From positions 248,001-312,000 of the forward strand of contig NZ_KB907927.1 of NCBI RefSeq assembly GCF_000382285.1: a DNA stretch of 64,000 nt, given 5' to 3'. This DNA is from Solimonas variicoloris DSM 15731 (GTDB lineage: Bacteria > Pseudomonadota > Gammaproteobacteria > Nevskiales > Nevskiaceae). The notes under the pieces are model-generated. The model was not told the origin of the DNA. It made no database searches and saw only the letters and a list, made by a program, of their open reading frames with translations. The position numbers and the translations under genes are program-made. Shown one piece after another: positions 1 through 64,000 of the stretch (positions are counted from its first letter, which is position 1; each line of letters starts with the position of its first letter).

Positions 1-1147
1 GGACGAGTCCGCGCTGGTCCTGCGCGGCTTCCTGCTGCTGTTCGATCCGCCGGAGCCCGGCATCGACGCGACGCTGCGCCGCCTCGCCGGACTCGGCGTG
101 TCGGCCAAGCTGATCACCGGCGACAGCCTCGCCGTGGCGCGCCACGTCGCGCAGGCGGTCGGCCTCGATCCGGAGCGCGTCATCGGCGGCGCCGAGCTGG
201 GCCAGACGCGCGACGAGGCGCTGTGGCAGCTGGCGCCGCGCACCAGCGTGTTCGCCGAGGTCGATCCCGGCCAGAAGGAGCGCATCATCCGCGCGCTGCA
301 GCGCAGCGGCCACGTCGTCGGCTTCCTCGGCGACGGCATCAACGATGCGCCGGCGCTGTACGCCGCCGACGTCGGCATCTCGGTCGACACCGCCGCCGAC
401 GTCGCCCGCGAGGCGGCCGACTTCGTGATGCTCGAACACGGTCTCGACGTCGTCTGCGAGGGCATCGAGGAAGGCCGGCGCACCTTCGCCAATACCCTCA
501 AGTACATCTTCGTCACGACCAGCGCCAACTTCGGCAACATGCTCAGCATGGCGGTGGCGACGACCTTCCTGCCGTTCCTGCCGCTGCTCGCCAAGCAGAT
601 CCTGCTCAACAATTTCTTGTCCGACATCCCGACGATGGGCCTAGCCGGCGACCGCGTCGACGACAGCTGGCAGCGCACGCCGCATCGCTGGGATCTGCGC
701 CAGGTCAAGCGCGTGATGGTGCGCCTCGGCGTGCTCAGCACGCTGTTCGATCTGCTGACCTTCGCGGTGCTGCTCGGCATCGCGCATGGCGATCCGGAGC
801 AGTTCCGCACCGCCTGGTTCATCGAGTCGCTGCTGACCGAGCTGCTAATCATCTTCGTGCTGCGCACGCGCGCGCCGTTCTACCGCAGCCGGCCGGCGCC
901 GGCGCTGCTGTGGGGTTCGGTCGCGATCGCGGCGCTCGGCATCGGCCTGCCTTACGTGCCGCTGATCGCGCGCGGCTTCGGCTTCGAGCCGCTGCCGCCG
1001 GCGCTGCTGGCGACGATGGTGGTGATCTCGCTGTCGTTCGCGCTGGTCTCCGAGCGCCTGAAGCGCGTGCTCTACGAGCCGCCCGCCACGCCGCCGCCCT
1101 CGCATGACCTGGATCAATGGCCGACGCCCACGCCCGTGAAAAGCTAG
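1..1147 (+). CDS. mgtA: Mg2+-transporting P-type ATPase, C-terminal part (cut by window edge)
   Basis: The reading frame is open from the first bases, so this is the 3' part of a larger gene. It starts in the phosphorylation/nucleotide domain (GFLLLFDPP, then the ITGDS motif) and continues through the hinge motif GDGINDAPAL into a C-terminal membrane domain with about six hydrophobic helices. The stretch LLNNFLSDIP followed by GDRVD is characteristic of the MgtA/MgtB type IIIB magnesium ATPases, which import Mg2+ across the inner membrane. The subgroup rests on that motif only; a related cation ATPase is possible. The stop overlaps the region just before the nitroreductase gene, so the two may be co-transcribed. 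The N-terminal domain, including the DKTGT aspartate, lies outside the window. Confidence 0.85.
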   Translation, partial: DESALVLRGFLLLFDPPEPGIDATLRRLAGLGVSAKLITGDSLAVARHVAQAVGLDPERVIGGAELGQTRDEALWQLAPRTSVFAEVDPGQKERIIRALQRSGHVVGFLGDGINDAPALYAADVGISVDTAADVAREAADFVMLEHGLDVVCEGIEEGRRTFANTLKYIFVTTSANFGNMLSMAVATTFLPFLPLLAKQILLNNFLSDIPTMGLAGDRVDDSWQRTPHRWDLRQVKRVMVRLGVLSTLFDLLTFAVLLGIAHGDPEQFRTAWFIESLLTELLIIFVLRTRAPFYRSRPAPALLWGSVAIAALGIGLPYVPLIARGFGFEPLPPALLATMVVISLSFALVSERLKRVLYEPPATPPPSHDLDQWPTPTPVKS

Positions 1148-1176
1148 CCGCCCCCCACGAGAACGGCAGAACCCGC

Positions 1177-1761
1177 ATGGACGTGATGAAGGCGATTTAC
1201 CACCGGCGCGCAGTCCGCCGCTACACCGGCCAGGAAGTGACGCGGGAGCTGATCGAAAACCTGATCGGTGATGCCGTGCAGGCGCCGAGTGCCTTCAATG
1301 TGCAGCCCTGGTCGTTCGCCGTGACGAGCGACGCCGCACTGCTGCGCCACATCGCCGCGCAGGTACGCCGCTATCTGGTCGAGACTGCCGATGCGGATTC
1401 GCAGCTGCTGCGCCTGATGCCCGAACTGCTCGACGAGAACTTCGACGTGTTCTACGGCGCACCGGCGCTGATCGTGATCTGCGCGACCGAGGACGGCGAA
1501 TGGATCGCCGAGGAATGCGGCATGGCGGCGCAGAACCTGATGCTCGCCGCCTGCGTGCAAAAGCTCGGCACCTGCTGCGTCGGCCTGGCGCGCGACTGGC
1601 TCGAACAGCCGGAGAGCAAGCAGCTGCTCGGCATCCCGGCCGAGTACCGGCCGATGCTGCCGATCATCGTCGGCTATCCGTACGGCGAGCAGCGCGCGAC
1701 GATGCCGCGCCGCGCGCCGGACATCCACTGGATGCCGTCGCGGGCCGCCGCCGGCGCCTGA
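1177..1761 (+). CDS. Nitroreductase family flavoprotein
   Basis: A 194-residue protein of the FMN-dependent nitroreductase fold, reducing nitro compounds, quinones or similar acceptors with NAD(P)H in the cytoplasm. The N-terminal AIYHRRAVRRYTG and the following QAPSAFNVQPW segment are the typical flavin-phosphate binding signatures, and the C-terminal GYPYGE motif is also family-like. An ATG at 1117 in the same frame would overlap the upstream ATPase by 31 bp; I chose 1177 because family members begin with M-D-x-x-x-A-I-x-x-R-R. The natural substrate cannot be read from the sequence. Such genes commonly sit in Anr/FNR-controlled islands, which fits the neighbourhood. Confidence 0.9.
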   Translation: MDVMKAIYHRRAVRRYTGQEVTRELIENLIGDAVQAPSAFNVQPWSFAVTSDAALLRHIAAQVRRYLVETADADSQLLRLMPELLDENFDVFYGAPALIVICATEDGEWIAEECGMAAQNLMLAACVQKLGTCCVGLARDWLEQPESKQLLGIPAEYRPMLPIIVGYPYGEQRATMPRRAPDIHWMPSRAAAGA

Positions 1762-1781
1762 GCGGCAGACCGGCGGCGACG

Positions 1782-2243
1782 TCAGACCCGCCAGTAGCGC
1801 TGCATTTCCAGATAGGTGAACGACGCCGACCAGGTCAGCAGCACGAAACCGGTCAATGCCTCGCTGCCGAGCACCAGGCGCAGCGGCCCGCGCGGCGCGA
1901 GATCACCGTAGCCGACCGTCGTGTAGGTGGTCGTCGACAGGTACACGGCATCGAGCAGACGCACCGGCTCGGTGCCGCCGATCGTGCCGAGCGCCGGGAA
2001 GTAGGTAAGCCCGTGAATGGCGAGGCCGAACAGCCAGATCTCGGCGATGTGCAGGCCGATGATGCAGAAGATCAGCAGCAGCACGCGCGAGCGTCCGGCC
2101 AGCCGCCAGCGTGGCGTCCAGGCATTGAGGCGCGCCAGGCCCTCGTAATGCATGCCGACCGCGGCCAGCACCAGCGCGACCGTGACCAGTACCGCGAGCC
2201 AGTGTTCGGGCGAGACGGCGGCGCTGAGAAGGTCGGGAGTCAT
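1782..2243 (-). CDS. Potassium channel-like membrane protein
   Basis: A 153-residue inner-membrane protein with hydrophobic helices at about residues 12-32 and 52-78, a pore loop carrying the K+ selectivity filter TTVGYGD (around residue 105-112), and a last helix at about 123-142. This is the two-pore-helix 'ion channel 2' architecture with one additional N-terminal helix. No cytoplasmic RCK/TrkA-N domain is attached, so gating is unknown. It faces away from the glycogen phosphorylase gene, and the 97-bp gap contains an FNR-like box whose centre lies 66 bp from this start codon. The potassium selectivity is inferred from the filter motif. Confidence 0.8.
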   Translation of the reverse strand: MTPDLLSAAVSPEHWLAVLVTVALVLAAVGMHYEGLARLNAWTPRWRLAGRSRVLLLIFCIIGLHIAEIWLFGLAIHGLTYFPALGTIGGTEPVRLLDAVYLSTTTYTTVGYGDLAPRGPLRLVLGSEALTGFVLLTWSASFTYLEMQRYWRV

Positions 2244-2302
2244 GCGGTTCCGAAGCCGTTCGGCAAGAGGGTCCAGGTAGCGGCGCAGGCTATCCCGCGC
2301 GC

Positions 2303-2316
2303 TTGACGGTCATCAA
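2303..2316. promoter_or_regulatory. FNR/Anr-like box between K+ channel and glgP
   Basis: TTGAC-GGTC-ATCAA matches the FNR/Anr consensus TTGAT-N4-ATCAA at nine of ten positions. Its centre is at 2309.5. On the plus strand the hexamer TATGCT (2339-2344) lies exactly 32 bp from the centre, which is where the -10 element of a class II FNR promoter belongs; on the minus strand the equivalent hexamer is CTACCT, which is poor. The box therefore more likely serves glgP, though it could also act on the channel gene. Confidence 0.6.
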
Positions 2317-2352
2317 GGCCGCGCGCCGCGCCAGGCCGTTATGCTGGCACGC

Positions 2353-4842
2353 ATGATCGATCTGCCTGCCCCGCTGTCGGCGCTCGACGCGCTCGCCCGC
2401 GACCTGCACTGGACCTGGAACCACGCCGGCGACGCCATGTGGTCGGCGGTCGATCCCGAGCTGTGGCGCCGCACGCAGAATCCGTGGACCGTGCTGGCGA
2501 ACCTGAGCGTCGAACGGGCCACGGCGCTGGCCGCGGACGCGGGCTTCCTGGCGATGCTCGCCGATGTCGTCGCCGAGCGTCGCCAGTATCTCGAATCGCC
2601 GGGCGCCTTCGCGCGCCGTGCCGACGCCGAACGCCTGAAGGGCATCGCCTTCTTCAGCATGGAATTCGGTCTCAGCGAGGCGCTGCCGATCTATGCCGGC
2701 GGCCTCGGCATCCTCGCCGGCGATTACCTGAAGGCGGCCAGCGACCTCGGCGTGCCGGCGGTCGGCATCGGGCTGCTCTACGCGCAGGGTTATCTGCGCC
2801 AGTCGATCGACCGCGAGCACCGCCAGCGCGAGTCCTATCCGTACAACGATCCCGCCAATCTGCCGCTGCAGCGCGTGCGCGGCGCCGACGGCTCGCCGCT
2901 GAGCCTGCCTCTGCCGCTGCCCGGCCGCATGCTGCGCGTGCGCGTCTGGGAGGCGCGCGTCGGCCGCACGCGCCTGTACCTGCTCGACAGCAACGATCCG
3001 GCCAACGGCGATACCGACCGCGGCATCACTTCGCGGCTGTACGGCGACGGCACCGAGACGCGCCTGCTGCAGCAGCTGATGCTCGGCATCTGCGGCTGGT
3101 CGCTGGTCGAGACGCTCGGCCTGCCGATCGACTTCTGCCACATCAACGAGGGCCATGCCGCGTTCGCGGTGCTGGAGCGCGCGCGCCGCTTCATGCGCCG
3201 CAACGGCACCAGCTTCCTCGACGCGCTGTGGGCGACGCGGCCGGCCAACCTGTTCACCACGCACACCGCAGTCGGCGCCGCGTTCGACGCCTTCGAGCCG
3301 TCGCTGTTGCAGCAGTACGCGTCGCTGGTCGAGCAGCAGTTCGGCGAGTCGGTCGAGACCCTGCTGGCGCTCGGCCAGCGCCGCCCGGGCGATCCGCAGT
3401 CGCCGTTCGAGCCGGCCTGTCTGGCGCTGCGCGGCTGCGGCAACGTCAACGCCGTCAGCCGGCTGCACGGCAGTGTCAGTCGCCGCCTGTTCGCCGAGCT
3501 GTATCCGCGCTGGCCGGTCGACGAAGTGCCGATCGGCCACGTCACCAACGGCGTGCACGTGCCGACCTGGGATTCGCGCTGGGCCGACGAGATGTGGACG
3601 CGGACCTGCGGCAAGCAGCGCTGGTCCGCCGGCATCGAGACGCTGTCCGTCGCGATCGCCGCGGTCGACGACGCCAGCCTGTGGTCGATGGCCGCGCAGC
3701 GGCGCAACGAGCTGGTCGAACGCGTGCGCACGCGACTCGCCGCGCATCTGACGCAGCGCGGCGCGGCGCCGGAACAGATCGCCGCGGCCGCCGACGTGCT
3801 CGACGCCAACGTGCTGACGATCGGCTTCGCGCGCCGCTTCACCGGCTACAAGCGGCCGGATCTGCTGCTCGGCGATCGCGACCGCCTGCGCCGCCTGTTG
3901 TGCGATCCGCAGCGGCCGGTGCAGCTGCTGATCGCCGGTCTCGCGCATCCCAACGACCTCGAAGCCAAGGACATGATCCGGCGCTGGGTCGACTTCGCCA
4001 ACGAGCCGGCGATGCGCGGACGTGTCGTCTTTCTCGAGAACTACGATCTCGGCCTCGCCCAGCAACTGGTGCAGGGCGTCGATCTGTGGCTCAACACGCC
4101 GGTGCGCGGCCGCGAGGCTTGCGGCACCAGCGGCATGAAGGTGCTGGCCAACGGCGGACTCAACCTGTCGACGCTCGACGGCTGGTGGGACGAAGCCTAT
4201 GCCGAGGACGCCGGCTGGGTGATCGGCGACCGCGTCGAGACGCGCGACGACGATGGCGATGCCGCCGCCCTCTACGCCGTGCTCGAGGAAGACGTGGTGC
4301 CGGCCTTCTACACCCGCGACGCCAGCGGCCTGCCGCGCGACTGGGTGCGGCGCATGCGTCACAGCATGGCGCTGCTGACGCCGCGCTACAGCAGCAACCG
4401 CATGCTGCTCGAATACGTCGAGGACTATTACCGGCCGGGCACCGAGCTGGCGCGCCGCCGCAGCGCCGACGGCGCCCGCCCCGCACAGGCGCTGCGCAGC
4501 TGGCACGAAGGCCTCGCGCACGCCTGGCCGCAGATCCACTTCGGCGAACCGCAGCTGCTCGGCGAGGGTCCGGCGCGGCGGCTGCGCGTCGCCGTCTATC
4601 TCGGCGACGTGGCGGCCGGCGACGTGCGCGTCGAGCTCTATGCCGACGCCGACCGCGGACACGCCGCCGAGCACATCGTGATGAGCCGCGGCGAAGCGGT
4701 GGTCGGCGCGCACAACGGCTATTTCTACGAGGCCGCACTGCCCGGCCCTCGCCCGGCGGCGCACTACACGCCGCGCGCCGTCGCCCAGCATGGCCAGGAT
4801 CTGCTGCCGTCCGAGGTACGACTGATCGCCTGGCAGCGCTGA
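2353..4842 (+). CDS. glgP: Alpha-glucan (glycogen) phosphorylase, short DUF3417-type
   Basis: About 829 residues. It releases glucose-1-phosphate from glycogen or maltodextrin using pyridoxal phosphate. The family hallmarks are present in order: an N-terminal DUF3417 segment (DLHWTWNHAGD), EFGLSEALPIYAGGLG, HINEGHAAF, FARRFTGYKRPDLL, and the PLP site CGTSGMKVLANGG with the Schiff-base lysine near residue 600. Two ATGs compete, 2341 and 2353. I prefer 2353 because the predicted -10 of the FNR-type promoter covers 2339-2344, which would put the transcription start next to 2353; neither has a convincing Shine-Dalgarno sequence. The gene opens a run of carbon-storage genes that supply hexose and triose phosphates under low oxygen. 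Confidence 0.93.
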   Translation: MIDLPAPLSALDALARDLHWTWNHAGDAMWSAVDPELWRRTQNPWTVLANLSVERATALAADAGFLAMLADVVAERRQYLESPGAFARRADAERLKGIAFFSMEFGLSEALPIYAGGLGILAGDYLKAASDLGVPAVGIGLLYAQGYLRQSIDREHRQRESYPYNDPANLPLQRVRGADGSPLSLPLPLPGRMLRVRVWEARVGRTRLYLLDSNDPANGDTDRGITSRLYGDGTETRLLQQLMLGICGWSLVETLGLPIDFCHINEGHAAFAVLERARRFMRRNGTSFLDALWATRPANLFTTHTAVGAAFDAFEPSLLQQYASLVEQQFGESVETLLALGQRRPGDPQSPFEPACLALRGCGNVNAVSRLHGSVSRRLFAELYPRWPVDEVPIGHVTNGVHVPTWDSRWADEMWTRTCGKQRWSAGIETLSVAIAAVDDASLWSMAAQRRNELVERVRTRLAAHLTQRGAAPEQIAAAADVLDANVLTIGFARRFTGYKRPDLLLGDRDRLRRLLCDPQRPVQLLIAGLAHPNDLEAKDMIRRWVDFANEPAMRGRVVFLENYDLGLAQQLVQGVDLWLNTPVRGREACGTSGMKVLANGGLNLSTLDGWWDEAYAEDAGWVIGDRVETRDDDGDAAALYAVLEEDVVPAFYTRDASGLPRDWVRRMRHSMALLTPRYSSNRMLLEYVEDYYRPGTELARRRSADGARPAQALRSWHEGLAHAWPQIHFGEPQLLGEGPARRLRVAVYLGDVAAGDVRVELYADADRGHAAEHIVMSRGEAVVGAHNGYFYEAALPGPRPAAHYTPRAVAQHGQDLLPSEVRLIAWQR

Positions 4843-4945
4843 CGGCGGCGTCGGCTGCCATCGGTGTGGTATCGAACAGTCGAGGCCGGTCGCGTCGCCG
4901 ATGCTGACAACGGCCGGATCCGCGGCCGCCTGCAGGCAGACGTTC

Positions 4946-6433
4946 ATGAAAAATCCGCCACGACTGAGCCGCACGGCGCGGACCAAGGCGATCGTGCCGG
5001 TCATCCTCTGCGGCGGCAGCGGCACGCGCCTGTGGCCGCTGTCGCGCGAGCAGCATCCGAAACAGTTCCTGCCGCTGCTCGGCGCACAGAGCCTGTTCCA
5101 GGACACCGTGCGGCGCACCACGCGCATCGACCACGCGCTCGGACCGGTGGTGGTCGGCGCCGCCGCGCAGCGCTTCATGCTCGCCGGGCAGCTGCACGAG
5201 GCGCAGGTCGACGATGCCGTGCTACTGCTCGAACCCGAAGCGCGCAACACCGCGCCGGCGATCGCCGCCGCCGCGCATTTCGTCGCCGAAGCCTTCGGGC
5301 CGGAGGCGCTGGTCTTCGTGATGGCCGCCGACCACGCGATCGCCGACACCGACGCCTTCGTGGCGGCGACCGCGGCGGCGGCCGCCGCCGCCGAGCAGGG
5401 CTACATCGTCACCTTCGGCATCAAGCCGACACGGCCGGAAACCGGCTACGGCTACGTCAAGGTGCGCGGCGGCGGCGGACCGGCCGGCGCGCAGGCGGTC
5501 GACGGCTTCGTCGAGAAGCCGACGCTCGAACGCGCCCGGCAGTTCATCGAACAGGGCGACCATTACTGGAACGGCGGCCTGTTCCTGTTCCGTGCCGGGC
5601 GCTTCCTCAGCGAGCTGCGCCGCTTCGATCCGGACACCCATCTGCGCACGCGCGAAGCGCTCGAGCGCGCGCGCCGTGACGGCGGCGCGATCAGCCTGGA
5701 CGCCGAGGCCTGGCACGCCTGCCGCAACGAATCGGTCGACTATGCGGTGATGGAGAAGACCGATCGCCTGGCGCTGGTGCCGCTCGACGCCGGCTGGGAC
5801 GACGTCGGCTCGTGGAGCTTCCTCGAACGCGTGCCGGCGACCGACGGCGACGACAACCACGCGCGCGGCGACGTCTTGCTCGAGGACGCGCACCGCAACC
5901 TTGTGCATGCGAGCGGCCGTCTGGTCGCCCTGGTCGGCGTCGACGATCACGTCGTCGTCGAGACCGGCGACGCGGTGCTGGTGATGGCCAAGGACCGCGT
6001 CCAGGACGTCCGCAAAGTCGTGCAGACGCTCAGGCAGCGCCGCCGCGCCGAGGCCGAGGTGCACCAGCGCGTCTACCGCCCGTGGGGCTACTACGAGACG
6101 ATCGCCGGCGGCGAGCGCTTCCAGGTCAAGCGTATCTCGGTCAATCCGGGCGCGCAGCTGTCGCTGCAGATGCACTTTCACCGCGCCGAGCACTGGGTCG
6201 TGGTGAAAGGCACGGCGCGCGTCAGCTGCGGCGACAAGAGCTTCATCGTCGCCGAGGACCAGTCGACCTACATCCCGCTCGGCAACACGCACCGCCTCGA
6301 GAATCCCGGCAAGGTGCCGCTCGAGCTGATCGAGGTACAGACCGGCTGCTATCTCGGCGAGGACGACATCGTGCGCCTCAGCGACAGCTACGGCCGCGTC
6401 GAGCCGGTCGCGGCACCGACCGGCGGAGCCTGA
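4946..6433 (+). CDS. manC: Mannose-1-phosphate guanylyltransferase / mannose-6-phosphate isomerase
   Basis: A bifunctional enzyme of the ManC/AlgA type making GDP-mannose for polysaccharides. The N-terminal nucleotidyltransferase carries [17 protein letters not shown] and the EKPT motif; the C-terminal cupin domain (from about residue 360) carries YRPWGYYE, the metal ligands in [13 protein letters not shown] and the [11 protein letters not shown] segment of type II phosphomannose isomerases. Length is usual for the family (about 480-500 residues). An in-frame ATG at 4901 would add 15 residues with no family resemblance; neither start has a clear ribosome binding site. Only 4 bp separate it from the phosphomannomutase gene, so the two form an operon providing consecutive steps. 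Confidence 0.93.
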
Positions 6434-6437
6434 AGCC

Positions 6438-7847
6438 GTGGCCGTCGCTTCGCGCGCCGCCATGCCGGCCGTGGCCGAGGCCTCGCTGGCATGCTTCAAG
6501 GCCTACGACATCCGCGGCCGCGTGCCGGACGAGCTCAACGAGACGCTCGTCTACCGGCTCGGGCTCGCCTACGCGCGGCGCTTCGGCGCGCGCCGCGTCG
6601 CGGTCGGCTGCGACGTCCGCCAGAGCAGTCCGATGCTCGTCGCGGCGCTCGCCAAGGGCCTCGACGACGGCGGCGCCGAGGTCTTCGACATCGGCCTGTG
6701 CGGCACCGAGGAGATCTACTTCGCCGCGTTCCAGCCCGGCATCGACGGCGGCATCATGGTCACCGCCTCGCACAACCCGATCGAGTACAACGGGCTCAAG
6801 CTGGTGCGCGGCGGCGCGCGGCCGATCTCCGGCGATTCCGGCCTGCGCGATCTGGAAGCCGACGTGCTCGCCTCGACCGCCGAGCCGAAGGACGGTCCGG
6901 CACGCACCCGGCTGATCTCCTTCCGCGAGCGCTACGTCGCGCATCTGCTCGGTTATCTCGGCGACGCGGCCCAGCGCGCCGCGCTCAAGCCGCTGACGAT
7001 CGCCGTCAATCCCGGCAACGGCGGCGCCGGCCTCGTCGTCGATGCGCTGGCGCCGCACCTGCCGTTTCGCATCGAACGTCTCCACGCGCGTCCGGACGGC
7101 CACTTCCCGAACGGCATTCCGAATCCGCTGCTGCCGCAGAATCGCGGCGCCACCGCCGATTTCGTGCGCGCGACCGGCGCCGACTTCGGCGTCGCCTGGG
7201 ACGGCGACTTCGACCGCTGCTTCCTGTTCGACGAGCACGGCACGTTCATCGAGGGTTACTACATCGTCGGCCTGCTCGCCGAGGCGATGCTGCGCCGGCA
7301 TCCCGGCGCGAAGATCATCCACGACCCGCGTCTGACCTGGAACACGATCGACATCGTCCGCCGCGCCGGCGGCGTGCCGGTGCAGAGCAAGACCGGCCAT
7401 GCCTTCATCAAGGAACGCATGCGCGCCGAGAACGCCGTCTACGGCGGCGAGATGAGCGCGCACCACTACTTCCGCGACTTCGCCTACTGCGACAACGGCA
7501 CGATCCCGTGGCTGCTGGTCGCGCAGCTGATCAGCGACAGCGGCATGCCGCTGTCGGCGCTGGTCGGCGAGCGCATGCAGCGATTTCCGGCCAGCGGCGA
7601 GATCAACCGCACGGTCGCCGACATCGGCGCGGTGCTGGCCGCGGTCGAGGCGCGCTACGCGCCCGGCGCGCTGCGCGTCGAACACATCGACGGCCTGTCG
7701 GTGGCGTTCGCCGACTGGCGCTTCAACCTGCGCGGCTCGAACACCGAGCCGGTGCTGCGCCTCAACGTCGAATCGCGCGGCGACGCGCCGCTGATGCGTG
7801 AACGCACGCACGAACTGCTGGCGCTGATCGGCGGCACGCCGGGCTGA
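6438..7847 (+). CDS. manB: Phosphomannomutase / phosphoglucomutase
   Basis: An alpha-D-phosphohexomutase of the AlgC/ManB type (469 residues from the GTG at 6438; an ATG at 6462 is an alternative start). It interconverts mannose-6-phosphate and mannose-1-phosphate, and probably the glucose phosphates. Visible motifs are [11 protein letters not shown] near the N-terminus, the catalytic phosphoserine loop [11 protein letters not shown], the metal-binding loop [12 protein letters not shown], the sugar-binding [12 protein letters not shown] and the phosphate-binding [12 protein letters not shown]. Together with the preceding ManC it makes GDP-mannose, and through its glucose activity it can also link glycogen phosphorolysis to hexose metabolism. 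Confidence 0.93.
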
Positions 7848-7859
7848 AGCCGCGGACGA

Positions 7860-7873
7860 TTGACGATCGTCAA
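7860..7873 (+). promoter_or_regulatory. FNR/Anr-like box upstream of ppsA
   Basis: TTGAC-GATC-GTCAA is a perfect inverted repeat and matches the FNR/Anr pattern at eight of ten positions. It lies 12 bp after the manB stop and its centre is about 124 bp before the ppsA ATG. At the class II distance (7896-7901) the hexamer is GAAGCT, a weak -10. A leader of roughly 80 nt would follow. The palindrome is directly visible; regulation is inference. Confidence 0.55.
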
Positions 7874-7990
7874 TGCTGCCCTGATCCCGCGGGCGGAAGC
7901 TGATCGGAACCGTGGCGGCAGCGCCGCTATGTTCTTCCCCCAGAGCTGTCCGGCGCCCCCCGGCCGCCGCAGCGCCGTCGCGAGGTCGTC

Positions 7991-10399
7991 ATGCAGAATT
8001 CCTCTCCCTACGCCGTGTCGTTCGAGAATGCCGGCGGCGTCGCCTCGGTCGGCGGCAAGAATGCCTCGCTCGGCGAGCTGATCCGCACCCTCGGCGGTGC
8101 CGGCATCCGCGTGCCGGCCGGCTTCGCGACGACCGCCGACGCCTACCGCCGCTTCGTCGCCGACAACGAGCTCGATCGCACGATCGACGCCGCGCTCGGC
8201 GACTGGCGCGACGGCCGTGCCACGCTGGCCGACGCCGGCACGCGCATCCGCAACGCCTTCCTGGAAGCACGCTGGCCGGCCGAGATCGAGCTGGCGATCC
8301 GCGAAGCCTACATGGTGCTCTGCGCGCGCAGCGGCAAGGAGAACGCGGCGGTCGCAGTGCGCTCCAGCGCCACCGCCGAGGACTTGCCGAACGCCAGCTT
8401 CGCCGGCCAGCAGGAGACCTTTCTGAACGTTTCGGGCACCGGCGCGCTGCTCGACGCCTGCCGGCGCTGCTATGCCTCGCTGTTCACCGACCGCGCGATC
8501 GCCTATCGCCACGAACGCGGCTTCGACGCCGCCCGCATCGCGCTGTCGATCGGCGTCCAGCAGATGGTGCGTTCCGACCTCGGCAGCTCCGGCGTGATGT
8601 TCACGCTCGACACCGAGAGCGGCTTCGGCAAGGTGGTCCTGATCAACGCCGCCTGGGGGCTCGGCGAGACCGTCGTGCAGGGCCTCGTCGACCCGGACGA
8701 GTACGTCGTCTTCAAGCCGCTGCTCGACGAGCCGCGCTTCGTGCCGATCATCGAGCGCAAGCGCGGCGAGAAGGCGGTGAAGATGATCTTCAGTGACGAC
8801 GCCGACGGCGGCACGCACAGCGTGCCGACGACCGCCGCCGAGCGCGAGGCCCGCGTGCTCGACGACGCCACGATCCTGCAGCTCGCCCGCTGGGGCTGCG
8901 CGATCGAGAAACACTACGGCGTGCCGATGGACATCGAGTGGGCGCGCGATGGCGAGAGCGGCGAGCTGTTCATCGTTCAGGCGCGTCCGGAAACCGTGCA
9001 CACGCAGCGCGACGCCCTGACGATGAAGTCCTACCGCCTGCGCACGACCGGCCAACGCCTGCTCGAAGGCCTGGCGATCGGCGAGGCGGCGGTCTGCGGC
9101 CCGGTGGTGCGCGTCAGCAACCCGCGCGAGGTCGAGAAATTTCCGGATGGTGCGGTGCTGGTCGCCGAGAACACCGATCCGGACTGGGTGCCGATCATGC
9201 GCAAGGCGACGGCGATCGTCACCGATCACGGCGGCCGCACCTCGCATGCGGCGATCGTCAGCCGCGAACTCGGCGTGCCGGCGCTGATCGGCACCGGCGA
9301 GGCGACGCGCGTGCTGCGCGACGGCCAGATGGTCACCGTGGCCTGCTCCGAGGGCGAAGTCGGCCATGTCTACGACGGCCAGGCGGAGGTCGTCGTCGAG
9401 GAGCACTCGCTGCGCCACCTGCCGGCGACGCATACGCGCCTGATGCTCAATCTCGCCAATCCGGACGCGGCCTTCCGCTGGTGGCGGCTGCCGGCCGACG
9501 GCGTCGGTCTGGCGCGCATGGAATTCGTCATCAGCAACGCGATCAAGATCCACCCGATGGCACTGCTGCATCCGGAACGCGTCCGCGACCCGGCAGCGCT
9601 GGCGCAGATCGCGCAGCTGACCGCCGGCTACGCCGACCGCGCGGAGTACTTCGTCGAGCGCCTCGCGACCGGGCTCGGGCGCCTCGCCGCGGTGGTGCAC
9701 CCGAAGCCTTGCGTGATCCGCCTGTCCGATTTCAAGACCAACGAGTATGCCGATCTCATCGGCGGCGCCGACTTCGAGCCCCACGAAGAAAATCCGATGC
9801 TCGGCTTTCGCGGCGCCTCGCGCTACTACTCGCCGCGCTATCGCGAGGGCTTCGCGCTGGAATGCCGCGCGATCAAGCGCCTGCGCGAGGCCATGGGCTT
9901 CGACAACGTCATCGTCATGGTGCCGTTCTGCCGCACGCTGGGCGAGGCCGATCGCGTGCTCGAAGTGCTCGCCGAGAATGGCCTGCGCCGCGGCGAGCTC
10001 GGCCTGAAGATCTATGTGATGTGCGAGATTCCGTCGAACGTGATCCTCGCCGAGAAGTTCGCGCGGCGCTTCGACGGCTTCTCGATCGGCAGCAACGACC
10101 TCACGCAGCTGACGCTCGGCATCGACCGCGATTCGGCCGAACTGGCGAGCCTGTTCGACGAAAGCGATCCGGCGGTGCGCTCGCTGATCGAGACCGTGAT
10201 CGAGCGCGCGCACCGCGCCGGCGCGAGCGTCGGCATCTGCGGCGAGGCGCCGAGCGCGCACCCGGCCTTCGCGCAGTTCCTGGTCCAGGCCGGCATCGAT
10301 TCGATCTCGGTGAACCCGTCGAGCTTCCTCACGGTCAAGAGCAATATCGCCTCGACCGAGGTGCAGCCCTCCGGCAAGGAACTTCGCCATGCCAGCTGA
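7991..10399 (+). CDS. ppsA: Phosphoenolpyruvate synthase
   Basis: An 802-residue pyruvate, water dikinase converting pyruvate and ATP to PEP, AMP and phosphate. The N-terminal ATP-binding domain has GGKNASLGEL and the ATAEDLPNASFAGQQETFLN loop; the central swivelling domain has the phosphohistidine motif GGRTSHAAIVSRELG; the C-terminal TIM barrel has GSNDLTQLTLG and the catalytic cysteine in GICGEAPSAHP. Length matches the family. GAGG eight bases before the ATG gives a good start. It overlaps the next gene by 11 bp, indicating translational coupling with the acyltransferase, and an FNR-like box precedes it. PEP synthase here would feed gluconeogenic carbon from pyruvate when respiration is limited. 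Confidence 0.96.
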   Translation: MQNSSPYAVSFENAGGVASVGGKNASLGELIRTLGGAGIRVPAGFATTADAYRRFVADNELDRTIDAALGDWRDGRATLADAGTRIRNAFLEARWPAEIELAIREAYMVLCARSGKENAAVAVRSSATAEDLPNASFAGQQETFLNVSGTGALLDACRRCYASLFTDRAIAYRHERGFDAARIALSIGVQQMVRSDLGSSGVMFTLDTESGFGKVVLINAAWGLGETVVQGLVDPDEYVVFKPLLDEPRFVPIIERKRGEKAVKMIFSDDADGGTHSVPTTAAEREARVLDDATILQLARWGCAIEKHYGVPMDIEWARDGESGELFIVQARPETVHTQRDALTMKSYRLRTTGQRLLEGLAIGEAAVCGPVVRVSNPREVEKFPDGAVLVAENTDPDWVPIMRKATAIVTDHGGRTSHAAIVSRELGVPALIGTGEATRVLRDGQMVTVACSEGEVGHVYDGQAEVVVEEHSLRHLPATHTRLMLNLANPDAAFRWWRLPADGVGLARMEFVISNAIKIHPMALLHPERVRDPAALAQIAQLTAGYADRAEYFVERLATGLGRLAAVVHPKPCVIRLSDFKTNEYADLIGGADFEPHEENPMLGFRGASRYYSPRYREGFALECRAIKRLREAMGFDNVIVMVPFCRTLGEADRVLEVLAENGLRRGELGLKIYVMCEIPSNVILAEKFARRFDGFSIGSNDLTQLTLGIDRDSAELASLFDESDPAVRSLIETVIERAHRAGASVGICGEAPSAHPAFAQFLVQAGIDSISVNPSSFLTVKSNIASTEVQPSGKELRHAS

Positions 10400-11828
10400 A
10401 GAAGTGATGCCCGGCGCCGAGGCCTGGCCGGCCGAGGCGATGCCTTCCGTCGACCGCGCCTGGCTCGAGATGGACATGGACAAGAGTCCGATGGTCATCT
10501 CGGCGATCCTCGATCTCGAGGGCGTCGGCGATCTCGAAGTCCTGCAGCGCGAGATTCTCTCCCGGCTGATGCGCCACCCGCGCTTCGCCCAGCAGATCGA
10601 CGACTCGCGGCGCCCTTCGGCGTGGCGGCGCGCGCGCGATTTCGAGCCGGCCCAGCACATCGGCATCCGCCACGTCACCGAGCGCGAGCTGCCGGCGGCG
10701 GTCGCCGACGAAATGCGCCGCGGCCTCGATCGCGAGCGCCCGCTGTGGCACGTCACCCTGTTTCCGGTCGGCGAACGCCGCGTCACCGTGCTGTTCCGCG
10801 CCCATCACGCGATGGGTGACGGGGTCGGCTTCATCCAGTTGCTGCTCGGCCTGCATGACGACGTCGAGGCGCCGCCGCCGCCGCTGCCGGCGCTGCCGCG
10901 ACGCGGGCCGCTGGCGCCGCTGATCGAGCGCCTGCAGGACGTCGACGCCTCGCTGCTGCGTCTGCGCGGCTTTCTCGCGCGCAGCGGCGAGGATCCGCTC
11001 GGCGTGCTGTCGCAGACCGTTGCGCTCGGCCGCGACGCCGCCACGCTGGTGGCGCTGCTGGCGCGCGGCGGCGAACGTCCGCAGCAGTTCAGCGCCGCGC
11101 TGTCCGGTCACCGCGCCGTGGCCTGGAGCCACGAGCTGCCGACCACGGCGGCGATCAAGCGCGCCGCGCATGCGCTCGGCTGCACGCACAACGACCTGAT
11201 GCTGACGGCGCTGGCCGGCGCCTTCGCGCACTATCTGCACAGTGAGTGCCGCGAGGACATCGCGCCCGAGCAGGAACTGCGCATCGCCATCCCGGTCAAT
11301 CTGCGCAAGTGCTCGGACGCGATGCTCAGCAACCGTTTCGGCCTAGGCCTGCTCGATCTGCCGGTCGGCATCCGTGATCCGCACAAGCGCCTCGCCGTCG
11401 TCGTCGAACGCACGCGCCGCCTCAAGAATTCGCGCGAGGCACACGCCGTCTTCATCGGCCTGGCGGTCGCCGGCGAGCTGCCGGGCCGCGTCGAGCGCAA
11501 TCTGGTCGGGCTGATCGCGCGCAAGGCCTGCGCCGTGGTCTCCAACCTGCCGGGGCCGGAACAGAGCCTGCACTTCGCCGGCGCGCGCATCGCCAACATC
11601 GTCTTCTGGCCGCCGCAGAGCGGCGGCATCGGCATCGGCGTCAGCCTGCTGAGCTACGCCGGGCGCAGCACGCTCGGCATTTCGTCGGATGTCGCCGTGC
11701 TACGATCGCCGCGCGTCTTGCTCGATGCCTTCGTCGGCGAACTCGAGGCGCTGCTCCACGAAGCGGCGCCGGCAAGACACACGACCCGGACCACGACCCG
11801 GCCCCGCGCCCGCCGCGCCAAGGCCTGA
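10389..11828 (+). CDS. Wax-ester synthase / diacylglycerol acyltransferase (WS/DGAT)
   Basis: A 479-residue acyltransferase of the WS/DGAT family, which esterifies acyl-CoA to fatty alcohols or diacylglycerol to make storage lipid at the membrane. The active-site motif HHAMGDG (consensus HHxxxDG, around residue 139) and the C-terminal family segment VVSNLPGP are present. The first residues are not conserved and later in-frame ATGs (10407, 10440) are possible starts; 10389 overlaps ppsA by 11 bp. Coupling to ppsA and an upstream FNR-like box suggest that reduced carbon is stored as neutral lipid during oxygen limitation, an inference. Activity on wax ester versus triacylglycerol cannot be told from sequence. 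Confidence 0.88.
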   Translation: MPAEEVMPGAEAWPAEAMPSVDRAWLEMDMDKSPMVISAILDLEGVGDLEVLQREILSRLMRHPRFAQQIDDSRRPSAWRRARDFEPAQHIGIRHVTERELPAAVADEMRRGLDRERPLWHVTLFPVGERRVTVLFRAHHAMGDGVGFIQLLLGLHDDVEAPPPPLPALPRRGPLAPLIERLQDVDASLLRLRGFLARSGEDPLGVLSQTVALGRDAATLVALLARGGERPQQFSAALSGHRAVAWSHELPTTAAIKRAAHALGCTHNDLMLTALAGAFAHYLHSECREDIAPEQELRIAIPVNLRKCSDAMLSNRFGLGLLDLPVGIRDPHKRLAVVVERTRRLKNSREAHAVFIGLAVAGELPGRVERNLVGLIARKACAVVSNLPGPEQSLHFAGARIANIVFWPPQSGGIGIGVSLLSYAGRSTLGISSDVAVLRSPRVLLDAFVGELEALLHEAAPARHTTRTTTRPRARRAKA

Positions 11829-11853
11829 TGGAGAGCGCATGGATGCCAGTACA

Positions 11854-12072
11854 GGGCCTGTTAACGCTAATCGCGTCGCCGTGGTGGCGCCTGGCGAGCC
11901 GCCAGGCAAGGCGCGAGACGCGCACTTGGGTGATTCCCAAGAAGCGGCTCGCAACGCCGCATGGCGGTTCGCCAGGCGGCATCCCGAAGGGACCGGCCCC
12001 ACATCAACCGTTTGGGCCGCATCGCGGGCAATTCGCTCGGCCACGGCGACGCGATTAGCGGTAACAGGCCCT
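11854..12072. mobile_element. 219-bp MITE-like element with 32-bp terminal inverted repeats
   Basis: The left end (11854-11885) and the reverse complement of the right end (12041-12072) agree at 31 of 32 positions, both beginning AGGGCCTGTTA. Inside are two small hairpins (GCCTGGC-GAGCC-GCCAGGC and CTTGGG-TGATT-CCCAAG). Flanking AGTAC and AGTGC could be a slightly decayed 5-bp target duplication. No transposase is encoded. It fills almost the whole gap between the acyltransferase stop and the next gene's start. I do not recognise the insertion-sequence family that would mobilise it. Confidence 0.75.
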
Positions 12073-12092
12073 AGTGCGGGGCCTGCCCGCCG

Positions 12093-13328
12093 GTGAGCAA
12101 TGCCACTTCGATCGGCGTGTCGCTGCTGATCGGCCTTCTGATCGGAATCGAGCGCGGCTGGCATGAGCGCGACGCCGGCGACGGCCAGCGCATCGCCGGC
12201 ATCCGCACCTTCTCCCTGATCGGCCTGTTCGGCGGCGTCTGCGCCGCGTTCGGCGACGGCGCGCCGCTCGTGCTCGGCGCCGGCCTGCTCGGACTGGCCG
12301 GCGTACTGGCCTTCGCCCAGCACGCCTACCCCGAGCGCCGCGACCACGGCATCACCACGCTGATCGCCGCACTGCTGACCTATGGGCTCGGCGCCCTCGC
12401 TGTGCACGGCGAACCGGCGATCGCCGGCGGCGCGGCGGTGCTGACGACCGCACTGCTCGGCCTCAAGCAGCCGATCCACCAGCTGCTGCAGCGTCTGCAG
12501 GGCGCCGAGCTGCTCGCCGCGCTGCAGCTGCTGCTGCTCGCCGTCGTCGTCATGCCGCTGCTGCCCAAGCGCGCGCTCGATCCCTGGCAGCTGATCAGTC
12601 CGTACGAGTTCGCCGGTCTGGTGCTGCTGCTGGCCCTGCTGTCGTTCGCCGGCTACGCCGCGGTGCGCCTGTTCGGCTGGCGGCTCGGCGCGCTGATGAG
12701 CGGCGCCGCCGGCGGCCTGGTGTCGTCGACCGCGGTCATCGTCAGCTGGGCACCGCTGCTGCGCGAAGCCGCCGCCTCGCAGCGCGCGGCCAGCGGCGCG
12801 ATGCTCGCCGCCTGCGGCGTGATGCCGATGCGCGTGCTGGTGCTCGGTTCGCTGATCGCCCCGGTGCTGGCGCCGCAGCTGATCGTGCCGGCGCTGCTGA
12901 TGACGGCGACCCTGCTGCCGTTCATCCTGCTGCGCCTGCCGCCGGCCGGCGCGGTCGCCGAATCCCGGCTGCCGCTGCGCAATCCGATGAGCCTGTGGAG
13001 CGCGGGGCGCTTCGCGGTGCTGCTGGTGATCGTGATGATCGCCGTCGAACTGGCGCGCCGGCATTTCGGCGCGCCCGGCCCGCTCTACGCCGCCGCGGTC
13101 GGCGGCCTCGCCGATGTCGACGCGGTCACGCTGACGCTGGCGCGGCTGGTCGCGGCCGGCAGCGACGGCCGCATCGCCACGACCGGCATGGTGCTGGCGA
13201 TGCTGGTCAACAACGTCGTCAAGGCGACGATGGCCGGCGTGCTCGGCGGCCGGCCGGCGTGGCGACAGGTCGCCGCGCCCCTGATGTTGAGCAATCTGGC
13301 CGGCGGCCTGGCCCTGTTTCTGGTCTGA
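12093..13328 (+). CDS. MgtC/SapB-type membrane protein with DUF4010 domain
   Basis: A 411-residue polytopic inner-membrane protein. The first part resembles MgtC/SapB (SLLIGLLIGIERGW, then a conserved R-T-F segment) and the remainder is the DUF4010 transmembrane domain with GAAGGLVSSTAV and the C-terminal GLADVDAVTLTLARL and LVNNVVKA segments. About twelve hydrophobic helices can be counted. Family members are widespread but their function is not established. The start is a GTG at 12093 without an obvious Shine-Dalgarno sequence, only 20 bp after the inserted repeat element, so the element may have separated the gene from its original promoter or may supply one. Confidence 0.82.
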   Translation: MSNATSIGVSLLIGLLIGIERGWHERDAGDGQRIAGIRTFSLIGLFGGVCAAFGDGAPLVLGAGLLGLAGVLAFAQHAYPERRDHGITTLIAALLTYGLGALAVHGEPAIAGGAAVLTTALLGLKQPIHQLLQRLQGAELLAALQLLLLAVVVMPLLPKRALDPWQLISPYEFAGLVLLLALLSFAGYAAVRLFGWRLGALMSGAAGGLVSSTAVIVSWAPLLREAAASQRAASGAMLAACGVMPMRVLVLGSLIAPVLAPQLIVPALLMTATLLPFILLRLPPAGAVAESRLPLRNPMSLWSAGRFAVLLVIVMIAVELARRHFGAPGPLYAAAVGGLADVDAVTLTLARLVAAGSDGRIATTGMVLAMLVNNVVKATMAGVLGGRPAWRQVAAPLMLSNLAGGLALFLV

Positions 13329-13339
13329 TCCGCAATCGA

Positions 13340-13373
13340 CTACGTAGTTTCCGCAGGCCGACTACGCGGAAAT
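13340..13373 (+). promoter_or_regulatory. Candidate FixJ-type operator upstream of fnr
   Basis: CTACGTAGTTTCC begins at 13340 and is followed by CTACGCGGAAAT at 13362. The inner halves form an inverted repeat, TTTCCGC (13348-13354) with GCGGAAA (13366-13372). TACGTA-type sequences followed by TTTCC resemble sites reported for FixJ-family regulators, but this is from memory and not verified. The site lies about 60 bp upstream of a possible -10 (TACAGT, about 13402-13407) of the fnr gene, and a FixJ homologue is encoded just downstream. It could also be a hairpin at the 3' end of the DUF4010 gene, though no T-run follows. Confidence 0.4.
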
Positions 13374-13436
13374 CCGAATGGGCGGCCTTGGTGCGCTTCC
13401 TTACAGTACCTCCACGTTCAAGCGGGGGTACACACC

Positions 13437-14204
13437 ATGTCGACGCAGAGCCAGTGCAACACCGAAGTCTCCGAACCGTGCCGCAGCTGCATGCGCCAGG
13501 GCGCCTGCCTCGGCGCCGTGGTCCAGGAAGCGGCATCGTCGACCTGCGTGACGGTCGTCACGCTGCAGCGCGGGCAGAGCCTGCACCGCGTCGGCGATCC
13601 GGCCAACGCCATCTATGTGGTGCAGTCCGGGGCCTTGAAGTCGCGCCGCAACTCGGTGCAGGGCGAGGAGGAAATCGTCGCTTTCCGCCTGCCGGGCGAC
13701 ACCCTCGGCCTCGATGATTTCGGCCAGATGCAGCGCGGCACCGAAGCCGTCGCGCTGTGCCCGACCCGCGTCTGCCGCATGCCGCTCGACGTGCTGCAGA
13801 GCGAAGTGCATCTGTCCTCGGCCGTCGCGGAGCGCCTGTTCAACGACCTCGGCCAGGAATTCGAACGTCTGCACGAGCGTCTGCAGAACGAGCGCCGCTC
13901 GGCGCAGTCGCGCATCGCCAGCTTCCTGCTCGCGCAGCTGCAGCGCCGCCGCCGCCTGTTCGGCGCGCAGATCGACCGCTTCACGCTGCCGATGACCCGC
14001 GTCGACCTCGGCCGCTTCCTCGGGCTGGCGACCGAAACCGTGTCGCGCATGTTCACGCGCCTGCAGCTCGACGGCGTGATCGCCTGCGACGGCAACGGCG
14101 TGCAGGTGCTCGATGACGCCGCGCTGCAGCAGCAGGCCGGCGAACAATCCTCCGCGGCCGCGCCGGTTGCCCGCGCGCGGCCGACACTGGCCCGCGCCGC
14201 CTGA
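13437..14204 (+). CDS. fnr: FNR/Anr-type oxygen-sensing transcription regulator
   Basis: A 255-residue Crp/Fnr-family protein. Cys15, Cys18 and Cys24 (C-x2-C-x5-C, like E. coli FNR Cys20/23/29) and Cys113 (aligned with Cys122) are the ligands expected for an oxygen-labile [4Fe-4S] cluster. A cyclic-nucleotide-like barrel follows, then a long dimer helix and a helix-turn-helix with GLATETVSRMF; the E-x-x-S-R pattern is the FNR recognition signature for TTGAT half-sites. GGGGG before the ATG supports the start. It is convergent with fixJ, and a candidate FixJ operator precedes it, suggesting a FixLJ-FixK-like cascade. Its likely targets are the FNR-like boxes found across 2-30 kb of this window. 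Confidence 0.93.
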   Translation: MSTQSQCNTEVSEPCRSCMRQGACLGAVVQEAASSTCVTVVTLQRGQSLHRVGDPANAIYVVQSGALKSRRNSVQGEEEIVAFRLPGDTLGLDDFGQMQRGTEAVALCPTRVCRMPLDVLQSEVHLSSAVAERLFNDLGQEFERLHERLQNERRSAQSRIASFLLAQLQRRRRLFGAQIDRFTLPMTRVDLGRFLGLATETVSRMFTRLQLDGVIACDGNGVQVLDDAALQQQAGEQSSAAAPVARARPTLARAA

Positions 14205-14223
14205 GGCGGCCGGGCGCGGGCGC

Positions 14224-14835
14224 TCAGGCCGAACTGCGCAGGTTCAGCAGCATCTGCACCAGCGGCCCGAGCGCCCGCACGTCCATCTTCTGCATGATGT
14301 GGGCGCGGTGCAGCTCGACGGTGCGCTCGGACAGGCCCAGTTCGAGGGCGATGACCTTGTTGGCATGGCCGTCGACGAGACGCTGGGCGATCTCGCGCTC
14401 GCGCGGCGTCAGCGTCGCGTAGCGGGCCTCGATCTCGGAGCGCTGCTGGTTGGAGACCGCCTGCTTCTCGTCATTGTCGAGCGCGCGGCGCACGCGGGTC
14501 AGCAGATCCTCGTCGTGGAAAGGCTTCTGCAGGAAATCGAAGGCACCGGCGCGCATCGCCTCGACCGCCATCGGCACGTCGCCATGGCCGGTCATGAAGA
14601 TCACCGGCAGGCGGCTGCCGCGTTCCTTGAGCAGGCGCTGCACGTCGAGGCCGCTCATGCGCGGCATGCGCACGTCGAGCAGCAGGCAGCCGCGCCACGA
14701 GGATTGCCACTCCGCCAGGAACTTCGACGGATCGTTGAAGGCACGGCTCGGCAGGCGCACGCTCTTGAGGAGCAGGACTACGCTGTCGCAGACCGCCTCC
14801 TCATCGTCGACGATGTAGACCAGCACCTCGCTCAT
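14224..14835 (-). CDS. fixJ: FixJ-like two-component response regulator
   Basis: A 203-residue regulator with an N-terminal receiver domain (phospho-acceptor Asp54 in CLLLDVRMP, conserved Thr and Lys in FMTGHGD and QKPF) and a C-terminal LuxR/NarL-type helix-turn-helix (LTPREREIAQRL ... LGLSERTVELHR). This is the FixJ arrangement. It lies immediately downstream of the haem-PAS kinase, 17 bp apart, in one operon, so it is almost certainly the partner of that kinase. The FNR-family gene ends 19 bp away on the other strand. By analogy with rhizobia it should activate the fixK/fnr gene when oxygen falls; that regulatory link is inferred. Confidence 0.9.
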   Translation of the reverse strand: MSEVLVYIVDDEEAVCDSVVLLLKSVRLPSRAFNDPSKFLAEWQSSWRGCLLLDVRMPRMSGLDVQRLLKERGSRLPVIFMTGHGDVPMAVEAMRAGAFDFLQKPFHDEDLLTRVRRALDNDEKQAVSNQQRSEIEARYATLTPREREIAQRLVDGHANKVIALELGLSERTVELHRAHIMQKMDVRALGPLVQMLLNLRSSA

Positions 14836-14852
14836 GTCCGCTCCCCGGAATC

Positions 14853-16391
14853 TCAGTCGGCCGCAATCGGCAGGCGCAGCACGAAGGTCGCTCCCGCGTT
14901 CTCGTTGACGTAATAGCTTAGCTCGCCGCCGTGAGCGCGGGCGATCGACTGGCAGATCGACAGGCCGAGGCCCATGCCCTGCGGCTTGGTCGTATAGAAC
15001 GGCTCGAACAGGTGGGCGGCCGCTTCGGCGCTGATGCCCGGGCCGCCGTCGACGACGCGGATCTCGACGAACATGCCGGCCAGCGACGCGGTGACGATAT
15101 CGATGCGATCGCTGGTGCGCGCGCCGCTCATCGCCTCGAGCGCGTTGCGGACCAGATTGAGCAGCACCTGCTGGATCTGCACGGCGTCGCCGTGCACGTC
15201 CGGAACGTCCGGGTCCAGATGCGCGCGCAGGCGCACGCCGGCCTGGCGGGTGTCGAACTCGACCAGCGGCAGCACGCCGTGCACCAGCTGGTTGACGTCG
15301 AGCCGCTCGCGCTGCTCCTCCTGGCGCCGCGTCAGCGCACGCAGGCCGCGGATCACCTGTCCGGCACGCTCGGCCTGGGCGGCGATCTTCTCGAGCGGCT
15401 CGAACAGATCCTCCGGCGTCGCCTGCCCGGACTGCAGCAGGCGGCGGCAGGCGCTCGCGTAGTTGGCGATCGCGGTCAGCGGCTGGTTCACCTCGTGGGC
15501 GATGCCGCTGACCATCTCGCCGAGCTGGCCGACGCGGCTCGCATGCATCAGGCGCACGCGCAGCGCCTCGGCCTCGCGATTGGCGGCGAGCACGGCGCTG
15601 CGGTCGACGATCTCGCTGATGATCAGTTCCGGCGTGCCGTCCTCGCCGGCCACCGCCGCGCTGTAGTGCAGCGCCTGCAGTTCCGAACCGTCGTGGCGGC
15701 GGTAGCGGAACTCCTGGCGGAATTCGCCCTCGCCGTGCTGCAGGCGTTCGAAGGCCTCGAGCAGACGCGGCCGATCCTCCGGATGCACGAAATCGGAGTG
15801 ACGCATGCCGATCAGTTCCTCGACCGAGGCCCCGAACAGCTCCGCGCAGGCCCGGTTCGCGCGCAGGATGTGGCCGCCGAGATCGGTGGTCATCATCGCC
15901 GTCGGCGCGTAATCGAAGATCAGGCGCAGCTCCTCGCCGGTCTGGCGCAGCATCGCCTCCTGGTGCTTGCGCTCGGAGATGTCGCGCAGGATGCCGACGT
16001 AGCCGCGCACGCCGCCGGTGACGAACTCGCCGACCGACAGATCGATCGGAAACGTCGTGCCGTCCTTGCGCAGCGCGACGACCTCGCGGCCGATGCCGAT
16101 GATGCGGCGCTCGCCGGTGCGCGCGTAACGCTCGATATAGGCATCGTGCTCGCCGCGGTACGGCTGCGGCATCAGCATGCTGACGTTGCGGCCGTGCACT
16201 TCGGCCGCGGCGTAGCCGAACAGCATCTCCGCCGAGCGGTTGAAGGCGATGACGTGGCCGCGGGCGTCGATCAGCATGATCGCGTCGACGGCGGCATCGA
16301 GCAGGGCGCGCAGCGGATCGTCGGCGATCGGCGGCTGGTTGGCCATGGTGGGGGGCACGGTGAACAGGCGGTAGGCAGCCATCTTACTCAT
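14853..16391 (-). CDS. fixL: FixL-like haem-PAS sensor histidine kinase
   Basis: A soluble kinase of about 500 residues without membrane helices. Counting from the ATG at 16346, PAS domain 1 spans about 8-118 and contains HDAYIERY with His67 and RRIIGIGR, matching the haem-ligand histidine and haem-propionate arginine region of FixL; PAS domain 2 spans about 135-245; the H-box histidine is His284 in GIAHEVNQPL; the ATPase has NLVRNALEAM, DGGPGIS and GMGLGLS. Starts at 16391, 16382 and 16346 are all possible; none has a strong Shine-Dalgarno sequence. Oxygen binding to ferrous haem would shut off phosphorylation of the adjacent FixJ. The haem assignment is by motif. Confidence 0.87.
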   Translation of the reverse strand: MSKMAAYRLFTVPPTMANQPPIADDPLRALLDAAVDAIMLIDARGHVIAFNRSAEMLFGYAAAEVHGRNVSMLMPQPYRGEHDAYIERYARTGERRIIGIGREVVALRKDGTTFPIDLSVGEFVTGGVRGYVGILRDISERKHQEAMLRQTGEELRLIFDYAPTAMMTTDLGGHILRANRACAELFGASVEELIGMRHSDFVHPEDRPRLLEAFERLQHGEGEFRQEFRYRRHDGSELQALHYSAAVAGEDGTPELIISEIVDRSAVLAANREAEALRVRLMHASRVGQLGEMVSGIAHEVNQPLTAIANYASACRRLLQSGQATPEDLFEPLEKIAAQAERAGQVIRGLRALTRRQEEQRERLDVNQLVHGVLPLVEFDTRQAGVRLRAHLDPDVPDVHGDAVQIQQVLLNLVRNALEAMSGARTSDRIDIVTASLAGMFVEIRVVDGGPGISAEAAAHLFEPFYTTKPQGMGLGLSICQSIARAHGGELSYYVNENAGATFVLRLPIAAD

Positions 16392-16431
16392 CCGCCGGAG
16401 TCCCGGCAGCCAAAAACGGAAAATCGGTGGA

Positions 16432-16872
16432 TCAGGCCGCTCGGCCGGCGATCGCCGCCTGGCGGTCGAGCCAGTCGAGCAGCGCTTCGAGCCGCATCGT
16501 GCCGCTGATGCGCCCGATTTCGCGGCCATCGGTGTAGTAGACGAGGGTCGGCAGGTTGGCGATGTCCTCGCGCACGGCGATCGCCTCCGCCTCGTCGACA
16601 TTGCAGGCGGCGAAGCCGACGTCGCGGCGGTAGGACGCGGCGTCGGCGAAGACCGGCCCCAGCACCGAGCACGGCCCGCACCATGGCGCCCAGAAGTGGA
16701 CGACCGTCGGCCGGCCCGCCTCGACGAGGCTCGAATCGAAGTCCTCGGCGGTGAGCGCCTGCACGGCCGGCGGCAGCCATTCGCCGCAGCCGGCGCAACG
16801 GCCGCCGTCGTAGCCGAATTCGGCACGACCGCAGCACGGGCAGACGACGAGTGCGTGGCCGCGGGCGCTCAT
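16432..16872 (-). CDS. trxC: Thioredoxin 2 (TrxC-type)
   Basis: A 146-residue cytoplasmic thiol-disulfide reductase. The N-terminal zinc-binding module has two cysteine pairs (CPCC and CAGC) as in TrxC, followed by a thioredoxin fold with the active site FWAPWCGPC and the cis-proline segment NLPTLVYY. The start at 16872 overlaps the stop of the upstream TauE/SafE gene by 4 bp (ATGA), so these are co-transcribed with the DksA-like gene under the same upstream FNR-like box. Zinc-type thioredoxins tend to be stress induced, consistent with the context. Confidence 0.92.
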   Translation of the reverse strand: MSARGHALVVCPCCGRAEFGYDGGRCAGCGEWLPPAVQALTAEDFDSSLVEAGRPTVVHFWAPWCGPCSVLGPVFADAASYRRDVGFAACNVDEAEAIAVREDIANLPTLVYYTDGREIGRISGTMRLEALLDWLDRQAAIAGRAA

Positions 16873-17507
16873 GGCAGGCACCACAGTCCGCCATGAAAGG
16901 CCGGCATCGCCGCCGAGGCGGCGAATCCGGCGACGCCGACCAGGATCATCAGGCCGCCGGCGAGCCGTGGCGCCTGCTGCAAGCGGCCCATGCCGGCGAA
17001 CGCCCAGCCGCTGGCCGCCAGCAAGGGGCTGCTGCCGGCCGCGAAGGCGGCGAGCAGCAACGCGCCGAGCCACGGCGAGCCGCTGAAGGCAACGGCCGAC
17101 AGTGCGAAGTACAGGGTCGCGCAGGGCATCAACGCCCACAGCAGTCCGCGGCCGAAGCGGCGCCAGGGACCGGCGTCAGTGCGCGGCACGCAGCAGGCCG
17201 GCACGCGCCGCCGCAGCTGGCGCCAGCCGAGGACGACCAGGGCGACCGCGGCGACGAGCTGCAGCGCGAGGCCGAAGCCGGTTGACGGCAGGACGCGGGT
17301 CAGCAGCGCACCGCCGGCGCCGGCGGCGGCACCGAGCAGCGCATAGCCGGTGATGCGGCCGGCATGCAGCGGCAGCAGTTCCAGCAGCAGCGGACGCTGC
17401 CCGCCGCGCGGCAGATGCAGCTGCTGCACGGCACCGCACATCAGGCTGCAATGCGGCGACGTCGCGAGACCGGCGACGAACATGGCCGGGACGGCCAGCT
17501 CGAACAT
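16869..17507 (-). CDS. TauE/SafE (DsbD-like) inner-membrane protein of the cbb3 neighbourhood
   Basis: A 212-residue polytopic membrane protein with six or so hydrophobic helices. The N-terminal segment ATSPHCSLMCGAVQ with a C-x3-C pair and a second cysteine-containing helix (LLWALMPCATLYFAL) are typical of the small SafE/DsbD-like proteins frequently encoded next to ccoGHIS genes. Proposed roles in this group are metal or thiol handling during cytochrome oxidase assembly; none is proven for this sequence. The gene follows the DksA-like gene by one base and overlaps trxC, placing it in the same short operon. Confidence 0.75.
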   Translation of the reverse strand: MFELAVPAMFVAGLATSPHCSLMCGAVQQLHLPRGGQRPLLLELLPLHAGRITGYALLGAAAGAGGALLTRVLPSTGFGLALQLVAAVALVVLGWRQLRRRVPACCVPRTDAGPWRRFGRGLLWALMPCATLYFALSAVAFSGSPWLGALLLAAFAAGSSPLLAASGWAFAGMGRLQQAPRLAGGLMILVGVAGFAASAAMPAFHGGLWCLP

Positions 17508-17508
17508 C

Positions 17509-17850
17509 TCAGCGCTCGTCCGCGCAGGCGCTACAGCGTGTCGCCTCCGGCAATTTCCCGTGTCGCGCCTCGCCGATCGGCTGGCCGCAGCGTTCGCATT
17601 CGTCCCACTGGCCGGCATCGTCGCGGCGCAGGGCGTGATCGATCTGGCGGATTGCGGTCCGCGTGCGGTGCGCCAGCGCGTCGACGACCTCGTCGTTCTC
17701 GGTCTCGGCCGCCTGCTCCGCGAAATCCGCGGACAACGGCGCGGCGGAGCGCTGCTGGTCATACTCGAGACGCTTCAGCTGCTCGGCATACTGCTCGCGG
17801 CGGCGTTGCAGTCCGGCGCGCACTTCGGAAGGCATAGTCCTGTTCGTCAT
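17509..17850 (-). CDS. DksA/TraR-family C4 zinc-finger protein
   Basis: A 113-residue protein with an N-terminal coiled-coil region and a C-terminal DksA-type zinc finger: ECERCGQPI and RCSAC give four cysteines spaced as in the family. It is shorter than true DksA (about 150 residues) and lacks the DxxDxA tip motif, so it is better called TraR/YbiI-like; RNA polymerase binding is inferred. The start at 17850 is set by GGAG ten bases upstream; an in-frame ATG at 17862 lies within that Shine-Dalgarno region. An FNR-like box centred 55 bp upstream with GATACT at the -10 position predicts a leader of about 14 nt. Confidence 0.82.
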   Translation of the reverse strand: MTNRTMPSEVRAGLQRRREQYAEQLKRLEYDQQRSAAPLSADFAEQAAETENDEVVDALAHRTRTAIRQIDHALRRDDAGQWDECERCGQPIGEARHGKLPEATRCSACADER

Positions 17851-17898
17851 CGCAAACTCCATTTGCGTTGAGTATCGGACCGAACGGCGGCGCCGACC

Positions 17899-17912
17899 TT
17901 GATCTGCGTCAG
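17899..17912 (-). promoter_or_regulatory. FNR/Anr-like box for the DksA-like/trxC operon
   Basis: TTGAT-CTGC-GTCAG, overlapping the ccoS stop codon. On the minus strand the hexamer at the class II -10 position (17871-17876) is GATACT, a good -10, giving a predicted start near 17864. The arrangement implies an independent low-oxygen promoter for the three genes downstream of ccoS. Confidence 0.6.
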
Positions 17913-18052
17913 CGCGGATCGTCGTCCGGCATCCTGCCGGCGACGCTGTCGAGGTCCTCGTACTGGCCGCTGCGGATCGCCCAGACCAGCAACGCACCGG
18001 CTGCCGCCATCAGCACGACGCCGAGCGGGATCAGCAGGAACAGGATTTGCAT
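17909..18052 (-). CDS. ccoS: CcoS, cbb3 oxidase maturation protein
   Basis: A 47-residue single-helix membrane protein with the CcoS pattern: a short N-terminus, one hydrophobic helix (residues 3-26) ending in VWAIRSGQY, then the acidic tail YEDLDS. CcoS is needed to insert haem and copper into subunit CcoN. Its ATG overlaps the ccoI stop by one base (TGATG). It is the last gene of the cco operon. The assignment rests on size, motif and position. Confidence 0.88.
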   Translation of the reverse strand: MQILFLLIPLGVVLMAAAGALLVWAIRSGQYEDLDSVAGRMPDDDPR

Positions 18053-20250
18053 CAGCCCTTCTCCTCGCGCCGCGGCAGGCGCAGCGCGTTCAGCACCACG
18101 ATCAGCGACGACGCCGACATGCCGAGCGCCGCCATCCACGGCGCCAGCGCCCCCGCCATCGCCAGCGGCAGCACTGCGACGTTGTAGAGCAGCGCCCAGC
18201 CGATGTTCTGCAGCACGCGGCGACGGATGCCGCGCGCCAGCGTCGGCGCCTCGGCCAGCGCCCGCAGCGACTCGTCGACCAGCAGCAGGTCGGCGCGCGC
18301 CTGGGCGAGCGCGGCGCCCTGCGGCATCGCGCAGGCGACGTCGGCACCGGCCAGCAGCGGTGCGTCGTTGATGCCGTCGCCGACCGCCATCACCACCCGT
18401 CCCTGCGCCTGCAGCTGACGCACATGCTCGAGCTTGTCCTCGGGGCGCATGCGGGCGTGGACCTCGGTGATGCCGACCAGGCGCGCCAGGGCCTGCGCCG
18501 GAGCGTCGGCGTCGCCGGTCAGCAGGCGCACGTCGATGCCCTGCCGGCGCAGCGCGGCGACCGCAGCGGCAGCCTCCGGACGCGGCTGCGCCTGCAGCGC
18601 GAAGCGCGCCAGCGTGTGCCGCTCGTCGCGCAGCGCCAGCAAGGTCGCCGCCGCCTCGCCGGCCCCGGCCGACAGGCCGTCGGCGGCGCCGATCCAGTAG
18701 CGTCGCCCTTCGACGAGGCCGGCGACACCGCGGCCCGGCGCGCTGCGTACCTCGCGCGCCGGCAGGTTCTGTTCGTAGCGGCGGAATGCCTGCGCGAGCG
18801 GATGCGTCAGCTCGCGCTCCAGCGCTGCGGCGATCGCCAGACAGCGCTCCGCGGTTTCGCTGCCGAGCACTTCGACGTGCTCGACCACCGGCTGCGCGCG
18901 CGTCAGCGTGCCGGTCTTGTCGAACACCACGGTGTCGACGTCGGCGAGACGGCCGAGGCTGCGCGGCCGCGCGACCAGCACGCCACGCCGCGCCAGGCGG
19001 CCGCTGCCGGCGGCAAAGGCCAGCGGACCGGCCAGCGACAGCGCGCACGGACAGCTGGCGACCAGCACCGCGAGCGCCGCCGACAGTGCATGCTCGTGGT
19101 CATGCGACCACCAGACCGCGGCGGTGGCCGCGGCGAGCAGCAGGATCAGCAGCGAGAACACGCCGGCAACGCGATCGAGCGCCTGCTGGAACGGCGGACG
19201 CTCGCGCTCGGCGCGCTGCAGCACGGCGGTGATCTGCGCCAGCCAGGTCTGGCTGCCGAGCGCTTCGGCGCGCAGACGCAGCGGCGCGGCGCCGACGTTG
19301 ACGCTGCCGGCCAGCAAGCGTTCGTGGCGGCGGTGCAGCACCGGCTTGGCTTCGCCGCTGAGCAGGGCCTCGTCGAGTTCGGCGGCCAGATCGAGCAGCG
19401 CGCCGTCGACCGGCACCGCCTCGCCCGGCGCGACCTTGAGCACGTCGCCGAGCGCGACCTGCGCCAGCGGTACCGTCTGGTCGCCGCCCTCGCCGACGCG
19501 TGTCGCCGTCAGCTTGCGCATGCCGACCAGGCGGCGCAGGTGGCCGGCCGCGGTGGCGCGCGAGCGGCCCTCGAGGAAGCGCGCGCCGGACAACAGCATC
19601 ACGAACATCGTCGCCGAGTCGAAGTACAGCTCGCCCTCGCCCGCCAGCACGCGCCAGGCCGAGACCAGATAGGCGATCAGGATCGAGACCGCGATCGGCA
19701 CGTCCATGTCGACGCGGCGCGCGCGCAGCGCCCGCGCCGCGCCGGCGAGAAACGGCCAGCCGCCGTAGATCACGCACGGCGTCGCAAACAGCCACTGCGT
19801 CCAGCGCAGCAGCTGCAGCACCGCGGGATCGATGTTCGCGGCGTCGCTGCCGTAGGTCGGCCAGGCCAGCATCATCACCTGCATCGCGCACAGCACGGCG
19901 ACACCGATGCGCGCCAACTGCTCGCGCGCGCCGCGGCGGTCGCCGTTGAGCTGCGCGTCCTGGGCCAGCACGCGCGGCGTGTAGCCTTCGGCATCGAGCA
20001 GCGCGAGGAGCGACGACAACGGCTCGACTTCCGGCGCGAAGCGGAACTGCACCGTGCGGCCGGCGAGATTGACCTGCACCTGGTCGGCATGCGGCGCGAG
20101 CAGGCGCTCGACGCGCGCGACGCAGGCCGCGCAGTGCATGCCGTCGAGGCCGAGCAGGACCTCGCGCTGCCCGGCGCCGGCCGGCGCGCTGATGCTGTCG
20201 CGCAGCTCCGGACGATCGTAGACCTGCCACTGCAGGGCGCTCGCGCTCAT
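18052..20250 (-). CDS. ccoI: CcoI/FixI copper-transporting P1B-type ATPase
   Basis: A 732-residue heavy-metal ATPase that exports copper for assembly of the CuB centre of cbb3 oxidase. An N-terminal metal-binding domain carries GMHCAACVARVE (Cys40, Cys43). Then come paired helices, the actuator domain (LSGEAKP, atypically preceded by EALL), the membrane copper motif SCPCALSLAG, the phosphorylation site DKTGTLT and GDGINDAPLLAGADV. Length and order match CcoI rather than CopA, and its position between ccoG and ccoS confirms that. It overlaps ccoS by one base. Confidence 0.94.
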   Translation of the reverse strand: MSASALQWQVYDRPELRDSISAPAGAGQREVLLGLDGMHCAACVARVERLLAPHADQVQVNLAGRTVQFRFAPEVEPLSSLLALLDAEGYTPRVLAQDAQLNGDRRGAREQLARIGVAVLCAMQVMMLAWPTYGSDAANIDPAVLQLLRWTQWLFATPCVIYGGWPFLAGAARALRARRVDMDVPIAVSILIAYLVSAWRVLAGEGELYFDSATMFVMLLSGARFLEGRSRATAAGHLRRLVGMRKLTATRVGEGGDQTVPLAQVALGDVLKVAPGEAVPVDGALLDLAAELDEALLSGEAKPVLHRRHERLLAGSVNVGAAPLRLRAEALGSQTWLAQITAVLQRAERERPPFQQALDRVAGVFSLLILLLAAATAAVWWSHDHEHALSAALAVLVASCPCALSLAGPLAFAAGSGRLARRGVLVARPRSLGRLADVDTVVFDKTGTLTRAQPVVEHVEVLGSETAERCLAIAAALERELTHPLAQAFRRYEQNLPAREVRSAPGRGVAGLVEGRRYWIGAADGLSAGAGEAAATLLALRDERHTLARFALQAQPRPEAAAAVAALRRQGIDVRLLTGDADAPAQALARLVGITEVHARMRPEDKLEHVRQLQAQGRVVMAVGDGINDAPLLAGADVACAMPQGAALAQARADLLLVDESLRALAEAPTLARGIRRRVLQNIGWALLYNVAVLPLAMAGALAPWMAALGMSASSLIVVLNALRLPRREEKG

Positions 20251-20286
20251 GCGAAGGATTCCGATGATGACGTCAGTCGTGGCCGT

Positions 20287-20469
20287 TCAGCGCGGATTGA
20301 CGATCGGCCCGTGCGTTTCGGGCAACGGCGTGAAGCCGCCCTCGAAGGCCAGCGTCATCGTCACCGCGCCGGCGATCAGCACCGCCGCCGGCAGCAGGAA
20401 CAGCAGCGCGAATTCGAGGCCGTAGTGCGAACCGCGGCGCGTCGTGGTGACTGTGGTGCTCGTGTCCAT
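20287..20469 (-). CDS. Small membrane protein in the ccoH position
   Basis: A 60-residue protein with a basic N-terminus, one long hydrophobic helix (about 19-42) and a short periplasmic tail ending PETHGPIVNPR. It sits between ccoG and ccoI, where ccoH/fixH normally lies, but CcoH proteins are about 150-170 residues with a periplasmic domain, and I see no such domain here. GAGGG before the ATG at 20469 supports that start over the ATG at 20487. It could be a reduced CcoH-like assembly factor or an unrelated small subunit; I do not recognise it. Confidence 0.6.
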   Translation of the reverse strand: MDTSTTVTTTRRGSHYGLEFALLFLLPAAVLIAGAVTMTLAFEGGFTPLPETHGPIVNPR

Positions 20470-20488
20470 GGCGATACCCTCGTTCATG

Positions 20489-22000
20489 TCAATGGCGGCG
20501 GGATGCCCCGCCCTCGTGTTCCTCGGCGTCCTCGTCTTCATCGCCGTGATCACGGCCGTCGGACAGGAAGGTGGCGACGCGCTCACGCCGAGATTGCTTG
20601 GCGTCGTCGGCAGTGACGACGAAGTGCAGCTTGGCGACCGTCGGGTGCGCGCCGTGCGCACGGGCGGTGACGGTCGTCGAAATGTGCTCGCCCGGGGCTG
20701 CCGTCAGGTTTTCGGGTTCCAGCTCGACCGCGCTGCCGTCGTCGAAACGTGCCAGCACGCTGTACTGGCGCGTGCGCGTGTCCTTGTTCGAGATCTTCAC
20801 CGAGTAGACGTTCTCGATGCGGCCGTCGGCGAGTTCGCGGTACAGCTGCTTGCGGTCGCGCACGACGTCGAGGTCGAACGGACTGCGCACGATGATCAGC
20901 CAGGCCGTCGCTGCCAGCACCGCCATCCAGACCAGGCCGTAGCCGATCATGCGGCCGCGGAAGATGTGGAAGCCGCCACCGGCATCGTGACGCGCGCTGC
21001 TGTAGCGGATCAGACTGCGCGGCTTGCCGACCTGGTCCATGACTTCGTTGCAGGCATCGATGCAGGCGGCGCAGGCGATGCACTCGTACTGCAGGCCGTT
21101 GCGGATGTCGATGCCGACCGGGCAGGCCTGCACGCACATCGAGCAGTCGATGCAGTCGCCCTGCTTGAGCGGCGCCAGCTCCGCTTCGTTCTCGGCGCGC
21201 TCGCCGGCCAGTATCGCCGCCGCGGTCGGCGCGCGCTGCTGCATCAGCTTCTTGAAGATGCCCTTGCGGGGCTCGCCGCGCTTCTCGTCGTAGGCGATGA
21301 TCAGCGTGTCGCGATCGAACATCGCGCTCTGGAAGCGGGCATACGGGCACATGTACTTGCAGACCTGCTCGCGCAGGAAGCCGGCATTGCCCCAGGTCGC
21401 GAAACCGTAGAACAGCACCCAGAACAGCGACCAGCCGCCGAGCGTGAAGTGCGCGGCGTCGGCGAACAGCTCGCGTGCCGGCACGAAGTACGCGACGAAG
21501 CTCAGGCCGGTGTAGAGGCCGAACAGTGCCCACAGCAGGTGCTTGGTGCCCTTGCGCAGAATCTTCTGGGCGTGCCACGGCCCGCGGTCGAGCTTCATGC
21601 GCGCGTGGCGGTCGCCCTCGATCGCGCGCTCGATCCACAGGAACGCCTCGGTCCAGACCGTTTGCGGGCAGGCATAGCCGCACCACAGGCGGCCGGCCAG
21701 CGTCGTGAAGAAGAACAGCGTCAGCGCCGCCGCCAGCAGCAGCGCCGACAGCAGGTAGAAGTCCTGCGGCACGATCGTCAGGCCGAAGACGTGGAAGCGC
21801 CGCGCCGGCAGATCGAACAGCACCAGCGGCGTCTCGCCGATGCGGATCCACGGCAGCCCATAGAACAGGCCGAGCAGCACCAGCACCGCGGCCACGCGCA
21901 GGCGCGCGTACAGGCCGCGCACGTCGCGCGGATAGACCTTGCCCGACGACTGGTACATCAGGACCGGTTGTTCCTTCACCTGGTGTTCACCGTGCGCCAC
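20489..22000 (-). CDS. ccoG: CcoG/FixG cbb3 oxidase accessory iron-sulfur protein
   Basis: A 503-residue inner-membrane protein with about five hydrophobic helices and two 4Fe-4S motifs, CIDCSMCVQACPVG and CIACAACIDACNEV, followed by a C-terminal immunoglobulin-like periplasmic domain. CcoG is a cupric reductase for copper delivery to cbb3 oxidase. The start is a GTG at 22000, overlapping the upstream small gene by 14 bp. The C-terminus ends in an unusual run of acidic and histidine residues (DHGDEDEDAEEHEGG), possibly metal binding, which is not part of the usual family end. Confidence 0.94.
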   Translation of the reverse strand: MAHGEHQVKEQPVLMYQSSGKVYPRDVRGLYARLRVAAVLVLLGLFYGLPWIRIGETPLVLFDLPARRFHVFGLTIVPQDFYLLSALLLAAALTLFFFTTLAGRLWCGYACPQTVWTEAFLWIERAIEGDRHARMKLDRGPWHAQKILRKGTKHLLWALFGLYTGLSFVAYFVPARELFADAAHFTLGGWSLFWVLFYGFATWGNAGFLREQVCKYMCPYARFQSAMFDRDTLIIAYDEKRGEPRKGIFKKLMQQRAPTAAAILAGERAENEAELAPLKQGDCIDCSMCVQACPVGIDIRNGLQYECIACAACIDACNEVMDQVGKPRSLIRYSSARHDAGGGFHIFRGRMIGYGLVWMAVLAATAWLIIVRSPFDLDVVRDRKQLYRELADGRIENVYSVKISNKDTRTRQYSVLARFDDGSAVELEPENLTAAPGEHISTTVTARAHGAHPTVAKLHFVVTADDAKQSRRERVATFLSDGRDHGDEDEDAEEHEGGASRRH

Positions 22001-22298
22001 TCGAGTCCTCCCGGTTGACCGGCGTCGCCAGCACCGCGGCGATCAGCGCCGGAACCACAGCCAGCAGCCACAGCACCGCGAACCCGATCGCCACGCGCGC
22101 CGGCGTCTTCAGCGGCAGCCAGCCCTCGGCCGGCAGCAGCAGCAGCGTCACCAGCGAAACGCCGGCGCCGAGGAACGACGCCCACAGCACCGCGCTGATC
22201 TGCTGGAACTCGCGGCGCCCGCCGAGCGCCCGGCGACGGGCGCCGGCGACGATCGCCGGCGCCTCGTCTTCGGCATGGAGTTCGCGTTCGTCGCTCAC
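21987..22298 (-). CDS. Two-helix membrane protein of unknown function between ccoP and ccoG
   Basis: A 103-residue protein with a charged N-terminal third and two hydrophobic helices (about 36-58 and 70-92). It overlaps ccoP by 4 bp and ccoG by 14 bp, so it is translated as part of the cco operon. I do not recognise a family. Position suggests a role in oxidase assembly or stability, possibly sharing the job of the missing full-length CcoH. Coding status is supported by the tight overlaps and the amphipathic, non-arginine-rich composition expected of a real membrane protein. Confidence 0.7.
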   Translation of the reverse strand: MSDERELHAEDEAPAIVAGARRRALGGRREFQQISAVLWASFLGAGVSLVTLLLLPAEGWLPLKTPARVAIGFAVLWLLAVVPALIAAVLATPVNREDSSGAR

Positions 22299-23185
22299 GG
22301 CTTGGCGTCCGTCTGGGAAAGGCTGTAGACGTAGGCGGCGACCATGCGGATCTCGTCCGGGGTGAGAATCTTCTCGTGCGCCGGCATCTGGCCGTGGCGG
22401 CCGAACAGGATCGTCTCGCGGATGCGCTCGCGCGTGCCGCCATACAGCCAGACGTCGTCGGTCAGGTTCGGCGCACCGAGCAGCGGATTGCCGTGACCAT
22501 CGGCACCGTGGCAGGCCGCGCAGGTGATCGCGAACTGCTTCTGGGCGCGCTCGCGCAGCGCCGGATCGAGCTTAGGGTCGTTCCAGTGGCTGACGTAGCG
22601 CACCAGCGCATCGACCGTTTCCGCGTCGATCGCGCCGTTGAACGGCGGCATCGTGCCGCCGCGACCGTTGGTGATCGACGCGACGATCGTCTCGGGCGTA
22701 CCGCCGTACAGCCAGTCCTTGTCGGAGAGGTTCGGGAAGCCGAGCGCGCCGTGCGCATCGGCGCCGTGACAGCCGGCGCAGTTGTTGAGGAACACGCCGC
22801 GGCCGAGCGTCACCGCCTTCGGATCGCCGGCCAGTGCCGCCACGTCGAGATCGCGGAACGCGGCGAACTGCCGGTCGCGCTGCGCGTGATAGGCGTCGAG
22901 GTCGCCCTGCATCTGCTTCTGCGAAGTCCAGCCGAGACGGCCGGCGAAGTTGCCGAGACCCGGATAGAAGATCAGATACGCGGCGCCGAAGAAGACCGTG
23001 ATCAGGAACAGATTCAGCCACCAGCGCGGCAAGGGATTGTTGTACTCGCGCAGATCGTCGTCCCAGACGTGGCCGGTATCGGCCGAGCCTTGCTTGCCGC
23101 GCGCGTTGGCGAGCAGCAGCCACAGCGAGCCGACCATCATGACCAGCGTGATGCCGATGACCACCCAGTGCCAGAATCCGCTCAT
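22295..23185 (-). CDS. ccoP: cbb3 cytochrome oxidase subunit III, dihaem cytochrome c
   Basis: A 296-residue membrane-anchored dihaem c-type cytochrome passing electrons to CcoO/CcoN. One helix near the N-terminus and a second at about 50-72 (LNLFLITVFFGAAYLIFY) precede two cytochrome c domains with CAGCH and CAACH haem sites and distal methionines in TMPPF and QMPAH. The conserved NNPLPRWWLNLF segment marks CcoP. The start at 23185 overlaps ccoQ by 4 bp. A longer in-frame start at 23218 would run into ccoQ and is not needed. Confidence 0.95.
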   Translation of the reverse strand: MSGFWHWVVIGITLVMMVGSLWLLLANARGKQGSADTGHVWDDDLREYNNPLPRWWLNLFLITVFFGAAYLIFYPGLGNFAGRLGWTSQKQMQGDLDAYHAQRDRQFAAFRDLDVAALAGDPKAVTLGRGVFLNNCAGCHGADAHGALGFPNLSDKDWLYGGTPETIVASITNGRGGTMPPFNGAIDAETVDALVRYVSHWNDPKLDPALRERAQKQFAITCAACHGADGHGNPLLGAPNLTDDVWLYGGTRERIRETILFGRHGQMPAHEKILTPDEIRMVAAYVYSLSQTDAKP

Positions 23186-23367
23186 GACCGGGCTCCGTTC
23201 TGCCGGCCGTGGCAGCAATGGCTCGATTCGGCGCCGAGCGGCACGTCATCCTTCAGCGGCAGCTGCGCCGCCTCCTCGAAACGGGTGCGGTTGTGCGCCG
23301 AGTAGGCCCAGGCGGCGATGCCGAGGAAGGCCAGCAGCAGCGTGGTAGTGACCAGACCACTGATCAT
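23182..23367 (-). CDS. ccoQ: cbb3 oxidase subunit CcoQ
   Basis: A 61-residue single-helix protein with the CcoQ pattern: helix at about 3-23, then WAYSAHNRTRFEEAA, the segment common to CcoQ proteins. It stabilises the oxidase complex. It overlaps ccoO and ccoP by 4 bp each. The C-terminus has an unusual HCCHGR sequence that could bind metal. Confidence 0.9.
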   Translation of the reverse strand: MISGLVTTTLLLAFLGIAAWAYSAHNRTRFEEAAQLPLKDDVPLGAESSHCCHGRQNGARS

Positions 23368-23999
23368 GAGGCGTCTCCGGTGGACGCAGGTGCGGCGTCC
23401 GGGGCGACCGGCACGCGCAGCGACTGCAGGTAGGCGATGAGGGCGTCGAGCTTGGTCTTGCCGGCGACCGCTTCGGCCGCCGAGGCAATGTCCGCCTCGC
23501 TGAACGGCACACCGACACGCGACAGCGCGCGCATCTCGGCCTGCACGTCCTCGCGGTCGAGCGCCTGCTCGGCGAGCCACGGATAGCCCGGCATGTTGGA
23601 CTCGGGCACGACGTCGCGCGGATTCAGCAGGTGGATGCGATGCCAGTCGTCCGAGTAGCGGCCGCCGACACGCGAAAGGTCCGGCCCGGTGCGCTTGCTG
23701 CCCCACTGGAACGGATGATCCCAGACCGACTCCGAAGCCTGCCCGGCCGGGCCGTAGCGCAGCACTTCCTCGGCCAGCGAGCGCACCATCTGCGAATGGC
23801 AGTTGTAGCAGCCCTCGCGGACGTAGACGTCGCGGCCGGCGACCTCGAGCGGCGTGCGCAGCTTCATGCCGGGCGCCGGCTGCATCTTTGCCTGCTGCGC
23901 CATCAGCGGCACGATCTCGACGAAGCCGCCGAAGCTGATCGCCACGGCCGTGAGCACCGCGAGCCAGCCAACACTCTTCTCAATCTTTTCGTGGTTCAT
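23364..23999 (-). CDS. ccoO: cbb3 cytochrome oxidase subunit II, monohaem cytochrome c
   Basis: A 211-residue protein with an N-terminal membrane helix (about 9-33) and a periplasmic haem c domain with [12 protein letters not shown] (Cys64, Cys67, His68) and the distal methionine in SNMPGYPWL. These are the family hallmarks of CcoO/FixO. The gene overlaps both ccoN (ATGA) and ccoQ. It is slightly longer at the C-terminus than average, with an alanine/proline-rich tail. Confidence 0.96.
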
Positions 24000-25429
24000 G
24001 CGCGGACCTCCGCCGCCGCGACGGCCTGGGGTTCAGAAGCGGGACCGATGGTCTTCCAGACGTTCCAGACCATCACCAGCATGCCGGTCAGATAGATGAC
24101 GCCGCCGGCCAGACGCATCGCGTAGAACGGATAGGTGGCCTTGAGGCTTTCGATGAAGCTGTAGGTCAGCGAGCCGTCGGCCTCGGTGGCGCGCCACATC
24201 AGGCCCTGCATGACGCCGGCGATCCACATCGCGACGATGTAGAGCACGGTGCCGATCGTCGCCAGCCAGAAGTGCAGGTTGATGGCCGGCACGCTGTACA
24301 TCGCCGGCTTGTTCCAGAGCTTGGGAATCAGCGCGTAGATCGAGCCGAAGGTGATCATCGCCACCCAGCCGAGCGCGCCGGAGTGCACGTGGCCGATCGT
24401 CCAGTCGGTGTAGTGCGAGAGGGCGTTGACCGTCTTGATCGACATCATCGGGCCTTCGAAGGTCGACATGCCGTAGAACGACAGCGAGACGATCAGGAAC
24501 TTGAGGATGGGATCGTCGCGCAGCTTGTGCCAGGCGCCCGACAGCGTCATGACGCCGTTGATCATGCCACCCCAGGACGGCGCCAGCAGGATCAGCGAGA
24601 ACACCATGCCGATCGACTGCACCCAGTCCGGCAGCGCCGTGTAGTGCAGATGATGCGGGCCGGCCCACATGTAGACGCTGATCAGCGCCCAGAAGTGCAC
24701 GACCGAGAGCCGGTAGCTGTAGATCGGCCGGCCGGCCTGCTTCGGCACGAAGTAGTACATCATGCCGAGGAAGCCGGCGGTCAGGAAGAAGCCGACCGCA
24801 TTGTGCCCGTACCACCACTGCACCATCGCGTCGACCGCGCCGCTGTAGACCGAATACGACTTGGTCAGCGAGATCGGAATCGCCGCGCTGTTGACGATGT
24901 GCAGCAGCGCAACGGCGATGATGAACGAACCGTAGAACCAGTTGGCGACGTAGATGTGGCTGACGGTGCGCTTGGCGATCGTGCCGAAGAAGACCACCGC
25001 GTACGCGACCCAGACGACCGCGATCAGAAGATCGATCGGCCATTCGAGTTCCGCGTACTCCTTGCTCTGGGTGATGCCGAGCGGCAGCGTGATGGCCGCG
25101 GCCAGGATCACCACCTGCCAGCCCCAGAACGTGAAGGCGGCCAGCTTGGGCAGGAACAGCGGCGCCCGGCAGGTCCGCTGCACGACCCAGTACGAGGTCG
25201 CGAACAGGCCCGAGCCGCCGAACGCGAAGATCACCGCGTTGGTGTGCAGGGGGCGCAAGTGGCTGTAGGTCAGCCAGGGGACGTCCATGTTCAGCGCCGG
25301 CCACAGCAGTTCGGCGGCGATGAACACGCCGACCGTCATGCCGACCAGGCCCCAGACCACGGTCATGATGCTGAATTGCCGCACGACCTTGTCGTGGTAG
25401 TGCGGTACGGCGACATCGCTTGTGCTCAT
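23996..25429 (-). CDS. ccoN: cbb3 cytochrome oxidase subunit I
   Basis: A 477-residue haem-copper oxidase subunit with about twelve transmembrane helices, catalysing reduction of oxygen to water at high affinity. Visible ligands and landmarks include [14 protein letters not shown], the active-site [13 protein letters not shown] with cross-link tyrosine region, the [13 protein letters not shown] pair of histidines for CuB, and [14 protein letters not shown] for the haems. An in-frame ATG at 25495 would overlap the FNR box and add 22 unrelated residues, so 25429 is the start. This is the first gene of the ccoNOQP-GIS operon. Confidence 0.97.
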
Positions 25430-25494
25430 CGGAAGGTTCTCGGAGTCGCGGGTTTTGGCGGCTGGGAGTGTCGGAGCGGTTCCGGACTTCGGCA

Positions 25495-25508
25495 TTGACC
25501 GGCGTCAA
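25495..25508 (-). promoter_or_regulatory. FNR/Anr-like box upstream of ccoN
   Basis: TTGAC-CGGC-GTCAA, a perfect palindrome. On the minus strand the hexamer at the class II -10 position (25467-25472) is GACACT, the same hexamer found at that position before ompW. Predicted transcription start near 25460, giving a leader of about 30 nt to the ccoN ATG. Confidence 0.7.
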
Positions 25509-25526
25509 GTCGCTCCGCCACCGGAA

Positions 25527-26915
25527 TCAGATTGCGGCCGAATGCCGCGCCGGCGGCGTGGCCGGAGCGTAGCGGTCGAACACGCGGGCGATGTTGCGGA
25601 CCAGCGGGCGGCCGCGCGGCGTGACCAGCAGGCGCTCGCCGTCGACGCGCACCAGGCCGTCGTCGGCGAGCTCGCGCAGCGCATCGCGCGCGTCGTGGAA
25701 ATGTGCCCAGAAGGCGACTCCGTGGCGGGCGCCGAGCACAGCGCCATCGACTTCGCCGGCGCACATGATCCGGTCGATCACATCGCGACGCAGCAGGTCC
25801 TCGGCGTCGAGGCGCAGGCCGCGCGCCACCGGCAGCAGCCCGGCGTCGACGCATTGCAGATAGTCATCGAGCCGCTTGGCGTTCTGCGCATAGCAGTCGG
25901 CGATGCGGCTGATCGCGCTCATGCCGATGCCGATCAGCTCGGCACCGGCATGCGTCGAATAGCCCTGGAAGTTGCGATGCAGGCCACCCTGCTCCAGCGC
26001 CCGTGCCAGATCGTCGCCCGGGCGCGCGAAGTGATCCATGCCGATGCGGCGATAGCCGGCGGCCGTGAATATCTCCACCGCGGCGCGCAGCAGGTCGAGA
26101 CGGGTACCGGCGTCCGGCAGTTCGTCGCGCCGGATCTGCCGCTGCGCCGGAAACATCTGCGGCATGTGCGCGTACGCGTAGACGGCGATGCGGTCGGGCT
26201 GCAGTGCGGCGACCTGGGCGAGCGTTCTCTCGAATGATGCCGGCGTCTGCCGCGGCAGGCCGTAGATGAGGTCGATGGCGACCGAGCGGATGCCGGCGGC
26301 ACGCGCCGCCTCGACGGCGGCCTCGGTCAGCGCCAGCGGCTGCTCGCGATTGATCGCCTGCTGCACCGCCGGATCGAGATCCTGCACGCCGAAGCTGACA
26401 CGATTGAAGCCGAGCTCGGCGAGCGCGCGCAGGCGGCCGGCATCGACGGTGCGCGGGTCGATTTCCAGCGAGTACTCGCGCTCGGCGTCCGTGACGAAGC
26501 CGAACTGCCGTTCGAGCGTCGACATCAGCTGCTCGAACTGGCGTTCGTCGAGCTCGGTCGGCGTGCCGCCGCCGAAATGCAGCTGGCGGACGCCGCGCCC
26601 CTGGCCGTCCCACAACTCGCCCCACAGACGGATCTCGTCGACGAGACGGTCAGTGTAGCGCTCGACCATCGCGCGCTGACGATTGATCACGCGCGTGCAC
26701 GCGCAATAGAAGCAGGGACTGGTGCAGAACGGCACGTGCAGATAGATCGACGGCGGCGAGCCCGGCGGCACGCGCGCGATCGCCGCGCGCAGATCGTCGA
26801 GGCCGAAACGCTCGTCGAACTGCAGCGCGGTCGGATAGGAGGTATAGCGCGGCACCGAACCGCCGTAGCGGCGGATCAGGTCGGCGTCGAAATCGGAATT
26901 GTCGCGGGAGGCCAT
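25527..26915 (-). CDS. hemN: Oxygen-independent coproporphyrinogen III oxidase
   Basis: A 462-residue radical-SAM enzyme converting coproporphyrinogen III to protoporphyrinogen IX without oxygen, so haem can be made anaerobically. The cluster motif is FCTSPCFYCACTRV (Cys64, Cys68, Cys71) preceded by IYLHVPF; the SAM-binding HFGGGTPTEL, EIDPRTVD and FGVQDLDPAVQQAINR segments follow; the C-terminal HemN domain is present. The start is the ATG at 26915; the frame extends further upstream but without family similarity. It is read towards the cco operon, and the two FNR-like boxes in the gap to ompW give it a low-oxygen promoter of its own. Confidence 0.96.
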   Translation of the reverse strand: MASRDNSDFDADLIRRYGGSVPRYTSYPTALQFDERFGLDDLRAAIARVPPGSPPSIYLHVPFCTSPCFYCACTRVINRQRAMVERYTDRLVDEIRLWGELWDGQGRGVRQLHFGGGTPTELDERQFEQLMSTLERQFGFVTDAEREYSLEIDPRTVDAGRLRALAELGFNRVSFGVQDLDPAVQQAINREQPLALTEAAVEAARAAGIRSVAIDLIYGLPRQTPASFERTLAQVAALQPDRIAVYAYAHMPQMFPAQRQIRRDELPDAGTRLDLLRAAVEIFTAAGYRRIGMDHFARPGDDLARALEQGGLHRNFQGYSTHAGAELIGIGMSAISRIADCYAQNAKRLDDYLQCVDAGLLPVARGLRLDAEDLLRRDVIDRIMCAGEVDGAVLGARHGVAFWAHFHDARDALRELADDGLVRVDGERLLVTPRGRPLVRNIARVFDRYAPATPPARHSAAI

Positions 26916-26970
26916 GGCGTCCACCGGCAGAGGGGCGGCGCGATTTTGGGAAGCGCGCCGCGCGCCCGCC

Positions 26971-26984
26971 TTGATCCGGATCAG
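26971..26984 (-). promoter_or_regulatory. FNR/Anr-like box upstream of hemN
   Basis: TTGAT-CCGG-ATCAG matches the consensus at nine of ten positions. Its centre is 62 bp from the hemN ATG, and on the minus strand the -10 position (26943-26948) reads CAAAAT. It is one of two boxes in the divergent hemN-ompW gap. Confidence 0.75.
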
Positions 26985-27002
26985 GGTTTGTCCGCAGCGC
27001 CG

Positions 27003-27016
27003 ATGATCCTCGTCAA
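27003..27016 (+). promoter_or_regulatory. FNR/Anr-like box upstream of ompW
   Basis: ATGAT-CCTC-GTCAA matches the consensus at eight of ten positions. Its centre is 66 bp from the ompW ATG and the -10 position (27039-27044) reads GACACT. FNR control of ompW is known in enterobacteria, which supports the call. Confidence 0.6.
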
Positions 27017-27075
27017 TGTTGGCTTGGCGCTGCCCGCCGACACTGCGCTCCGCATTCACCCACCGGAGCATCACG

Positions 27076-27681
27076 ATGAAAAAGACCCTCCTCCCGATCG
27101 CTGCAGGCCTCGCTGTGCTTTCGTATTCGGCGCTGGCGCCGGCGTACGAGAGCGGTGACTGGGTCGCACGCGTCGGCACGCACTACATCGATCCGAAGAG
27201 CGACAACAACGACACCGCCGACGTCAAGGGCGCGCTCGGCCTGACCGGCAGCGTGTCGTACTTCATCGCCCCGCAGTTCGCCGCCGAGCTGCTGCTGGCG
27301 GCGCCGTACAAGCACGACATCGAGCTCAAGGACGGCACCGAGGTCGGCAGCACGCGGCACCTGCCGCCGACGCTGTCGCTCGTCTGGTATCCGCAGCTCG
27401 ACAAGACCTGGCACCCGTTCGTCGGTGCCGGTCTGAACTACACGACGTTCTTCGATGAGAGCACCAAGGGGCCGCTGGCCGGCACCAAGCTCAAGCTCGA
27501 CGACTCGTTCGGTATCGCCGCGGTCGTCGGTCTGCAGGTCGATTTCACGCCGCAGTGGAGCGTCGTCGTCGATGCCCGCTACTTCGATATCGACACCAAG
27601 GCCAAGGTCGACGGCACGTCGATCGGTACCGTCGAGATCGATCCGTTCGGCTACGGCGTCAGCGTCGGCTATCGCTTCTAA
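27076..27681 (+). CDS. ompW: OmpW-family outer-membrane protein
   Basis: A 201-residue outer-membrane eight-stranded barrel. It has a signal peptide (MKKTLLPIAAGLAVLSYSAL, cleavage after the following APA region), the N-terminal GDWVARVGTHYIDP typical of OmpW, the PPTLSLVWYP and HPFVGAGLNYTTFF strands and a C-terminal strand ending in Tyr-Arg-Phe. GGAG twelve bases before the ATG at 27076 fixes the start. OmpW proteins form narrow hydrophobic channels and are induced on transition to anaerobic growth. It is divergent from hemN, and each gene has its own FNR-like box. Confidence 0.93.
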   Translation: MKKTLLPIAAGLAVLSYSALAPAYESGDWVARVGTHYIDPKSDNNDTADVKGALGLTGSVSYFIAPQFAAELLLAAPYKHDIELKDGTEVGSTRHLPPTLSLVWYPQLDKTWHPFVGAGLNYTTFFDESTKGPLAGTKLKLDDSFGIAAVVGLQVDFTPQWSVVVDARYFDIDTKAKVDGTSIGTVEIDPFGYGVSVGYRF

Positions 27682-27701
27682 GGGGGACGTCGCGGGCGGC
27701 C

Positions 27702-27715
27702 ATGACTTCGGTCAA
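27702..27715 (+). promoter_or_regulatory. FNR-like box downstream of ompW
   Basis: ATGAC-TTCG-GTCAA, seven of ten consensus matches with near-perfect dyad symmetry. It lies 20 bp after the ompW stop. The class II -10 position (27738-27743) reads GAACAT. No protein-coding start follows on this strand; a terminator follows at 27830. The box is weaker than those for cco and hemN. Confidence 0.45.
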
Positions 27716-27749
27716 TGCGCCGCCCGCACCTTTCGAGGAACATTTTTTT

Positions 27750-27857
27750 AACGAGAACGCGCGACGCCCAGTCGATATCGACCCGGCATCGCGGCGTTGT
27801 CAACCGAGCCCTCCTCTGGCTGGCGTACCGATGGCGGACGCCGGCCATCTTTTTTTG
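27750..27857 (+). ncRNA. Candidate FNR-dependent small RNA
   Basis: If the FNR-like box at 27702-27715 acts as a class II site, transcription would start near 27750 and end in the T-run at 27850-27856, giving an RNA of about 105 nt. No plausible open frame lies in it. A short hairpin (AGCC 27807-27810 with GGCT 27818-27821) presents CTCCTCT in its loop, which is complementary to Shine-Dalgarno sequences, and the terminator hairpin follows at once. This layout resembles FnrS, AniS and other regulators of translation under low oxygen. The alternative is that the region is simply the 3' untranslated part of ompW mRNA. Confidence 0.4.
27830..27856 (+). terminator. Rho-independent terminator
   Basis: Stem GATGGC (27830-27835) with GCCATC (27844-27849), loop GGACGCCG, followed by seven T residues. 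It can only act on plus-strand transcripts, so it ends either ompW mRNA or the candidate small RNA. Confidence 0.75.
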
Positions 27858-27919
27858 CGTGATGCAGGCACGTTCCGCTGCGCGCCAGCGCAGCGTCAGG
27901 TGCGCCGCGCGACACCGAT

Positions 27920-30071
27920 CTAGCCGCGGCTCTCGATGCGGTGGATCGCCTCGGCCAGCTCGCCGATCGGCACCGCCTGCGAATACAGGAAGCCCTGTCC
28001 TTCCTGGCAGCCCTGCTCGCGCAGCGCACGGGCCTGCGCCTCGGTCTCGATGCCCTCGGCGACGACGTCGATGCCCATGTGCCGTCCCATGGCGATGATC
28101 GCCGCGGTGACCGCCGCATGGCGCATGCCGGCCGCTACGTCCTGCACGAATACGCGGTCGATCTTCAGGCGGTCGAGCGGAAAACGCGTGACCTGCGAAA
28201 GACTCGAATAGCCGGTGCCGAAGTCGTCGATCGCCACACGCACGCCGAGCTCGTGCAGCTGCATGATCGCGTGCGCGACGTCGTCGTCGACGAACGCACT
28301 CTCGGTGATCTCGAGCTCCAGGCGTTCCGGATCGAAGTTGTTGTCGGCCAGCGTGTCGCTGACGATTTCGATCATGTTCGACTCGCGCAGCTGGCGCGGC
28401 GAGAGATTGATGCTCAGGCGCAGCCCCGGTACGCCATCGGCATCGAGCTGGCTGATCTCGCGGCAGGCGGTGCGCAGCACCCATTCGCCGATCGGCGCGA
28501 TCAGGCCGGTCTGCTCGGCCACCGGGATGAAATGCGCCGGCGACGTCGTCGCCCCGTCCACGCCCGGCCAGCGCAGCAGCGCTTCGACGCCGGTGACCCG
28601 CGCCGAACGCAGATCAACCTGCGGCTGATAGGCCACGCAGAACTCGTTGCGTCCCATCGCCAGCCGCATCGCATGCTCGATGCGCCAGCGTTCGCTGGCG
28701 GCGTCGGCCATCTCGTGGCTGAACGGCATGAAGCGACCGCGGCCCGCTTCCTTGGCGGCGTACATCGCGGTGTCGGCATTCTTGATCAAGTCGTCGACCG
28801 TCACCGCATCGGTCGGGTACAGGCAGATGCCGATGCTCGGCGAAATCTCGACCGTATGGCCGTCGAGCTCCAGCGGCCTGCACAGTTCGCGCACGATCTT
28901 GCGTGCGACGAGCTGCGCGATGATCGGACGGCGGATGCCGGCGAGCACGACGACGAATTCGTCGCCGCCCATGCGGGCGACCATGTCGTTGACGCGAATG
29001 CAGCTGCGCAATCTCGCCGCCACCAGGCCGAGCAGCTTGTCGCCCATGTAGTGTCCGAGCGAATCGTTGACGCGCTTGAAGTTGTCGAGATCGATCAGCA
29101 GCACGCCAACCTGCCCGCCCTCACGCTCGACGGCGCCGATCGCGGCGGCGAGGCGCTCGTGCAGCACCAGGCGGTTCGGCAATCCGGTCAGCGCATCCTG
29201 CTCGGCGATGATGCGCATGTGCTCTTCGTAGCGCTTGCGCTCGCTGAGGTCGTAGAGGATGGCGATGTAGCCGAACAGCGTACCGCTGCGATTGCGCAGC
29301 CCGGACACCGCGAGGTGGATCGGCACGCGCGTGCCGTCGGCGCAGCGCCACACGTATTCGCGCATCTCGCCGTTGCCGAACGGCATCGCGCCGCGCCGGC
29401 CGCGCGCCGGTCCCGGCTCGGCACTGTCGTCAAGCTCGATCAGCGGGACCGCCGAGCCCGCCTGCTCGCGCACGACGATCGGCAGACGCTGCCCGAGCAG
29501 GTCGGCCTTGCGCAGGCGCAGCACGCGCTCGGCCGACGGACTGAATTCGAGCACGCGCCCGTCGATGTCGGTGGCGATGATCGGGAACGCCGCCGAGTCG
29601 ATGATCGACTGCGCCAGCGCCGACGCCTCATCGGCGCGCTGGCGCGCGGCATGGCGCTCGCTGGCATCGAAGATCGAGGCCAGCACCATGACGTCGCTGC
29701 CGGAACGCAGCACGTCGAGTCCGACTTCGATCGGCAGACGGCTGCCGTCCTTGCGCACGCCGAACAGTTCGCGCCCGGCCCCCATCTCGCGGGTGCCCGG
29801 GCTTCTGCATGAAGCGCGTGCGCTCCGCGGCGTGCGCGGCGCGCTTGTCGTCCGGCACCAGCGCATCGATCGGCAGGTCGCGAAGCTCGGCAGTCTCGTA
29901 GCCGAACAAGCGTGCGGCCCGGTGGTTGGCGAGCTCGATGCGGCCATCGGCGTTGACCAGCATCACCGCGCTCGGCATGACATCGAGCACCGCGCCCAGC
30001 CAGCCGGCGCTATGCGCCGCGGCAATGTCGCGGGAGCGCTCGGCGACGCTGGCCTGTTCATCGTTCGACAT
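27920..30071 (-). pseudogene. PAS-PAS-GGDEF-EAL cyclic-di-GMP protein with a one-base frameshift
   Basis: The sequence encodes a first PAS domain (from the ATG at 30071), a second PAS domain, a diguanylate cyclase domain with intact GGDEF (VARMGGDEFVVVLAG) and a phosphodiesterase domain with GVEALLRW. The reading frame breaks inside PAS 1 at 29796-29801: a CCCGGG run there carries one extra G. Removing it restores a continuous protein of about 716 residues (QKPG joins TREMGAGRELFG). Either this is a real inactivating frameshift or an assembly error; downstream of the break the frame is clean to the stop, favouring a recent event or an error. An FNR-like box precedes it, and PAS sensing suggests an oxygen- or redox-linked c-di-GMP enzyme. 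Confidence 0.85.
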
Positions 30072-30161
30072 GCTGATGCCCGTCCGCGGCTGCCGTTCCG
30101 GGATGCCCGCTCGGCAGCATTTCGTATCGTCGCAGTAGAGGTGAATCGGCCCGCCTCGCCC

Positions 30162-30175
30162 ATGATCTGCATCAA
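30162..30175 (-). promoter_or_regulatory. FNR-like box upstream of the GGDEF-EAL gene
   Basis: ATGAT-CTGC-ATCAA, nine of ten consensus matches. On the minus strand the -10 position (30134-30139) reads TCTACT. In the plus direction no -10-like sequence occurs, so the box most likely serves the GGDEF-EAL gene, about 97 bp upstream of its start. Confidence 0.55.
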
Positions 30176-30373
30176 GCCGGCAGGCTTGCCTGTTGCCCGC
30201 CCGCCGCTGCCCGCTTCTGGCCACCTGCACCGCCCCTGGCCGGCTGTCAACTCCGCCCCCTGCCGCCGCCCGTCGGCGAAGCCTTGGTGACATGCCGATT
30301 CCAATAGCGTTGCAGATGCACTTCTCCTACGATAGCCACGCCCGTGTCGGGTTTTCATCGAGGAGAGTGTTGG

Positions 30374-30778
30374 ATGGCGACTGCGAAGAAGAAGGCGGCG
30401 GCGAAGAAGGCCCCGGCCAAGAAGGCCGTAAAGAAGGCGGCGGCGAAGAAGGCCCCGGCCAAGAAGGTGGTGAAGAAGGCGGCGGCGAAGAAGGCCCCGG
30501 CCAAGAAGGTGGTGAAGAAGGCCAAGCGCAAGCCGAGCGCCGCCCTCATGAAGCCGATGACGCCGAGCCCGGTGCTCGCCGAGATCGTCGGCGCCAAGCC
30601 GCAGCCGCGCGGCCAGATCACCAAGAACCTCTGGGCTTACATCAAGAAGAACGGCCTGCAGGACAAGGTCAACAAGCGGCAGATCAACGCCGACGAGAAG
30701 CTGAAGAAGATCTTCGGCGGCAAGTCCAGCGTCAGCATGTTCGAGATGACCGCCCTGGTCAGCAAGCACATCAGCTGA
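30374..30778 (+). CDS. SWIB/MDM2-domain protein with histone-H1-like lysine/alanine tail
   Basis: A 134-residue basic protein. Residues 5-52 are a low-complexity tail made of three 14-residue repeats (KKAAAKKAPAKKVV type) like eukaryotic histone H1 and bacterial HctB/AlgP tails. Residues about 63-134 form a SWIB domain (LWAYIKKNGLQD, then INADEKLKKIFGG). SWIB proteins of this type occur in chlamydiae and many proteobacteria; a role in DNA compaction or topology is likely but unproven. GGAG twelve bases before the ATG supports the start; a longer start at 30344 has no support. It is a single-gene unit divergent from the GGDEF-EAL gene. Confidence 0.9.
   Translation: MATAKKKAAAKKAPAKKAVKKAAAKKAPAKKVVKKAAAKKAPAKKVVKKAKRKPSAALMKPMTPSPVLAEIVGAKPQPRGQITKNLWAYIKKNGLQDKVNKRQINADEKLKKIFGGKSSVSMFEMTALVSKHIS
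30389..30514 (+). repeat. Three tandem 42-bp repeats inside the SWIB gene
   Basis: Three copies of a 42-bp unit (30389-30430, 30431-30472, 30473-30514), the last two identical and the first differing only at its 3' end. Each encodes 14 residues of the lysine/alanine-rich tail. In-frame copy-number change by slippage would vary tail length. Confidence 0.9.
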
Positions 30779-30944
30779 GGCCACTCAGGCAGGAAGCCGC
30801 GACGCAGGCATCGGGCTTGTGTCGCGTTCCTCGCCGTCATCCGCGGGCGGGAACCTCTCCTGCCCCGGTTTTGCGGGAACCTGCCATGCAGAGGGCATCC
30901 GCATGCCGCGTCGTCGGCAGGATTGTCCGTCGGCGGCGCCGAGC

Positions 30945-31031
30945 TGGTGCCCGAGGCCGGACTCGAACCGGCATGACCGCGAGGCCGGGGGATTTTAAGT
31001 CCCCTGCGTCTACCGATTTCGCCACTCGGGC
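30945..31031 (-). tRNA. tRNA-Leu(TAA)
   Basis: An 87-nt class II tRNA with long variable arm. The acceptor stem is GCCCGAG/CTCGGGC, the anticodon loop reads CTTAAAA with anticodon TAA, the T-arm has GGTTCGAGTCC, and CCA is encoded. It is the third tRNA of the Gly-Cys-Leu set, equivalent to E. coli leuZ. Confidence 0.96.
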
Positions 31032-31040
31032 AGAAGAAAG

Positions 31041-31114
31041 TGGAGGCTAGGGTCGGAATTGAACCGGCGTACGCGGATTTGCAGTCCGCTGCATGACCAC
31101 TCTGCCACCTAGCC
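31041..31114 (-). tRNA. tRNA-Cys(GCA)
   Basis: A 74-nt tRNA with acceptor stem GGCTAGG/CCTAGCC, discriminator U, anticodon GCA in the loop CTGCAAA, T-arm GGTTCAATTCC and encoded CCA. Nine bases separate it from tRNA-Leu. It is equivalent to E. coli cysT. Confidence 0.96.
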
Positions 31115-31163
31115 CCATGGTCGTGAAGGACCGAGATTGTAACGGCCCAGCGACTCGACTAAC

Positions 31164-31194
31164 AAAAAACCCCGTGGTCTGCACCGCCGGGGTT
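31164..31194 (-). terminator. Rho-independent terminator between tRNA-Gly and tRNA-Cys
   Basis: On the minus strand, AACCCCG pairs with CGGGGTT across a 13-nt loop, followed by a T-run (complement of 31164-31169). It lies just after tRNA-Gly, so part of the transcription from the Gly promoter would stop before tRNA-Cys and tRNA-Leu. Confidence 0.7.
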
Positions 31195-31202
31195 GTTCGA
31201 TT

Positions 31203-31278
31203 TGGAGCGGGAAACGAGGCTCGAACTCGCGACCTCAACCTTGGCAAGGTTGCGCTCTACCAACTGAGCTATTCCCGC
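31203..31278 (-). tRNA. tRNA-Gly(GCC)
   Basis: A 76-nt tRNA with acceptor stem GCGGGAA/TTCCCGC, D-arm AGCTCAGTTGGTAGAGC, anticodon GCC in CTTGCCAAG, T-arm GAGTTCGAGCCTC and encoded CCA. It is equivalent to E. coli glyW and lies 82 bp beyond the pgsA stop. Confidence 0.97.
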
Positions 31279-31291
31279 ATCGAGGACGCGT

Positions 31292-31319
31292 ATTTTAGAG
31301 ACCGGGCGACCTAAGTCAA
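31292..31319 (-). promoter_or_regulatory. Sigma-70 promoter of tRNA-Gly
   Basis: On the minus strand TTGACT (31314-31319) and TAAAAT (31292-31297) are separated by 16 bp. A GC-rich discriminator (CGCGTCC) and a start about 7 bp before the tRNA fit a stable-RNA promoter under stringent control. Confidence 0.75.
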
Positions 31320-31360
31320 GCATTTTATTAGGTCATTTTTTCATCAATTGATGCGAAGGG

Positions 31361-31939
31361 CTATTCGCCGCTCTCCCGCATCATCGGCCACGCGGCACGC
31401 AGATAGATCACCATGCTCCAGATCGTCAGCGCGGCGGCGACGAACAACAGCCAGTAGCCGAGCTCGTACCAGGCGATGCCGAAGGTGCGGGTCTGCCAGA
31501 TCATCATCCCGATCGCGGTCATCTGCACCGCGGTCTTCCATTTGCCGACCCAGCTGACGGCGACGCTGGTGCGCGCGCCGAGCTCCGCCATCCATTCGCG
31601 CAGCGCCGAGATCGTGATCTCGCGGCCGATGATGATCGCGACCAGCACGCCGAGCAGATCGGCGGGGCTGTTCTGCACGTAGGCGTCGCGCAGCAGCATC
31701 ACGAGGCAGACGGCGACCAGCAGCTTGTCGGCGACCGGGTCGAGGAAGGCGCCGAACTTGGTGGTCTGCTTCCAGCGCCGCGCCAGGTAGCCGTCGAGCC
31801 AGTCGGTGATCGCAGCGGCGGCGTAGAGGACGGTGGCGACCTGCCGGGCATGCGCCCATTGCACATAGAACAGGCCCAGCACGACCGGAATCACGGCGAC
31901 GCGCAGCAGCGTCAGGACCAGGGGCAGATTGAGACGCAC
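31361..31939 (-). CDS. pgsA: CDP-diacylglycerol-glycerol-3-phosphate phosphatidyltransferase
   Basis: A 192-residue inner-membrane enzyme making phosphatidylglycerol phosphate. The CDP-alcohol phosphotransferase signature D-G-x2-A-R-x8-G-x3-D-x3-D is visible as DWLDGYLARRW ... FGAFLDPVADKL. The N-terminal NLPLVLTLLRVAVIPVVL helix is typical of PgsA. The start is a GTG at 31939. The gene follows uvrC and precedes tRNA-Gly as in E. coli. A short palindrome (CATCAATTGATG) lies just after its stop. Confidence 0.95.
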   Translation of the reverse strand: MRLNLPLVLTLLRVAVIPVVLGLFYVQWAHARQVATVLYAAAAITDWLDGYLARRWKQTTKFGAFLDPVADKLLVAVCLVMLLRDAYVQNSPADLLGVLVAIIIGREITISALREWMAELGARTSVAVSWVGKWKTAVQMTAIGMMIWQTRTFGIAWYELGYWLLFVAAALTIWSMVIYLRAAWPMMRESGE

Positions 31940-31987
31940 CGTTTGCTTCCTTCGCCGCGGCAGGCAGGTCAGCCGCGATAGTAACGA

Positions 31988-33796
31988 TCAGTGGAAGTGG
32001 GCGTAAACCCGCTCGGCCAGCGTACGCGACACGCCGTCGACGCGCGCCAGATCGTCGACCGAGGCGCGCTTGAGCTGGGCGAGCCCGCCGAAGGCCTTGA
32101 GCAGCGCGCGGCGCCGCGCTGGGCCGAGACCTTCGATCGCTTCCAGCCCCGAACTGACGCGCGCCTTGTCGCGACGGCCGCGATGGCCGGTGATGGCGAA
32201 GCGATGCGCCTCGTCACGGATGCGCTGGATCAGGTGCAGCGCCGGCGAGTCCGGCGGCAGGGTCAGGCCGTGCTCGCGCTCCGGCAGGAGCAGTTCCTCC
32301 AGGCCCGGCCGCCGCGTCGGCCCCTTGGCGATCGCGACCACGCGCTGGTCGCCGATCTCCAGTTCGTCGAGCGCCTCGAGCGCGGCATTGAGCTGGCCCT
32401 GGCCACCGTCGATGAACAGCACGTCCGGCGCCTGTCCCTCGCCGCTCTTGAGCCGGGCGAAGCGGCGCTGCACGGCCTGCTTGATCGCCGCGTAGTCGTC
32501 GCCGGGCGTGACGCCGTCGATATTGAACTTGCGGTAGGCGCTCTTCAGCGGCCCTTCCTCGTTGAACACCACGCAGGACGCCACCGCCTTCTCGCCCATG
32601 GTGTGCGAGATGTCGAAGCACTCCAGGCGGCGCGGCGCGGCGTCGAGGTCGAGCGCGCGCTGCAGCTCGATCAGGCGCTGATCCATGCTCGCCGCCTCGA
32701 CGAGACGCGTCGACAGGGCCTGCGCGGCGGTGTTCAGCGCCATCTCGAGCAGACGGCGCTTGGTGCCGCGCTGCGGCTGACCGATCGACACCTTGCGCCC
32801 GGCCCGCCGGCCGAGCGCCTCTTCGAGCAGCTCCTGCTCGTCGAGCGCGTGGCTGACGAGGATCTCCGGTGGCGCCGGCTGTTCGAGGTAATGCTGGCTG
32901 ATGAAGCTCTCGAGCAGTTCCGCCGGCGGCGTGTGCGCGGCGTGGCGCGGAAAATGGCTGCGATGGCCGAGGTTGACGCCATCGCGCACGCTCATCACCA
33001 CGACGCAGCTCGACGACGCGTGCTCGGCGACGACGACCAGATCGAGATCATCGGCGCCGCCGCTGATGACGCGGCTCTCGCGCACGCGCTTGAGGGCGGC
33101 GATCTGATCGCGCAGACGCGCCGCCAGCTCGAAATCGAGGCGGTCGGCCGCGTTCTGCATGCCGACCGCGAGCTCGTCGGCCAGTTCGTCGGCCTTGCCT
33201 TCGAGCAGGCGCTCGGCCTTGCGCAGCTCGGCCCCGTAATCGGCCTCGCCGATCAGGCCGACGCAGGGCGCCGAGCAGCGCTTGATCTGATGCTGCAGGC
33301 ACGGCCGGTCGCGGTGCGCGAAGAAGCTGTCGCGGCAAGGCCGCAGCTGGAACAGCTTCTGCAGCGTGTTGAGCGTCTCGCGCACGGCGCTGGCCGACGG
33401 GAACGGGCCGAAGTAGCGCTCGCCCGCCTGCTTGGCGCCACGGTAATAGCTGATCCGCGGATAGCGATGCGCCGAGAAGCGCACATACGGATAGCTCTTG
33501 TCGTCGCGGTACATGACGTTGTACCGCGGCCCGAATTCCTTGATGAGATTGGCTTCGAGCAGCAGCGCCTCGTCCTCGGTGCGCGTGACCGTGACCTCGA
33601 CGCGGCGGATCTGCGACACCATCGACTCGATGCGCGGATTGCCGCTGGCGCGCAGGAAATAGGTACTGACACGCTTCTTGAGATTGCGCGCCTTGCCGAC
33701 GTACAGCAGCTCGTCGCCGGCACCGAACATGCGGTACACGCCGGGCTGCGTCGTCAGCTGCTGGAGGAAACTGCGATGGTCGAAGGTTTCGGACAT
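31988..33796 (-). CDS. uvrC: Excinuclease ABC subunit C
   Basis: A 602-residue nuclease making both incisions in nucleotide excision repair with UvrB. Domains in order: GIY-YIG nuclease (PGVYRMF ... LLYVGKARNLKKRV, residues about 16-90), UVR motif near residue 205-240, the RNase-H-like second nuclease domain with DISHTMGE and VLFIDGGQGQLNAA, and a C-terminal helix-hairpin-helix pair. Length is normal. The start ATG at 33796 has no Shine-Dalgarno sequence; instead a strong hairpin ends 8 bp upstream. The gene order gacA-uvrC-pgsA is conserved in gammaproteobacteria. Confidence 0.97.
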   Translation of the reverse strand: MSETFDHRSFLQQLTTQPGVYRMFGAGDELLYVGKARNLKKRVSTYFLRASGNPRIESMVSQIRRVEVTVTRTEDEALLLEANLIKEFGPRYNVMYRDDKSYPYVRFSAHRYPRISYYRGAKQAGERYFGPFPSASAVRETLNTLQKLFQLRPCRDSFFAHRDRPCLQHQIKRCSAPCVGLIGEADYGAELRKAERLLEGKADELADELAVGMQNAADRLDFELAARLRDQIAALKRVRESRVISGGADDLDLVVVAEHASSSCVVVMSVRDGVNLGHRSHFPRHAAHTPPAELLESFISQHYLEQPAPPEILVSHALDEQELLEEALGRRAGRKVSIGQPQRGTKRRLLEMALNTAAQALSTRLVEAASMDQRLIELQRALDLDAAPRRLECFDISHTMGEKAVASCVVFNEEGPLKSAYRKFNIDGVTPGDDYAAIKQAVQRRFARLKSGEGQAPDVLFIDGGQGQLNAALEALDELEIGDQRVVAIAKGPTRRPGLEELLLPEREHGLTLPPDSPALHLIQRIRDEAHRFAITGHRGRRDKARVSSGLEAIEGLGPARRRALLKAFGGLAQLKRASVDDLARVDGVSRTLAERVYAHFH

Positions 33797-33798
33797 CT

Positions 33799-33826
33799 AA
33801 CGAAAACGGCGCCGCGCGGCGCCGTT
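33799..33826 (-). terminator. Strong hairpin with T-run directly before uvrC
   Basis: A perfect 9-bp stem AACGGCGCC/GGCGCCGTT with loop GCGC (33805-33826) is followed on the minus strand by TTTTCGTT and then the uvrC ATG. It looks like a rho-independent terminator of gacA mRNA, or an attenuator controlling how much uvrC is expressed by read-through. Confidence 0.55.
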
Positions 33827-33932
33827 GCGAGTCGATTCAGGACCTGCACAGATTACACAGATTCCACGGCGCGGCGCATGGAAGACCCGCGCCGCGCGAT
33901 CGGCGCGATCCGCGTCGGCCCGGCCAGCGGCC

Positions 33933-34589
33933 TCAGGCCGACGGCTCGGCCTTGTCCTCCAGCAGGCCATAGCGCATCGCCATGCGCGTCAGCTCGACAT
34001 CGTTGGAGACGTTGAGCTTCTCGAACAGCCGGTAGCGGTAGGTGCTGACGGTCTTCGGCGACAGGTGCAGGCGATCCGAGATCTCCTGCGTCGAATAACC
34101 CTTGGTCACCATCAGCATGACCTGGGTCTCGCGCTGCGAGAGCTGGTCGAACGGCGAGGCGCCACCCGGCCCCTTGACCAGGCTCGCGGCGAGATTGCCG
34201 GCGACGTCGGCCGCCACGTAGTGCCCGCCGCCGTGCACGCGGCGGATCGCCGCGACCACTTCCTCGGCTGCCGAGTCCTTGCTGATGTAGCCGGCGGCGC
34301 CGGCCGCCAGCATGCGGCTCGGATACGGCTCCTCGAGGTGCATCGACACCACGATCACCTTGATCGCGGCATTGCGCTGGATCATGCGCCGGGTCGCTTC
34401 GAGACCGCCGATGCCCGGCATGTTGATATCCATGAGCACCACGTCCGGCGCCTGATTGCGCACCAGCTCGAGGGCCTCCTCGCCGCTGCTTGCCTCGGCG
34501 ATCACCTCCATGTCGGCGGTTTCCTGCAGCACTCGGCGCAGGCCCGCTCGCACCAGACGGTGATCGTCGACCAGCATGATTCGAATCAT
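33933..34589 (-). CDS. gacA: GacA/UvrY-type response regulator
   Basis: A 218-residue two-component regulator with a receiver domain (Asp54 in VVLMDINMPG, Lys in YISKDS) and a NarL-type helix-turn-helix (LSQRETQVMLMV ... LHLSPKTVSTYRYRLFEKL). The TYRYRLFEKLNV segment and the position upstream of uvrC identify it as GacA/UvrY, which normally activates CsrB-type small RNAs controlling the Csr/Rsm system. GGGAGG lies at the right distance from the ATG at 34589 rather than the one at 34592. The partner BarA/GacS kinase is not in the window. Confidence 0.93.
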   Translation of the reverse strand: MIRIMLVDDHRLVRAGLRRVLQETADMEVIAEASSGEEALELVRNQAPDVVLMDINMPGIGGLEATRRMIQRNAAIKVIVVSMHLEEPYPSRMLAAGAAGYISKDSAAEEVVAAIRRVHGGGHYVAADVAGNLAASLVKGPGGASPFDQLSQRETQVMLMVTKGYSTQEISDRLHLSPKTVSTYRYRLFEKLNVSNDVELTRMAMRYGLLEDKAEPSA

Positions 34590-34716
34590 CATTCCCTCCC
34601 AGAATGACACCCATGATAGAACGAATCGGACAACTCTCAACCCGATTGCCGCACAACCGGCGCCGCAAAAATGGAAGGCCCGCCGCGCGGACCCGCACCG
34701 CACCGGCAAGGGCGGC

Positions 34717-35748
34717 CTACTGCACCGGCCAGATGATCTCCACCTCGCGCGCCGCGGCCGCCGTCGATGCCGGATCGCTCAGATAGCGCTCCCAGGCATC
34801 GCCGTGGTCGGCAAGCCCGGCGGCCTGCCTGAAGGCCTGGAGCGCCGCGTAAGACGGGCCGATCCGGTCGTACGGGCCGACCACGCGCTGCCGCAGCGCC
34901 GGGCCGGCGTAGCCCTGCACGAATCGGACCATTTCATCGCTCGCCGCCGCCGCTGCCGCGGCGACCGGCAGCGCCGCATCGAAGCGCCAGTCGCGCGTCG
35001 CTTCATCGAAGTGACGGGTGATCGCCAGCGGCGGACCGACGACCTCGATCTGCTTCGCCGCCAGCGCGGCGCGCAGGCGCGCATAGGCGTCGGCCAGCGC
35101 CGCGCGCCCCGCCTCGTCGCTCGAACGCCGCACTTCGCCCGAGACCAGCGCCAGCGTCTGCGCCGGCACCTCGATCAGCGCGATCGTCGCCAGCGGATCG
35201 GCGCCGACATCGGGCAGCGCTTCGAGCATCGCCCGAATCCGCTGCAGGCCCTGCTCGTAATCGGCGCCCACCCAGTCGTCGAGCTTGAGCGCGAGAAAGC
35301 GGCCAAGCAGGTCGCCGTTGAAGCGGCTGTCGTAGCTCCAGGTGATACGGGCGCCTTCGCCATCCGCGGCGATCGCCAGCGTCGACTCGCTGTCGCTGCC
35401 GAAGCCGCCGAACACCAGCCGGCTGCGGATCTCCCGGTACGGCACCGCCGCGACGATCTCCTGGCTGCCGTGACCGACGCTCGGGTGCTCGCTGCTCCAG
35501 CTGAGTTTGGCGCCGACACCCCAGAGCGGTCCTTCGTCCGCATAGAGCGTCTTCGGATCGAGCCCGGCCCACGGCGACCATTGCCGGAAGCGCTTGAAAC
35601 TGTTCAGCGCCACGTAGGCCGTAGCGGGGCGCGCGCGCACGCTGATCGAACGTTCGAGATGCACGGTATCGGGCAGCGCCAGACCGATCGCGACGACGGC
35701 GATCACGGCAACGAGCGTCGCCAGCACCAGAAACTTGAGCAGCCGCAT
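34717..35748 (-). CDS. SRPBCC-fold protein with GyrI-like effector-binding domain
   Basis: A 343-residue protein. An N-terminal hydrophobic helix (about 3-25) probably anchors it in the inner membrane. Residues about 30-180 are a SRPBCC/polyketide-cyclase-like fold (VHLERSISVRARPATAYVAL, FKRFRQWSPW, then TWSYD) and the rest resembles the GyrI-like small-molecule binding domain (IEVPAQTLALVSGEV, YARLRAAL). This combination recurs in bacteria annotated as polyketide cyclases of unknown ligand. No enzyme residues can be assigned. It is transcribed alone. Confidence 0.75.
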   Translation of the reverse strand: MRLLKFLVLATLVAVIAVVAIGLALPDTVHLERSISVRARPATAYVALNSFKRFRQWSPWAGLDPKTLYADEGPLWGVGAKLSWSSEHPSVGHGSQEIVAAVPYREIRSRLVFGGFGSDSESTLAIAADGEGARITWSYDSRFNGDLLGRFLALKLDDWVGADYEQGLQRIRAMLEALPDVGADPLATIALIEVPAQTLALVSGEVRRSSDEAGRAALADAYARLRAALAAKQIEVVGPPLAITRHFDEATRDWRFDAALPVAAAAAAASDEMVRFVQGYAGPALRQRVVGPYDRIGPSYAALQAFRQAAGLADHGDAWERYLSDPASTAAAAREVEIIWPVQ

Positions 35749-35881
35749 GCATCCCCCTGGCCGCGTCGCCGGCGGCGACGGCGCGCAGATGCTAACACCG
35801 GGACCGCACAGCGCCGTCGATCGTCTGCGTGAGAAATCTCCGCTTCGTACGCTCATGCCGGCGCGTTGCGCCGGAAACGGA

Positions 35882-35906
35882 AAAGGGCCGCGCGAGGCGG
35901 CCCTTT
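35882..35906 (-). terminator. Rho-independent terminator of aceA
   Basis: A 10-bp stem AAAGGGCCGC/GCGGCCCTTT with a 5-nt loop, followed on the minus strand by TTTCCG. It lies 78 bp after the aceA stop. Between it and the SRPBCC start (35749-35881) I see no gene, only the putative promoter region of that gene. Confidence 0.75.
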
Positions 35907-35983
35907 CCGGGTTTCAGCACCAACACTGACTGCGTCGGAGTCTCACACGTTAACCGCGGAATTCCCCGACGCCGCCCGCTTCG

Positions 35984-37291
<1,308 letters not shown>

Positions 37292-37404
37292 TTGCAACAT
37301 TCCTCACGGGGTGAAAGAAACGGGTTCCGTAAGCCCTGTACGGACTCCCGACGGAGGTTTCAGTCACGGCGTCGGTGAGCGCGGCGGACCTATTGGGGGC
37401 CGCG

Positions 37405-37410
37405 ATTATA
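37405..37410 (-). promoter_or_regulatory. -10 element of the aceA promoter
   Basis: TATAAT on the minus strand, predicting a start near 37398 and a leader of about 107 nt. No good -35 is seen at 16-18 bp, so an activator may be required. The leader contains two small hairpins (TCCGTA/TACGGA at 37326-37344 and CTCC/GGAG at 37345-37356). Confidence 0.5.
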
Positions 37411-37449
37411 GCGATCAGGTTTTGCCATTGCATATCCGCCGGATCAGCA

Positions 37450-37809
37450 TCACGGTGTCTGTCCGGCCACTGCATTTCCCACCGTCGCCGCGTCGAGACG
37501 CTCGCGCTCGAGCGCCTGCAGTTCTTCCGGGCTCAGGCGGCCGTCGCCGTCGCGGTCGATCTCGTCGAAGCGCCGCAGCAGCACGCGCGGCAGGTCGGAG
37601 CCGGCCAGCTCCTCGCGCGACAGACCCCGATCGCCGTCGCGGTCGGCGGCACGGAACTGCGCCTCGCGCTTGCGGGCCAGCTGTTCGCGCCGCGCTTCCA
37701 GCGCCTGGCGGCGCGCGGCGTCGGCGCCGGGTGGATCGCCCGCCTGCGACGGGTCGCACGCCAGCGCGGCGGCGAGAACTGGCAAAATGAAGCACAGACG
37801 TCGGCGCAT
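37450..37809 (-). CDS. Exported EF-hand calcium-binding protein
   Basis: A 119-residue protein with a signal peptide (RRRLCFILPVLAAALACDPSQAG, possible lipobox around Cys18) and two canonical EF-hand loops, D56-x-D-x-D-R-G-L-S-x-x-E67 and D85-x-D-x-D-G-R-L-S-x-x-E96. It should bind calcium in the periplasm. No catalytic domain. It is divergent from the ABC transporter gene by 40 bp. A functional link to that cassette is not indicated by its sequence. Confidence 0.85.
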   Translation of the reverse strand: MRRRLCFILPVLAAALACDPSQAGDPPGADAARRQALEARREQLARKREAQFRAADRDGDRGLSREELAGSDLPRVLLRRFDEIDRDGDGRLSPEELQALERERLDAATVGNAVAGQTP

Positions 37810-37849
37810 CGTGATAGACCGGCGAACGAGAACGAACCTGAATTGTCCG

Positions 37850-38638
37850 ATGCCGCCCGCCGCGCCGCCAGCGCCGCCGGCGGTCTGTCGCCCGGACCCC
37901 AGCACTGAACCTTCGAACGTGATCCACGCCCGTGGCCTGACCAAGCTGTACCGCGGCGCTGAACAGCCGGCGCTGGCCGGCATCGACTTCGACGTCGCCG
38001 CCGGCAGCGTGTTCGGCCTGCTCGGCCCGAACGGCGCCGGCAAGACCACACTGATGTCGCTGCTGACCGGCATCCTGCGCGCCGATGCCGGACGGCTGAC
38101 GGTGGCCGGCGCCGAGCTGCCGGCACAGATCGACGCGCTGCGCCCCCTGCTCGGCTTCGCGCCGCAGGAGCTGGCGTTCTATCCGGCACTGAGCGTCGAC
38201 GAGAACCTGCGCCTGTTCGCCAAGCTGACGCCCGGCGCCGACGCCGCCAGCCGCGCGGCGGCGATCGCCACCGCCGATCTCGGCGCGCACCTGCAACGGC
38301 GCGCCGAGACGCTGTCGGGCGGCCTGAAGCGACGCCTGAATTTCGCGATCGCCCTGCTCGGCCGGCCACGGCTGTTGCTGCTCGACGAACCGACCGCCGG
38401 CGTCGACCCGCAGTCGCGCAACTTTCTGCTCGAACGCGTCGCCGCGCTGCGCGCCAGCGGCGTGACGGTCCTCTACAGTTCGCATTACCTGGAAGAGATC
38501 GAGCGCATCTGCGACGCCGCGCTGCTGCTCGATCGCGGTCGCGTCGTCATGCACGGCGACATCGGCACGCTGCGCGGCGCGCATGCGCGCATCGAGGATG
38601 CCTTCCTGCAACTCACCGAACGGACGCTGCGCGACTGA
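37850..38638 (+). CDS. ABC transporter ATP-binding protein (ABC-2 type exporter)
   Basis: A 262-residue ATPase with Walker A GPNGAGKTT, Q-loop, signature LSGGLKRR, Walker B LLLLDEPTAGVDP and H-switch. The arrangement and the following permease make it an ABC-2 exporter of the drug/lipid/polysaccharide type. The proline-rich first 24 residues are not conserved, and a GTG at 37919 (VIHARGLTKLY) is an alternative start. It is the first gene of a five-gene operon with ACP and ketosynthases, so its cargo is probably the product of this pathway. Confidence 0.93.
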   Translation: MPPAAPPAPPAVCRPDPSTEPSNVIHARGLTKLYRGAEQPALAGIDFDVAAGSVFGLLGPNGAGKTTLMSLLTGILRADAGRLTVAGAELPAQIDALRPLLGFAPQELAFYPALSVDENLRLFAKLTPGADAASRAAAIATADLGAHLQRRAETLSGGLKRRLNFAIALLGRPRLLLLDEPTAGVDPQSRNFLLERVAALRASGVTVLYSSHYLEEIERICDAALLLDRGRVVMHGDIGTLRGAHARIEDAFLQLTERTLRD

Positions 38639-38640
38639 CG

Positions 38641-39840
38641 ATGAACGCCCTGCTCGCCCTGTCGCTGAAGGAACTGCGCCTGCTGGCGCGCGACTGGCAC
38701 GGCCTCGCCGTGCTGTTCGCGGTGCCGGTCCTGTTCATCCTGCTGCTGTCGCTGGCGCTGCGCGATGCCTTCGATCCGGTCGCCAGCGCGCATCTGCGTC
38801 TGCAACTCGTCGACCAGGATCACGGCGCGCTGGCCCGCCAGTTCGCCGCCGAGCTGAAGGCGCTGCCCGGCGTCGAGTTCGACGCCCAGGCCCCGGTGCG
38901 CATCACCGTGCTGCCCGGCTTCTCCGAGCTGCTGGCGACGCGCGCCGACCTCGCCGCCGAACTGCTCGCCGGCCAGACCGAGCCGGCCTTGCTGCAGATC
39001 GACTACGCCGCCAGCACGCTGCCGCAGACGCGCGGACTCGCCGCCCTGAACGTGCGCGGGGCGCTGCTGCAGGTGCAGAGCGACTACCTGTTCCGCGAGG
39101 TGCTCGGCTACTCCGATGCGCGCCGCGCCGAGCTGCGCTATCTCGGCGATCCGCGGCGGCTGCCGATCACCGAGGCCTTCCGCGACGGCGCCGGCCGCAC
39201 GGTCGCGGCGCCGACCGCCGTGCAGCAGAACGTGCCGGGCTGGCTGATCTTCGCGATGTTCTTCGCGGTCATTCCGCTCGCCACCAGCTTCGTCGTCGAG
39301 CGCAGCCAGGGCAGCCTGCTGCGCCTGCGCGTGCTCGGCGTGCCGGCCGGCACCCTGCTGCTGTCCAAGGCACTGCCGTATTACTTCGTCAATCTGCTGC
39401 AGATGCTGGTGATGCTGGCCGTCGGCATCTGGCTGGTGCCGGCGCTCGGCGGCGATCGTCTCGACCCCGGCCACAGCGCGCTCGGTCTGTGGCTGCTCGG
39501 CAGCGCCACCAGCCTCGCCGCGATCGGCCTGGCGCTGTGCGTCGCGGTCGCCGTGCGCACGACCCTGCAGGCGACCATCGCCGGCGGCGCGATCAGCCTG
39601 CTGCTCGCCGCGCTCGGCGGCGTGATGGTGCCCAAGCTGGTGATGCCGCCGGCGATGCAGAGCCTGACCCAGCTGTCGCCGATGGCCTGGAGCCTCGACG
39701 GCTTCTCGCGCCTGCTCGTCGCCGGCGGCGGCGTACCTGACATCCTGCCGGCTGGCGGCGCACTGCTGGCCTTCGCCGCGGTGACGCTCGCGCTCGCCGC
39801 GCTGCTCTACCACCACACTGTGCAATCCCACCCCGGTTGA
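38641..39840 (+). CDS. ABC-2 type permease
   Basis: A 399-residue membrane protein: one N-terminal helix (about 23-43), a large extracytoplasmic domain of about 170 residues, then five helices clustered at the C-terminus. This is the DrrB/YhhJ-type ABC-2 permease layout. It starts 2 bp after the ATPase stop and ends 4 bp before the ACP gene. Conserved segments SLKELRLLARDW and MFFAVIPLATSFVVERSQGSLLRLRV are typical of the family. Export of a lipid-like product is inferred from the neighbours. Confidence 0.9.
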   Translation: MNALLALSLKELRLLARDWHGLAVLFAVPVLFILLLSLALRDAFDPVASAHLRLQLVDQDHGALARQFAAELKALPGVEFDAQAPVRITVLPGFSELLATRADLAAELLAGQTEPALLQIDYAASTLPQTRGLAALNVRGALLQVQSDYLFREVLGYSDARRAELRYLGDPRRLPITEAFRDGAGRTVAAPTAVQQNVPGWLIFAMFFAVIPLATSFVVERSQGSLLRLRVLGVPAGTLLLSKALPYYFVNLLQMLVMLAVGIWLVPALGGDRLDPGHSALGLWLLGSATSLAAIGLALCVAVAVRTTLQATIAGGAISLLLAALGGVMVPKLVMPPAMQSLTQLSPMAWSLDGFSRLLVAGGGVPDILPAGGALLAFAAVTLALAALLYHHTVQSHPG

Positions 39841-39844
39841 TCCC

Positions 39845-40111
39845 ATGAAAGGCTCGCAAGACGCGGCGCTGAAGCTGCGCCTCAAGCAACTGATCGTTCG
39901 CGAAACGGACAAGGCTGTCGATCCGGCGACGGTGCCCGACGACCAGCCGCTGTTCGGGCCGAAGTCGGCGCTGGAACTCGATTCGGTCGACGGCCTGCAG
40001 ATCTCGATGGCGCTGCAAATCGAGTTCGGCCTGCGCGTCGAGGACCCCAAGCAGATGCGCCGCCTGCTCGCCGACGTCAACACGCTCGCCGACCACCTGC
40101 AGCCGCAATGA
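39845..40111 (+). CDS. Acyl carrier protein
   Basis: An 88-residue carrier protein. The phosphopantetheine site is Ser47 in ALELDSVDGLQ, followed by the usual amphipathic helix. The sequence is more basic at the N-terminus than fatty-acid ACP, indicating a dedicated carrier. Its stop overlaps the ketosynthase start by 4 bp (ATGA), so the two are made together and very likely work together. Confidence 0.9.
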   Translation: MKGSQDAALKLRLKQLIVRETDKAVDPATVPDDQPLFGPKSALELDSVDGLQISMALQIEFGLRVEDPKQMRRLLADVNTLADHLQPQ

Positions 40112-41223
40112 CGCGCGCCGTCTATCTGCGCGGCGCGCAGGCGCACTGCGCCGCCGGCGTCGACGCCGGGGCGATCGCCGCGACCTGCCGCGCCGCCACG
40201 CCGGCGCCGGCCGACGTGCGCTTCCGCAGTCTCGGCAACGAGATCGTGCTGCCGTACTTCCGCGCCGCCGGCGTCGAAGCGGCGACGCCCGCTCTCGCCG
40301 CGCGGGCGCTCGGCGACGCCGATCGGGGCACGCCGCGCCTCGGTCTCTACTTCGGCAGTTCCTCGGCCGGCATCGCCGCGCACGAACGCGCCTACGTCGA
40401 GGCGCGCGCCGCCGGCCGCGACGATTTTCCGATCCACTCGCCCGACCAGAGCCGCAGCGCGCGCCGCCTGCACGACACGCTCGGCCTGCGCGGGCCGTAC
40501 TACACCCTGAGCACCGCCTGCTCGAGCGCCGCCAACGCCCTGCTCTACGCCAGCTTCGCGCTGCGCGACGGGGTACTCGACGAAGCGCTCGCGGTCGGCG
40601 TCGAGGAAGAGAATCAGGTTTCGCAACAGGGCTTCTTCAGCATGATGCTGGCGACGCGCACGCGCAGCCGGCCGTTCGACGCGCGCCGCGACGGCATCGT
40701 GCTCGGCGAATGCGCGGCGGCGCTGCACCTGTCGGCGACGCGCGGCGCGGCGCGCTGGCAGCTGCTCGGCGGCGCCAGCCTCTGCGACGTCTCGCACCCG
40801 ACCAATCCGTCGCCGCAGCGCATCGCCGACACCATCGTCGCGGCGCTGGCCGACGCCGGCGTCGCGCCGCGCGAGGTCGCCGCGATCAAGGCGCACGGCA
40901 CCGGCACGCGCGCCAACGACCTTGCCGAAGCGCTCGGCCTGCGCCAGGTGTTCGGCGACACGGTGCCGCCATTCACCTCGCTCAAGCCGGTGTTCGGCCA
41001 CACGCTCGGCGCCTGCGGCGCGCTCGAGACCGCCGCCTTCGTCGCCTGTCTCGAACGCGGTTTCGTGCCGGCGACGGCCGGCTTCGAGGAAGAGGACGAC
41101 GAGCTCGGCATCGCGCCGCTGCGCGCGCCGGCGCCCTGGCGCGGCGGCATCGTCCTACTCAACTATTTCGGCTTCGGCGGCAACAACTGCTCGCTGCTGC
41201 TGCGGGAACTGCCGCCATGCTGA
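40108..41223 (+). CDS. Beta-ketoacyl-ACP synthase (FabF-like)
   Basis: A 371-residue condensing enzyme with the complete catalytic triad Cys138 (STACSSAANA), His263 (KAHGTGT) and His298 (KPVFGHTLGACG). It should extend an ACP-bound acyl chain by decarboxylative condensation. It is shorter than FabF (about 410 residues), with a reduced N-terminal part. It overlaps the ACP gene upstream and the next ketosynthase-like gene downstream, so the two may form a heterodimer like ketosynthase/chain-length-factor pairs. Confidence 0.9.
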   Translation: MTRAVYLRGAQAHCAAGVDAGAIAATCRAATPAPADVRFRSLGNEIVLPYFRAAGVEAATPALAARALGDADRGTPRLGLYFGSSSAGIAAHERAYVEARAAGRDDFPIHSPDQSRSARRLHDTLGLRGPYYTLSTACSSAANALLYASFALRDGVLDEALAVGVEEENQVSQQGFFSMMLATRTRSRPFDARRDGIVLGECAAALHLSATRGAARWQLLGGASLCDVSHPTNPSPQRIADTIVAALADAGVAPREVAAIKAHGTGTRANDLAEALGLRQVFGDTVPPFTSLKPVFGHTLGACGALETAAFVACLERGFVPATAGFEEEDDELGIAPLRAPAPWRGGIVLLNYFGFGGNNCSLLLRELPPC

Positions 41224-42065
41224 ATATCGCCGGTTTCGGACGCCATGTCGGCGCACTCGGCGCCGCGCCGGAGGACTTGCGCGCGCAGCTGCTGGCGCTC
41301 GGCGTCAGCGTGCGCCGCGTCAACCGCTTCATCGAGCTGGCCCTGCTCGGTGCGCTGCGCTGCCGCGCCAACGGTGGCGACATCGGTGCCGACGCGGCCC
41401 TGTACGCGGCGGCCGAGACGCCGATGCTCAACGACTGCGTCAAGGCGCTGCGCTCGACGATCGCCGAGCAGCGTCCGCCGACGCCGTTCGAGTTCATGAA
41501 CATCTCCGGCAACATGGCCGGCTTCTACATCGCCCAGCAACTCGGCATCGGTGGCCCGCAGCTCGCCGTCGCGCGCCGCCACGGCGGCCTCGAAGCCGGT
41601 TTCGAACTGCTCGGCATCAGCCATCGCAGTCACCGCCGCGCGCTGCTCGGCTGTGTCGACGAGGGCGTCTGGCCACTCGACGAGCAACGCGAACGCCTCG
41701 GCCTCGCGGCCGACGCGACGCTGTACGAGAGCAGCCACTGGTTCCACATCGACGCCGATTGCGCGACGCCGCTCGCCCGCGTCGCGGCGCTGCTGCCGCA
41801 GGCCGAGTACGGCGCGATCGAGACCGAGCTGCGCGCACTGCCCGGCGGCACGCGCATCGCCCTGCATCCGCGGCTGGAGCGCGACGCGCCGCCGCTGCCG
41901 GCGACGCTCGAGCGGCTGCCCGGCCACGACCTGCGCGGCCAGGGCGCCTGCGCCGAAGCGCTGTACCGCTATCTGGACAGCGGCGCGGCGGGGCCGTGGT
42001 GCCACCTGAGCCGCGGCGAGGACGGCCTGTGGTCTCTGCTGCGCGCGCAGCCGGGCGCGAGCTGA
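41217..42065 (+). CDS. Ketosynthase-like protein lacking the catalytic cysteine
   Basis: A 282-residue protein. Residues about 88-150 follow the pattern of ketosynthase N-terminal domains (FEFMNISGNMAGFYIAQQLG, then GPQLAVARRHGG, then RALLGCVDEG), but where active enzymes have T-A-C-x-x-G it has A-R-R-H-G-G at 119-124, so the nucleophile is missing. The C-terminal half is too short for a full second thiolase domain and the HGTGT motif is absent. It overlaps the active ketosynthase by 7 bp. By analogy it could be a chain-length-factor-like partner; this is inference from a motif-level alignment done by eye. Confidence 0.7.
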   Translation: MLNIAGFGRHVGALGAAPEDLRAQLLALGVSVRRVNRFIELALLGALRCRANGGDIGADAALYAAAETPMLNDCVKALRSTIAEQRPPTPFEFMNISGNMAGFYIAQQLGIGGPQLAVARRHGGLEAGFELLGISHRSHRRALLGCVDEGVWPLDEQRERLGLAADATLYESSHWFHIDADCATPLARVAALLPQAEYGAIETELRALPGGTRIALHPRLERDAPPLPATLERLPGHDLRGQGACAEALYRYLDSGAAGPWCHLSRGEDGLWSLLRAQPGAS

Positions 42066-42072
42066 GCGCCCG

Positions 42073-43086
42073 CTAGGCGGCGCGCGCCTTCGACCAGGCC
42101 TTGAGCGCTTCGTAGTTGGCGCGCTCCTCGGCGGCACACTCGCGCAGCAGCGCGGCGAGCCGCGCCGGCGTCACGTCCGGCTTCTTGCGCGCGAAATGCG
42201 CGCCGGCCAATGCGAAGCGGCGCCAGGTGTCGCCGCAATCCGTCATGCGCTGCGCGGCAGCGCGCAGCGCCGGATCGTCGAGCCGCTCGCCGGCTTCCTG
42301 AAGGAAGGCCGCGTACATGAAGCGGAAGCCGCCGCCGCCGGTGCCGATCTCCTCCTGCATGCGGATCACGTTGCCGACGAACAGGCGCTGCCAGCGCAGA
42401 TCCGGGTTCTTGCGCTCGAGCGTCTCGATGCGCCGCGCGAGGCCTTCGATCGCGCGCACCCCGACGTATGGGAGCGGCGTGTGCAGCATCATCTTCCAGG
42501 TCTTGCCGATCGCGCGCCGCGTCGCCGCGTGCAGGTCGAACTGCTTCGGCAGCGCCTGCGGGTAGTACAGCAGGCCCTTCGGCGCGAAAGTGCCGCGCGC
42601 GTAGCGCGCCTTGCGCAGGTCGGCGGCGGCGCAGCGCTGCGGCCGGTCGAACACCGGATCGCTGATCAGGTAGTCGTCGCCGTCCTTGCCGTAGACGATC
42701 AGGTTGTGCGCGTTGAAGTGGAAGCGCATTTCCGGCGGGAAGTACGGCAGCCAGTAGACCGAGGCCTGCAGGCCGACCGGACGGCCGCCGGCGAGCTCGG
42801 CGTCGAGCGCCGCCATCGCCGCGTCGGGATCGCCGAAACGCTGCTTGCGCATCGTCAGGCCGAGCGCCTTGCGCAAACCGCCGTAGACGCTGCCCGGCGG
42901 CATGCGGTACGCGGTGATCGGAAAGCCGCCGACCTTGACGAGCGGAAAGTGGAAGAAGGTCAGCGAAGCCGACAGGCCGAGCGCCATCGGCTCGCTGAGC
43001 TCGATGCCGTAGTGGCGCAGCAGGCTGCTGGTCACGCCGGTCTCGCAGTGGCCGGCGTGGCGATGCTCGAAGTTTTCGACTTTCAC
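42073..43086 (-). CDS. BtrH N-terminal-domain protein
   Basis: A 337-residue protein starting at a GTG. The N-terminal half matches the BtrH domain, a cysteine-protease-like fold: Cys14 in GHCETGVTSSLLRHYG, then HFNAHNLIVYGKD and DDYLISDP with the expected His and Asp. BtrH in butirosin biosynthesis moves an acyl group from an acyl carrier protein to an amine. The C-terminal half (about 200-337, helical) resembles the region usually annotated DUF4872. It overlaps the upstream gene by 4 bp (GTGA) and ends 7 bp from the convergent ketosynthase-like gene. The acyl donor would plausibly be the ACP of the facing operon. Confidence 0.82.
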   Translation of the reverse strand: MKVENFEHRHAGHCETGVTSSLLRHYGIELSEPMALGLSASLTFFHFPLVKVGGFPITAYRMPPGSVYGGLRKALGLTMRKQRFGDPDAAMAALDAELAGGRPVGLQASVYWLPYFPPEMRFHFNAHNLIVYGKDGDDYLISDPVFDRPQRCAAADLRKARYARGTFAPKGLLYYPQALPKQFDLHAATRRAIGKTWKMMLHTPLPYVGVRAIEGLARRIETLERKNPDLRWQRLFVGNVIRMQEEIGTGGGGFRFMYAAFLQEAGERLDDPALRAAAQRMTDCGDTWRRFALAGAHFARKKPDVTPARLAALLRECAAEERANYEALKAWSKARAA

Positions 43087-43478
43087 GGCAGTTTCTTGAG
43101 TTCGTCGACGCCCAGGCCAAGCGCGTCGGCGTAGGCCTGCAGACGGTGTGCGCGCAGGCGTGCGAAGGCCTGCGGCTGCAGCGCGCGGCGCACACTGCAA
43201 CGCCAGAAGCCGGTGCTCTGCGCCAGTGTCGGCAGATCCATGCGGCGGGCGTACATGTGATATTCGAGCGGCGAGCACTCGCCGCGCCGGGCACGCTGCA
43301 GCGCCGCCTGCGCGAGCCGCTCGAACTCGGCGATCGCATCGCCGGTGACGGTCGCCTCGACCTGCCAGCCGCTCGAGCCGACAGTCTCGTAGTGGCCATC
43401 GCGGCCTACCGCATAAACCGCCTTGCGCTGCTCGCCGTAGTACGACAGGCCGTCCTGCGGCACCTCGTCGTGCTTCAC
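43083..43478 (-). CDS. Unknown 131-residue protein of the StlD/DarB operon
   Basis: I do not recognise this protein. It starts at a GTG whose GTGA overlaps the stop of the StlD/DarB gene, and its own stop overlaps the BtrH-like start in the same way, so it is certainly part of this operon. The sequence is soluble, with an N-terminal beta-rich segment (DGLSYYGEQRKAVYAVG, then YETVGSSGWQVEATV) and a helical C-terminal two-thirds containing PLEYHMYARRMDLPTLA and RLRAHRLQAYADAL. A single cysteine (FWRCS) and no nucleotide-binding motif are seen. Confidence 0.75.
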   Translation of the reverse strand: MKHDEVPQDGLSYYGEQRKAVYAVGRDGHYETVGSSGWQVEATVTGDAIAEFERLAQAALQRARRGECSPLEYHMYARRMDLPTLAQSTGFWRCSVRRALQPQAFARLRAHRLQAYADALGLGVDELKKLP

Positions 43479-44653
43479 GGACCGACCACCGTCAGGGCGA
43501 CGAAGGCAATCGAGAAGCGACCGCTCTCCGGGACGTAGCAGAGAATGCGCTGGCCCGGGCGCAGCGCCTGCGACCGCATCAGGTCGTCCAGCAGCAGGTA
43601 CATCGACGCCGAGCCGACGTTGCCGCGGTAGCGCAGGTTGGTGAACCAGCGCGAACGCGGAATCTTCCAGTCGTCCGGCATGACTTCCCACATCACGTCG
43701 GCGAAGTGCGCCGACGAGTAATGCGGCACATACCAGTCGACCTCGTCGACGCGCAGGCCGCGGCGCTCGATCATCGCCTCGAAGGCGCGCCGCGAGCTGA
43801 TGCGGATGCCGTCCTCGAGCAGGCGCACGTCCTGCTTCAGCGACAGCAGCGAACGGTCGGCGACGGCCTGCATCGAGCCGAGCTCGCGCCAGCCCATCAG
43901 GCGTCCTTCGGCGGTCTTCTCGGCGCCGGCGTACATGCAGGTCGGCAGTTCGTGCGCGTACGACCACTGGTCGATCCAGTCGATGCGCAGCGACAGCCCG
44001 TCGGCGCGCGCGTGGTCTTCCAGCAGCATCGCGCCGGCGCCGTCCGACAGCATCCAGCGCAGAAAGTCCTTCTCGAAGGCGATGACCGGCTTCTTCTCGA
44101 GCGCGGCGACGCGCGCCTCGTTCTCCGCCTCGAAGTTCCAGGCGCGCATGAAGGTCGAAGCCGTCTCCGAGCCGGTGGCGACGGCATTCCGCGTCAGTCC
44201 GGCCAGCACCGACATGTAGGCGTACTTCAGCGACATCACGCCGGACACGCAGATGCCGGCAGTCGCAACGACCTCGCAGGGATGGCTGCCGAGTTCGCCG
44301 TGCACCATCACGCCATGATTCGGCGCGATCTGATCGGGCGTGCTCGTGCCGCAGGCCAGCAGTTCGATGTCGTCGATCGCGAAGCCGTCGCCCGCCAGAT
44401 CGCGGACCGCCTCGGCGGTCAGCTGCGCATTGCTGTGCGTCTGGCGGCCGGATTCCGGATCGAACACGTAGTGCCGCGCCTGGATGCCATTGCTGCGCAG
44501 CACCAGCGCGCGCGCGCGCGACGGCCTGCCGCCAACCTGACCGAGCACCGCCTCCATGCGGTCATTGTCGACCGGAGCGTTCGGCAGGGCTGTGCCGATA
44601 CGCGTGATGAAGACTCCGGCCGGAGCAGATTTTTCCGAAGAACGAGCACTCAT
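43475..44653 (-). CDS. StlD/DarB-family beta-ketosynthase
   Basis: A 392-residue type III ketoacyl synthase-like enzyme. The nucleophile is Cys135 in ATAGICVSGVMSLKYA; the partner histidine is in WYVPHYSSAHF and the asparagine in YRGNVGSASMY. StlD/DarB enzymes join two acyl chains and cyclise them to cyclohexanediones, the precursors of dialkylresorcinols. The adjacent DarA-like gene stops at the base before its ATG, as in a shared operon. The substrate chains cannot be deduced. The sequence around the active site departs from FabH, supporting the DarB assignment. Confidence 0.87.
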   Translation of the reverse strand: MSARSSEKSAPAGVFITRIGTALPNAPVDNDRMEAVLGQVGGRPSRARALVLRSNGIQARHYVFDPESGRQTHSNAQLTAEAVRDLAGDGFAIDDIELLACGTSTPDQIAPNHGVMVHGELGSHPCEVVATAGICVSGVMSLKYAYMSVLAGLTRNAVATGSETASTFMRAWNFEAENEARVAALEKKPVIAFEKDFLRWMLSDGAGAMLLEDHARADGLSLRIDWIDQWSYAHELPTCMYAGAEKTAEGRLMGWRELGSMQAVADRSLLSLKQDVRLLEDGIRISSRRAFEAMIERRGLRVDEVDWYVPHYSSAHFADVMWEVMPDDWKIPRSRWFTNLRYRGNVGSASMYLLLDDLMRSQALRPGQRILCYVPESGRFSIAFVALTVVGP

Positions 44654-45595
44654 TTACCTCGACACCCTCAGCAATTCCGTCCCCGACCCGGACGGTTGTT
44701 CGAAATAGGCCTTCTGCGCACGTTGGCGCTCGGCCGTCAGCGGCCGCAGCGCGGCACGCAGCAGCATCGTCACCGGCACGATGGTGACGATCATGGCGAT
44801 CAGGAAAGCGGCGTAGACCAGCAGCACCGGACGCCGCCGCCACGAGCCCTGCGGGCCGAGCGCGCGGATCAGGCGTCCCCAGATCTGGAAGCTGCGGCGG
44901 CCGATCCGCTCGCTCGGCAGCAGACGCACGTCGGCCTTGACGGCGCCGAGCCCGCGCAGCACCGGCGTGCGGCCGTCGAGACGGCCGTCGTGCAGCGCCG
45001 CGGCGAGCGCGGTGCCGAAGCGCGCGGCGCCGGCGATCTGCGCATCGCTCAGGCCGGCCGCCGGCAGGCCCCAGAACGCTTCACGCCGGCCGCTGAGCAT
45101 CCAGCGCGGTGTGGTGATGAAGGTCGCGAAGCTGGGGCCGGCGTCGGTCAGCACGATGTTGTCGGACAGCCGCGCGCCGGCCGCGGCGAGCAGGTCCTTG
45201 ACGCACTCCTGGGCGAGCAGCCACATGTTGCGGCAGCCGATCAGCGTCACCACCGGCGTATCGCGCAGCAAGCGCCGCCCCGGCTCGGAACGCAGGAACG
45301 CGGTCACCGGCGGCGCCGGCGACAGGAACCAGACGGTGTACGCGAGGATCACGAGGTCGTAGCGCGCGTCGGCGGCGATCGGCAGCGGCTGCAGCGGCGG
45401 CGGATCCAGATGTACCGCCTCGGGAAACTGATCGAAGAAACGGAAGAACGGCCACGGGAACGGATACGGCTCGCGTGGCTGCAGCGGGCAGTGGTCGACG
45501 GCGATGCCGGCCGCGCTCAGCGGCGCGCACACCGATTCGGCAAGCCGGCGCAATTGGCCGGTCTGCGAGTAGTAGACCAACAGAACGCGTTTCAT
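44654..45595 (-). CDS. DarA-like flavodoxin-fold protein (dialkylresorcinol pathway type)
   Basis: A 313-residue protein with a flavodoxin-like N-terminal domain (VLLVYYSQTGQLRRLAE is the FMN phosphate loop, then YDLVILAYTVWF) and a C-terminal membrane segment (PVLLVYAAFLIAMIVTIVPV, about 265-287). Proteins of this type accompany DarB and are thought to aromatise the cyclohexanedione product to a resorcinol. AAGGGGA precedes the ATG. The 233 bp upstream hold an 8-bp-stem hairpin (45632-45652) and no other gene. Confidence 0.78.
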   Translation of the reverse strand: MKRVLLVYYSQTGQLRRLAESVCAPLSAAGIAVDHCPLQPREPYPFPWPFFRFFDQFPEAVHLDPPPLQPLPIAADARYDLVILAYTVWFLSPAPPVTAFLRSEPGRRLLRDTPVVTLIGCRNMWLLAQECVKDLLAAAGARLSDNIVLTDAGPSFATFITTPRWMLSGRREAFWGLPAAGLSDAQIAGAARFGTALAAALHDGRLDGRTPVLRGLGAVKADVRLLPSERIGRRSFQIWGRLIRALGPQGSWRRRPVLLVYAAFLIAMIVTIVPVTMLLRAALRPLTAERQRAQKAYFEQPSGSGTELLRVSR

Positions 45596-45828
45596 TCCCC
45601 TTCCCGCCCGCATCCCCGCACCCAAACGACAAGGGCGCGGTTTACGCGCCCTAGTCACCAGCAATCGGATGCGAGTGTAATCAGAACCTCGACATCGCGC
45701 TCCGCAGGCCGGCGCCGGACTGCGACGCCCGGCACACGGGGCGCGGAAACCGCGAACTATAGCCACGCGCTTCTGCGCCCCGCAACGTCGAACACCGCGG
45801 TGTCAGGCATCCGACAGAAACGCCGCCC

Positions 45829-47193
45829 TCAGGCCAGCGACGTCCGCTCCAGCGGCAGCAGATGGCGATGCAGTTCGCAGCGCAACAGCAGCAGATTGAG
45901 CGCGAGCTGCAGCAGCGTCCCGCCGATCGACAGCGCCCATAGCCAGACCGGCGCGAAATCCGCATGCGCCGACAGCAGCAGACCGACGGTGACGATGAAG
46001 CCGAAACGTACGACCGTACCGAACAGCGAGGGCAGCGTGTTGCCGAAGCCGGCGAACACGCCGCCGCAGGCCGCCACGACGCCCATCGCCAGCAGGTTCC
46101 ACGAGATCCAGCGCAGGAACTCGGCGCCATAGCGGATGACCGCCGGATCGGCCGAGAACGGCCGCATCAGCGCGTCCGGCGCCAGCTGGAAGACGAGGCA
46201 GAACAGGCCGACGGCGGCCAGGTTCAGCTTGAGGGCCTCGACGAAGGCCTGCCGCACGCGGCCCGGCTGTCCGGCGCCGAAGTTCTGGCCGACGATCGCC
46301 GCGGTCGCGAAACTGATCGCCATCGCCGGCATCACGCCGAACTGCAGCACGCGCATGCCGATGCCGAACGCCGCCTGCGGCGCCGCGCCGAAGGAGCGCA
46401 GCATCGCCATGATGAAACCGAAGTAGACCGCCAGCACGCCGAGTTCGAGCCCGGACGGCAGGCCGATGCGGACCATGCGCCGCCAGACCGCCGGCTGCGG
46501 CCGCCAGGCCGCCGCGTGGCGATCGAGGAAGCGATCCTGGCGCAGCACGTGGATCAGCAGGCCGGCCATGCCGATCAGCACCGCGATCAGCGTCGTCAGC
46601 GCCGCCCCGGCGACGCCGAGCGGACGGCCGGTCCCCCAGCCGAAGATCAGCACCGGCGCCAGGACGATGTTGAGCAGCACCGTGCCGAGCTGGGCGAACG
46701 ACGCCGAGCGCACGTCGCCGACGCCGCGCAGCGCGGCAGACAGCACGAACATCGGGATCTGCAGCGCCATCGCCGGAATGAACGGTACGAGGAACTCGCG
46801 CGTCAGGCGCGCCACCTCGGCGCTGCCGGCGAGGCGGTCGCTGTACGGGCCGTAGAGTGCCAGCGCGACCACCAAGAACAGCAGCGCCAGCAGCGCCGAC
46901 AGCAGCTGCGACTGCGTGAACAGCCGGCGCGCCTCGTCGAAGTCCTTGCGCCCGGCCGCCTGCGCGACCAGCGCGGTGGCGCCGACCGACAGCGTCTGCG
47001 CGACCGCCATCAGCGCCATCATCAGGTTGCTGCCGAGGGCGACCGCGGCGACGGCATCACGGCCGAGACGGCCGACCCAGAAGATGTCGATCAGGCCATA
47101 CGCCGTCTGCACCAGCATCGTCAGCAGCATGAAGCCGCTCATCCGCAGCAGGTGGCCACGGACGGCGCCGCCGGTCAGGTCACGCGCGGCCAT
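45829..47193 (-). CDS. MATE-family efflux transporter
   Basis: A 454-residue integral membrane protein with about twelve helices in two repeated halves, each starting with the family pattern (LTMLVQTAYGLIDIFWVGRLG and, in the second half, LPSGLELGVLAVYFG). MATE proteins export organic cations and drugs or lipid-linked sugars using Na+ or H+ gradients. Substrate unknown. It lies upstream of the DarA-like gene on the same strand but 233 bp away, so it may or may not belong to the pathway. Confidence 0.9.
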   Translation of the reverse strand: MAARDLTGGAVRGHLLRMSGFMLLTMLVQTAYGLIDIFWVGRLGRDAVAAVALGSNLMMALMAVAQTLSVGATALVAQAAGRKDFDEARRLFTQSQLLSALLALLFLVVALALYGPYSDRLAGSAEVARLTREFLVPFIPAMALQIPMFVLSAALRGVGDVRSASFAQLGTVLLNIVLAPVLIFGWGTGRPLGVAGAALTTLIAVLIGMAGLLIHVLRQDRFLDRHAAAWRPQPAVWRRMVRIGLPSGLELGVLAVYFGFIMAMLRSFGAAPQAAFGIGMRVLQFGVMPAMAISFATAAIVGQNFGAGQPGRVRQAFVEALKLNLAAVGLFCLVFQLAPDALMRPFSADPAVIRYGAEFLRWISWNLLAMGVVAACGGVFAGFGNTLPSLFGTVVRFGFIVTVGLLLSAHADFAPVWLWALSIGGTLLQLALNLLLLRCELHRHLLPLERTSLA

Positions 47194-47302
47194 GGAAGGA
47201 TCCGGAAAAAAGGCCGCGTAGCGTGCCCGGCGCCGCGGCGGCCGGCAAGCCGCCGCGGCTCAGCGCCCCGGCCGCCTCATGCCGGGGCGCGCGCCGCCGC
47301 GT

Positions 47303-47791
47303 TCAGGACTTCTCGTGAATCGGCGTATCCGAAACGACGATGCCGTCGGCATCGGCGTACAGCCACTGGCCCGACTTGAAGGTCACGCCGGCAAAGGTGA
47401 CGACACGATTGCGGTGTCCGGTGTGCAGGCCCTTCTCCGACTTGCGCGGGTGAGTGCCGAGCGCCTTGATGCCGATTTCCTGCTCGGCCAGTTCCTCGGA
47501 GTCACGGACGAAGCCGTTGACGACGATACCGGCCCAGCCGTTGTCGACACCGAGCTGGCCGAGGTTGCCGCCGACCAGCGCGCAGCGCGCCGAGCCGCCG
47601 CCGTCGACCACCAGCACCTGGCCGTTGCCGCGCTCCTCGAGCAGTGCGCGCACCATCGTGTTGTCCTCGAACACCTTCAGCGTGACGACGGGGCCGTGGA
47701 AGGCCGACACGCCGCCGAAATCGCCGAACACCGGATCGGCGACCTGCGCCTCGGGGTGGGCATCGGAAAGATCGGTCGTCGCAAAGCTCAT
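47303..47791 (-). CDS. rraA: Ribonuclease E activity regulator RraA
   Basis: A 162-residue protein of the RraA/menG-like fold. Landmarks are [18 protein letters not shown] and [13 protein letters not shown]. In E. coli RraA binds RNase E and lowers its activity; some homologues are 4-hydroxy-4-methyl-2-oxoglutarate aldolases, but the C-terminal region and length agree with RraA. A perfect AGGAG seven bases before the ATG lies inside the end of dsbB, coupling the two genes. Confidence 0.93.
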
Positions 47792-47794
47792 GCA

Positions 47795-48304
47795 TTATCT
47801 CCTTTCAAGCGTCCTTGCCAGAACGGGCAGCAACAGGGAATACAGCGTCAGGCCGATGAAGCTGATGAGAACCCAGCCGGGCAGCGCGATGCCGAGCCAC
47901 TGCGCGTCGATCTTGGCGCAGTTGCCGTCGCCGCGCAGCACGGTCATCACCACTTCGTTGACCGGCATCATCTCCATCAGATAGTCGAGCGTAGGCCCGC
48001 AGGCCGGCACCTGATCCGGCGGCAGGCTCTGCAGCCAGACGTGGCGCCAGGCGATGCCGATGCCGACGAGCGACGCCAGCGCCGCGAGCCCGGCGTAGAC
48101 CCGGCGCCCCCAGTCGCGGGGACCATGGATCGCCGCGATCAGGAAGATCGCGCCGACCGCCGCCATCGCCACGCGCTGGAAGATGCAGAACGGACACGGC
48201 TCGTAGCCGAGCGTGTTCTGCAGATAGACAATCGCGAACGCGAGCGCGCCGTAGCAGGCCGCGAAGCCGAGCAGGCACAGCAGGCGGAAGTTCAGGCGCA
48301 TCAT
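47795..48304 (-). CDS. dsbB: Disulfide bond formation protein B
   Basis: A 169-residue four-helix membrane protein reoxidising DsbA with ubiquinone. Both functional cysteine pairs are seen: Cys37/Cys40 in EPCPFCIFQR and Cys102/Cys129 in the second periplasmic loop. GGAG precedes a pair of ATGs (48304, 48301). It sits between the class I fumarase and rraA, all on the minus strand with short gaps, forming one operon. Confidence 0.95.
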   Translation of the reverse strand: MMRLNFRLLCLLGFAACYGALAFAIVYLQNTLGYEPCPFCIFQRVAMAAVGAIFLIAAIHGPRDWGRRVYAGLAALASLVGIGIAWRHVWLQSLPPDQVPACGPTLDYLMEMMPVNEVVMTVLRGDGNCAKIDAQWLGIALPGWVLISFIGLTLYSLLLPVLARTLERR

Positions 48305-48327
48305 CAGGCTCCGTGGCGGCGCCGCGC

Positions 48328-49860
48328 TCAGGCGAGCGCGACCGGGATCGTGCCGATCTTGCCGGCGATCTTCTGCTGCCAGAGCTTGGGACCGGTCTCG
48401 TGCACCGAGGTGCCCTGCGCGTCGACCGCGACCGTCACCGGCATGTCCTGGACCTCGAATTCGTAGATCGCTTCCATGCCGAGATCCTCGAAGCCGACGA
48501 CCTTGGCCGCCTTGATCGCCTTGGCGACCAGATAGGCCGCGCCGCCGACCGCCATCAGGTACGCGCTCCGGTGCTTCTTGATCGACTCGATCGCGACCGG
48601 ACCGCGCTCGGACTTGCCGATCATCGCGATCAGGCCGGTCTGGCCGAGCATCATTTCGGTGAACTTGTCCATGCGCGTCGCCGTGGTCGGGCCGGCCGGG
48701 CCGACGACTTCATCGCGCACCGGATCGACCGGGCCGACGTAGTAGATCACGCGGTTGGTGAAATCGACCGGCAGCTTCTCGCCGCGGGCCAGCATGTCCT
48801 GGATGCGCTTGTGCGCGGCATCGCGGCCGGTCAGCATCCGGCCGTTCAGCAGCAACGTCTGGCCCGGCTTCCAGCTGGCGACTTCTTCACGGGTCAGCGT
48901 GTCGAGATTGACGCGCGTCGCCGTCTGCGTGTTCGCCTGCCAGGTCACCTTCGGCCAGTCCTCGAGCTTCGGCGTCGGCAGATGAGCCGGACCCGAGCCG
49001 TCGAGATGGAAGTGCACGTGACGCGTCGCCGCGCAGTTCGGGATCATCGCCACCGGCAGGTTCGCCGCGTGCGTCGGGTAGTCGAGCACCTTGACGTCGA
49101 CGACCGTGGTCAGGCCGCCGAGGCCCTGGGCGCCGATGCCGAGATTGTTGACCTTCTCGTACAGTTCGAGGCGCAGTTCCTCGGCCCGGTTCTTCGGTCC
49201 ACGGCTCTTGAGCTCGTGGATGTCGACCGGCGCCATCAGCGACTCCTTGGCGAGCAGCATCGCCTTCTCCGGCGTGCCGCCGATGCCGATGCCGAGGATG
49301 CCCGGCGGGCACCAGCCGGCGCCCATCGTCGGCACCGTCTTCAGCACCCAGTCGACGATCGAGTCGCTCGGGTTAAGCATCGCCATCTTCGACTTGGCTT
49401 CCGAACCGCCGCCCTTGGCGGCGCAGATCACCTCGACGTGATCGCCCGGCACGATCTCGTAGTGGATCACTGCCGGCGTGTTGTCGCGGGTGTTGCTGCG
49501 CTTGCCGGCCGGATCGGCCAGCACCGAGGCGCGCAGCTTGTTGATCGGATCGTTGTAGGCGCGGCGCACGCCTTCGTTGACCATCTCGGTCACCGACAGC
49601 GTCGCGTCCCAGCGCGCGTTCATGCCGACCTTGAGGAACACGGTGGCGATGCCGGTGTCCTGACAGATCGGGCGATGGCCTTCGGCGCTCATCCGCGAGT
49701 TGGTCAGGATCTGCGCGATCGCGTCCTTCGCCGCCGGATTCTCTTCACGCTCGTAGGCCTCGCCGAGCGCTTTCACGTAGTCGAGCGGATGGTAGTAGCT
49801 GATGTACTGGAAGGCGTCGGCAATCGACTGGATGAAGTCTTCCTGGCGAATCGTGGACAT
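48328..49860 (-). CDS. fumA: Class I (iron-sulfur) fumarate hydratase
   Basis: A 510-residue [4Fe-4S] fumarase of the FumA/FumB type, interconverting fumarate and malate. The two family domains are fused: N-terminal RPICQDTGIATVFLK with a cluster cysteine, GAGWCPPGILGIGIGG and NCAATRHVHFHLDGSG, and the C-terminal GPTTATRMDKFTEMMLG. The frame is open further upstream, but the ATG at 49860 begins the family sequence. Class I fumarases are oxygen sensitive and used at low oxygen; the window also encodes the stable class II enzyme at 54772-56160. Confidence 0.94.
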   Translation of the reverse strand: MSTIRQEDFIQSIADAFQYISYYHPLDYVKALGEAYEREENPAAKDAIAQILTNSRMSAEGHRPICQDTGIATVFLKVGMNARWDATLSVTEMVNEGVRRAYNDPINKLRASVLADPAGKRSNTRDNTPAVIHYEIVPGDHVEVICAAKGGGSEAKSKMAMLNPSDSIVDWVLKTVPTMGAGWCPPGILGIGIGGTPEKAMLLAKESLMAPVDIHELKSRGPKNRAEELRLELYEKVNNLGIGAQGLGGLTTVVDVKVLDYPTHAANLPVAMIPNCAATRHVHFHLDGSGPAHLPTPKLEDWPKVTWQANTQTATRVNLDTLTREEVASWKPGQTLLLNGRMLTGRDAAHKRIQDMLARGEKLPVDFTNRVIYYVGPVDPVRDEVVGPAGPTTATRMDKFTEMMLGQTGLIAMIGKSERGPVAIESIKKHRSAYLMAVGGAAYLVAKAIKAAKVVGFEDLGMEAIYEFEVQDMPVTVAVDAQGTSVHETGPKLWQQKIAGKIGTIPVALA

Positions 49861-49981
49861 TGACGGGCTCGGGACTTTTGCGGGGGCTGAAGCGCTGGGT
49901 GCGAATAACGGGAATTTCCGGGCGCGAATGCTAGCGGAAAACGGCGGTCGATGACCGCGCGCCAGCGTCTTGCTGACGCTC

Positions 49982-49999
49982 CGGTCATCCAAACGTCAT
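49982..49999 (+). promoter_or_regulatory. PhoB-box-like direct repeat
   Basis: CGGTCAT-CCAA-ACGTCAT gives two 7-bp repeats with 11-bp period, close to the Pho box consensus CTGTCAT-N4-CTGTCAT. A possible -10 (TAGTTT, about 50011-50016) follows at a suitable distance. It lies 73 bp before the phosphoesterase ATG, suggesting phosphate-starvation control. Confidence 0.5.
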
Positions 50000-50071
50000 C
50001 GTGGGGCCGTAGTTTTCGGCCGCGCCGCCATACCCGCCGGCCCCATCCCCTTCCCCTGCCGGAAAACCATT

Positions 50072-51367
50072 ATGTTCAGAAAAATCAAAGGCACCGTCGT
50101 CGCCGCCGGCGCGGCGCTGAGCCTGTGCGCCGGTCTTGGCGTGCTCGTCGCCTGCAGCGACGACGACCACGGCAGCGCGATCAAGACGCAGCAGGACATC
50201 CGCCACGTCTTCGTCATCGTCATGGAGAACAAGAACTTCGCCGACACCTTCGGCAGCAGCACGCAGAATCCGTACATGCGCGAGCTGGCGACCCAGGGCG
50301 CGCTGCTGAGCGAGTACTACGGCACCGGCCACGTCAGCCTCGACAACTACGTCGCGATGATGAGTGGCCAGCCGTCGACGAAGGACACCGAGAGCGACTG
50401 CTTCCAGGGCTTCAACGACGCCATCGCCGACGGCTGGGACACCGACAATCCCAAGGTCCTGAAGGTCAAGGACGGCGCCGGCTGCGTCTACCCGGCCAGC
50501 GTCAGGACATTCCCCCAGCAGCTCGACGACCAGGGCTACCGCTGGAAGGGCTACATGGGCGACATGGGCAACGACCCGACCCGCGAAGCGGCGACCTGCG
50601 GCCACCCGCAGATCGGCGCGATCGACAATACGCAGGCGGCGCAGGCGCCGACCGCGGACGTGCCGGAAGGCGACCAGTACGCGACGCGCCACAATCCCTT
50701 CGTCTACTTCCACTCGATCATCGACGATCAGGCGTACTGCGACGCGCACGTCGTCAACCTCGACAGCCATCTCGAGAACGACCTGAAGTCGATCGACACG
50801 ACGCCGAACTTCGTCTTCATCACGCCGAATCTCTGCGACGACGGCCACGACGGCGACGGCACCGGCGCCAAGCCCTGCGTCAACGGCGACAAGGGCGGCC
50901 TCGCCTCGATCGACGCCTTCCTGCAGAAGTGGATCCCGATCATCCAGGCCTCGCCCGCCTACCAGAAGGACGGCCTGATCATCATCAACTTCGACGAGTC
51001 CGCCGACATCCAGCCGGCCGGCACCGGCACGCACAATGGCAAGACGACGGTCATCCTCAATCTGCCCGGCGCTGCCTGCTGTGGCCAGAAGGTCGGCCCG
51101 AACGTGACGCGGCCGGACGACCAGTACCTGCCGGTCAGCGCGACGATGGAATACCAGCTGCACTACGTCGGCGTCGGCGGCGACCGCACCGGGGCGATCC
51201 TGCTGTCGAAGGCGATCAAGCCGGGCACGGTCAGCGACACGCCGTACAACCACTATTCGCTGCTCCGGAGCCTCGAAGACATCTTCGAGACCGGCGAGTA
51301 CCTGGGCTACGCCGACGAGGACGGCCTGCAGCCGTTCGGCAAGGACGTATTCACCGCGCTGCCGTAA
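50072..51367 (+). CDS. Exported phosphoesterase / acid-phosphatase family lipoprotein
   Basis: A 431-residue protein of the phosphoesterase family that includes bacterial phospholipases C and acid phosphatases. The N-terminus is a lipoprotein signal with LVAC and Cys28 as the modified residue. The metal-binding HVFVIVMENKNF, then TGHVSLDNYV, and the late NFDES segments are family landmarks. Expected location is the periplasmic face of a membrane. The substrate, phosphomonoester or phospholipid, is not evident. A Pho-box-like repeat upstream suggests induction by phosphate limitation. A peroxidase gene follows after 8 bp. Confidence 0.85.
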   Translation: MFRKIKGTVVAAGAALSLCAGLGVLVACSDDDHGSAIKTQQDIRHVFVIVMENKNFADTFGSSTQNPYMRELATQGALLSEYYGTGHVSLDNYVAMMSGQPSTKDTESDCFQGFNDAIADGWDTDNPKVLKVKDGAGCVYPASVRTFPQQLDDQGYRWKGYMGDMGNDPTREAATCGHPQIGAIDNTQAAQAPTADVPEGDQYATRHNPFVYFHSIIDDQAYCDAHVVNLDSHLENDLKSIDTTPNFVFITPNLCDDGHDGDGTGAKPCVNGDKGGLASIDAFLQKWIPIIQASPAYQKDGLIIINFDESADIQPAGTGTHNGKTTVILNLPGAACCGQKVGPNVTRPDDQYLPVSATMEYQLHYVGVGGDRTGAILLSKAIKPGTVSDTPYNHYSLLRSLEDIFETGEYLGYADEDGLQPFGKDVFTALP

Positions 51368-51375
51368 AGCCCGCG

Positions 51376-52620
51376 GTGCACGCACGCCTTCTGGCCGGCG
51401 CCGCGGCGGCGGCGCTCGGCCTCGGGCTCGTCGCCTGCGGGCGCGAGCCGGCCGCCTCGGCATCGGCCGCCGCCGCCCGAACCCCTGCGGCGATGGCCGA
51501 ACTCGGGCGCCTGGCGTTCTTCGATCCGTCGCTGTCGGCGTCCGGGCGCCAGTCCTGCGCGAGCTGCCATGATCCCGCGCACGCCTACGGTCCGCCGAAC
51601 GCGCTGGCGGTGCAGCGCGGCGGCGCCGACCTGCAAGGCTATGGCACCCGCGCGGTGCCGTCGCTGCGCTACCTGCGGCGCACGCCGATCTGGTTCAAGA
51701 CTTACGTCGGCAATCCGCGCGAACGTCTCACCGACACCGACAACGTGCCGGTCGGCGGCTTCACCTGGGACGGACGCTTCGACACGATGGCGGAGCAGGC
51801 GGCGTTTCCGCTGCTGGCGGCGAACGAAATGGCCAATGCCAGCGCCGAAGCCGTGGTGCGGAGCCTGTCGCGCAGCGCCTATGCCGATCAGTTTCGCAGC
51901 GTGTTCGGCGCCGACATCTTCACGCGGCCGGCCGATGCCCTCGCCGCGCTCGGCCAGGCGCTGCAGCGCTTCCAGCTCGACGATCCGAGCTTTCAGCCGT
52001 ACAGCAGCAAGTTCGACGCCGTGCTCGACGGCGAGGCGCGCTTCACCGCGCAGGAGCAGCGCGGCTTCGAGCTGTTCCGCGATCGCGAGCGCGGCAACTG
52101 CGCGGCCTGCCATCCCGTGCAGATGGGCGCGAACGGCGCGCATCCGCTGCTGACCGATTTCAGCTTCGAAGCGCTCGGCGTGCCGCGCAATCCGGAAATT
52201 CCGGCCAACGCCGATCCGGCCTACTACGACCTGGGCCTCTGCGGCCCCGTGCGTACCGACCAGCGCCACGAGAAGTCCTGGTGCGGACTGTTCAAGACGC
52301 CGTCGCTGCGCAATGTCGCCACGCGCGGTGCCTTCTTCCACAACGGCCGCTTTCACACGCTCGAGGCGGCGCTGCGCTTCTACGTGCAGCGCGACGCGCG
52401 GCCGGCGCAGTGGTATCCGCATCCGGACGGCCCGCAGCGCTACGACGACCTGCCGCCGGCATTGCAGGACAACGTCGACCACATCAATCCGCCGCTGACC
52501 CAGCGCAAGGGCGACGAGCCGGTATGGAACGCAGCCGAGATCGGCGCCGTGCTGGCGTTCCTCGCCACCCTGAGCGATGCCGACGCGCAACCGGTGCCGC
52601 CCGCCCCGCAAGCGCCGTGA
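51376..52620 (+). CDS. Dihaem cytochrome c peroxidase (MauG/CcpA type), lipoprotein
   Basis: A 414-residue periplasmic peroxidase. A GTG start at 51376 gives a lipoprotein signal with Cys21 (GLVACGRE). Two haem-binding motifs are present, SCASCHDP (Cys60/Cys63/His64) and NCAACHPV (Cys241/Cys244/His245), with FKTPSLRNVATRGAFFHNG near the C-terminus, typical of the family. It reduces peroxide with electrons from cytochrome c or, in MauG relatives, oxidises protein residues. It begins 8 bp after the phosphoesterase stop, so the two share a transcript. Confidence 0.87.
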   Translation: MHARLLAGAAAAALGLGLVACGREPAASASAAAARTPAAMAELGRLAFFDPSLSASGRQSCASCHDPAHAYGPPNALAVQRGGADLQGYGTRAVPSLRYLRRTPIWFKTYVGNPRERLTDTDNVPVGGFTWDGRFDTMAEQAAFPLLAANEMANASAEAVVRSLSRSAYADQFRSVFGADIFTRPADALAALGQALQRFQLDDPSFQPYSSKFDAVLDGEARFTAQEQRGFELFRDRERGNCAACHPVQMGANGAHPLLTDFSFEALGVPRNPEIPANADPAYYDLGLCGPVRTDQRHEKSWCGLFKTPSLRNVATRGAFFHNGRFHTLEAALRFYVQRDARPAQWYPHPDGPQRYDDLPPALQDNVDHINPPLTQRKGDEPVWNAAEIGAVLAFLATLSDADAQPVPPAPQAP

Positions 52621-52623
52621 ACG

Positions 52624-52652
52624 AAAAAGGCCGGCCTGTTCCGGCCGGCCTT
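52624..52652. terminator. Bidirectional terminator between peroxidase and AAA+ genes
   Basis: A 10-bp stem AAGGCCGGCC/GGCCGGCCTT with a 6-nt loop in the 56-bp gap between convergent genes. On the minus strand it is followed by five T residues, so it is strongest for the AAA+ gene. Confidence 0.8.
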
Positions 52653-52676
52653 CGTCACGCTCCGCCGTGCTGCGGC

Positions 52677-53999
52677 TTACGCCACTGCGTAGAGCTGGTG
52701 GCTGTGGTGGTTGGCCGGCTCCCAGAGCTTGAGGCCGGCATCGATCTCTTCGGTCTGGATCAGGGTGTCGCCGCCGCGGATGCCGTAGTCGACGAAGGCC
52801 GACTCCAGCACGCGCACCAGCGCGCGGATGTTGCCGTGCCAGCGGCACTGTTTGATGCGCAGCCACGCTTCCTCGCTGACGCCCTTGGGCTGCGTCCAGC
52901 TCGTGCAGCGGTCCGAGAGCTTGGCCAGCGTGGTCGCGACCACGGCGATCATGTCCTCCTCGCGCTTGTGCAGCTCCGGCACCGACAGCGTGGCGGCGCC
53001 GATGCGCGTGAACTCGTCGATGTTCACCGAGTTCTGCAGCGTCTCCCAGCTGCGATTGGTCGCGAACACGATCGCGCACTCGAGCGGCTGCTTGGCGCTG
53101 GCGCCGAACGGCAGGTACTGGCCGTTGTCGAAAGCCTCCATCAGTACTTCCATCACCGGACCGGTGATGCCGTGGCTCTCGTCGATGAAGCAGACGCCGT
53201 CGCGCGCATGCATGAACGCGCCGGTGCGCGCGCCGCTGCCGGCGAAGGCGCCGGACACGTGGCCACAGAGCAGCGACTTCACCGCCGCCTTGTCGCCGGT
53301 GTTCTCGGCGGCGAGGTTCACGGACACGAAGCGGCCGCGATTGCGCACCAGGTAGTAGTAGAACGCCAGCGAGGTCTTGCCGCTGCCCGGGCCGCCGAGC
53401 AGATAGGTGCGGTGGATGCCGTTCGCGGCGTAGGCGCGGATGCGGGCGACCAGCGCCTGCAGTTCCGGGCTGAACACGTAGAAATTGCGCATCGGCGAGT
53501 TCTCGACTTCGGTCGAGATCGGCATGCGGATCAGGTTGTCCTCGATCACCGGAATCAGGCGCTGCGGCAGCTGGCGGACCGCGCTCTCGGCGTTCGGCGC
53601 CAGCATCAGGCGCACACCGGCCAGGCGGTTCTCGTTGCCGCGCCGGGTCAGCCATTCGCCGAGCGCGGTCAGCTGCGCGTTGGTGACGGCGACGATCAGC
53701 GTCGTGCTGCGGCCGGCGGCGCGCGCGGCGAGCACGGCGTCGGCGAGGCCGTCGAGCAGGCTCGGCGCGAGCAACAGGCTCAGCACGAAATCGGCTTCCG
53801 GCGGCACCATCTGCGCGCCGAGCTCGGCGGCGCTGCACAGCTCGTGGCGCCGGCCTTCCGGGATCAGCAGCGAGAGGTTGCGCGACAGTTCGGCGTCGCG
53901 GGCGTGGAAGTCCGACGCGTAGATGCGCAGATACGGCTGCGGCTGCCGTTCGAGCGTCGGCGTCGCCGGCCCCGATTTGCGTGTGCTGATACCGAACAT
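52677..53999 (-). CDS. AAA+ ATPase related to sigma-54 activators, without DNA-binding domain
   Basis: A 440-residue protein. Residues about 195-400 align with the central domain of sigma-54 activators: Walker A GGPGSGKTS (202-210), CGHVSGAFAGSGARTGAF (245-262) in place of the FGHxKGAFTGA loop, Walker B GVCFIDESHG (268-277), sensor I ATNR, and CRWHGNIRALV in place of WPGNVREL. The loop that contacts sigma-54 has lost the threonine (GAFAGS). No C-terminal helix-turn-helix follows. The N-terminal 190 residues match nothing I recognise. It may be a specialised AAA+ regulator or remodeller rather than a normal activator. Confidence 0.8.
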   Translation of the reverse strand: MFGISTRKSGPATPTLERQPQPYLRIYASDFHARDAELSRNLSLLIPEGRRHELCSAAELGAQMVPPEADFVLSLLLAPSLLDGLADAVLAARAAGRSTTLIVAVTNAQLTALGEWLTRRGNENRLAGVRLMLAPNAESAVRQLPQRLIPVIEDNLIRMPISTEVENSPMRNFYVFSPELQALVARIRAYAANGIHRTYLLGGPGSGKTSLAFYYYLVRNRGRFVSVNLAAENTGDKAAVKSLLCGHVSGAFAGSGARTGAFMHARDGVCFIDESHGITGPVMEVLMEAFDNGQYLPFGASAKQPLECAIVFATNRSWETLQNSVNIDEFTRIGAATLSVPELHKREEDMIAVVATTLAKLSDRCTSWTQPKGVSEEAWLRIKQCRWHGNIRALVRVLESAFVDYGIRGGDTLIQTEEIDAGLKLWEPANHHSHQLYAVA

Positions 54000-54374
54000 A
54001 TCCGTCCCCTGGACTCGATCGTGGGACGCAGCGTACGGGCCGCATGACGGTGGCGCCGGCCGGCACCGATGAAGCGCCGCGCCCCGCCGACCGACGGCGC
54101 GCCGGCCTGGAATCGAAATTGCCTGCGCCGCGCTCGTCGCCCGCCAGGCGCCGTTCGTCTCCCGCCGATCGGCCCTCGCCGTCCGCGCTCACGACGGCAG
54201 TGCCCCAGCCGCGTTCCGATCGCGTTCGGGAGTGCGCACCTTCGCGGCGCGTAGCGCTGCCGGGCGCCGGCTGGCGACGGCACGCCCTTTGGAGACGCTG
54301 ACGCGGCGGCCAGCGGCCGCCGCGCCGAAGACCCGCGCGTCACGCCTGCGGCGGCCGGCAGCGCGCCGCCGAGG
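54000..54374. other. 375-bp gap without a gene
   Basis: Open frames here are arginine-rich GC-bias artefacts. The only structure seen is a hairpin at 54302-54324 (CGCGGCGGCC/GGCCGCCGCG, loop AGC) about 50 bp after the VOC stop, possibly the 3' end of the fumC-VOC transcript though without a T-run. The promoter of the AAA+ gene should lie near 54000-54100; I cannot identify it. Confidence 0.6.
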
Positions 54375-54758
54375 TCAATCCGGATAGTTGGAGACTTCGA
54401 TCAGGTTGCCGTCCGGATCGCGGAAGTAGACCGATTCGACCGCGCCGAGCGCGCCGGCGCGCGCGACCGGGCCGGCCTCGATCGCGATGCCGAAGCGTTC
54501 GAGCTGGCTGACGATCTCCTTGATCGGCGTGGTGCTGACGAAGCACAGATTGGCCGAACCGCGCGTCGGATGCGCGGCGTGCGGCGTGGCCGGCGCGCCA
54601 ACCGGATAGAGCTTGAGCTGCTGCGTGCCGAAAGCCAGCGCGTGGCGGCCGTCGCCGGCGTGCAGCGGCCGCATGCCGAGCACCTCGCGGTAGAAGCGGA
54701 TCGTCGCGTCCAGGTCGTGGACGTTGAGGACCAGATGGTCGATTCGTTCGATATGCAT
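54375..54758 (-). CDS. VOC-family (glyoxalase/dioxygenase fold) protein
   Basis: A 127-residue metalloprotein of the vicinal oxygen chelate superfamily. IDHLVLNVHDLDATIRFY at the N-terminus and SVYFRDPDGNLIEVSNY at the C-terminus are the hallmark beta-alpha-beta repeats with metal ligands His and Glu. The sequence is like the small VOC proteins annotated 'YaeR/glyoxalase-related'; the substrate is unknown. It follows fumC by 13 bp and is probably co-transcribed. Confidence 0.87.
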   Translation of the reverse strand: MHIERIDHLVLNVHDLDATIRFYREVLGMRPLHAGDGRHALAFGTQQLKLYPVGAPATPHAAHPTRGSANLCFVSTTPIKEIVSQLERFGIAIEAGPVARAGALGAVESVYFRDPDGNLIEVSNYPD

Positions 54759-54771
54759 GTGCGTCTCCGCT

Positions 54772-57683
<2,912 letters not shown>

Positions 57684-57838
57684 GCGCCGCGCCGGGCATC
57701 GCCGCACCGCGCACGGCGATGTCCGGAGCGCCCGGTCATCCGCGCTCGCGCCGCCGGCCGTCGGGCTGCGCGGCCACAACCGCCCTCATTCGCGTCCGCT
57801 GAGACCGCGGACCGCGCACGCAAGCTAAGCTGCGCGCC

Positions 57839-58357
57839 ATGAACGACGGTGGCTCACCGCCCGCCTCCCCGACGCCCGCCCCGGACGCCGCCGTGCTGCA
57901 CGGCACGGCGGCGTACGCGAGCGCGACGCTGAAGCTGATCACGCGTGCGCACCTGCAGCTGCGGGTGCTGAGCCAGGAACTGGACCGTCGCGTCTGGAGT
58001 GATCCGGGCGTCGTCGAGCTGCTGCGCAGCTTCGCGCTGCGCTCGCCGCACGCCGAGCTGCGCGTGCTGCTGAACCGCCCGAAAGCCGCCGCACAGCGCG
58101 GTCACCGCCTCGTCGAGCTGGCGCGCCGCCTGCCCAGCCGCATCCAGCTGCGCGAGCTGCCCGACGAGCGCCGCAGCCTCGTCGAGGAGTATGCGATCGC
58201 CGACGAGTACGCGCTGCTGCACAAGCGCCGCCACGACGATCTCGAAGCGTACTGGTACGCGCACGCGCCGCTCGAGGCGCGGCGCCTGCGCCGTCAGTTC
58301 GACCAGCTCTGGGAAGAGTCGCCGCCGGCGCGCGAGCTCGCCGAGCTGCGCCTGTAG
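57839..58357 (+). CDS. DUF7931-like hypothetical protein
   Basis: A 172-residue soluble protein. The central part (AYASATLKLITRAHLQLRVLS, then HAELRVLLNRP and IQLRELPDER) has the strand-helix rhythm of phospholipase-D-like domains but lacks an HxK motif, so it is unlikely to be catalytic. I associate it loosely with the DUF7931 group; that name is from memory. It is read in the same direction as purB, 155 bp downstream, and converges on the thioesterase operon. Confidence 0.65.
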   Translation: MNDGGSPPASPTPAPDAAVLHGTAAYASATLKLITRAHLQLRVLSQELDRRVWSDPGVVELLRSFALRSPHAELRVLLNRPKAAAQRGHRLVELARRLPSRIQLRELPDERRSLVEEYAIADEYALLHKRRHDDLEAYWYAHAPLEARRLRRQFDQLWEESPPARELAELRL

Positions 58358-58370
58358 CCGGCCCCGTGAC

Positions 58371-58814
58371 TCAGCGCGCCTCTTCGGGGGCGACGCGCTC
58401 GCGCTCGCGGATGAAGGCGCGCGCGTGTTCCGGCAGCGGCTGCGGCTTGTTGTCGCGGTAGTCGAACCAGACCAGCACGCTGCGCGTCACCGCCACCAGG
58501 CGCTCGCCGTCGAACAGCGCGCCCTCGGTATTCATGCTGCTGCGGCCGATGCGGCGCACCCGATAGCCGAGGCGGACCGTCGCCGGATGGTGCAGCTGCT
58601 CGAGGAAGTCACACTCGATGTGCGCAAGAATGAAGCCGCCGCCGTTGACGAAGCGGTCGCCGCCGACCAGCGGCTCGAAGTAGTCGAGCCGGGCCGACTC
58701 GTCGAAGGTAAAGAAACGCGCGTTGTTGACGTGGCCGAGCATGTCGCAGTCGGACCAGCGCGTCGCCAGTTCGAAGAAATACGAAAAATCCTCGGCGCGG
58801 GGGCGCTCGATCAT
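58371..58814 (-). CDS. Acyl-CoA thioesterase, hotdog fold
   Basis: A 147-residue 4-hydroxybenzoyl-CoA-thioesterase-type protein. TRWSDCDMLGHVNNARFFTF carries the catalytic Asp and the H-x-N-N motif. It hydrolyses acyl-CoA or acyl-ACP; the chain preference is not known. It is the last gene of a four-gene minus-strand operon, 3 bp after the DUF1289 gene. Confidence 0.88.
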   Translation of the reverse strand: MIERPRAEDFSYFFELATRWSDCDMLGHVNNARFFTFDESARLDYFEPLVGGDRFVNGGGFILAHIECDFLEQLHHPATVRLGYRVRRIGRSSMNTEGALFDGERLVAVTRSVLVWFDYRDNKPQPLPEHARAFIRERERVAPEEAR

Positions 58815-58817
58815 CGC

Positions 58818-59033
58818 TTAGGACTCCGGATCGGAAAGTGTCGGGGGATGTTCACGCAGCCGGGCCGCGGCACGCGCGCGGATTGCCAGCTTGAGGTCGC
58901 CATCGGCGCGCGGCCAGGCCACGATCTCGTCGAGATCGCGGCCACAGCCGACGCAGTGGCCCTGCGCGCCGATGCGACAGATGCGGGTACAGGGCGACGG
59001 CACGTCGCCGGACGGTGGCTCAGCTGCGGACAT
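58818..59033 (-). CDS. DUF1289 small cysteine protein
   Basis: A 71-residue protein with the DUF1289 pattern SPCTRICRIGAQGHCVGCGRDLDEI: four cysteines spaced as for a metal site, followed by the usual W-x-R/A segment. Function unknown; some family members bind iron-sulfur or zinc. The ATG at 59033 overlaps the end of the lipoprotein gene by 14 bp. Confidence 0.85.
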   Translation of the reverse strand: MSAAEPPSGDVPSPCTRICRIGAQGHCVGCGRDLDEIVAWPRADGDLKLAIRARAAARLREHPPTLSDPES

Positions 59034-59553
59034 CGCCCGCCACGGTAGCACCGTCGAGCCAGCGTCGGAACGCGCCTTTGAGTCGCGGATAGTCGCGCGC
59101 CTCGCAGCTGGCAACCAGCGTCCAGCCACGGCCGTCGGCGATCACGTACTGCGTCCACACCATGCGCGTCGACTGCACGCCGCGCATGCGGCGCAGCACG
59201 CGCACCGCCTCGTGTCCGGACATGCGCAGACGCTCGCGGCGCAGCAGCGTCTGCTCGGGGCTCGCGCGCGCCTCGCGTTCGAGCTTGAAGTCGACGTAGG
59301 ACGCCAGGCTCGGATCGGCGTGCCGCGGCTCGTCGTGGGCCACCAGCAGGAATGCGCCGCGCACCGGCCGGCCGTGCTCGGTCGGCCGCAGGTAGAGATC
59401 GGCACCGATGCCCGGCGTCGCCTGCCAGCCGGCCGGCAGCGGCACGCACAGCGGCGAACCGGCGATCGCCCGCGGCACCGGCGGCGGCTGCGTCTGGCAG
59501 GCCGCGAGCGTCAGCAGCGCCGCGGCGGTCGCCGCGCGAAGAAAACCGCGCAC
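59020..59553 (-). CDS. Hypothetical lipoprotein
   Basis: A 177-residue protein with a lipoprotein signal (LTLAAC, Cys19). The mature part has an IAGSPLCVPLPAGWQAT motif followed by strands and WTQYVIADGRGWTLVASC near the end. I do not recognise a named family. It begins 7 bp after the metallophosphoesterase stop and overlaps the DUF1289 gene, so it belongs to the same operon. Two cysteines in the mature protein could form a disulfide. Confidence 0.75.
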   Translation of the reverse strand: MRGFLRAATAAALLTLAACQTQPPPVPRAIAGSPLCVPLPAGWQATPGIGADLYLRPTEHGRPVRGAFLLVAHDEPRHADPSLASYVDFKLEREARASPEQTLLRRERLRMSGHEAVRVLRRMRGVQSTRMVWTQYVIADGRGWTLVASCEARDYPRLKGAFRRWLDGATVAGDVRS

Positions 59554-59560
59554 CGTCGGC

Positions 59561-60667
59561 TCAGCTGGCCTGGCGCCGGAAGCTCATCTCGTAGGCCGGC
59601 GCCGGACGGCCGGCGGCGTCGACCTGCGCCGGCTCGCCGCCCGCCTTGACCGTGTAGACGGCGACGCGCGCGGTGTCGCCGTCGAGCTCGATCCAGAAGA
59701 AGCCGAAGCTGTCGCCGGTCTGGAAGTAGGCCTCGTTGCGCGCCGCGTCGAGCGTCGAGCGCGCCTTCGAACCGGCGCCGGACAGGATGTGCTGGGTCTT
59801 GCCGCAGCCGGCGACCGGCTTGAGCCAGTAGAGGTTGTGATCGTGGCCGTTGAGGAAGATGTCGGCCTGATCGCAGATGGTCTGTTCGAGGAAGGCCTTG
59901 TAGTCGGCACCGCGGCAGCTGCCGCTGACCAGCACGCCCTGCAGCACGCAGATGTCGGCGCCCGAGCCGCGCTCGTAGTCGCCGGCGTTGCCGTGGTCGC
60001 CGTTGGAAATGTACGGGTGATGCGCGAGCGCGAACTTCCAGCGCGCCTGGCTCGCCGCCATGCCGTCCTGCAGGAAGGTCTGCTGCTCGGCGATGTAGGC
60101 CTGCAGCGCGTCGCCGCGCCACTCGGCATTCGGATCGTCGAGATAGTGCGTGATCGGCGAGGAGTCGATGACGAAGAACTCGGCCAGCGGCGTGCTGGCG
60201 TCGCGCGGCCAGGTCACGCTGTAGTAGCGCGCCGGCATCACCCACTTGCCGGCGGCATTGTGCGCCGACATCGCGTAATCGACCTGGGCGTCGCCGCGCG
60301 CGTTGGCGCCCCCGCCGCCGGGGATCGCCAGCGAGTTGTCGTGGTTGCCGAGCGCGACGAAGAACGGAAAGTCGAGATCCTGATACGGCGTCTCGAACGC
60401 CGCCTGGAAGATCGGATCGTCGGCCGAATCGGCGCCGGTCTCGTAGATGTTGTCGCCGGCCATCGTCGCGAAGTCACAGCCGCGCTGCGCGCAAACCGCG
60501 GCGACGACCTTGGCGACGTTGTCCGCCTCGCCGTCCGGGGCCGGCGCGCCGGTATCGCCGAGCGCGATGAAGCGCGCCTTGCCCGTGCCCGATTCGCCGC
60601 CGCCGCTCGATCCGCCGCAGGCCGCGAGCGTGCAGCTCAGCAGGGCCGTCCATAACCACTTGTTCAT
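59561..60667 (-). CDS. Exported metallophosphoesterase (purple-acid-phosphatase-like), lipoprotein
   Basis: A 368-residue protein with a lipoprotein signal (CTLAAC, Cys17). The calcineurin-like dimetal site is complete: FIALGDTG, MAGDNIYETG, FFVALGNHDN, ALAHHPYI and DIFLNGHDHNLY. It should hydrolyse phosphate esters outside the cytoplasm. AGGGA precedes the ATG at 60667. It heads an operon with the lipoprotein, DUF1289 and thioesterase genes; the ompA terminator lies just upstream. Confidence 0.88.
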   Translation of the reverse strand: MNKWLWTALLSCTLAACGGSSGGGESGTGKARFIALGDTGAPAPDGEADNVAKVVAAVCAQRGCDFATMAGDNIYETGADSADDPIFQAAFETPYQDLDFPFFVALGNHDNSLAIPGGGGANARGDAQVDYAMSAHNAAGKWVMPARYYSVTWPRDASTPLAEFFVIDSSPITHYLDDPNAEWRGDALQAYIAEQQTFLQDGMAASQARWKFALAHHPYISNGDHGNAGDYERGSGADICVLQGVLVSGSCRGADYKAFLEQTICDQADIFLNGHDHNLYWLKPVAGCGKTQHILSGAGSKARSTLDAARNEAYFQTGDSFGFFWIELDGDTARVAVYTVKAGGEPAQVDAAGRPAPAYEMSFRRQAS

Positions 60668-60707
60668 TTGCTTTCCCTGCCCGTCAGCAGACTGAAAATG
60701 CATTCGC

Positions 60708-60743
60708 AAAAAAATGCGCGGCCGTCTCGCGAAGGCCGCGCAT
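60708..60743 (-). terminator. Rho-independent terminator of the OmpA-family gene
   Basis: A 10-bp stem ATGCGCGGCC/GGCCGCGCAT with a 10-nt loop, followed on the minus strand by a run of seven T residues, 18 bp after the stop codon. Confidence 0.85.
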
Positions 60744-60761
60744 CGATCGATCCCGGCGTGC

Positions 60762-61997
60762 CTACTCGACGATCAGCTTGAACTCGACGCGGCGGTTCTT
60801 GGCGCGGCCCTCGGCCGTGTCGTTCGACGCGACCGGATAGAACGGACCGTGGCCGGTGGCGACCAGGCGGCTGCCGTCGATGCCGCGCGCGATCAGGTAC
60901 TGGCGCACCGACTCGGCGCGCTCCTGCGACAGCATCAGGTTGTAGGCGCGATCGCCGACGTTGTCGGTGTTGCCGACGATCTGCACGTTGACGCCGCCCT
61001 GGTTCTTGAGCGTCGCCGCGACTTCGTCGAGCAGCTTGCGCGCTTCGTCGGTGAGGATTGCCGTGTTGTTGTCGAACTGCACGCCGCTCATCGTCAGCGA
61101 CTGCGCGACCATGCAGCCGCTGGCGTCGACGCTCAGACCGCGGCGCGTGCTCGGGCACTGGTCGACCTCGTCGGGCACGCCGTCGCCGTCCTCGTCGCCC
61201 GGCGTCGCCGGCGTGTCGCCGGTGACCGGGCAGCCGTGGCCGTCGACCGGCGTGCCGGCCGCCGTGCCCGGGCACAGGTCGGCGCCGTCGAGCACGCCGT
61301 CGCGATCGGAATCGACGCCGCAGTCGCTGCGCCCGGTGACCGGATCGACCACCGCGAGCTCGCATTCCTGAGGGGCAGACACTTCGTGCGCCGGCTCATT
61401 GAACAGGAAGAACAGCGGCAGCTGCAGACCCGCCGTGAAGCGGTAGTCGAGCAGGAAGTTCTTGTCAGTGCTCTGGTCGTCGAACTGGCCGAGCGCGCGC
61501 GCCTCGACGCGGGCCGCCAGACCGTTCCAGCCGAGCGGCAGCAGCACGCCGCCGCCGACGTTGAGGCCGAAGTGTTCGTGGCGATCGCCGAGCACGTCGT
61601 TCTGCACCACGCCGAAGCCGCCGAGCACGAAGGGCTTGAACTGGTAGCCGCCGCCGAAATTGCCGAAGCCCTGCTGGCCGAAGTCGTAGACCAGATCGAG
61701 CAGCAGGCCGGTCTGGTAGTCGCTCTTGCCATCGAGATCGCGGTCGCGCTTGAGGCTGTGCACCGTCACTTCCGCCGACAGGTTCTGGTGACCGTACTCG
61801 CTGAGCGGCCAGCCGAACTGCAGCTGGAAGCCCTGACCGTTGTCGGAATCGCGCGCCGAATCCGGAATCTCGTAAACGTAGCCGGCACCGACGTACGGAA
61901 TGTCATGGCCCTCCGTCGTCACCGCCGCCGCCGCGCCCGCCCAGCCGATGGCCAGCGCCGCGCACACCCCGCCCGCAAATCCCCGTTTGAAGCGCAT
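60762..61997 (-). CDS. OmpA-family outer-membrane protein with calcium-type repeats
   Basis: A 411-residue protein: signal peptide (1-25), an N-terminal barrel of about 190 residues (VTTEGHDIPYVGAGYVYEIP onward), a linker with thrombospondin type-3-like calcium repeats (DSDRDGVLDGADLCPG, then DEDGDGVPDEVDQCPS), and a C-terminal OmpA peptidoglycan-binding domain (VQIVGNTDNVGDRAYN, QERAESVRQYL, EGRAKNRRVEFKLI). It anchors the outer membrane to the wall and may be a porin. A TATAGG-type -10 lies in the 157-bp upstream gap. Confidence 0.92.
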   Translation of the reverse strand: MRFKRGFAGGVCAALAIGWAGAAAAVTTEGHDIPYVGAGYVYEIPDSARDSDNGQGFQLQFGWPLSEYGHQNLSAEVTVHSLKRDRDLDGKSDYQTGLLLDLVYDFGQQGFGNFGGGYQFKPFVLGGFGVVQNDVLGDRHEHFGLNVGGGVLLPLGWNGLAARVEARALGQFDDQSTDKNFLLDYRFTAGLQLPLFFLFNEPAHEVSAPQECELAVVDPVTGRSDCGVDSDRDGVLDGADLCPGTAAGTPVDGHGCPVTGDTPATPGDEDGDGVPDEVDQCPSTRRGLSVDASGCMVAQSLTMSGVQFDNNTAILTDEARKLLDEVAATLKNQGGVNVQIVGNTDNVGDRAYNLMLSQERAESVRQYLIARGIDGSRLVATGHGPFYPVASNDTAEGRAKNRRVEFKLIVE

Positions 61998-62154
61998 GTC
62001 AGACTCCCAAAGTTGGACGCGATTGAGAACGCGTGCAGCGTTCCGTCCTGCTCAGCTTGTTGATTGTCACCCGCCTGCTGATCGCGCGACTCTATAGGAT
62101 TCGCGACGACAGCGGCAACCGCTTTTCGATGACAGCGTCTGACGCGCGCCGGCG

Positions 62155-63174
62155 CTAGCGGCGAGCCGCCTGCAGGGCCTGCGCGCAGTCGTGCACCAGC
62201 GCGGGACCGCGATAGATGAAGCCGGTATAGATCTGCACGAGATCGGCGCCCGCGGCCCGCTTGGCGCGCGCACCCTCGGCGCTGGTGATGCCACCGACAC
62301 CGATCAGCGCGAAGTCCGTCCCGACGCGCGCGCGCAGGGCGGCGAGCGTGCGATCGGCGAGCGGCCGCAGCGGCGCGCCGGACAGGCCGCCGGCCTCGCG
62401 GGCGCGCGGATCGGCTTCGAGCCCCGGCCGGGTGATCGTGGTGTTGGTCGCGATCAGGCCGGCGATGCCGGCCTCGCGCGCGACGCGCGCGATCGCATCG
62501 AGCTGCTCGTCATCGACGTCCGGGGCGATCTTGACCAGCAGCGGCGTGTGCTTGCCGTGCTGCTGCGCGAGGCGCTCGGCCTCGGCCTTCAGCTGCGTCA
62601 GCAGCTCGCGCAGCTTGTCCTCGCTCTGCAGCTCGCGCAGGTTCTTGGTGTTCGGCGAGGAGATGTTGACAGTGACGTAGCTCGCCGCCCGATAGACCTT
62701 GCGCAGGCCGATCAGATAATCGTCGGCGGCGCGCTCGATCGGCGTGTCGAAGTTCTTGCCGATGTTGATGCCGAGCACGCCGCGGTAATCGCTCTCGGCG
62801 ACGCGTTCGAGCAGGTAGTCGACACCTTTGTTGTTGAAGCCGAGCCGGTTGATGATCGCCTCGTGCTCCGGCAGGCGGAACATGCGCGGCCGCGGATTGC
62901 CCGGCTGCGGTCGCGGCGTCACCGTGCCGATCTCGACGAAGCCGAAGCCGAGCCGGCTCCAGGCGCGCAGGCACTCGCCGTTCTTGTCGAGGCCGGCGGC
63001 GAGTCCGACGCGGTTGGCAAAGCGCAGGCCGAGCAGTTCGACCGGATCGTCGACCGGCGCGCGCGCGAACGGCAGCGTCGCCAGCGCCGGCGCACGGCGC
63101 AGCGTCTCGAGCGTCAGTTCGTGCGCGCGTTCGGCGTCGAGTCGGAACAGCAGCGAGCGGGCGGCGGCGTACAT
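62155..63174 (-). CDS. pyrD: Dihydroorotate dehydrogenase (quinone), class 2
   Basis: A 339-residue membrane-associated flavoenzyme of pyrimidine synthesis. The N-terminal helical extension (MYAAARSLLFRLDAERAHELT) docks with the membrane and identifies class 2; NRVGLAAGLDKNGE, the catalytic serine in VNISSPNTKNLR and GVGGITSAEGARAKRAAGADLVQIYTG follow. It passes electrons to ubiquinone. The gene is read in the same direction as ribA, 107 bp apart. Confidence 0.96.
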   Translation of the reverse strand: MYAAARSLLFRLDAERAHELTLETLRRAPALATLPFARAPVDDPVELLGLRFANRVGLAAGLDKNGECLRAWSRLGFGFVEIGTVTPRPQPGNPRPRMFRLPEHEAIINRLGFNNKGVDYLLERVAESDYRGVLGINIGKNFDTPIERAADDYLIGLRKVYRAASYVTVNISSPNTKNLRELQSEDKLRELLTQLKAEAERLAQQHGKHTPLLVKIAPDVDDEQLDAIARVAREAGIAGLIATNTTITRPGLEADPRAREAGGLSGAPLRPLADRTLAALRARVGTDFALIGVGGITSAEGARAKRAAGADLVQIYTGFIYRGPALVHDCAQALQAARR

Positions 63175-63281
63175 GGGTCAGTCTTCCGATCGGGGGCGGG
63201 CCGCATCGGCGCAGCTGCGGCCGGCGCGGCGAGCGGCAGTCAGTCGGCCGTGGCGGCCGGCACGGCCGGCCACGCGCCGGT

Positions 63282-63884
63282 TCAGTGCGGCGTGAACAGA
63301 TGGCCGAGCTTGGCGGCCTTGGCGTCGAGGTAGCGCTCGTTGTACGGATTGCGGCCGCTTTCCAGCGGCACGCGCTCGACGATCTCGACGCCATCGCGGC
63401 GCAGCGCGTCGAGCTTGCGCGGGTTGTTGGTCATCAGCCGGATGTGGCACAGGTCGAGACGGCGCAGCAGCTCGACGGCCAGGCCGTACTCGCGGGCGTC
63501 GGCCGGAAAGCCGAGCTGGTGATTGGCCTCGACCGTGTCGGCGCCGCGGTCCTGCAGCTCATAGGCGCGGATCTTGTTGCCGAGGCCGATGCCGCGGCCT
63601 TCCTGGCGCAAGTAAAGCACGGCGCCGCGGCCTTCCTCGGCGATCTTCTGCAGCGCCGTCTTCAGCTGCGCGCCGCAGTCGCAGCGCAGCGAGAACAGCG
63701 CATCGCCGGTCAGGCATTCGGAGTGGACGCGAATCAGCGGCGGCGGACCGGACAGCTCGCCGAGCGCGATGACGACGTGCTCCTTGCCGTCCGCGGCGCG
63801 GAAAACGGTGATCCGGAATTCGGCGAACGGCGTCGGCAGCTTCGACTCGGCGATCCGTTCCAGTACGTATTGAGGGGACTTCAA
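63282..63884 (-). CDS. ribA: GTP cyclohydrolase II
   Basis: A 200-residue zinc enzyme, first step of riboflavin synthesis. The zinc cysteines are in [18 protein letters not shown], and the [13 protein letters not shown] catalytic loop is intact. The DHBP synthase domain is absent, so this is the stand-alone form. I place the start at a TTG (63884; [19 protein letters not shown]) because family members begin there, with GAGAA just upstream; a GTG at 63950 in frame would add 22 unrelated residues. Confidence 0.93.
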
Positions 63885-64000
63885 AGCGTTCTCGCGGTTC
63901 TGCGGTGCGGGTGGCGACGGGCTTCGAAGGTCCGCCACCCTGGCACGCACCGGTACGGGGCGCCAAGCATAACCGACTCGAGGCCCTGCCCGCCCCGCCG

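Follow-up and report, generated by a model that had tools for sequence, protein, structure and literature searches.

Two converging operons and an adjoining MATE gene

The window, that is, the whole 64,000-nt stretch analysed here (positions 248,001 to 312,000 of contig NZ_KB907927.1 of Solimonas variicoloris DSM 15731), carries two gene rows on opposite strands that run towards each other (Table 1), with 7 bp between the stops of the plus operon (42065) and the minus operon (42073). Both this convergence and the tight gene packing described by the earlier note were borne out. On the minus strand, 4-bp overlaps join darE to darD (43083-43086) and darD to darB (43475-43478), and no nucleotide separates the darA stop from the darB start (44654/44653). 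On the plus strand, the acyl carrier protein (ACP) and ketosynthase genes overlap by 4 bp (40108-40111) and the ketosynthase gene and darK by 7 bp (41217-41223), with gaps of 2 bp between both ABC genes and 4 bp between the permease and ACP genes. A MATE gene heads the minus-strand row, 233 bp upstream of darA. Gene letters follow the Azoarcus dar names; the proteins that NCBIfam calls DarG and DarH are not those of Azoarcus darG and darH, which are described as toxin-antitoxin-like genes (PMC3949708). The darF-like gene starts at either an ATG at 37850 or a GTG at 37919.

Table 1. Genes of the two operons and the adjoining exporter gene, in window coordinates (DAR, dialkylresorcinol)
Gene	Coordinates	Strand	Support
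darF-like ABC exporter ATP-binding protein	37850..38638	+	PF00005 101.5 bits, cut-off 25
darI-like ABC-2 permease	38641..39840	+	PF12698 97.2 bits, cut-off 31.6
darC-like acyl carrier protein, carrier Ser47	39845..40111	+	NF006617 and PF00550, both below cut-off
darJ-like ketosynthase, Cys138, His263, His298	40108..41223	+	PF02801 and PF00109, above cut-off
darK-like cysteine-less chain-length-factor-like protein	41217..42065	+	Predicted model, fold match to 6kxd_B
darE-like BtrH-related acyltransferase (NCBIfam DarH_acyl)	42073..43086	-	NF053550 460.7 bits, cut-off 300
darD-like (NCBIfam DarG_fam), 131 codons	43083..43478	-	NF053536 about 153 bits, cut-off 70
darB, StlD/DarB-family ketosynthase, DAR ring former	43475..44653	-	NF005293 550.5 bits, cut-off 450
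darA-like, flavodoxin-type N terminus, proposed DAR aromatase	44654..45595	-	PF00258 E 0.052, below cut-off
MATE exporter, probably outside the core	45829..47193	-	PF01554 169.8 bits

DAR-forming proteins, the ketosynthase pair and DarE

DarB passes the StlD/DarB family cut-off, and the previously proposed DarAB chemistry is supported. It scored 477.2 bits with the resorcinol_DarB exception model NF053539 in the profile search, under the cut-off of 550, and 450.5 bits against the StlD structure 5gk0_A; its Cys135 and His311 are kept in 73/73 alignment rows. The designation of its neighbour as a DarA-like flavodoxin stood in part: 71 of the 72 rows retain the S-Q-T/S-G motif and the other has a gap, but the domain label is weak (Table 1), and comparison with solved structures yielded weak flavoprotein matches only (best E 0.0077). 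The 131-residue protein listed before as an unknown belongs to a named family, because its score with the DarG_fam model NF053536 (150-153.1 bits) exceeds the cut-off of 70; it is darD in Azoarcus.

On the plus strand, DarC scored weakly with NF006617 (31.6 bits, cut-off 70) and PF00550 (E 0.03, below cut-off), and its carrier Ser is kept in 72/72 rows. DarJ has a complete Cys-His-His triad in 70/70 rows and shares 36% identity over 301 aa with a polyene ketosynthase of the same genome; its best solved relative is 6qsp_A, which we take to be ApeO of an aryl-polyene pathway. DarK was rightly called a cysteine-less ketosynthase, since it has no Cys at the nucleophile position. Its predicted model (pLDDT 91.1, pTM 0.90) adopts a chain-length-factor fold across the full length and matched the ishigamide chain length factor 6kxd_B with Z 25.1 (276 aligned, rmsd 3.4), whereas the DarK sequence alone found no match among solved structures. 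As in the ishigamide 6kxd and 6qsp_A pairs, one partner (DarJ) has a complete active site and the other (DarK) lacks the Cys and has a predicted chain-length-factor fold, their adjacency suggesting that they pair. DarK is, however, short for a chain-length factor (282 aa here and 167-193 aa among the Pseudomonas rows listed).

DarE carries a BtrH_N domain (PF14399, 158.5 bits; cut-off 29.7), and its Cys14, His127 and Asp143 are invariant in all 80 rows bearing a letter. Its predicted model (pLDDT 90.9) matched solved structures of AziU3 and CtaG (Z about 25) and CcbD (Z 22) over the full length. The matched CtaG structures are the variants C11A, H128A and D144N and a PHBA complex, the matched CcbD is bound to a carrier-protein domain, and the closest folds are those of carrier-protein-dependent transferases or condensing enzymes. 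DarE thus has in common with the BtrH/CtaG/AziU3/CcbD transferases the BtrH_N domain, the full-length, predicted papain-like fold and the invariant Cys/His/Asp, at only 10-18% sequence identity to the solved ones; it would differ from them in its proposed acceptor, a phenol giving an ester, and its proposed donor, a polyene. Against solved structures, the DarE sequence alone retrieved just one unrelated collagen match, and its profile designed coiled coils and an apolipophorin, nothing relevant; for DarE as for DarK, predicted models alone were informative in this comparison. Its modelled papain-like fold, akin to that of the CtaG, AziU3 and CcbD transferases, and its invariant catalytic-type Cys/His/Asp set make DarE the best candidate for polyene-DAR ester formation, which agrees with the acyl transfer formerly suggested for the BtrH-like protein. 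A plasmid search with DarE returned 59 records, all below 60% identity and mostly from Acinetobacter; among the matches listed (20 of 59), the proteins were BtrH-domain proteins or unannotated.

Conservation across loci and genomes

We counted relatives of the neighbouring genes at 80 DarE loci, and found darF at 75, darI at 69, darC at 71, darK at 64, darD at 79 and darA at 71 of them. All nine genes share one locus in 60/80 cases, and in 54 of the 63 loci of at least 20 kb. Partial sets also occur: DarD/DarE with DarC/J/K and without DarA/B within the flank (L018, L025), or E, D, B and A alone in two Pseudomonas loci (L047, L057). An unlinked plus-type operon stays intact, and in three of the five genomes with this arrangement (G157, G268, G072) it lies beside polyene genes. 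The co-conservation of both operons, a check set beforehand, was found whether they are linked or not, which supports reading the two operons as one system. A MATE relative adjoins the cluster in only 2/80 loci, both from Solimonas; we consequently dropped this gene as part of the system, to which it belongs loosely at best.

We further surveyed 369 genomes of the class and 14 control genomes with curated cut-offs for DarE, DarB and the polyene ketosynthase, which were exceeded in 18, 21 and 82 class genomes, respectively. DarB and the polyene ketosynthase are both present in every one of the 18 DarE-positive genomes, and DarE is found in 0/61 polyene-positive genomes lacking DarB. DarK accompanies DarE in 17/18 genomes and is absent from the DarB-positive, DarE-negative ones (0/3, a small sample); a single weak match (E 5.8e-7) appeared among the 58 polyene-only genomes examined, that is, in 1/61 polyene-positive genomes without DarE. 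In three class genomes, DarB and the polyene ketosynthase occur without DarE or DarK; these would therefore make unjoined parts or use another joining enzyme. Among the controls, DarB exceeded its cut-off in 1/14, and DarE and the polyene ketosynthase in 0/14 each. DAR-only genomes were sought in one genus, Pseudomonas, and none was obtained.

In the genome under study, a xanthomonadin-like polyene cluster with a chorismatase accompanies the dar genes on a second contig (G000:C1, about 69.9-88.3 kb). It comprises genes for a chorismatase, AMP-ligase, ACPs, ketosynthases, dehydratases, ketoreductase, LolA and an exporter-like protein. The chorismatase is of FkbO/Hyg5 type (PF21168, 124.2 bits, cut-off 27; TIGR04444, 223.1, under its cut-off of 325). 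Two acyltransferase-type genes are also present, one LpxL-like (18215-19117 of L096) and one of AGP type (4138-4977 of L097).

An arcuflavin-type pathway and its alternatives

The dar genes of Azoarcus sp. BH72 belong to the yellow pigment arcuflavin, a xanthomonadin-DAR hybrid, and darF, I, C, J, K and darE, D, B, A in azo0283-0293 (Table 1 of PMC3949708) correspond one-to-one, by family or domain, to the nine genes described here. In both organisms, the polyene (arc) genes lie apart from the dar genes, and genes for a chorismatase, AMP-ligase, halogenase-like protein, LolA, ketosynthase and N-terminal ketosynthase are common to both (PMC3949708). In contrast, Azoarcus has PilT-like and prevent-host-death-like genes between darI and darF that are absent from Solimonas, only the latter has a MATE gene following darA, and its two converging operons form one continuous series in Azoarcus, as compared by gene order without strands (PMC3949708). 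The cassette is thus not a new kind but a member of the described arcuflavin-type pathway, and, by analogy, the Azoarcus gene match and the polyene half in this genome make an arcuflavin-like polyene-DAR ester its likely product. We dropped the earlier reading of an unpredictable and possibly new product given the same gene set in that table and the polyene cluster; a cassette that had seemed unpredictable now yields a specific chemical prediction. One literature search gave no title on this pathway among the 15 of 232 papers listed, another no mention of Solimonas among the 12 of 183 listed, and the searched terms were absent from PMC10104596 and PMC12144888.

Flexirubin clusters of Chitinophaga pinensis and Flavobacterium johnsoniae likewise combine DarA/DarB with aryl-polyene genes and yield a DAR ester pigment, as proposed here, but their starter is tyrosine (PMC3992019), whereas Solimonas has the FkbO/Hyg5-type chorismatase. 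Flexirubin proper was rejected, since its specific models scored below their cut-offs (flexirubin_DarG 110.1-112.6 bits for 170, FlxB 255.6 for 340, LolA2_flexi 59.5 for 125).

We are fairly confident that the two operons represent the DAR and coupling portions of a pathway of the arcuflavin type. DarB would condense and cyclise two acyl thioesters and DarA aromatise the ring to the DAR, as shown for homologues of both. The aryl-polyene cluster, judging from its gene content, would start from a hydroxybenzoate derived from chorismate and build up an ACP-bound polyene acid. DarE would probably take the polyene from the carrier protein as an acyl-enzyme and pass it to a DAR hydroxyl, forming the ester. 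DarC with the DarJ/DarK pair probably supplies either a dedicated carrier or a final round of elongation for the joined product, which the DarF/DarI ABC exporter would then carry across the membrane.

We see even chances for a broader proposal, in which DarE, the F-I-C-J-K operon and DarD form a module dedicated to coupling and export, which marks the producers of polyene-DAR hybrids, travels as a unit and can lie beside either pathway half. In it, DarE would be the missing phenyl-ester synthase, a papain-fold transferase with a carrier-bound aryl polyene as donor, and DarJ/DarK/DarC would pass on or complete the polyene chain. Polyene-DAR pigments are widespread, and their joining enzyme goes unnamed in the Discussion and gene-cluster Results on arcuflavin (PMC3949708) and is proposed to be a ligase for flexirubin (PMC3992019). 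DarE together with DarK would serve as a genome marker predicting makers of the joined pigments, and co-occurrence and fold evidence single out DarE as one clear joining-enzyme candidate with named residues.

The ACP/DarJ/DarK set could instead supply the acyl substrate of DarB, much as the earlier note had it, and co-occurrence with DarE would then reflect the DAR type, not coupling. The complete DarJ triad and conserved DarC Ser do make a condensing pair plausible, and the operons lie together in most loci; the pair nevertheless tracks DarE, not DarB, being missing as judged by DarK from the three DarB-positive, DarE-negative genomes (a small number), and its operon lies beside polyene genes, not darAB, in G157, G268 and G072. 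We regard this substrate supply as possible, if somewhat doubtful.

That another enzyme joins the halves of the arcuflavin-type pathway, be it a FlxW-like ligase or a polyene-cluster acyltransferase, while DarE performs a different transfer such as loading the DAR precursor or ACP, appears unlikely to us. A ligase-like FlxW has been proposed for flexirubin (PMC3992019), and both the LpxL-like and AGP-type genes here and the three DarE-less genomes fit such an enzyme. DarE is, however, accompanied by both halves in 18/18 genomes and absent from all 61 polyene-positive ones lacking DarB, its nearest folds, on the predicted model, are carrier-protein-dependent, and acyltransferases of those two types are listed as conserved among polyene clusters, including those without DAR (PMC3949708). 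DAR production from the Azoarcus genes in E. coli is said to need the DAR proteins only (PMC3949708). We counted this against our preferred reading of the arcuflavin-type pathway as a whole, along with the FlxW proposal (PMC3992019), the three DarB- and polyene-positive genomes without DarE/DarK, the partial gene sets of L018, L025, L047 and L057, and the DarB-positive control. Finally, that the operons are unrelated neighbours converging by chance, as their opposite strands, separate transcription and the loci with one part alone might suggest, is already contradicted by the locus and genome counts and is extremely improbable, with nine genes per locus in most cases, DarK following DarE even when unlinked, and a single continuous series in Azoarcus (PMC3949708).

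The dar locus and its Azoarcus counterpart

Checking the sequence confirmed the earlier note's gene models and junctions, with the plus operon darF-I-C-J-K converging on the minus operon darE-D-B-A (letters as in Azoarcus sp. BH72). The genome comprises 4.12 Mb in 48 contigs, and the window spans bases 248001-312000 of contig C3. The G+C content of the region (0.69-0.73) is similar to that of the remaining window, and the flanks on either side look like housekeeping genes. A small EF-hand protein is encoded divergently from the plus operon. The curated models for StlD/DarB, DarH_acyl (BtrH-related, here DarE) and DarG_fam (here DarD) all scored above cut-off, and the nearest solved structure to DarB is the ketosynthase StlD (450.5 bits). 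The acyl carrier protein (ACP) DarC is divergent and falls under the cut-offs of ACP models; its carrier serine is conserved in 72/72 rows. The closest DarE relatives were those of Solimonas flava DSM 18980 (96%) and S. soli (82%).

Table 1 of PMC3949708 assigns azo0283-0293 of Azoarcus sp. BH72 to darK, darJ (ketosynthase), darC (ACP), darI (ABC permease), darH, darG, darF (ABC ATPase), darE (BtrH-like peptidase), darD, darB (cyclase) and darA (aromatase), each of which, except darG and darH, has a single Solimonas counterpart. The pigment of that strain, arcuflavin, is described there as a xanthomonadin-like polyene joined to a dialkylresorcinol (DAR) through an ester link predicted by the authors, and PMC3992019 reports DAR formation in E. 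coli carrying darA and darB of C. pinensis. The gene set thus matches Azoarcus dar and the polyene half is present in the genome, which removes the earlier suggestion of a possibly new product: the Solimonas system is real and conserved, but one of an already described kind, and its product would be a pigment.

Polyene genes on a separate contig

The genome-wide family search returned a single polyene-type ketosynthase (PRK09185) over cut-off, around which a polyene cluster extends on contig C1. A halogenase and a chorismatase are listed as adjacent in Azoarcus (arcA, arcB; gene table of PMC3949708), and the Solimonas cluster likewise has a halogenase-like gene and a chorismatase. Outside the window, further ketosynthase matches fall in open frames of exceptional length (2835, 3135 and 1644 aa) that probably encode large modular synthases.

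Features of the dar region (window positions) and of other contig stretches of the same genome (G000)
Feature	Position	Strand	Match
Isocitrate lyase	35984-37300
Small EF-hand protein	37450-37809	minus
darF, I, C, J, K	37850-42065	plus
darE, D, B, A	42073-45595	minus
MATE gene	45829-47193
RraA-like protein	47303-47791
Polyene cluster	C1, about 69.9-88.3 kb
Polyene-type ketosynthase	C1:72040-73218		PRK09185 500.7 bits, cut-off 407
Trp-halogenase-like FAD enzyme	G000:C1:74117-75334 (locus L174:1117-2334)	minus	PF04820 80 bits, cut-off 21
N-terminal-type ketosynthase protein	polyene cluster, C1		PF13723 98.5 bits, cut-off 25
Second ketosynthase	polyene cluster, C1		PRK09116 700.1 bits, cut-off 470
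LpxL-type acyltransferase	polyene cluster, C1
Dehydratase-like protein; AMP-ligase; two ACPs	polyene cluster, C1
FkbO/Hyg5-type chorismatase; AGP-type acyltransferase	polyene cluster, C1
Additional FabZ-like proteins; glycosyltransferase; thioesterase	polyene cluster, C1
LolA; RND-like membrane protein; FabG	polyene cluster, C1
Long-frame ketosynthases	G000:C3:222857-223681; G000:C6:83937-92181

Conservation of the two operons

Profile searches were run on 80 loci retained from 136 confirmed DarE relatives, 17 of these loci being shorter than 20 kb. They recovered DarF in 75, DarI in 69, DarC in 71, DarJ in 69, DarK in 64, DarD in 79, DarB in 73 and DarA in 71, part of the DarF and DarJ matches likely being paralogues (e.g. 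loci L049 and L087); relatives of the MATE gene occurred in 2. The complete nine-gene set was found in 60/80 loci (54/63 when only loci of at least 20 kb are counted), with darK and darE on opposite strands in 48 of the 60, as in Solimonas, and on the same strand in 12. Among the partial loci, two from Desulfobacterota (L018, L025) hold D, E, C, J and K without A, B, F and I within a 10 kb flank, L047 and L057 hold E, D, B and A only, L077 lacks D, B and A, and L083 and L095 are likewise partial.

We also surveyed 369 genomes sampled evenly across the class, plus 14 controls. Over cut-off were DarB in 21, DarE in 18 and the polyene ketosynthase in 82 of the class genomes. All 18 DarE-positive genomes fell within both other sets, none had DarE over cut-off without DarB, and all 21 DarB-positive genomes carried the polyene ketosynthase (hypergeometric P 2e-15, genomes treated as independent). 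Distant DarE relatives (103 and 126 bits) appeared in two further genomes, G013 and G138. One control exceeded the DarB cut-off and none those for DarE or the polyene ketosynthase. Both DarE and the polyene ketosynthase were absent, at the thresholds used, from the three same-order genomes sampled (G025, G171, G279), so distribution of the system around Solimonas is patchy.

DarB surroundings were retrieved for 20 of the 21 DarB-positive genomes, the 21st being that of the window. F-I-C-J-K and E-D-B(-A) lie in a single stretch in 12/18 DarE-positive genomes, our own included (in G234, darA is lost to a contig end); the exceptions are G072, G131, G157, G179, G268 and G347. None of F, I, C, J, K and D was near DarB in the three DarE-negative genomes. 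A genome-wide DarK search of 79 of the 82 polyene-positive genomes found DarK in 17/18 DarE-positive genomes (all except G131), in 0/3 with DarB and no DarE and, among the 58 polyene-only genomes, just once and weakly (E 5.8e-7). The five genomes with unlinked DarK retain the complete F-I-C-J-K operon, adjoining fabG and the second polyene ketosynthase in G157 and G268, and an AMP-ligase and further polyene genes in G072, so the operon acts like a module that accompanies DarE and can be placed beside either pathway half. The proposal that the two operons form one system is therefore upheld by their co-conservation, even when unlinked. DarA/DarB are present at L150 (G221), L153 (G198) and L163 (G104), in genomes that have a polyene ketosynthase and lack DarE, DarD and DarK; L150 and L163 have two further genes beside darA in common.

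Candidate roles of DarE, DarJ and DarK

No enzyme joining polyene and DAR in arcuflavin is named in the gene-table section, Discussion and searched passages of PMC3949708; for flexirubin, PMC3992019 suggests the ligase-like FlxW. A DarE model from 26 sequences (mean pLDDT 90.9, pTM 0.89) matched AziU3 (8gs1_D; Z 25.0, 310 aligned, rmsd 4.1), CtaG (9qvl; Z 24.8, 295 aligned, rmsd 3.2) and CcbD (9dks_A; Z 22.0, 304 aligned); after these come papain/C39-type peptidases, which align just along the N-terminal half (Z 13 and lower). BtrH moves an acyl group from an ACP to ribostamycin. No variation was seen at C14, H123, H127 and D143 of DarE across the 80 rows that have a residue at these positions, and C14, H127 and D143 would, judging from order and spacing, correspond to the CtaG triad. 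Going by their titles, the structure entries of CtaG cover the C11A, H128A and D144N variants as well as a PHBA complex, and some of those of CcbD are complexes with a carrier-protein domain. A passage of PMC6772006 proposes that CtaG transfers hydroxybenzoate from one carrier protein to a peptide on another. DarE is probably the ester-forming enzyme that joins polyene and DAR.

DarJ keeps Cys138, His263 and His298 in 70/70 rows; among solved structures it comes closest to 6qsp_A, the aryl-polyene ketosynthase ApeO. DarK has zero Pfam matches, and the ketosynthases that its profile hit were all faint (best E 0.00078); its model (pLDDT 91.1, pTM 0.90) can be aligned along the full length with the chain length factor of ishigamide, and the N-terminal-type ketosynthase protein of the polyene cluster is distant kin (hhalign E 5.7e-5, probability 66). 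Since DarJ has a full active site and DarK a chain-length-factor fold, the two look like a second ketosynthase/chain-length-factor pair. DarC, DarJ and DarK may supply a dedicated carrier or a final elongation for the joined product, and DarF and DarI would act in export. DarK differs widely in length among its relatives (L016-L095): it measures 282 aa in Solimonas, 287-298 aa at several Desulfobacterota loci, 167-193 aa in the Pseudomonas rows listed and 159 aa in two Pasteurellaceae rows, a shortening that looks as if the C-terminal half of the chain length factor were on its way out.
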